A DNA stretch of 21,479 nucleotides from a virus: the IMG/VR virus record IMGVR_UViG_3300026519_000072, positions 1 to 21,479 of that record; one strand, 5' to 3'. A program made the position numbers and the translations under genes. This document shows, piece by piece, positions 1 through 21,479 of this stretch. The stretch's first letter is position 1, and each line of letters starts with the position of its first letter. The notes under the pieces were generated by a model. The model saw only the letters and a program-made list of their open reading frames with translations. It was not told the origin of the DNA and made no database searches.

Positions 1-544
1 CTGTTCCACCTACGGTTATTGTACCTGTAAGCTGCATTGTTACAGTTTCATTAGGGTCATTATCTAATACTGGACCGAACTTATTATTAAAATCCTCAAT
101 AGTCCAATTAGTAGCACCAAATCTTGAAAACTTTTGTGGGTGGTGATTGGGGTGAGAAAGATACATTATGTCGCCAATCTGCACGAACTTTAAATCAGCA
201 ACCTCTGTTTCAGTAAATGAGGTAACAATCTCTAATGGACTACCGCCACTCATTACTTGCGCTCTTGATTGATAGAACCTTATATATAAATCACCAAACT
301 CAAGGATATAACTATCTATCTCACTAAAGATGAATTCTATTAATCTTTGTTCTTTCGTGGAATCTTTAACCTCGTTTGCAAAGATTGTACCAAGGCGTTT
401 AATTGCCCCACCTTGTGTAGTGGGAATGAAGTTGGTAAGAACCCTACAGCCACGCGTGTAAATATCCGCATCAGTGCGACCATCTAATAGAGGGGTTAAT
501 TCACCAGCGTTAAATGAGGTGTATGTACTACTTACTCTTGGCAT
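1..544 (-). CDS. Tail tubular protein B-like virion protein (partial, N-terminal part only)
   Basis: The reading frame starts at an ATG at 544 and runs off the left edge, giving about 181 N-terminal residues. The protein begins MPRVSSTYTSFNAGELTPLL and continues with LDGRTDADIYTRGCRVLTNF and a stretch rich in GG and R, then YILEFGDLYIRFY. This pattern (a 'FNAGEL-sP-LdGR' start, then 'N-f-p-t-GG--R-G-f' and 'YiLEFGd-YiRFy') is the one I know from the large tail protein that follows the tail tubular A gene in many podoviruses. It would form part of the tail tube or nozzle below the portal. Its ATG overlaps the TAA of the upstream gene by one base (TAATG), so the two are probably translationally coupled. 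The function comes from family recall and gene order; the C-terminal part is not visible. Confidence 0.75.
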   Translation of the reverse strand, partial: MPRVSSTYTSFNAGELTPLLDGRTDADIYTRGCRVLTNFIPTTQGGAIKRLGTIFANEVKDSTKEQRLIEFIFSEIDSYILEFGDLYIRFYQSRAQVMSGGSPLEIVTSFTETEVADLKFVQIGDIMYLSHPNHHPQKFSRFGATNWTIEDFNNKFGPVLDNDPNETVTMQLTGTITVGGT

Positions 545-1188
545 TATTGCCTCACTCCTAAATATGTACTTTGTTCTGTTCTTTCAAATGTTCCTTGCTG
601 CGCATCAACAGTCTTAGAGCTTCTCAGCATATCCGTAAATTCTTGTTTCTCTGCACTTGCCATAGTTCTGCTGTTTGTAACCTTATAAGCAATAGCCGCA
701 CCTAGAGCCTTAGCAAGCAGCTCTACAAACATCGGCGCAAACTTAGCTACGTCTTCTTGGTCAAACACATAGATGATATTCTTAGCCGCATCATCTGATA
801 GCAAAACCTTCTCGCCAGTAGGCGCTATTTCTAGTTTATACTCATCTGCTCTTGAGAACGATGTTTGATTACTAATAGTTAGATAACCATTAAAATTAGA
901 GCCGAAGTTAATAAAATCCGTCTGCTCTTCTGTAGCGAACATACGCACCAAATCACTTGGTAATCCGAATTGATTATCTGCGCCAAAAGCAGGTGACGTT
1001 GAGAGCTTATTCAACGCCGCCCTCTTAATGGCAAAATTCCAAGGGTGTAACTCAAGAATAGAGCGTCTAACAGTATCGTAACGTAAGTTACATTCTGTGG
1101 CTTCAACAGTGCCATCAGTCAAAGTTGTTATGCTTTTCGCTCCTATGTTCTGTAATGCTAGATTACAAATATCAACTTTTGATACCAT
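544..1188 (-). CDS. Tail tubular protein A / head-tail adaptor-like protein
   Basis: This 214-aa protein starts with VDICNLALQNIGAKSITTL and continues with C-L-RYDTVRRSILELHPWNFA. That is the characteristic N-terminus of T7 gp11-like tail tubular A proteins ('iCN-AL--IG...a...--y---r--lLe-hpW-fA'). Such proteins form the ring that joins portal to tail nozzle. The length is close to the roughly 200 residues usual for the family. It lies just downstream of the capsid and cement genes and directly upstream of the tail tubular B-like gene, which is the expected order. An AGGGG Shine-Dalgarno sequence precedes the ATG. I see no signal peptide or membrane segment. Confidence 0.8.
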   Translation of the reverse strand: MVSKVDICNLALQNIGAKSITTLTDGTVEATECNLRYDTVRRSILELHPWNFAIKRAALNKLSTSPAFGADNQFGLPSDLVRMFATEEQTDFINFGSNFNGYLTISNQTSFSRADEYKLEIAPTGEKVLLSDDAAKNIIYVFDQEDVAKFAPMFVELLAKALGAAIAYKVTNSRTMASAEKQEFTDMLRSSKTVDAQQGTFERTEQSTYLGVRQ

Positions 1189-1207
1189 GAGTTACACCCC
1201 TAAAAAA

Positions 1208-1693
1208 TTATTTACTGTACATTAGCGCAGTAATGGTTCCAGCTCCCGAACCTGCTGTGTTTGCTGTAACAGCAACATCAACAGTAGGATAGGTAACTGT
1301 ACCAGCGCCAACAACAGCCTCAATCAAATCTTTAATTGATAGACCGCGATTAGCTAAGGCAACAGCACCTAAGCCGTTAGTATTAACTGTACCTGCACTG
1401 ATATTGGTAGTTCCCAAGAGAATATCAATATCAATTGCAGCGCCAGTATCAGTCTCATAGAAACCAATCTCATAGTCAGTCGCACCAGTAATAGCATTAT
1501 TGGATAGCTCCAACTTTGTAATTACCTGGTCAACTGGTACAGCTTTAAACAAGCGATACACTGAACCGTCATCGTCCGCAGCAGCAACTTCTTCTGTCGC
1601 AATGCGAACCGCAACACTACCTAGACCGAACTTTGACGAAACCTTGTCTCCACTCACATCATCGGCGTTTACATATTTATCTTCAACAGCCAT
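1208..1693 (-). CDS. Capsid cement / decoration-like protein
   Basis: A 161-aa acidic protein with many Ala, Thr, Val and Gly residues in short alternating runs, suggesting an all-beta structural fold. It follows the major capsid gene with a 23-bp gap and has a very strong ribosome binding site (AAGGAG within an AT-rich leader). In BPP-1-like phages this position holds the capsid cement protein (Bbp16 type), and size and composition fit. The assignment is therefore mainly by position and composition; I recognise no diagnostic motif. It could also be a head fibre or another minor capsid protein. Confidence 0.55.
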   Translation of the reverse strand: MAVEDKYVNADDVSGDKVSSKFGLGSVAVRIATEEVAAADDDGSVYRLFKAVPVDQVITKLELSNNAITGATDYEIGFYETDTGAAIDIDILLGTTNISAGTVNTNGLGAVALANRGLSIKDLIEAVVGAGTVTYPTVDVAVTANTAGSGAGTITALMYSK

Positions 1694-1716
1694 CTTCTTT
1701 ACTCCTTATTAAATTA
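1694..1716 (-). promoter_or_regulatory. Strong translation leader of the cement-like gene
   Basis: Read on the minus strand, the gap between the capsid stop and this start contains AATAATTTAATAAGGAGTAA just before the ATG. Nearly the same string precedes the 189-aa gene at 6121. It is an AT-rich, probably unstructured leader with a consensus AAGGAG, fitting high-level translation of a virion protein. Confidence 0.6.
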
Positions 1717-2604
1717 TTATTCAGCACACTGAACTTTTTGAACTAGCTTTCCCTCTGCGCGAGTAGCACCAAGGAAAAAACGAGCTTGGATTTGCTGTGC
1801 ATTGTTTTTGTCAGGGCGCTCATTTATTTTAACGCCAATATCTTTATTGACACCAACGCAAACAGCGCGATTTGACATAGCAATGCAGTCACGAACTCCA
1901 CCAGAAATATTTAAGAAATTAGTATCACCTGTACCATAGGTAATAATCTTCATACCTAGTGCGCTAGTGATTTTACCATTTTCAATTACAGAATCCCTGC
2001 GGAAATCACCAGAAGTGAGCTCAACCTCTTGCATCATATCAGAATGCTGTTTACCTGTAACAAGAAGAAGAATCTCCTCATCCATATCAACACCAACCTC
2101 ATTATTAATGAAGTTTTCCTTTACCTGCAAAAGCTTCGCGTAGGTCAAGCCTGTAGAGTTAGCAGCAATCGTACTACCACCGTCAGCAGTATAGCTAACA
2201 GTAGTACCAAAATTACGACCTGTTTTTACAGAACCGACCGCAGCCTCAATAGCAAGCTTATCATACTGATTCATCATTACGCTAGCAACAGATGCAGCAT
2301 ACTCACGAGCGGGGTCAATAAGCGTTTGCAAATCATCGAACTCTTCTAAAGTCAATGTTTCGGCATAATCGCGCATTTTAATCTCACGTCTTGAGTGTAC
2401 TCTTTCTTGCGCTACTGTATCAGAGAAACGAGCTGTAATTTCAGTAGGTAGAGTGCCACGCTTTAGGCTCTCATAAGCATACTGATTACCCGTAACAGAC
2501 ACTTCTTTAATTAAGCCACGCAGACGAGATTTGCCTTGCCCAGCTTCTAAATGCACTTGGTCTTGAAATTGTATAACCAGTGCTTCGGTTATTGAATTAA
2601 CCAT
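1717..2604 (-). CDS. Major capsid protein (BPP-1-like, HK97 fold inferred)
   Basis: This 295-aa protein has the features I associate with Bordetella phage BPP-1 (Bbp17)-type major capsid proteins: an N-terminal 'FQ-QVHLEAGQGKSRLRGLIKE' stretch, then 'RRE-K-RDY-ETLTLEEFDD' around residues 90-115, a central Gly/Ser/Thr loop, and a C-terminal 'INERPDKNNAQQIQARFFLG' segment. It self-assembles into the icosahedral head shell on the scaffold. It lies downstream of portal, Bbp19-like and scaffold genes and upstream of the cement-like gene, which is the standard order. There is no sign of an N-terminal delta domain, so assembly probably depends on the separate scaffold protein. The GGAG site is very close to the ATG and sits in an AT-rich leader. 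Confidence 0.85.
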   Translation of the reverse strand: MVNSITEALVIQFQDQVHLEAGQGKSRLRGLIKEVSVTGNQYAYESLKRGTLPTEITARFSDTVAQERVHSRREIKMRDYAETLTLEEFDDLQTLIDPAREYAASVASVMMNQYDKLAIEAAVGSVKTGRNFGTTVSYTADGGSTIAANSTGLTYAKLLQVKENFINNEVGVDMDEEILLLVTGKQHSDMMQEVELTSGDFRRDSVIENGKITSALGMKIITYGTGDTNFLNISGGVRDCIAMSNRAVCVGVNKDIGVKINERPDKNNAQQIQARFFLGATRAEGKLVQKVQCAE

Positions 2605-2630
2605 TTTATTACTCCAAAGTTAAATTATAA
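2605..2630 (-). promoter_or_regulatory. Translation leader and possible -10 box upstream of the capsid gene
   Basis: On the minus strand the 26 bases before the capsid ATG contain TATAATTTAAC followed by TTTGGAGTAATAAAATG. GGAGTAATAAAATG is identical to the end of the leader at 6122-6150. TATAAT (2624-2629) could be a promoter -10 box giving extra capsid transcript, but I see no good -35, so the translational role is better supported. Confidence 0.4.
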
Positions 2631-2700
2631 AAAAATAAATCAGATTCGCTACCCACATTCTTGTATGGACGTTCCTAGATTTTATATCTCCCGATAAATA

Positions 2701-2718
2701 ACTTGCTTATTAGCAAGT
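2701..2718. other. Small hairpin between scaffold and capsid genes
   Basis: ACTTGCT, a 4-base loop and AGCAAGT form a perfect 7-bp inverted repeat in the 139-bp gap between the scaffold stop and the capsid start. On the transcribed (minus) strand it is followed by an AT-rich but not T-run sequence, so it is a weak terminator at best. It may act as an mRNA processing or stabilising hairpin ahead of the capsid message. The rest of the gap holds nothing else I can support. Confidence 0.35.
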
Positions 2719-2743
2719 GGACTATTTCAAGCTACCCACTGCT

Positions 2744-3547
2744 CTACGCCCCCATCTCAGCGATTTGTCTATACAAATCAGAAACACGAGTTTTAACTGT
2801 GTTATGTGATGGTGACGTGGTATTTTTAAAATCATCAGACTTTTGCAGCGATATAGCTTCCATTCTTAAATCACCTGACGTTTGTCTAACTTGACCACTT
2901 AAATCCTCAAGCCTATCACCAGATGTTTTGTTAAATAAACTGAGGGTATCTTTAATAAACAGCGGGTCATTACCGTATTTTTCTATAGTTTCAGTACTAT
3001 AGTTTTTCTCTGCAAATGCCTTAGCCTTATTAATATTCCCCTCGTATTCACCCTTCCAATCATCTTTTAACGCTTGTATGGAGGCTTCCTGCGCTTGAGC
3101 GGCTTCGTTCTGCAAGCCATTATGTGCCTCTAGTTGTTTAGTGAAATATGTATTGACGATTTCCTTTGCCGCATCAGCAGGAACACCGTGCTTTAAAAAC
3201 ACATCATTCACGTTATCAAGCAGTTCTTCATTGATAAACCCATCAGGTGCGCCCTCTATTGGCTCTATCTTATAAGCGTCCTTGCTATCAGGTGCGCCTA
3301 GCTCTTTGCGCAGGCTGCTAAAATATTCAGCCTTAACCTCATCACTGGCATCATCTTTAGGTTTAACAATAGGATTCTGCCCCATCTTTGAAACAAGATT
3401 GTCATAGCCTTTAAATACAGAGTCCATATCCTTAAACTCTGGGAATTTTTCTTTGTTGCCCTCTGATAAATGCTCACGGAAATTAAACTCCGCTGTTGAC
3501 TCTTGTGCGCCTGTATTATCCGATTGTAGTATTGTTTTTTCACTCAT
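2744..3547 (-). CDS. Scaffolding / capsid assembly protein
   Basis: A 267-aa hydrophilic, highly charged, mostly helical protein with no hydrophobic segments. It has an acidic N-terminal third, a middle with the pattern 'KELGAPDSKDAYKI--iEGAPDGFINEELLDN' and 'LKHGVPADAAKEIVN', then a Lys/Glu/Ala-rich coiled-coil-like stretch around residues 125-185. The 'LG-P-s-d-Y' pattern and the position directly upstream of the major capsid gene are typical of podoviral scaffold proteins, which guide capsid subunits during procapsid assembly and then leave. The ATG overlaps the upstream gene's stop by 8 bases (ATGAGTGA) and has a GGAG site 10 bases upstream. Confidence 0.75.
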   Translation of the reverse strand: MSEKTILQSDNTGAQESTAEFNFREHLSEGNKEKFPEFKDMDSVFKGYDNLVSKMGQNPIVKPKDDASDEVKAEYFSSLRKELGAPDSKDAYKIEPIEGAPDGFINEELLDNVNDVFLKHGVPADAAKEIVNTYFTKQLEAHNGLQNEAAQAQEASIQALKDDWKGEYEGNINKAKAFAEKNYSTETIEKYGNDPLFIKDTLSLFNKTSGDRLEDLSGQVRQTSGDLRMEAISLQKSDDFKNTTSPSHNTVKTRVSDLYRQIAEMGA

Positions 3548-3800
3548 GGTCTTTAATCTCCTGTAGTTGTATGTTAAGTAAGTTGTTTATGTGATAGCCT
3601 ATATGCTGCTTTCCTAAATTGTAATAAGTCTGCTCGCTACTATCATTGTTAAATGCAGTACGACCAATGCTGCATTCATTCAGTAAATCCTTTAGTATCG
3701 ACTTTCCCAAATCGCTATTAAGGAATAATTCTCTATACGCAATCTGCCGACAATTTATATCTGCAAATACTGGCTCTTCTCTTTCTATCCTATACGCCAT
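3540..3800 (-). CDS. Bbp19-like small head protein
   Basis: An 86-aa protein with 'RQIAYRELFLNSDLGKSILKDLLNECSIGRTAF' in its middle (residues 18-50), followed by a helical 'GKQHIGYHINNLLNIQL'. The pattern (R-iAYr-LF....g..vL.DL...c....taF....---t.y..G....g.hI...L) matches the small Bbp19-type proteins found between portal and scaffold genes in BPP-1-like phages. Its exact role is not known; it is conserved within the head module. It starts with a TAATG overlap with the portal stop and an AGGG ribosome binding site. Confidence 0.6.
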   Translation of the reverse strand: MAYRIEREEPVFADINCRQIAYRELFLNSDLGKSILKDLLNECSIGRTAFNNDSSEQTYYNLGKQHIGYHINNLLNIQLQEIKDHE

Positions 3801-5392
3801 TATATTAACCCTGCTTGACTTGCGTCTTTAGCCGCAGCAGCACCTTGTTGTGCTACTTCAAGTGCTTGTTGTTGTTGCTGCGCCTCAGCTCTTTGTACTC
3901 TCGCACCCTCTGCATCGCTCAAGCTCTTTAGTACACGAGCAGGCACTCCGCCAATCTCGTGTAGCTCTTCAATAGAAGCGTCAATATCAATCCTGTCCAA
4001 TGCCTCAGGGAATATCTCAGCGACACTAGCGACAGATTGCATGAACTCAAGTAGTGATTGCGCCTCTCCGCCTCTCTGTGCTCGTGTAAGTGGAGACACA
4101 TAAAGAACTTTAACATCTTGCCCTGCAAGTATTTCAGGTGCAGGAGGAATAACACCGTTGTTTAGTAATATAGTAAATGTTGATTCAACTATCGGTCCTA
4201 TTAATTCAGCTTGCACCATACCTATAGACGGTGCTAATAACCGCCCCTTTTCATCTTGACGCTGCAATACTTCTGTAGCCGTCATTTGTGGCGTTCCTAC
4301 AATCTGCAACTGGTCAACAAAGAACGCCCTGCGGATAGCATCTTGAACAGCAAGTAAATCATCGCGAGCTATTGAGATATTGCCCAACGAAAGAAGAGGC
4401 TTAATCTCACCCTCTTTAGGATTATAGAAGTTAATAGCATGAGCTGATGTGTCCAACATACCAAGGCTGCCATCAGAGGGCATTTGCATAGGTGGATTCA
4501 GTTGTTTCTCAGATGCTACTAATATAGATTTCTGCATTGAGTTTGCAGTTTTAACATCTGCAAGGGCAGTCATAGCAGGTGAACGACCATAAGGTTCAAC
4601 GGCTGTTCTCTCCCACCTAGCAACTGGAATAGGAAAGGTTAAATATGACTCCTCAATCAATTCATGCTGCATATCTTTTTCAACATATACACCTTCAAAC
4701 TCTAAGGACTGCGCGCCAAGAGTTCCAACCCTCTCCTTTCGTGGGCGAATAACATGAATAACGTCAAACTTTTTAGATGGGTCTTTAAGTGCAGCCTTGC
4801 GTGTTTTCTCCGATATACTCCAGCCACGCAACGATTCTTTCTCAAGTAACTGCTGTCCGCTAAATTTCAACTGGCGATAGACTGTATTAATTGCACCATT
4901 ATGCCCCTCTGATATAAATAAATCCTTCACGCTTTGTGATGTAAATTCTATCTGTGAGCTAATACCCTCTTGCACCATCATTGCAGTTGTGCCAAATGCA
5001 CCAATACCAACCATTGATGTAAATAAATGTCCGTAAAACTTAGCAGATGGCTCATTGAAAGCGTTTAAAACTGTCTTGCCAGCTTCATCTAGCCACTCGC
5101 TAACCTCTTGGTCACGGTTAATCTCCTCATTCATTATACCAAGAGTAAACCATCTAGCAGCAGGATTAGCCAAAAACCCGATAATAGAAGATGCAAATAT
5201 CTTTAAGCTATGCTCACCAGTATTATCATATAGATACTGTCTGCGCTTCTGCCCTATGCCATAAGTACGGTTAAAATCCGCAGCATTAGGCAGGTTGAAA
5301 TCCGCTATCTCCTGCCACAATGAATCAAATGGCATGCGCTCAGATTTCAGCTCATCAAATCGCTTTATTATGTCCTTTGCTCTAGCTGTCAT
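3800..5392 (-). CDS. Portal protein (T7-type head-tail connector family)
   Basis: A 530-aa protein matching the podoviral head-tail connector family. It has an N-terminal 'R---L---R-PFDSLWQEIADF-LPNAADF' motif (residues 10-40) and then 'R-YLYDNTGEHSLKIFASSIIGFLANPAARWFTL' (about 50-85). The middle has the '-R-R-FFVDQL' and 'MTATEVLQRQDEKGRLLAPSIG' helices, and the C-terminus is rich in Gln and Ala. Twelve copies would form the ring at the unique vertex through which DNA enters and leaves; the protein docks TerL and the tail tubular A ring. Length is normal for the family. A 159-bp gap with a hairpin separates it from the upstream spike cassette, and an AAAGG site precedes its ATG. Confidence 0.9.
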   Translation of the reverse strand: MTARAKDIIKRFDELKSERMPFDSLWQEIADFNLPNAADFNRTYGIGQKRRQYLYDNTGEHSLKIFASSIIGFLANPAARWFTLGIMNEEINRDQEVSEWLDEAGKTVLNAFNEPSAKFYGHLFTSMVGIGAFGTTAMMVQEGISSQIEFTSQSVKDLFISEGHNGAINTVYRQLKFSGQQLLEKESLRGWSISEKTRKAALKDPSKKFDVIHVIRPRKERVGTLGAQSLEFEGVYVEKDMQHELIEESYLTFPIPVARWERTAVEPYGRSPAMTALADVKTANSMQKSILVASEKQLNPPMQMPSDGSLGMLDTSAHAINFYNPKEGEIKPLLSLGNISIARDDLLAVQDAIRRAFFVDQLQIVGTPQMTATEVLQRQDEKGRLLAPSIGMVQAELIGPIVESTFTILLNNGVIPPAPEILAGQDVKVLYVSPLTRAQRGGEAQSLLEFMQSVASVAEIFPEALDRIDIDASIEELHEIGGVPARVLKSLSDAEGARVQRAEAQQQQQALEVAQQGAAAAKDASQAGLI

Positions 5393-5431
5393 TTTAAGCC
5401 TTTAATATATTCACTCTAGTATCAAAAATTA

Positions 5432-5449
5432 GATAGTATTGTTACTATC
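5432..5449 (-). terminator. Weak hairpin/attenuator between the spike cassette and the portal gene
   Basis: GATAGTA, a 4-base loop and TACTATC form a perfect 7-bp stem in the 159-bp gap at 5393-5551. On the transcribed minus strand the stem is followed a few bases later by TAATTTTTG. The stem is AT-rich, so any termination would be partial. It could lower readthrough from the spike genes into the head genes. No gene longer than about 17 codons fits in this gap. Confidence 0.35.
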
Positions 5450-5551
5450 ATAAACGACCCCTAAAGAGCTTAAGAGAGTCGGAAGTGCCTATATAAATAC
5501 CTCCATTACGCTCCTAAACTCTTGGGTGGTTTCAACTATCATAATATGCCG

Positions 5552-6121
5552 TTACGATAAAACTACTGCGCCAACATTCTCAATAATTGTACCGTTACCA
5601 GTGCTGTCAATATAGACGATGAGAGCTTCGTTAGGTGCGTTAAGAGTTGCCACATTGTTTGTGCCGTTAAATGTACCAGATGTTAGCGTTAGTGTATGCG
5701 CCGCTGTGCCAGATGCGCTAGTGTTCTTAACAATAAGAAGTCCTTGGTGATTGGTTGCGTCAGCGATTGTTGCCGCTACTATTGCAGTTGCATGATTAAG
5801 CTCAACACTCTGTACGCCTACTGTTACTGCCCCTGTTGCAGTTAGCTCTTGCACTCGCGCAGATACATCAGCCGCATTATTAACTTCTGCCGCAGAGGCA
5901 GTTACAAGCACGCCACCAAGTAGCAACCCATTAGTGCCGTCATGTGATGCAATATCTACATCTGTTGTGCCATCTGCAAAGATAACATCTCCGCCAATAG
6001 TGCCTAATACTGGTGTTGTGCCTGAAAAATCCCAAGCTCCTGTAATTACAGCCGCATCATCAAGGATAGCATTGCCATCAATATCTATTGCGTCCATTCT
6101 TCGTGATAGTGGTCTAGTCAT
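5552..6121 (-). CDS. Small virion structural protein, 189 aa (family unknown)
   Basis: A Gly/Ala/Thr/Val-rich 189-aa protein with very few aromatic or basic residues after the first ten. It contains 'GDVIFADGTTDVDIASHDGT' and 'LGGVLVTASAAEVNNAADVS', repeating beta-strand/turn patterns common in phage head-fibre, decoration and tail-fibre shaft proteins. The 'VtAsAaElN--Advs' motif recurs in many phage fibre-like proteins. It has one of the strongest ribosome binding sites in the window (AATAAGGAGTAATAAAATG), suggesting high expression. It is the last gene of the fibre/spike cassette before the portal. A structural role is a reasonable inference; the precise location in the particle cannot be told. 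Confidence 0.6.
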   Translation of the reverse strand: MTRPLSRRMDAIDIDGNAILDDAAVITGAWDFSGTTPVLGTIGGDVIFADGTTDVDIASHDGTNGLLLGGVLVTASAAEVNNAADVSARVQELTATGAVTVGVQSVELNHATAIVAATIADATNHQGLLIVKNTSASGTAAHTLTLTSGTFNGTNNVATLNAPNEALIVYIDSTGNGTIIENVGAVVLS

Positions 6122-6150
6122 TTTATTACTCCTTATTAAATTAAATTATT
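6122..6150 (-). promoter_or_regulatory. Strong translation leader of the 189-aa structural gene
   Basis: On the minus strand this interval reads AATAATTTAATTTAATAAGG then AGTAATAAAATG. It shares AATAATTTAAT and AATAAGGAGTAA with the leader at 1694-1716 and GGAGTAATAAAATG with that of the capsid gene. Three probable abundant virion proteins thus use nearly one initiation sequence. Confidence 0.55.
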
Positions 6151-6901
6151 ATGTTGGTATGTCGGTTGATATTGTTACTGTGTTGTTGTCAGTCCACGCC
6201 GCCGCAAGTATCGCATCAGACGTTATCCCAGCATTCGGATTATTCAAACTATGCACGCCAGTATCAAGTATGCCCATAGGTTGGGCTGAGCCAGAGCTAT
6301 ATACTTCTGCAATAGATGGCAGCCTGCCACTAAAAAACGTTGGTTGAAATACTCGTCCATTAGCAAAGCCCCCAGCGTTACCTTGAGAGCCTATAGAAAC
6401 TGCTGCTCCTATTTCAGTAGATACAGCCTCTGTAGGATTCGTATCTACGCCAAATGATGTTATTTCTACTCCATCAACCCATGATTTCATCCTGTCGCCA
6501 ACAGTAGAATTATCTGCATCAAAATGTATCATAATGTGATGCCAGTTAGTATCTGCAAAGAGGGATGCTGTAGAATCTTGACGACCATCAATTGACCCAC
6601 CCACAACAGTTATCCATTGAAGTTGATTCGAGGAATTAATTACTAGTCGCCACTCTGCACCACTATTAGTAGCACCAGCCTGTTTAGATAGTATAGTATG
6701 AGCCACGTTATTAGTGGCACTTCTCCACCAAACACTAATCGCCCATTTAGCTCTATTATAGTTCCCCCAGTTATTATGACTAATAGTCAATGATTCACTA
6801 GACGCGCTAGTAAATAATGCTGAGCTAGTGGGCATTAGTAACGGATTAGCGGCTTGGCTAGCTGAATCAGAACCAAAAAGACCTGATTGAAATATACTCA
6901 T
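6149..6901 (-). CDS. LamG / concanavalin A-like domain virion protein
   Basis: A 250-aa protein with a laminin-G/concanavalin A-like pattern: 'WAISVWWRSATNNVAHTILS' (about residues 52-71), 'EWRLVINSSNQLQWITV', 'DTNWHHIMIHFDADN' (the diagnostic 'W-HI-i-yd' strand), 'MKSWVDGVEITSF' and 'FFSGRLPSIAEVYSSG'. Such jelly-roll domains bind glycans and are common on phage tail fibres and capsid surfaces. The start MSIFQSGLFGSD resembles the start of the 463-aa fibre (MSIFEQNG), suggesting a shared attachment peptide. It is followed by an AT-rich leader and the 189-aa gene. The fold assignment is fairly firm; sugar binding is inferred. Confidence 0.7.
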   Translation of the reverse strand: MSIFQSGLFGSDSASQAANPLLMPTSSALFTSASSESLTISHNNWGNYNRAKWAISVWWRSATNNVAHTILSKQAGATNSGAEWRLVINSSNQLQWITVVGGSIDGRQDSTASLFADTNWHHIMIHFDADNSTVGDRMKSWVDGVEITSFGVDTNPTEAVSTEIGAAVSIGSQGNAGGFANGRVFQPTFFSGRLPSIAEVYSSGSAQPMGILDTGVHSLNNPNAGITSDAILAAAWTDNNTVTISTDIPT

Positions 6902-6903
6902 AT

Positions 6904-8214
6904 TTAGAACCCCACAAAAGTTGCTGTTGTTACTGCTGCGCCACCACCTGCCTCTTCTCTCTGCGCAGCTCCTATATCTAAAAAGTTATTCGTCAGTCCT
7001 CCTGGAAAACTTGGCGTTGGACTGGCTTTTGCTTTTAAATTAGTGCCTATTGTAAAATCACCATTAGCAGCATCTGTAAATTGCGGGTCAAGTGCAGTGT
7101 CATTATTACCTTTAGTAACATTTGTAACGTCTGTTGTGTTGTTGCTGAAATTGTTATAATCTAGGAACGCACCATTAACTACTGAACTTGCTGAAATGCC
7201 TGCGGTACAGTTGTCTATAATGTTATTCATAAATAAGGGATTGGTGTCGGACATTAAAGCACCTGTGGCACAATTGTAAAGGGTGCAATTAATTACTTTA
7301 TTACCGCTTGCGCCGCTCCAACCTATGTTAATTCCCACAGTACAAGTATCTGTAATGCAATTTATAAAAGACATAGAGTCAGACGTATAGGCGTAAATCC
7401 CATCAGATGAATCGTGTAAGTAACAGCCATATACCACACCATTAGAACCGCACTCTAATCCCCTGCCGTTTGTTGCCTGCCCTTCGCATAGTATAATACG
7501 AGCATTACTGCCTATTTGAATCGCGCTTCTGCTACCTGACCCACTTGTATTTACAACCTTACACTGGTGGAATGCCCCCGCATTATCTTGCCCCAAACCC
7601 TCGCTGGCTGTTGTGGTTACGCTCAGGAATCTAATCTGCCAGTAATTATCAAACGCTATACTATTTGCACCCGCTGCAATTAGAGGTCTGTCTGCTCCTT
7701 CTGGCTCATCACCACGAGTGGTGTTATACCCTTTAACTTTGATAGGGCTACTATCCGTTCCATCTTTAGCGACTGATATCGCCGCTGTTAAAGTGTGCGT
7801 GGCATCCGCAGCAATATGAGCAGTATTTCCTGCCACCATTGCTTCAAATGTTGCATCTAAAAAAGTTGCAGCTCCCCCCAATACCCCACTACCACCTGTA
7901 CTTGATACTGTGCCAACCACCCTATCAAGAGTTGCTACCCCTGCTGCCTGAGATACAATCTCATACCTACCCGCAGTAAAGCCTGTTCCTGACGTAATGT
8001 TTATTAAGTTCCCAACATCATCAGCAGCAAAAGGGTCGGCAGCGGAGGTTATGTTTGTAGCTGTGGTAGCATCAATAACAATATCTGTCCTTGTTGAGTG
8101 AACAGCGTCTTGTTGAGAGTAATCAGTTCCAGATGCACCTGTCACAAACCCACCTGCACCAGTTGCAGTGCCATTGGCTCTAATTTCCCATTCTGTATTT
8201 GCAGATAACACCAT
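6904..8214 (-). CDS. Right-handed parallel beta-helix tail spike-like protein
   Basis: A 436-aa protein. Residues about 195-370 contain short repeated rungs such as 'SNARIILCEG', 'SNGVVYGCYLHDSSDGIYAY', 'SFINCITDTCTVGINI', 'KVINCTLYNCATG' and 'FMNNIIDNCTAGISA'. Periodic N/C/I residues of this kind are the signature of pectin-lyase-like beta helices. The first 100 residues are Gly/Thr/Ala-rich and probably attach it to the particle. Proteins of this kind are tail spikes that bind or cleave surface polysaccharide; no catalytic residues can be named from the sequence. The ATG overlaps the upstream stop (TAATG). The several Cys residues in rungs probably stack inside the helix. Confidence 0.7.
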   Translation of the reverse strand: MVLSANTEWEIRANGTATGAGGFVTGASGTDYSQQDAVHSTRTDIVIDATTATNITSAADPFAADDVGNLINITSGTGFTAGRYEIVSQAAGVATLDRVVGTVSSTGGSGVLGGAATFLDATFEAMVAGNTAHIAADATHTLTAAISVAKDGTDSSPIKVKGYNTTRGDEPEGADRPLIAAGANSIAFDNYWQIRFLSVTTTASEGLGQDNAGAFHQCKVVNTSGSGSRSAIQIGSNARIILCEGQATNGRGLECGSNGVVYGCYLHDSSDGIYAYTSDSMSFINCITDTCTVGINIGWSGASGNKVINCTLYNCATGALMSDTNPLFMNNIIDNCTAGISASSVVNGAFLDYNNFSNNTTDVTNVTKGNNDTALDPQFTDAANGDFTIGTNLKAKASPTPSFPGGLTNNFLDIGAAQREEAGGGAAVTTATFVGF

Positions 8215-8621
8215 TAGTATAATCTCCCATCTTTCTTGTCCTTGAAAACAGTCTTAACATCTTTAATCTTAGGTATTTTCCTAGGGTCGATATTAAGCAA
8301 CCTCTTTATATGTAGCTTTTTATTTACAGGCTCTGTCGGCTTCAAGTCCCCTCCTAAAATCCAATCAACACCATCATTCTGTACACGAATCCTACGATTA
8401 CAGCCTCCCTCAACCGTGTTCCCCTTGGGTATCTTTACATTATCAAGGTTACAATTCACAAACGTAACACCTGTCATTCCAGCAGGAAATATATCACTAT
8501 CAACGTGATACTCTTGATAGAAGCAACTACCTTTAATAACAGTATCATTAAAATCTTCTACTACAGCATTAGTAAAACTCTGACCTGTAAAATCACCAAA
8601 GCTATAAAGTTTATTAATCAT
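8214..8621 (-). CDS. Small conserved phage protein of the fibre cassette
   Basis: A 135-aa protein. The N-terminal half has short pentapeptide-like strands (FTGQSFTNAVVEDFNDTVIK, then 'VTFVNCNLDNVKIPKGNTV'). It is followed by 'GGCNRRIRVQNDGVDWIL' and a basic, proline-containing C-terminus ('LKPTEPVNKKLHIKRLLN', 'KIPKIKDVKTVF'). I recognise the 'f-NCNLdNv-iP-GNtv-gG' plus 'vQNDG-DW' combination as recurring among fibre or spike genes of phages, without known function. It could be a chaperone or linker for the neighbouring fibres. It is coupled to both neighbours by one-base TAATG overlaps. Confidence 0.55.
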   Translation of the reverse strand: MINKLYSFGDFTGQSFTNAVVEDFNDTVIKGSCFYQEYHVDSDIFPAGMTGVTFVNCNLDNVKIPKGNTVEGGCNRRIRVQNDGVDWILGGDLKPTEPVNKKLHIKRLLNIDPRKIPKIKDVKTVFKDKKDGRLY

Positions 8622-10012
8622 TATGTCCTCGTTACATTGAGTGATAAGACAGCTTTAGTTATTGTTGCCACAGAATCTACATTAACACCGATATAATCAC
8701 CTTCTGTCAGCGAAGTTGTCCACCCTGTTAAGGTTGCATCTTGTGACTTAATAGCTGTACTGAGCGTTGGTTTGGCAGAGGCAGTAACTGTATCCGCTAC
8801 TGTTGGAGGATAGTTTGCGTAAGCATCCACCCAAACATCAAGAACAATACTGCCACTGACATCAGCAACTAAATCGTTTGAATCAATAGTGCAATCATAA
8901 GGCACTCTCCAATAGCCATAAGTACCAGTAGTTATCGCACTACCTGCTCCGTCAATATCTATTGCTAATTGCCCCTTTGCTACATCTGTTGGAATATCAC
9001 TAGTTAAAGCCATAGTGCCTGTTGTGGCGGGCATAGTTATTACTGTTGTTCCTGCTATCGCAGCAGCATTCAACTCTGTCGTGCCACTGGTAGACCCTGC
9101 GTGTAGCATCTTTCCTGAATTAAAGGTTTTAGCCCCTGTTACTGTTTGAACACCCGCAAGGACCATATCACCAGAACCAGCAGGAGTTGCCCAAGTGTTA
9201 TCGCCACGCAGGAATGTTGTGTTGTCGGGCATCCCCGTGGCTGACAACATCGCTATATCAACAGCATCAGCAGAAATCGTAGTGGCAAAGCTACCTGTAC
9301 CAGTTCCAGTAACATCACCCGTTAAAGTAATAGTCTGGTCACCAGTATTTGTTCCCGAAAGATTGCCTATAGCAGCAGCATTAGTAACAACAAAGTCTAC
9401 ATCATTTGTTGCATCTTGATAAGTAACCGTTATGCCTGTTTGCGCGCCAGTTGAGACAGCTGCCCAAGCAGCGTCTTGTATTTCTTCTGTAGTTTGGTCG
9501 GCAGTTGCTCCGTTCTCTACATTTAGAATACTTCTTGCAGTTACTGCACTTAGAATCTCGGGGTCACCAGTTGCAGCAGTGTTTCTACCAACAAAACTAG
9601 CCGTAGCCATATCCGCCAGCTTTGCCAAGGTTACAGAATTATTATCTATTTGTGCTGTTCCTACCGTAGCCAATGCAGCAAGTGCGCCACTATCCGTTAT
9701 ATCTGCAAGTATATGATTATGGCTAGATGCTGCTTTGCCATTTATCTGCGTTTGAATTGCAGAAGTCACACCATTAGTATAATTCAATTCTGTAATTGAA
9801 GCTGTGAATCCCAAATTAGTTAGTGCAGTTGTTGAGTTCACCAAGTCGGAAAGGTTATTAGAAGCAAGCATGTCGCCGCCACCAGCAGGGGCAGCCCATG
9901 TATTATCACCACGCAAAAAGGTGGTGTTGTCAGGCGCTCCTGTAGCAGACAACTTTACTACACCGATAGAACCATCGGGAATTGATGCACCATTTTGCTC
10001 AAATATACTCAT
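8621..10012 (-). CDS. Tail fibre-like protein with internal repeats
   Basis: A 463-aa Gly/Thr/Ala-rich protein. Two copies of a 28-residue unit (LSATGxPDNTTFLRGDNTWA plus xPAGxGDM) lie at residues 21-48 and 256-283. Such 'DNTTFLRGDNTWa-P-g' units mark triple-helical shafts of phage fibres. Residues 215-235 contain 'GNLSGTNTGDQTITLTGDVT', another common fibre motif. The last 100 residues ('GYWRVPYDCTIDS', 'SIVLDVWVDAYANYPPTVAD') form a compact domain I know from many phage fibre C-termini. The protein probably extends from the particle and takes part in receptor recognition. Its ATG overlaps the preceding stop (ATGA). Confidence 0.75.
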   Translation of the reverse strand: MSIFEQNGASIPDGSIGVVKLSATGAPDNTTFLRGDNTWAAPAGGGDMLASNNLSDLVNSTTALTNLGFTASITELNYTNGVTSAIQTQINGKAASSHNHILADITDSGALAALATVGTAQIDNNSVTLAKLADMATASFVGRNTAATGDPEILSAVTARSILNVENGATADQTTEEIQDAAWAAVSTGAQTGITVTYQDATNDVDFVVTNAAAIGNLSGTNTGDQTITLTGDVTGTGTGSFATTISADAVDIAMLSATGMPDNTTFLRGDNTWATPAGSGDMVLAGVQTVTGAKTFNSGKMLHAGSTSGTTELNAAAIAGTTVITMPATTGTMALTSDIPTDVAKGQLAIDIDGAGSAITTGTYGYWRVPYDCTIDSNDLVADVSGSIVLDVWVDAYANYPPTVADTVTASAKPTLSTAIKSQDATLTGWTTSLTEGDYIGVNVDSVATITKAVLSLNVTRT

Positions 10013-10320
10013 TGTTGAAACTCACCTACAACAGTACCAGAAGTATAATCACCAGTCTTAACACCAAAGCGATACTCAACATCACGAGCTGGTTCATTAA
10101 ATGCAAGCTGCCCATTGGCAGTAAATGCCTCAGCAACGCCAGAATTATTTGTCACATCACGCCAATTTACGCCATCTGACCTACGCTGTACCGTTACAGT
10201 TGCAGACCAAGTTCCAGATAGCTCAAGAATAGCGCCGCCCTGAATCTTTACTGAATCACTAAATGTATTTTGTGCCGTAAGACTAGCAGACACACGTTTT
10301 TTTGAATAGGCAAGCGACAT
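10009..10320 (-). CDS. Small virion-associated protein, 103 aa
   Basis: A beta-rich 103-aa protein ending in 'GTWSATVTVQRRSDGVNWRD', then 'ARDVEYRFGVKTGDYTSGTV'. The pattern 'l-G-w-atvtlqrs-Dg--w-dV ... yRiGv-tG-ytsGtv' recurs in small phage head or tail proteins and looks like a beta-sandwich. It sits between the small 62-aa gene and the large fibre, with GGAGG upstream and a TAATG overlap at the start. A structural role is inferred from composition and place. Confidence 0.5.
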   Translation of the reverse strand: MSLAYSKKRVSASLTAQNTFSDSVKIQGGAILELSGTWSATVTVQRRSDGVNWRDVTNNSGVAEAFTANGQLAFNEPARDVEYRFGVKTGDYTSGTVVGEFQQ

Positions 10321-10508
10321 TAGCTTCCTCCAAGTAAGTTTCGTTTTTGTTGTTGATTAGGTGCAGCACCTTGTCCGCCTGTAAGAATAGTCTGAACTTG
10401 ACTGCGTTTAAGAGCCTTGCGCTCACGCCTTCCAGCTTCCGCAATAGTTTCTTCTTTCGGTTGTGGTGGTAATGGTGCAATCTTTGGGGTAGAAAGTAAG
10501 CCGCTCAT
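10320..10508 (-). CDS. Small basic protein downstream of TerL (62 aa)
   Basis: I place the start at the ATG at 10508 (MSGLLSTPKIAPLPPQPKEE), not at an upstream in-frame ATG at 10550, because only the former has an AGAG site nearby and because this family begins with a 'M--Ll--PK-p-pPp' stretch. The middle is strongly basic (RRERKALKRSQ) and the end is Gly/Gln-rich (ILTGGQG, KRNLLGG). Small proteins of this pattern ('a-rr-r-Gra-tiLTGg-G ... k-LLG') often lie between terminase and portal genes in podoviruses; their role is unknown. It is translationally coupled to the 103-aa gene. Confidence 0.6.
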   Translation of the reverse strand: MSGLLSTPKIAPLPPQPKEETIAEAGRRERKALKRSQVQTILTGGQGAAPNQQQKRNLLGGS

Positions 10509-10632
10509 ATATATATCTCTATTATATGCACCGCTACCCGTTTTATGCACAACGGACGTTGTTTAATTTTGTCGGGCATTAGAAACTAACAACTACCACC
10601 CAAGAGCATAGTAACACAACAAAAACACTCAA

Positions 10633-13200
10633 TCAATAGAAAATTGTATCCCTATTTTGTTGTGCCTGTCGCTGCATTCTTTCTTTAATCCGCATAGGCT
10701 CTCTAATCTTAAATGCAAATGTTAAAGCAAGTGCATCGCCTAAATCTGGCGACTTCATGCCACGCTTTTTAATATCGTCCTTGCTCTCAAGCTGCAACCG
10801 CTGATTATTATCAAACTTATAGCTAGGAGTGATTAAATCAGCTTGTAACGCATCGTCATCAGGAATCTGGTTTGGTTCATCACCTAGCCAATCCCTCATC
10901 TCACCCCACATTTCAGCACGCTTATTCTTATACTTTTCGTCATTACGAGCTTTTCCTCCAAAGTTTACATCTCTAATTATATCATCATAGCCAAATCGTT
11001 TCAGTCCATCATATACGCCAGCACCTAAGCCACCAACGTCAATATTAACCATCAACGGCTTATATCTATCTATTAGCTCAGCGACTATATCCCTCACGTC
11101 CATAGTGTCTTTATTCTTATAAGTGAGAATCTTGCTACAAACTCGCCCCTCTCTGAACATAATGGCAGTTCTATCATCTCCAAACCTTGCAGGGTCTACG
11201 CCTATAATCAGCGGTGCATCTTTATCAATAATTGGTGTTCCGTGCCTTGCCCTGTAAACTCTCTCAGAATCAATAAAGCAATCATCGCCCGAAGATTGAA
11301 ACGCCTCTATTGCCGTTGCGGGGTATTCCTGTTTAAATAGCCACGTACTGTCTAACTCTTGTATCTTAACCCTGCGCCAGTGTATCTGCTCATCGTCTAA
11401 ATCATAAGCCCTTTTATATTCCTGCTCCTCAGCAGATAGCACAAAATCTTTAGCAACAGCCTTCCTATATTCATCTTGCCAGAACCAAGGTGTGAATATT
11501 AATTGATACTTACTATCGCCCCGCAAAGCGTCCATGCACATATTGTAGTATAAACCACCAACACCGTTAGCAGTGCTTTCAAGTATAATCTCTGTATTAT
11601 CTGCATCAGGTACAGCTTGCAACGCTCCACTGGCTATATCTTGAGCATTATCCCAAAATGCAACCTCTGAATTAGACACAATACCTGTTGTTGTTTGGTA
11701 GTTGTGGTCTTCATGGTCTACTTCTATGTCCCATACAGACTCTATCTTTCGTGGCTCTATACTCTTAACCTTACAATAAACAACGCCGTCTTTAACGTAA
11801 CTCTTTTCTTTCCTCTTTCCTAGAGGCTCATTCTTATATCTGCGTAGCGTATTACCACTTATTCGCATTAAATAAATATCTTTAGTCGGCTTATCGTATC
11901 TAGTTCTCTTGCGCCTAGACACTGAGCAAGCGCCGTACAGAACGAAGCTTACTCGCTGTATTTGTCTTGCTATCTTCTCGTGTACACTGGGTGCTGATAC
12001 CTTACTAGGGTCTGTCTTACTTCCGTCACCATCAAGATAGCCCTTAAATACACCAGCGAGAAAATCCTTGTTTGTTTTAAAGAACCACTCAGGGATGTGC
12101 TTACCCTCTACTCTTCCGCATATAGAGTTTATGGCGCTTGTTAAGAATTTACCATATACGTGAGTTACGCCCCTTAGTGTGCGCTTCTCTTTGCAATGCT
12201 TAATAGATGTTTCAAGTCCGAACGTCCCTTTTAATGCTTCATTTATATAAGTTTCATCTTGGTGATAAGCAAAAGTAGTATATCCCATAGTATCTTTAGC
12301 ATGACCTTCTGCAAGATAATAACCAAGCAAATAACCAAAGTCATAGTTAAGCTTAAATGTATAATCCTCGATATGCTTAGAGCCACCACCCTGCGGACGC
12401 TCTTTATTCTTTAGTCGATAATCATAAACCCTAACACTTCCATCGGGGGTCATGTCGGGCATAGCAACATAATCATCTTTCGTCATGTCAGATAGCTGTT
12501 TATAGCCATCTTGAGTAAGCACTTGATGATTGCCTGTTAAATGTATAGCCTCGCCACTTACCCAACACTTAAGCGTATATGTCTGCTTATCGCCAGTATA
12601 TATCTTGTACTTTATAGGAGCAGCAGCGCCAGATGAAGTAATAACCACATCACCCTCTACAGCATCCCCCATCCTTTTGGCAGAACCATCAGCTAGAACT
12701 ATGAGGCTATCCTCACTCAAGCATCCATGAAATAGTTGTATTGTACTTGACCGCCCTACATTCTTATTCCCTGCCGTTCCTACCTTGTAACCACTATCTA
12801 ACTCACTGAATGAAAGTTCTTTGATATTACTTGTGCCAGTGGTAGTCCTTACAAACGCGGGCACATTCTCATGGTAGCGATTAGCAATATTAAACAGGTT
12901 AGCCGTTGCCTCTCCGTCATGTGTAAGAATAAACACCCTTACCCCGATTGAGTGAGTAGCTCTGTGATAATATCTTGCTGCTGTGTATGTAGAACAGCCC
13001 TGTTGCCTGCCCTTGAGGATTAAAGCCCTAACCTTGCCAGTATCAGCCTTTTGCTTCTCTAGTCGCTGGTGAATGTACTCTTGAGCCTTGTTCAGCTTGA
13101 ATAGCTCAATCTTTCCTGCCTTGGTTCTTATGTAGAGGCTGCTCTTTGCGTATCTTATAAACTCATCACGCAGAATATCCCGAAGCTGTATATCGTCCAT
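10633..13200 (-). CDS. terL: Terminase large subunit interrupted by an intein
   Basis: The 855-aa precursor contains a complete terminase large subunit of about 504 aa split by a 351-aa intein. The ATPase half has a Walker A-like ILKGRQQGCST (residues 61-71). The Walker B region IQLFHG|SEVAFWDNA is cut between Gly159 and Ser511, with the presumed catalytic acid as Glu512. The RNase H-like nuclease half has VDPARFGDDRTAI (Asp669), VNIDVGG (Asp721) and SPDLGDAL (Asp819/Asp822). It translocates DNA into the prohead through the portal and cuts the concatemer. Splicing should restore HGSEVAFW exactly, so the enzyme is likely functional only after protein splicing. An AGAGGG site precedes the ATG, and TerS lies 73 bp upstream. 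Confidence 0.95.
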   Translation of the reverse strand: MDDIQLRDILRDEFIRYAKSSLYIRTKAGKIELFKLNKAQEYIHQRLEKQKADTGKVRALILKGRQQGCSTYTAARYYHRATHSIGVRVFILTHDGEATANLFNIANRYHENVPAFVRTTTGTSNIKELSFSELDSGYKVGTAGNKNVGRSSTIQLFHGCLSEDSLIVLADGSAKRMGDAVEGDVVITSSGAAAPIKYKIYTGDKQTYTLKCWVSGEAIHLTGNHQVLTQDGYKQLSDMTKDDYVAMPDMTPDGSVRVYDYRLKNKERPQGGGSKHIEDYTFKLNYDFGYLLGYYLAEGHAKDTMGYTTFAYHQDETYINEALKGTFGLETSIKHCKEKRTLRGVTHVYGKFLTSAINSICGRVEGKHIPEWFFKTNKDFLAGVFKGYLDGDGSKTDPSKVSAPSVHEKIARQIQRVSFVLYGACSVSRRKRTRYDKPTKDIYLMRISGNTLRRYKNEPLGKRKEKSYVKDGVVYCKVKSIEPRKIESVWDIEVDHEDHNYQTTTGIVSNSEVAFWDNAQDIASGALQAVPDADNTEIILESTANGVGGLYYNMCMDALRGDSKYQLIFTPWFWQDEYRKAVAKDFVLSAEEQEYKRAYDLDDEQIHWRRVKIQELDSTWLFKQEYPATAIEAFQSSGDDCFIDSERVYRARHGTPIIDKDAPLIIGVDPARFGDDRTAIMFREGRVCSKILTYKNKDTMDVRDIVAELIDRYKPLMVNIDVGGLGAGVYDGLKRFGYDDIIRDVNFGGKARNDEKYKNKRAEMWGEMRDWLGDEPNQIPDDDALQADLITPSYKFDNNQRLQLESKDDIKKRGMKSPDLGDALALTFAFKIREPMRIKERMQRQAQQNRDTIFY
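11671..12723 (-). mobile_element. LAGLIDADG intein within TerL
   Basis: The intein covers residues 160-510 of the TerL precursor. It begins with Cys160 (CLSEDSLIVLADGSAKRM, splicing block A) and has a block B-like LTGNHQVL. Two LAGLIDADG motifs follow: LLGYYLAEGH (acid Glu298) and LAGVFKGYLDGDG (acid Asp392). It ends with block F SVWDIEVDHEDHNYQT and block G GIVSN, with Ser511 as the +1 nucleophile. Both endonuclease acids are present, so homing activity is plausible. The usual penultimate His is Ser509 here. The insertion point is directly before the catalytic Ser-Glu of the ATPase, a conserved site typical of inteins. The frame is open throughout. Confidence 0.92.
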
Positions 13201-13273
13201 CTAATCCCTCTAGTGTTTTCGTACTGTAGCAATAGCATAAACGCTCTATTTATCAACGGCTTGGTTTTTGACG

Positions 13274-13687
13274 TTATTCATCGCTCATTACCCTTTTTAT
13301 GTATTCATCATGTGATTCTGTTACTATATCCGCTTTAATCTCTTTCTTATCAATAATAACGCCGTGGAGTTTAGCCCTGTCCATAGCGTTTATTCTTAAC
13401 TCTTTATAGTCACCACTTGCCTTTGCCATATCCCTAGCTTTTACAAGCTCATCATTGAATGTATCTAGTGTAACTTCATTGCGTTTATTAAGCTTAGCCC
13501 TTAATTCTTTGATTCGTAGGGCTATATTAGGGCTATATAACAACCTACTAGCCTCAACATAAATAGATTCATCACTCATGTTTTCCGCATCATAAGCATA
13601 CTTATAAGCATCAATTCCCTTTTCTTCATTACGGATGTATTCTACTGCGAAATTCTCTTGCTTTATCGTTAGTGGTTTATCAGTCAT
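13274..13687 (-). CDS. terS: Terminase small subunit
   Basis: A 137-aa protein with the start pattern 'LTIKQENFAVEYIRNEEKGIDAYKYAYDAENMSDESIYVEASRLL' (residues 6-50). This is the Terminase_2-type N-terminal helix-turn-helix ('Lt-kq--Fv-eYl----n-t-AY--aY----s---a---as-lL--p-v--ri-el'). TerS recognises the packaging site and hands DNA to TerL. It lies directly upstream of terL. Its ATG overlaps the previous stop by 8 bases (ATGACTGA) and a GAGG site lies 7 bases upstream. The acidic tail may contact TerL. Confidence 0.85.
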   Translation of the reverse strand: MTDKPLTIKQENFAVEYIRNEEKGIDAYKYAYDAENMSDESIYVEASRLLYSPNIALRIKELRAKLNKRNEVTLDTFNDELVKARDMAKASGDYKELRINAMDRAKLHGVIIDKKEIKADIVTESHDEYIKRVMSDE

Positions 13688-14051
13688 TTATTACCTCGCA
13701 ATGCTTGTGTAAATCTGCACTTGTTTCAGCTGTATTAAATCCCTTTACCCTAGCTCTTGTAAATGCTAGACCATTATCTATATCATTATGTAAATTCGCT
13801 TGACGCGCCGCACCCACAAGAAGCCTGCCACCAAACATAGGGTAATGTTTTCGTAAGACAAGCATTTCGCCTATTCTAATCGAATCGTTACTTGCTATTA
13901 TTTTTTTCTCTGAACTCTCGTAGTATTTCGTTCTTAGCACATCACTAACAGCCTTAAACAGTGCGCCGCCGTCATTAGTGTAGTCGCCGTATAATAAAGT
14001 GCCCTCTTCTGTGAGTGTGATAGCTCCACCAAGTATTTCTATACTAGTCAT
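13680..14051 (-). CDS. Unknown protein upstream of terS (123 aa)
   Basis: The best start is the ATG at 14051, which has AAGGAG 7 bases upstream; a longer form from 14084 would lack a good site. The protein starts MTSIEILGGAITLTEEGTLL and contains 'IASNDSIRIGEMLVLRKHYP' and 'GGRLLVGAARQANLHND'. It has no membrane segment or cysteine cluster. I do not recognise a family. Its place between the cysteine-rich protein and terS, with a short 4-base gap upstream and coupling downstream, makes a packaging or late function possible but unproven. Confidence 0.6.
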   Translation of the reverse strand: MTSIEILGGAITLTEEGTLLYGDYTNDGGALFKAVSDVLRTKYYESSEKKIIASNDSIRIGEMLVLRKHYPMFGGRLLVGAARQANLHNDIDNGLAFTRARVKGFNTAETSADLHKHCEVIND

Positions 14052-14055
14052 TGCT

Positions 14056-14451
14056 CTATCTCCTTCTATGTTCAAAGCAAGCATGACTGCTGCAATAATT
14101 GGGATACGCCTTTGTTTGCTTATTAAACTTTAAACATAGCCCTTCAAATATACCCTTATCAGTTTTATCGCCTCTTTTAAAGTGCTTACAATCATTGCAA
14201 TCCGCGTCAATAATCTGGCACTCGTAAGCCTCTTCTTTCTCCCCCCTCTGCTTACAATCCTTATGGCATAAATACCAACCACTTGACCAATAAGAGGCTG
14301 TTAAGGCTGCGTTCTCTTTCTCTACTTTACCCTTGCAATAGCGGCAAGCATCACCCTGCTCCAGTGCAAACCCTAAAAACTCCGCTTTATCTGGCTTAAA
14401 TTGCCCTGACTCCGCAATCTTTTTATCTGCATATTTTTGATAACTACCCAA
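14056..14451 (-). CDS. Cysteine-rich, probably zinc-binding phage protein (TTG start)
   Basis: The protein has CRYCKGK and CHKDCKQ pairs, then DCNDCKHFKRG, GLCLKFNK and YCSSHACFEHRR. That is several C-x2-C/C-x3-C groups able to bind two zinc ions. The 'DCndCkhFkRG ... C-kfnk-t-A-p--cs-H-CFehR' end is a pattern I know from uncharacterised phage proteins. A longer frame starts with ATG at 14484, but that ATG lies in the -10 box of the promoter described at 14485-14513, upstream of the expected transcript start. The TTG at 14451, with AAAGGAG 5 bases before it, is therefore the better start (131 aa). It is the first gene of the leftward late operon. Confidence 0.65.
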   Translation of the reverse strand: MGSYQKYADKKIAESGQFKPDKAEFLGFALEQGDACRYCKGKVEKENAALTASYWSSGWYLCHKDCKQRGEKEEAYECQIIDADCNDCKHFKRGDKTDKGIFEGLCLKFNKQTKAYPNYCSSHACFEHRRR

Positions 14452-14484
14452 TTCAACTCCTTTGTTACCCCTCTTATACCACAT

Positions 14485-14513
14485 ATATAACGCTAGTGCA
14501 ATACCTATGTCAA
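14485..14513 (-). promoter_or_regulatory. Sigma70-type promoter for the leftward late operon
   Basis: On the minus strand TTGACA (14508-14513), a 17-bp spacer and TTATAT (14485-14490) form a good sigma70 promoter. Transcription would start near 14478. It drives the cysteine-rich gene, terS, terL and probably the virion genes. It is back to back with the rightward promoter at 14547-14574. Confidence 0.7.
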
Positions 14514-14546
14514 TATAAATAATATATAAAAAGTATATAATAAGTA

Positions 14547-14574
14547 TTGACAGCCTATAGCTTTATGCTAAGAT
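14547..14574 (+). promoter_or_regulatory. Sigma70-type promoter for the rightward operon
   Basis: TTGACA (14547-14552), a 16-bp spacer and TAAGAT (14569-14574) precede the gene at 14620 by about 40 bp of leader. A perfect TTGACA with a 4/6 match at -10 suggests moderate strength. The 33 bp between the two divergent -35 boxes are almost pure A/T. Confidence 0.65.
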
Positions 14575-14619
14575 GTACCTATCTACCAAAGATTAACAAA
14601 CATAACGGGAGAATGAGCA

Positions 14620-14889
14620 ATGAGTGGTGACAATTTAGAATTTGAAGGATATTGCGACATAAAAGCCTTTGACGGCGGCGAGGAATACGAAAAGGAAATT
14701 ATGGTAAACGTAGAGGCGACCGTTGACGTTGGTCATGCTTGGAGCGACCTTCCTTCTGGCTATGAGGTGGAGACTGAAATTAAAAGCATTAAAAGCGCTG
14801 AAACTGGTGAGGAAATAAACCCAGACAGTGCCGCTGTTGCCAAACTAGAAGAGCAAGCTTATGAAAATTGGGAGCGGAATCATGGATAA
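14620..14889 (+). CDS. Unknown acidic protein, first gene of rightward operon
   Basis: An 89-aa strongly acidic protein (many Glu/Asp) with 'SDLPSGYEVETEIKSIKSAE' and a helical end 'SAAVAKLEEQAYENWERN'. Alternating beta pattern then one helix resembles small phage proteins of unknown function that begin with a short beta-sheet and end with 'i---l---a-e'. A GGGAG site precedes the ATG, about 50 bp downstream of the promoter. No catalytic motif, signal or membrane segment. It overlaps the next gene by 8 bases. Confidence 0.65.
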   Translation: MSGDNLEFEGYCDIKAFDGGEEYEKEIMVNVEATVDVGHAWSDLPSGYEVETEIKSIKSAETGEEINPDSAAVAKLEEQAYENWERNHG

Positions 14890-15190
14890 TGTAACAATTG
14901 AATTTAGCACGTTGTTAATGCGTCCGATAAACAGCAACGGCGATGAGATGTTAATCGGGGCAGATATAACCTTAAAAATAACAAGCGGAGTTCCTAAGTT
15001 TTCCGCTATATGTTATAATACAGGTGACAAATTAGAGTTATCACCTGAGGAAATAGACGAACTCAAAACAGAGGCTATTATACAAAGTGAAAAACAGGGG
15101 CAAGAGAAGATTGATAAGGCATATCAAAAAGTCGTCTGCTTTATGCAAAAGATTGATGATGCAATAAAGGAGATAATAGAATGCAAATAA
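14882..15190 (+). CDS. Unknown protein of the rightward operon (102 aa)
   Basis: The ATG at 14882 (MDNVTIEFSTLLMRPINSNG) has GGGAG 8 bases upstream, while an in-frame ATG at 14861 does not, so I choose the later start. The N-terminal half looks beta-rich and the C-terminal half is helical and charged ('LSPEEIDELKTEAIIQSEKQ'), possibly a coiled coil. I recognise no family. Its ATG overlaps the previous stop by 8 bases (ATGGATAA), so translation is coupled. Confidence 0.6.
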   Translation: MDNVTIEFSTLLMRPINSNGDEMLIGADITLKITSGVPKFSAICYNTGDKLELSPEEIDELKTEAIIQSEKQGQEKIDKAYQKVVCFMQKIDDAIKEIIECK

Positions 15191-15309
15191 TAATCGTGGC
15201 GGCGGTAGTGATGCTACTGGCCATAAGCACAAACAAAAGCGAAATAGTAACAGCCTGTAAAAAACAGCAGGTATATGAGTTTAATCACTGCCTATTGATG
15301 GCACAATAA
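15181..15309 (+). CDS. Small membrane or secreted peptide (42 aa)
   Basis: The frame MQIIIVAAVVMLLAIS then a polar tail of about 26 residues has an N-terminal hydrophobic stretch of 15 residues, with no positive charge before it. The tail has two Cys (26 and 37) that could pair. AAAGGAG lies 8 bases before the ATG, which overlaps the previous stop. The good ribosome binding site and tight overlap support a real gene. Function unknown; a membrane-anchored peptide or an exported small protein are both possible. Confidence 0.55.
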   Translation: MQIIIVAAVVMLLAISTNKSEIVTACKKQQVYEFNHCLLMAQ

Positions 15310-15320
15310 AGGAAAAAATA

Positions 15321-15800
15321 ATGACTAAAGAACTATTTGAAATCAAACACCCCTATTCGGGTGAAGTCCTATTTAAAACAAAGGCTATCTCTCTAAAAGT
15401 AGCCCTTGAAATAGGAATAAAAAAGGATGCTGACCTGTGGGGTGCTGACCTGAGGGATGCTAACCTGAGGGAGGCTAACCTGTGGGATGCTGACCTGTGG
15501 GATGCTAACCTGAGGGAGGCTGACCTGTGGGGGCAAAAAATATATATCTCCCCTAATTTTATGGAGCTTGAGCCATACCGCATAATGGCATTTAACTCAG
15601 TTATAAAGATAGGCTGCGAGCTGCACACAATTGAAGAGTGGGAAGGATTCTCTGATAAAAGAATCTTAGAGATGGAGGGCAAGAAAGCCCTTGAGTGGTG
15701 GAAATCTTACAAAGAGCCAATACTTACTATAGCTAAAATCCACGCTGAAAAAGCAGAAAAAGCAAAACTTGAATTTAAAAAGGAAAAAAATAATGACTAA
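15321..15800 (+). CDS. Pentapeptide-repeat protein
   Basis: A 159-aa protein. Residues 36-70 are seven consecutive pentapeptides of the form (D/E/G)A(D/N)L(W/R), making not quite two coils of a right-handed quadrilateral beta helix. Then comes a domain with 'VIKIGCELHTIEEWEGFSDK' and 'ALEWWKSYKEPIL', and a Lys/Glu/Ala-rich tail. The C-terminal 'IGC--HtieeW--fsd--i--m---AleWW--wk--l' pattern is one I know from many phage pentapeptide proteins of unknown role. With so few coils a DNA-mimic gyrase inhibitor role is unlikely. It is preceded by AAAGGA and overlaps the regulator gene by 8 bases. Confidence 0.75.
   Translation: MTKELFEIKHPYSGEVLFKTKAISLKVALEIGIKKDADLWGADLRDANLREANLWDADLWDANLREADLWGQKIYISPNFMELEPYRIMAFNSVIKIGCELHTIEEWEGFSDKRILEMEGKKALEWWKSYKEPILTIAKIHAEKAEKAKLEFKKEKNND
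15426..15530 (+). repeat. Seven tandem 15-bp repeats in the pentapeptide gene
   Basis: Seven head-to-tail units related to GATGCTGACCTGTGG, each differing from the others at one to four positions (GAT/GGT/GAG at the start, GAC/AAC, TGTGG/TGAGG). They encode the pentapeptides. Their near identity suggests recent expansion and easy gain or loss of units. Confidence 0.9.
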
Positions 15801-16122
15801 AGAAAATGATAAAATAATAGGGGCTAGAATACGTGAGTTGCGTACTGTCCTAGGGATTAAACAACGCGAGCTTGGTAAACATCTTGATGTATCCTTTCAG
15901 CAGATACAGAAATATGAGAGGGGTGTTAATCGTATTGGTGCGGGGAATATAACCAAAATATGCGATATACTTAAAATATGCCCTAACGACCTCTTTTTAG
16001 TGTCTAGCACTACCCCTTTAGAAGCTCCTAAGGCAACGCTTAACCTAATGAGAGATTATAACAAATGCACGGCAAATATACAATGTCATATTAATGCCCT
16101 TGTGTCAGAATTGGCAAATTAA
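15793..16122 (+). CDS. XRE-family helix-turn-helix regulator
   Basis: The ATG at 15793 (MTKENDK) with AAGGA upstream is preferred over a TTG at 15769. The 109-aa protein has a typical XRE/Cro-type domain at about residues 9-68: 'IGARIRELRTVLGIKQRELG', 'LDVSFQQIQKYERGVNRIGA' and 'ITKICDILKICPNDLF'. The 'vs-qQiqKYE-G-nRi-a--l--ia--L-v---dlF' pattern is close to alphaproteobacterial and phage regulators of this family. The last 40 residues are probably helical and may dimerise. It could regulate the divergent promoters at 14485-14574 or the rightward operon itself. Its ATG overlaps the stop of the pentapeptide gene. Confidence 0.85.
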   Translation: MTKENDKIIGARIRELRTVLGIKQRELGKHLDVSFQQIQKYERGVNRIGAGNITKICDILKICPNDLFLVSSTTPLEAPKATLNLMRDYNKCTANIQCHINALVSELAN

Positions 16123-16123
16123 A

Positions 16124-16537
16124 ATGAAATTCACAGGCAACCTACATAACAGCAAACTTGATTGTGGCGGTGCTATCCGCAATTATATGGAGCAGTTGCC
16201 AGACGGTAGATATTCCGTAGAGGTTAAAGAAGCCAAAAGCAAGCGCAGTTTGCAGCAAAATAATTATAGATGGGGCGTTGTTATACCGACAATCATCAAA
16301 CGCTTTGATGAAGGTGGTCAAATATGGACACCCGAAGAGGTCAACTACCTGATTAAGAAAGAAACAGGGATGTATATCGAATATAAGCAATTACCTAGCG
16401 GCAAGTTTCAAGAGATTGTAGTTGAAACCAGAGGAAAAAGCAAGGCAACCTTTGAAGAATTTATGGAGAAGGTTAGGGCGTGGGCAGCGCAAGAATTACT
16501 ATTAACAATCCCAATGCCTAACGAGGAGTTAGAATAG
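16124..16537 (+). CDS. ninB: NinB-like recombination protein
   Basis: The chosen ATG at 16124 gives 137 aa beginning MKFTGNLHNS; another in-frame ATG at 16094 lies inside the regulator gene. The protein has 'GRYSVEVKEAKSKRSLQQNN', then 'YRWGVVIPTIIKRF'. 'R-Sl-QN---Wg-v-p-i' is the key signature of the NinB/Orf recombination mediator family of lambdoid phages, which binds single-stranded DNA and works with host or phage annealing proteins. The end carries 'KATFEEFMEKVRAWAAQELL', usual for the family ('ttk---eFie-v-awaa-e-gi--p-p'). It is the last gene of the rightward operon; the promoter at 16538 starts right after its stop. Confidence 0.75.
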   Translation: MKFTGNLHNSKLDCGGAIRNYMEQLPDGRYSVEVKEAKSKRSLQQNNYRWGVVIPTIIKRFDEGGQIWTPEEVNYLIKKETGMYIEYKQLPSGKFQEIVVETRGKSKATFEEFMEKVRAWAAQELLLTIPMPNEELE

Positions 16538-16565
16538 TTGACAAAAGAGTATAAAGATATATAAT
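16538..16565 (+). promoter_or_regulatory. Near-consensus sigma70 promoter in the convergent gap
   Basis: TTGACA (16538-16543) and TATAAT (16560-16565) are both perfect hexamers with a 16-bp spacer. The first base of the -35 follows directly after the TAG of the NinB-like gene. The expected start is near 16572, at the edge of the inverted repeat at 16570-16610. No open reading frame follows on this strand before 16728, so the product would be a non-coding or antisense RNA. Confidence 0.7.
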
Positions 16566-16569
16566 CCTT

Positions 16570-16694
16570 GTACGCTATATGTAAAATTCCTGCCGTAGCA
16601 TATAGCGTACCACGCTCATCTCGCTGGTAGATATGCGTTTCCCGCTCTGCCTGTCAAGGACTAGCATCGGGGTTGCAAGACCTAGGCTTGTTTT
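16570..16694 (+). ncRNA. Candidate structured small RNA between convergent operons
   Basis: Directly behind a consensus promoter there is a perfect 12-bp inverted repeat, GTACGCTATATG (16570-16581) and CATATAGCGTAC (16599-16610), able to form a long hairpin. A second hairpin can form from ACGC/GCGT plus ATCT/AGAT (16612-16638). A terminator-like hairpin with four T residues ends at 16694. No gene lies in this 191-bp gap. If transcription passes the weak terminator it would run antisense into the Ref-like gene. The inverted repeat could instead be a protein-binding or recombination site; expression is not shown by sequence. Confidence 0.4.
16675..16694 (+). terminator. Weak intrinsic terminator-like hairpin
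   Basis: GCAAG pairs with CTTGT (the outer G-T as a wobble) around a 7-base loop containing CCTAG, followed by TTTT. The stem is short, so termination would be incomplete. It would end the rightward operon and the candidate small RNA just before the opposing gene. Confidence 0.35.
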
Positions 16695-16728
16695 CCTGAC
16701 GTTAGAGTTTGGAAAAATGGTCTAGGTA

Positions 16729-16986
16729 CTAAAGCAATATCTGGCACTGCTTCCACAACTCCATTTCTGTTCCGTAATTTTCCTCAAACGCCTCTTTACC
16801 TACATGAAAGGCAACCCCATAACCACCAGTACGGTGATGCGGAGGGCAAAGGGGTATCATCTTCTCAGACTTTTGTGCAATCCCTACACCTATTTTCAGG
16901 TGGTGAACCTCAGCTGGTGAATCGGGATAGCCAAGGTTAGCACATACGATACAGCCTAGTTCTGCAAGTCTAGCCTCCTCCTTCAT
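16729..16986 (-). CDS. Ref-like HNH nuclease (RecA-dependent nuclease family)
   Basis: An 85-aa protein with C12-x2-C15, 'AEVHHLKIG' (His28, His29), 'IPLCPPHHRTGGYGVAFHVG' (Cys47, His50, His51, His61) and 'FEENYGTEMELW'. This is the metal-binding HNH-type core of the P1 Ref / recombination-enhancement nuclease family ('C-vC... eiHHl ... ipLC--HH--g--gvh-g---f---yg-e--l'). Ref cuts DNA at RecA-bound displacement loops. P1 Ref is longer and has a basic N-terminal region, which is absent here, so only the catalytic core is present. It ends the leftward early operon, with an ATGA overlap to the gene before it. Confidence 0.75.
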   Translation of the reverse strand: MKEEARLAELGCIVCANLGYPDSPAEVHHLKIGVGIAQKSEKMIPLCPPHHRTGGYGVAFHVGKEAFEENYGTEMELWKQCQILL

Positions 16987-17189
16987 AGCAATATCTTCTT
17001 TGCCTTCTCAAGCATCCACAATACAGCTGTTGCATCCGCCTTATTACTTGTGAAGAAAAATTCATCATCTTCGCTATATCCTATGACTATTATTTCTTTT
17101 AAATTTTGTTCCTTGATAGCATCAACGACCCTATCGGGGCTTATATCAAGCTTAGTTACAATATCTAAATAATGTATATTATCCCGCAT
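16983..17189 (-). CDS. Conserved small phage protein (68 aa)
   Basis: A 68-aa protein: 'YLDIVTKLDISPDRVVDAIK', then 'LKEIIVIGYSEDDEFFFTSN' and an ending 'ATAVLWMLEKAKKILL'. The layout 'l--v-viGyd-dg--yfasS-ad---v-WlLe-ak--LL' is one I know from many phages as a small conserved protein of unknown function. It overlaps the previous gene by 11 bases and the Ref-like gene by 4 bases. Confidence 0.65.
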   Translation of the reverse strand: MRDNIHYLDIVTKLDISPDRVVDAIKEQNLKEIIVIGYSEDDEFFFTSNKADATAVLWMLEKAKKILL

Positions 17190-17481
17190 TTATTTTCCCC
17201 CATATCTTTCTCGTATTTCCAAGCCTTTGCGAGTCATTGGACAACTGCTTGATATAAAACATCATATCCTTAGCAATCAGCTCATCTGCATTAACTTTAT
17301 TATTTATTCTATCATAATAATTTTGACTAACGCCATTAAATATTCTTAACCAATCGTGCATTATTATTTTAAGCTCTGCCTTATTATATCTATCAAGGCA
17401 GCTACTGGGGGGAATAGCTATATTCTCATTATAAATAGCATTTAATAAGCGCTGCTCTGGCGTTAATTTATATTCTAGCAT
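17179..17481 (-). CDS. Unknown protein of the early operon (100 aa)
   Basis: A 100-aa, mainly helical protein, starting MLEYKLTPEQRLLNAIYNEN, with 'AELKIIMHDWLRIFNGVSQN' and a basic end 'GNTRKIWGKINAG'. No cysteine cluster, membrane segment or known motif. The ATG overlaps the stop before it by one base (TAATG). Its role in the early operon is unknown. Confidence 0.6.
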   Translation of the reverse strand: MLEYKLTPEQRLLNAIYNENIAIPPSSCLDRYNKAELKIIMHDWLRIFNGVSQNYYDRINNKVNADELIAKDMMFYIKQLSNDSQRLGNTRKIWGKINAG

Positions 17482-17708
17482 TATTTGTTTTTAACCTCAC
17501 TCCAAAATTTAAAATCATCTGGCAGATATGCAAAATCTATATACCCACTATCAATAAACCAATCTTGTGAAAGAAATTCACCGTCAGTATCATAATAATT
17601 GCCGTCTTTATCCTTGCGGAATAAATTAGCACCAGAGCCATCGCCATAAAAGGCAACAAATCTCTTGCCAGCCTTAACTTCATCTGTATAAAAACAATGT
17701 AATCTCAT
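17481..17708 (-). CDS. Unknown protein of the early operon (75 aa)
   Basis: A 75-aa acidic protein with many aromatic residues ('RFVAFYGDGSGANLFRKDKD', 'WFIDSGYIDFAYLPDDFKFW'), suggesting a small compact beta fold. I recognise no family, though 'f-DG---y-s-----W------------p--y-fw' patterns are seen in small phage proteins. It has a good AGGAG site 6 bases before its ATG, which overlaps the region of the stop of the small membrane gene upstream. Confidence 0.6.
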   Translation of the reverse strand: MRLHCFYTDEVKAGKRFVAFYGDGSGANLFRKDKDGNYYDTDGEFLSQDWFIDSGYIDFAYLPDDFKFWSEVKNK

Positions 17709-17717
17709 TTACTTCTC

Positions 17718-17861
17718 CTAGTAATAATAATTAATAAACATATAAGTAGTATAGCAGCTCATACCAAGCGCAAAGAACATAGCTAAACCGCAAATAATAT
17801 GCAGCAACGCTACATAATTATCAAACTTACTAGGCTTCTTAGTTCTTATTCTTCCGTACAT
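17718..17861 (-). CDS. Small membrane protein (47 aa)
   Basis: This frame starts at the ATG at 17861 with GGAGG 5 bases upstream. The sequence has a basic N-terminus (MYGRIRTKKPSKFDNY), then a hydrophobic helix 'VALLHIICGLAMFFALGMSC' of about 20 residues and a Tyr-rich end. A positive N-terminus followed by one membrane helix predicts N-in topology. It follows the preceding gene's TAA directly (TAAATG). It could be a holin-like or antiholin-like peptide, or an accessory membrane protein, but nothing specific shows this. Confidence 0.6.
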   Translation of the reverse strand: MYGRIRTKKPSKFDNYVALLHIICGLAMFFALGMSCYTTYMFINYYY

Positions 17862-18033
17862 TTATTCCTCCATCTTGTTTAAATAATATCTATATGTATG
17901 CCTGCACCAGCTTTTGCCCTGCTCATCAAGCATACTCAGAGTTGCTATAACGTCTTTCCGCTTGGTGATTCCGTGTAGTTGAGTCTTAGTTTGTGCGCTG
18001 CTAAAATAGCCTTGTTATCTCTTGACCGTTCAT
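17862..18033 (-). CDS. Small gene split by a +1 frameshift (programmed or mutational), 56 aa if joined
   Basis: The ATG at 18033 overlaps the stop of the preceding gene (ATGA). The first frame runs MNGQEITRLF and stops at TAG (18001-18003). Skipping one T in the TTTT run gives a continuous frame SSAQTKTQLHGITKRKDVIA, then TLSMLDEQGKSW and RHTYRYYLNKMEE, ending at 17862 directly before the next ATG. The joined 56-aa protein looks like a small winged-helix type fold. The site reads AAGG-CTA-TTT-TAG-C, so an SD-like element lies 3 bases before a slippery UUU followed by a stop with C after it, the same layout as the prfB (RF2) +1 site. A homopolymer sequencing error or true mutation is the alternative. 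Confidence 0.5.
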
Positions 18034-18212
18034 TTATGCCCTATATCATTTTTTACGCTAAACCCTCTGCGTGATGAGGTTAACCCCTTTGGCGTTGATA
18101 TTATGTCAATTTCTTCACCATCTATTTTAGGTGGATTAATTCCATCACATTCAATAATACTTCCTTTAAATTTCATTCTTGTTAGTACATCTGATAGTTT
18201 CTTATAAGCCAT
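18030..18212 (-). CDS. Unknown small protein (60 aa)
   Basis: The start is placed at the ATG at 18212, 5 bases after GGAGG; an upstream TTG in the same frame lies within the helicase gene. The protein, MAYKKLSDVLTRMKFKGSII then 'INPPKIDGEEIDIISTPKGL', has no recognised motif. The 2-base gap after the helicase stop, with the Shine-Dalgarno inside the last helicase codons, indicates coupling. Its stop overlaps the ATG of the split gene. Confidence 0.6.
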   Translation of the reverse strand: MAYKKLSDVLTRMKFKGSIIECDGINPPKIDGEEIDIISTPKGLTSSRRGFSVKNDIGHK

Positions 18213-18214
18213 AA

Positions 18215-19549
18215 TTACCTCCAAACTGTTTCTGATTCATCTATTTCTTCCATGTGCGTGCCAGTCTTTGCGATTCTAAAGGCTGGATTCTCCTCACTAC
18301 CTATGTTCATCGGCTCTGTTTCCCTCGTTGCTATATGCTCAAGCCATATTTCAGATGGGTCTGTTTCATATTTCTTTTCTATCTGGTGAAGTTCATAAAT
18401 CCAATCAACAGCCATAATAATACCATCGCCGTTTCTTACCTCTCCACTACGATTTATCTGCGCCGAATATAATGACCAAATATTATGTTTCTTGGAAAGC
18501 TCGGCTATGGTTTGTGCTACGTTTTCTTGGTGCTGGGCTATCATTACGCCCTTCTCAGAGCCAGTAACAAGCTGCAAATAATCAAGTATAAAGCCTTTTA
18601 TCCCATATTGATAAACAGCTTTGTTTACAATAAGCTCAAGGTTTTTTAAAGATACTCGTGGCGCATCAACATAATACATCGACTGCTTATCATCTGTAAT
18701 TGTAGAAACTAATTTGCTAGCAAATTGAGGGTTGTTCTTCTCGCTTTTAAAAGCCTTTGGTGACCTACCAATCTCAGCACCTATAATTCTTTTATTAATA
18801 GACTTAGAACCCATCTCGCAAGCAATAAATAAAAACTTATCATCTCTCTTGCGCAGGTTTCCAGCAATTGTAGACTTAATCATTGTCTTTCCAGCCTTGG
18901 GCTTAGCGGCTATGCAGTAAGAACAGCCAGCCTTTAATCCGCCGTCCATAGTTTTATCAATCTTATCTAGTCCAGTGGGATAAATTTCATCTACTTTATC
19001 AAGGTCTTCAATCATTTCTTGAGTAACATCAACAAATTTCTTTATTTTAAAACTTGAATGACTATGGGATAGCGCAAGTGATTGCTGATTAATGTCCTCG
19101 AGAACATCAGGAACACTTATATCGTCTCTGCCAGATTGTATTTCTTGTATTTTCTCCTTAAGAATATCATTTAATTTGCGTTTATCGGATAAGTCCTTAA
19201 CAAGCCTAGCGCATGGGGTCATTATTTCCCCACTAGAAGATATTAACAATCCCATCCACTTTGCTTTTCCACCAACATCTTTAAGGTCGTAATCCTCGTT
19301 AAATAAGCTTGCTATATTAGCAATGCCAACTTCCTTAATTGGAATGGTATCTTGCAAGAATCTAAAAACGATTTGATGCTCATTAAATGCAAAATCTTCA
19401 ACAGATAGGTATTGTATTTTATAAAGATAGTCATTTTTGGCAATGAGGTTTGCAAGTACAACTGTTTCGGCGTGTACACTTATAAGCCCAACAACTCTTG
19501 AATCTATCCTTTTATTAGCCTTCTCTAAAAATGGTTCTATATTACTCAT
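18215..19549 (-). CDS. DnaB-type replicative helicase
   Basis: A 444-aa protein with DnaB-type layout. Residues about 24-85 resemble the helical DnaB N-terminal domain ('HAETVVLANLI'). The RecA-like core starts near 190 with 'PTGLDKIDKTMDGGLKAGC'. Walker A is AAKPKAGKT (Lys221, Thr222), then FIACEMG (Glu245, catalytic), ILDYLQLVTG (Walker B, 321-330) and 'YSAQINRSGEVR' (motif H4). It would unwind DNA at the fork as a hexamer, loaded by the protein encoded just upstream. Its ATG overlaps that gene's stop (ATGA). The Walker A loop has A-K-P-K-A in place of the usual G-R-P-S-M, a modest deviation. Confidence 0.9.
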   Translation of the reverse strand: MSNIEPFLEKANKRIDSRVVGLISVHAETVVLANLIAKNDYLYKIQYLSVEDFAFNEHQIVFRFLQDTIPIKEVGIANIASLFNEDYDLKDVGGKAKWMGLLISSSGEIMTPCARLVKDLSDKRKLNDILKEKIQEIQSGRDDISVPDVLEDINQQSLALSHSHSSFKIKKFVDVTQEMIEDLDKVDEIYPTGLDKIDKTMDGGLKAGCSYCIAAKPKAGKTMIKSTIAGNLRKRDDKFLFIACEMGSKSINKRIIGAEIGRSPKAFKSEKNNPQFASKLVSTITDDKQSMYYVDAPRVSLKNLELIVNKAVYQYGIKGFILDYLQLVTGSEKGVMIAQHQENVAQTIAELSKKHNIWSLYSAQINRSGEVRNGDGIIMAVDWIYELHQIEKKYETDPSEIWLEHIATRETEPMNIGSEENPAFRIAKTGTHMEEIDESETVWR

Positions 19550-20163
19550 ATCGTCTTCTTCGCACCTCCTCTTGAATTTATAGAAACAGTTGACTTATAC
19601 TCATCTTCCCATCTTTCAGAGTTAAGCCAAGTTGTAGCATGAGCAAAGTCTTGATAGTCTGGTTTGTGCTTAATATACAATAAAAGGGCTTTTATTATTT
19701 CCTCAGGAGATGTTTTATTGATAGCTTTTTTCCAAGAGATAAACGCAGGTGCTTTTTTCTCTCCTCTTGGATATTGTTTCCAAAAGTCTTCAAATTCCTC
19801 AGAGTATTTATTTTTAGCCTTTATATTATCAGTATCAGTATCAGTATCAGTATCGGCTTTAACTGGGGGCGACTGGGGGCGACTGGGTTTATTTTTCTTT
19901 CTACCCCCCCTCATTCCATTGGATTTATTACGCTCGCAAATAGATAGCCAACTGCCATAATCCCTTATCAGGTGCGACAAAAACGGCTTATATATTGCTG
20001 ATAACAAACCCGATAACCCACTGGGCTCAACTGGGTGCGACTGGGCTAATTGTTTAGAAGATTTAATGATTGCTTTAATTAGTTGACCTGCGTCGTCATC
20101 TGATAGTTCAGAGAATATTTCGCACTGGTCATGATATAATAGAAATGTTTTTTTTTCGGTCAT
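19546..20163 (-). CDS. Replication initiator / replisome organiser (lambda O-like role, DUF6291-type N-terminus)
   Basis: A 205-aa protein. The N-terminal 80 residues ('FLLYHDQCEIFSELSDDDAG', 'LIKAIIK') are of the type often labelled DUF6291 in phage replication proteins. Residues 81-119 are a basic, Pro/Ser/Asp-Thr linker. The C-terminal domain ('YSEEFEDFWKQYPRGEKKAP', 'ATTWLNSERWED') is the common end of phage and plasmid replication initiators that recruit the helicase. It is directly followed by the DnaB-type helicase gene with an ATGA overlap. The gene contains clustered 10-bp repeats, as the lambda O gene contains the origin. No ATPase motif is present, so it is not a DnaC-type loader. 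Confidence 0.75.
   Translation of the reverse strand: MTEKKTFLLYHDQCEIFSELSDDDAGQLIKAIIKSSKQLAQSHPVEPSGLSGLLSAIYKPFLSHLIRDYGSWLSICERNKSNGMRGGRKKNKPSRPQSPPVKADTDTDTDTDNIKAKNKYSEEFEDFWKQYPRGEKKAPAFISWKKAINKTSPEEIIKALLLYIKHKPDYQDFAHATTWLNSERWEDEYKSTVSINSRGGAKKTI
19827..19856 (+). repeat. Five tandem TATCAG hexamers
   Basis: Four TATCAG units and one TATCGG unit in the linker of the replication gene encode alternating Asp-Thr. They are next to the ACTGGG array at 19862 and to an A/T-rich stretch on the other side (19805-19826). They may simply be a low-complexity linker or belong to the candidate origin. Confidence 0.85.
19862..19891 (+). repeat. Iteron-like array B: three 10-bp ACTGGG repeats
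   Basis: ACTGGG recurs at exact 10-bp steps (19862, 19872, 19882), twice as ACTGGGGGCG and then ACTGGGTTTA. Ten-base phasing puts all copies on one face of the helix. It lies in the linker-coding part of the replication gene, next to an A/T-rich stretch, as the lambda origin lies within O. Confidence 0.7.
20020..20049 (+). repeat. Iteron-like array A: three 10-bp ACTGGG repeats
   Basis: ACTGGG at 20020, 20030 and 20040 (units ACTGGGCTCA, ACTGGGTGCG, ACTGGGCTAA). The hexamer, the phase and the copy number match array B about 130 bp away. Both arrays encode a QS-(H/P)-PV peptide. Possible second binding cluster for the initiator protein. Confidence 0.7.
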
Positions 20164-20292
20164 ATAGCAGCTCCATAGCTCACTGTTCCATAGCTTTAAA
20201 TGACGGACATCCTGTGCTATGGATTAAACAGGTTTAAGCCGCTAAGCCGAGTCCGTCAAAACAAAAAGGTGCATGAATATTACACACCAAAA
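20164..20292. other. Intergenic region with TCCATAGC repeats and a long-armed inverted repeat
   Basis: This 129-bp stretch upstream of the replication gene holds TCCATAGCT twice in direct orientation (20172-20180, 20187-20195, 15 bp apart) and once inverted as GCTATGGA (20216-20223). GACGGAC (20202-20208) and GTCCGTC (20251-20257) form a perfect 7-bp inverted repeat that encloses smaller possible hairpins (CCTGT/ACAGG). No gene fits here. It could be an operator, part of the replication origin, or a structured leader of the replication mRNA. A TTGACG box on the minus strand has no good -10 partner. Confidence 0.45.
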
Positions 20293-20418
20293 CTATACTA
20301 AAATATCAACCTTATAGCAAGGGGCTTTTTTATGTTTCTGCATTTCTATCCGCTCCTTCTCAACAACTGTTACATAGGCAGCTATTGAGGTGTATAGTAT
20401 TCCTAGAATTATACTCAT
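20293..20418 (-). CDS. Small membrane peptide (41 aa)
   Basis: The ATG at 20418 overlaps the rusA stop (ATGA), with AGGAG 8 bases upstream inside rusA. The sequence starts MSIILGILYTSIAAYVTVV, a membrane helix at the very N-terminus, followed by a charged, basic tail (EKERIEMQKHKKAPCYKVDI). Overlap and ribosome binding site support a real gene. A single helix with a cytoplasmic or outer basic tail; function unknown. Confidence 0.5.
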   Translation of the reverse strand: MSIILGILYTSIAAYVTVVEKERIEMQKHKKAPCYKVDILV

Positions 20419-20765
20419 TCTTCTATCTCCTCTATATCAATTCTACATTCAAAGTCACCATCAACCCATAGCTGGCGATTATCAATTATTAAACTATCGT
20501 CCTTTAGTATTCCGCAAGCAACAAGCAAATCACTCACCGCCTTTTCATAGTTAGCAACATCACGCTGCCTCTTATCTGGACGGACTAGGTTAATAACAAC
20601 CACACACTCACCCTCAATAGTTTGGTGATATGGCGTTTGCAGATTTAGCTTTAGACCTGCCTCAGCTATCCAAGCCTTGTATTTAGGGCTCTTATATCTG
20701 CGAGCCTTACCTGCGTATAATCCGTTTACACTTGGGGGGAATGGGAGGGAAAAGCTATGCTTCAT
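20415..20765 (-). CDS. rusA: RusA-type Holliday junction resolvase
   Basis: A 116-aa protein matching the RusA family throughout: 'LPFPPSVNGLYAGKARRYKS', 'KYKAWIAEAGLKL', 'VVVINLVRPDKRQRDVANYE', 'KAVSDLLVACGILKDDSLII', and 'DGDFECRIDIEE'. The D-K-R-x-R-D-x-x-N-x-x-K-x-x-x-D-x-L core carries the conserved acidic residues (here Asp66, Asp71 and Asp80 by position in the motif) used for metal-dependent cleavage of four-way junctions. RusA acts as a dimer on recombination or replication intermediates. It is the second gene of the early operon, coupled to the regulator before it by a TAATG overlap. Length is normal for the family (about 120). Confidence 0.92.
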   Translation of the reverse strand: MKHSFSLPFPPSVNGLYAGKARRYKSPKYKAWIAEAGLKLNLQTPYHQTIEGECVVVINLVRPDKRQRDVANYEKAVSDLLVACGILKDDSLIIDNRQLWVDGDFECRIDIEEIEE

Positions 20766-20920
20766 TACTTTTCACCATCTCTCAATATCTCCTTTTGCAG
20801 CATCATTCTAATAGTTGCTTGCGTGGTTGCTATTAAATGTTTTCTTTTATACCTCTCAATATCCTCAACTATCGGAAAAGGAAGGCTCAAGCTTATGATT
20901 TTATTTTCTATATTATCCAT
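20765..20920 (-). CDS. Ribbon-helix-helix (Arc/CopG-type) regulator, 51 aa
   Basis: The ATG at 20920 has AGGA 7 bases upstream. The protein MDNIENKIISLSLPFPIVED continues as IERYKRKHLIATTQATIRMM and LQKEILRDGEK. One beta strand (KIISLSLP), helix (VEDIERYKRKHL), turn, and second helix (TTQATIRMMLQKEILRD) is the ribbon-helix-helix layout; dimers insert the strand pair in the major groove. It is the first gene of the early operon and its promoter carries two copies of AATGTAGTTG, so autorepression is likely. It overlaps rusA by one base (TAATG). The fold is well supported; the regulatory target is inferred. Confidence 0.75.
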   Translation of the reverse strand: MDNIENKIISLSLPFPIVEDIERYKRKHLIATTQATIRMMLQKEILRDGEK

Positions 20921-20940
20921 TAGTAATCCTAATTAATTAA

Positions 20941-20975
20941 AATGTAGTTGCACTATATACAGCTTAATGTAGTTG
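20941..20975. promoter_or_regulatory. Candidate operator: two AATGTAGTTG direct repeats
   Basis: AATGTAGTTG occurs at 20941-20950 and 20966-20975, 25 bp apart. One copy lies between the -35 and -10 boxes of the leftward early promoter and the other at the expected transcription start. This is the placement expected for repression, and the likely binder is the ribbon-helix-helix protein encoded just downstream. Confidence 0.6.
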
Positions 20976-20981
20976 TGTCAA
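20952..20981 (-). promoter_or_regulatory. Sigma70-type promoter for the leftward early operon
   Basis: On the minus strand TTGACA (20976-20981) is followed by TATATA after 16 bp (20954-20959) or TATAGT after 18 bp (20952-20957). Transcription would start near 20946, about 25 bp before the regulator ATG. It overlaps the repeats of the candidate operator. Confidence 0.7.
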
Positions 20982-21016
20982 TATAAAAAATATAGAGAAA
21001 ATATATAATAAAGGTG

Positions 21017-21044
21017 TTGACAAGGCGGTTATTGGTGATATTAT
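21017..21044 (+). promoter_or_regulatory. Sigma70-type promoter for the rightward gene at 21086
   Basis: TTGACA (21017-21022), a 16-bp spacer and TATTAT (21039-21044) lead into the gene at 21086. It is arranged back to back with the leftward promoter, with an A/T-rich sequence between the two -35 boxes. Confidence 0.7.
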
Positions 21045-21085
21045 GGCAGGACGTAAACACAACAACTTAACAAAAAGGATTTATT

Positions 21086-21472
21086 ATGAATGTAGACGAT
21101 TTAACAATAGGCGAGGCTAAACAGCTAGCTACAATGTTTGGCGGAGGCTCTACAGCTTCTAGTGCATCAAGCGGCTTAAATAGTCAGCTAGGTAAAAAGG
21201 TCATTATTAGAACGTACTCGGCAGGGGTGCATTATGGCGAGCTTGTAGAAAAGGCAGAAACAGAAGTGATATTAAAAAATGCAAGGCGTTTGTATTACTG
21301 GAAGACTACGGACGGAGGCTTATCAATTAGCGAGGTTGCTAATACTGGGCTGCATAAAGATTCTAAGGCTTGCGCTGCCGTTGATAATATCTGGCTTAAT
21401 GCGATAGAGATTATTCCTTGCTCCAATAAGGCAATTAAAAATATAGAGGCTCAAAATGATTTTAAAGTATAA
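21086..21472 (+). CDS. DUF6948-like conserved phage protein
   Basis: A 128-aa protein. After a short helix (LTIGEAKQLATMFGGG) and a Ser/Ala/Gly linker it has 'GKKVIIRTYSAGVHYGELVE', 'VILKNARRLYYWKTTDGGLS' and 'NIWLNAIEIIPCSNKAIKNI'. I recognise 'GKkVIvRTYSAGVhfG-L-----teV-L--aRRiwYWkga-tLse-a--G' as the DUF6948 pattern seen widely in phages of Gram-negative bacteria; its function is unknown. It has AAGGA 8 bases before the ATG and its own promoter. Nothing in the window shows a catalytic or DNA-binding motif. It probably begins an operon that continues beyond the right edge. Confidence 0.75.
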   Translation: MNVDDLTIGEAKQLATMFGGGSTASSASSGLNSQLGKKVIIRTYSAGVHYGELVEKAETEVILKNARRLYYWKTTDGGLSISEVANTGLHKDSKACAAVDNIWLNAIEIIPCSNKAIKNIEAQNDFKV

Positions 21473-21479
21473 ATTAGAA

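Follow-up and report, generated by a model that had tools for sequence, protein, structure and literature searches.

The gene at 19546-20163 of the window (the whole stretch of DNA that was analysed, 21,479 bases, which is an entire viral record with terminase, portal and capsid genes) very likely holds the phage replication origin, and two phased clusters of a short repeat inside it would serve as iterons for the protein that this gene encodes. What was observed directly is that the repeats are conserved as DNA, where they lie, that they are phased at 10 bp, and that repeat type goes with the type of tail closing the protein's N-domain. The features concerned are as follows.

19546..20163, minus strand: putative initiator gene, 205 aa, with a DUF6291 N-domain (residues 6-90), a disordered linker and a helical C-terminal domain
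18215..19549, minus strand: DnaB-like replicative helicase gene, directly downstream of the initiator gene
20017..20045, minus strand: putative iteron cluster 2, three CCCAGT at 10-bp steps in the N-domain loop (about codons 40-48; predicted loop)
19909..19944 (approximate), minus strand: codons of the N-domain tail (ERNKSNGMRGGRKK), proposed recognition element
19862..19887, minus strand: putative iteron cluster 1, three CCCAGT (coding strand) at 10-bp steps in the linker (about codons 93-101)
19827..19856, minus strand: hexamer array, candidate unwinding element or flexible linker, (GATACT)n on the coding strand, read as DTDTDT
19803..19854, minus strand: A/T-rich stretch of 52 bp adjoining the hexamer array

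The window protein matches Pfam PF19808 (DUF6291) over residues 6-90 (E 2e-12, 47.5 bits against a curated cut-off of 27.2), while roughly its last 120 residues (82-197) match PHROG 270, 'replication initiation protein' (E 7e-23); judging from these matches, the product is probably a DNA replication starter. The next gene matches Pfam DnaB_C (E 2e-19), the DnaB N-terminal domain (E 5e-6) and PHROG 19 (E 1e-42), and the same initiator-then-helicase gene order is found in Vibrio phage 1.265.O. The first-pass annotation had called the initiator gene O-like, which holds for function and gene order only, the family being DUF6291; no lambda O family appeared among the Pfam and PHROGs matches at E 0.1, which leaves room for remote kinship. 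In the AlphaFold2 model of the initiator, one helix covers residues 22-38 and another residues 52-84, and confidence is low for the linker that comes after residue 84; both clusters are codons for unstructured parts, namely the loop between these helices and the linker. A PDB fold search with this model gave nothing at E 0.001 or better. VIA-align placed residues 5-88 best on a spliceosomal chain (Z 6.5, rmsd 4.0, 84 aligned) and, lower, on the origin-bound DNA-binding domain of ColE2-P9 Rep (Z 4.6, rmsd 8.9, 92 aligned), but these matches are at chance level for helical models according to the tool's own note, and two matches from a sequence search of solved structures were low-complexity and discarded. 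Elsewhere in the window, the terminase large subunit gene (10633-13200, minus strand) is interrupted in frame by an intein that includes an endonuclease domain of the LAGLIDADG type (Pfam matches to Intein_splicing at E 7.5e-9 and to LAGLIDADG_3 at E 2.5e-7), and a pentapeptide-repeat protein (Pfam, E 6e-11) is encoded at 15321-15800 on the plus strand, opposite to most genes.

On the plus strand the repeat reads ACTGGG and starts at 19862, 19872 and 19882 and again at 20020, 20030 and 20040, so the two triples at exact 10-bp steps described in the first-pass annotation are real. The count of ACTGGG alone is unremarkable (10 in the window against 6.64 expected, with at least 10 in 11 of 100 shuffles), whereas the phased triple ACTGGGN4ACTGGGN4ACTGGG occurs twice in the window and in none of 100 dinucleotide shuffles. 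Cluster 2 begins with an inverted pair, CCCACTGGG (20017-20025). Because 10 is not a multiple of 3, each cluster traverses all three codon frames, its three CCCAGT being read as QS, PV and PS in the loop and as PS, QS and PV in the linker, and amino-acid repeats therefore offer no explanation. This was also the outcome of a synonymous-codon test, in which the protein was held fixed, codons were redrawn 20,000 times and out-of-frame repeated 6-mers were counted: the linker has 12 against 0.12 expected (p 1e-4) and the loop 5 against 0.11 (p 7e-4). The earlier judgement that a QS(H/P)PV peptide repeat would not account for the phased third copies is upheld.

For comparison, phage tblastn with the window protein returned 33 distant records and, with its Vibrio relative, 24; the loci of 16 of these were examined, and an N-domain alignment search added at least 80 viral loci and 80 genome loci. 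Among the matches listed, 174 genes were collected, 172 of them with a recognisable tail start (L122 and L135 were left out), and dereplication at 85% gave 132. Tails were sorted into class A (NG-x-KGGRPK-like), class B (KNRLIAEKR type) and class C (RRA-x-AG-x-KGG type). Single-protein queries of viral_contigs with the window protein and with its helicase, aimed at near kin, gave pattern matches and, by tblastn, no relative; with no close relative of the window protein found there or by phage tblastn, its repeats are not traceable in near kin. The exact window triple occurs in 16 stretches of viral_contigs, just one of which has a frame with GGRPR less than 1.5 kb away; no DUF6291 gene was demonstrated in any of them, and they were dropped as relatives, their appearance being that of other elements or of chance. 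Unrelated viral contigs (L005 and L012, also L003, L014 and L016) have up to five ACTGGG at 10-bp steps in places not covered by long ORFs, and these are possibly other iteron arrays.

The same kind of DNA motif is found in the linkers of homologues. In the linkers of 42 dereplicated class A genes, AACCCA occurs 115 times against 15.1 expected from synonymous codons (frames 27/49/39; present in 33 of the 42), and in class C linkers AGCAAA occurs 100 times against 27.4 expected (frames 49/21/30), both counts resting on a first class assignment in which class C was defined by linker peptides and from which 6 + 3 genes were later shifted by eye. The 6-mer scan tested many words on genes that are still kin after 85% dereplication, so that its z values are not probabilities and more weight belongs to the occurrence in all three frames. 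In class A, one copy usually follows the last after one or two helical turns (10 bp in 42 cases, 9 bp in 14, 20 bp in 23 and 30 bp in 6), and AGCAA cores of class C make 66 steps of exactly 10 bp. The density of ACCCA is 22.7 per kb in class A linkers against 1.11 per kb in flanks, and repeat density is back to background by about 200 bp from the linker start. The choice of proline codon goes with the motif: after N it is CCA in 57 of 57 cases, and where K or E precedes it is CCC in 49 of 70, against a mixed usage outside linkers (CCA 85, CCC 31, CCG 48, CCT 67). Tested gene by gene, synonymous codons gave significance in 22 of 47 class A, 12 of 24 class C and 0 of 7 class B genes. In class A linkers AACCCAGTGGGTT or near variants are translated as NPVG, KPSG or TQSV, and the layout recurs in many related phages even with differing encoded amino acids. 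It had been proposed that related phages keeping the protein while losing the repeats by synonymous changes would speak against iterons; the opposite is seen, the repeats being kept while the encoded peptide has changed. The earlier suggestion of DNA-level iterons for the initiator thus gains support from a motif kept in three frames and from repeats that vary with the N-domain tail.

The count to trust for the relation between tail and repeat is a second class assignment, made on tails alone (43 A, 7 B, 31 C). In this count repeat type goes with tail type with very few exceptions. At least two copies of ACCCA are present in 32 of the 43 class A genes and in none of the class B or class C genes; AGCAAA is typical of class C (27 of 31 genes, against 3 of the 43 in class A and none of the 7 in class B), and TACCA of class B (all 7 genes, against 1 of the 43 in class A and none of the 31 in class C). 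The core is no predictor of the repeat: L025 (class A) and L041 (class B) have cores that are 86% identical and tails that are only 29% identical, and their repeats differ. The repeat's partner within the protein thus seems, from this covariation, to be the tail closing the N-domain rather than the core, which narrows the earlier claim that the N-terminal domain as such is the reader. The window itself has GGRKK where the class consensus is GGRPK and CCCAGT where the class repeat is AACCCA, and it falls below the count of ACCCA twice or more, like 10 others of the 43 class A genes; both deviations fit a joint change, a single case being no test. Vibrio phage 1.178.O is an instance of natural exchange: its protein shares 92% identity with that of 1.265.O over the C-terminal part, and its N-domain is DUF1376. 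Its linker has neither ACCCA nor GATAGT; it carries GCACGA, spaced at 10 bp and accompanied by an inverted partner. Since chance alone can give three GCACGA in 3.3 kb (31 of 200 shuffles do so), it is the arrangement and not the count that fits.

The tail is also found on DUF1376 proteins. In a comparison of the DUF6291 and DUF1376 profiles, only the 27-residue tail aligns (probability 95.9). A search of viral contigs with AAACCCAGTGGGTT placed the word in a tail-bearing ORF at 63 of 120 loci among the matches listed; the other 57 listed loci are without such an ORF, and the word therefore occurs outside initiators too. At least 35 dereplicated tail-bearing ORFs with AAACCCAGTGGGTT, many of them DUF1376, were collected through the repeat itself, with codon phases of 12/11/15, and their sites lie in linkers in 34 cases and inside the N-domain in 4, like cluster 2 of the window. 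When the AAACCCAGTGGGTT 14-mer is masked, these linkers still contain 71 AACCCA against 16.6 expected, with every frame represented (among the matches listed). A set of 13 picked as DUF1376-like matched DUF1376 in all 13 cases. For the DUF1376 model, the structures matched were winged-helix proteins and the N-domains of DnaD, with E above 0.1, which is suggestive only. Two DUF1376 genes, in L218 (11155, 11360) and L271 (3179, 3381), have the AACCCAGTGGGTT site twice each, in N-domain codons and in the linker about 200 bp apart, an arrangement that resembles the two clusters of the window.

Sequence comparison slightly favours the idea of a portable module, in which the tail of about 27 residues (ERN-x-x-NG-x-KGGRPK and variants) would read the repeat written immediately downstream, and reader and target would travel together between phages. 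The tail would then have been joined to two or more N-domains that share no other recognisable similarity (the helical DUF6291 and the winged-helix-like DUF1376) and would predict the origin sequence, GGRPK going with AACCCA, RRA-x-AG-x-KGG with AGCAAA and KNRLIAEKR with TACCA. If true, this would be a simple protein-to-DNA rule from tail type to repeat type, it would give a natural reason for the swapping of phage replication modules as a whole, and the origins of many DUF6291 and DUF1376 phages and prophages could be located from sequence to about 100 bp. Both families are listed in Pfam as of 'unknown function'. In the literature searched, DUF6291 is named in no paper, and no description of the tail-and-repeat pairing came up.

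Cluster 1 lies in the linker-coding part beside the TATCAG array, as had been noted, while the A/T-rich stretch noted with it is real but modest. Four copies of TATCAG fill 19827-19850, a TATCGG after them extends the array to 19856, and the array adjoins cluster 1. The 52-bp stretch is 73% A+T against 62% gene-wide, and richer 60-mers (82%) lie about 800 bp upstream. The analogous (GATAGT)n of homologues occurs 92 times against 10.3 expected and is kept irrespective of tail type. The hexamer array could be an opening element; it stays in codon frame 0 throughout, though, and may be a feature of the protein, and the unwinding element is the weakest part of the origin reading. DUF1376 linkers (e.g., L218, L214 and L216) have A/T-rich TAACCA/AACCAA arrays instead of GATAGT arrays, TAACCA occurring 40 times against 9.3 expected in two frames and coding for NHKP/NQEP repeats. 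In Aeromonas phage 4_L372X (L032, 1878), the homologous gene is annotated as split, and an N where the hexamer array starts is probably a sequencing gap.

In the proposed mechanism, the closing helix of the N-domain and its basic tail would bind CCCAGT half-sites, and several copies would lie on one face of the DNA because the half-sites are one helical turn apart. The adjoining hexamer array and A/T-rich stretch would then be opened, and the C-terminal domain would bring in the DnaB-like helicase encoded by the next gene. Initiator binding, DNA opening, helicase loading and origin activity are here proposed by analogy with known systems. GC skew, suggested earlier as a check, shows no switch at the initiator gene across the window and tracks gene direction, which counts against an origin there.

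Other roles for the repeats have to be weighed. They might be initiator binding sites for autoregulation or copy control of the replication genes rather than for origin firing, and for such binding the sequence data would look alike whether it is of the repression or the initiation type; the sites do lie within the gene, also in its upstream half in the window and in 4 of 35 listed tail-bearing ORFs. However, the array is deep in the coding region, adjoins the conserved hexamer array and stands ahead of the helicase gene, a layout like that described for lambda ori (PMC7466680) and SPP1 oriL (PMC6316719), so that autoregulation without origin firing is considered unlikely. Sites for another phage or host protein, such as a repressor or a packaging or partition protein, are improbable: an HTH_3 protein is indeed encoded in the window at 15769-16122, but repeat type tracks the tail of the repeat's own gene over 81 DUF6291 genes and three tail types, and repeat density falls straight away outside the linker.

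It is very improbable that the DNA repeats merely mimic sites as a by-product of a low-complexity linker whose proline-rich and D-T repeats grew by slippage. The hexamer array, always in codon frame 0, may have arisen by slippage or by selection for an acidic flexible linker, but CCCAGT and AACCCA spread over three frames at 10-bp steps with motif-led codon choice, and the same motif accompanies unrelated N-domains. Iterons in an origin within the initiator gene are the reading retained.

Origins inside initiator genes are already known. The lambda origin sits between the parts of gene O that encode its N- and C-terminal domains, each with its own role, and lambda P is a helicase loader; the window has a DnaB-like helicase gene downstream, unlike lambda P. 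Lambda ori has been described as lying within the initiator gene O, with iterons adjoining an A/T-rich region and a helicase-recruiting gene downstream (PMC7466680), and the window likewise has repeats in a putative initiator gene beside a modestly A/T-rich stretch, with a helicase gene downstream. The lambda iterons are imperfect inverted repeats of about 19 bp (PMC7466680), whereas the window has direct 6-bp cores at 10-bp steps and at most one inverted pair; of long imperfect inverted-repeat iterons there are none, only the short pair at 20017-20025. SPP1 oriL in gene 38 and the proposed origin in ORF20 of 80alpha are described as direct repeats plus an A/T-rich element inside an initiator gene, in modules with a phage-encoded DnaB-type helicase (PMC6316719, PMC5499656). 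The window resembles SPP1 oriL in its direct repeats, its own DnaB-like helicase gene and, modestly, its A/T-rich stretch, and differs in that its protein is DUF6291, another family by the matches found; SPP1 is also reported to have a second origin, oriR, 13 kb away (PMC6316719). Initiators at lambda ori (PMC7466680) and SPP1 oriL (PMC6316719) are described as binding repeats in their own gene, opening the A/T-rich neighbour and loading the helicase, and the best reading, by analogy, is that the window origin would work like one of these, a likeness of function and not a claim of kinship with either family.

A further comparison is offered by ydaU of the Rac prophage of E. coli K-12 (L313, 5512-5577), which has a DUF1376 N-domain and three exact TGTTCAAACA copies in 66 bp of linker, two direct and one inverted, with no further exact copy in 16 kb; its tail and its repeat are both different from those of the window. 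The Rac prophage is reported to have an active origin, oriJ (PMC3945230). By analogy, oriJ is predicted to lie in ydaU with the TGTTCAAACA copies as its candidate site and, if true, this would be a pointer to the position of oriJ in E. coli K-12.
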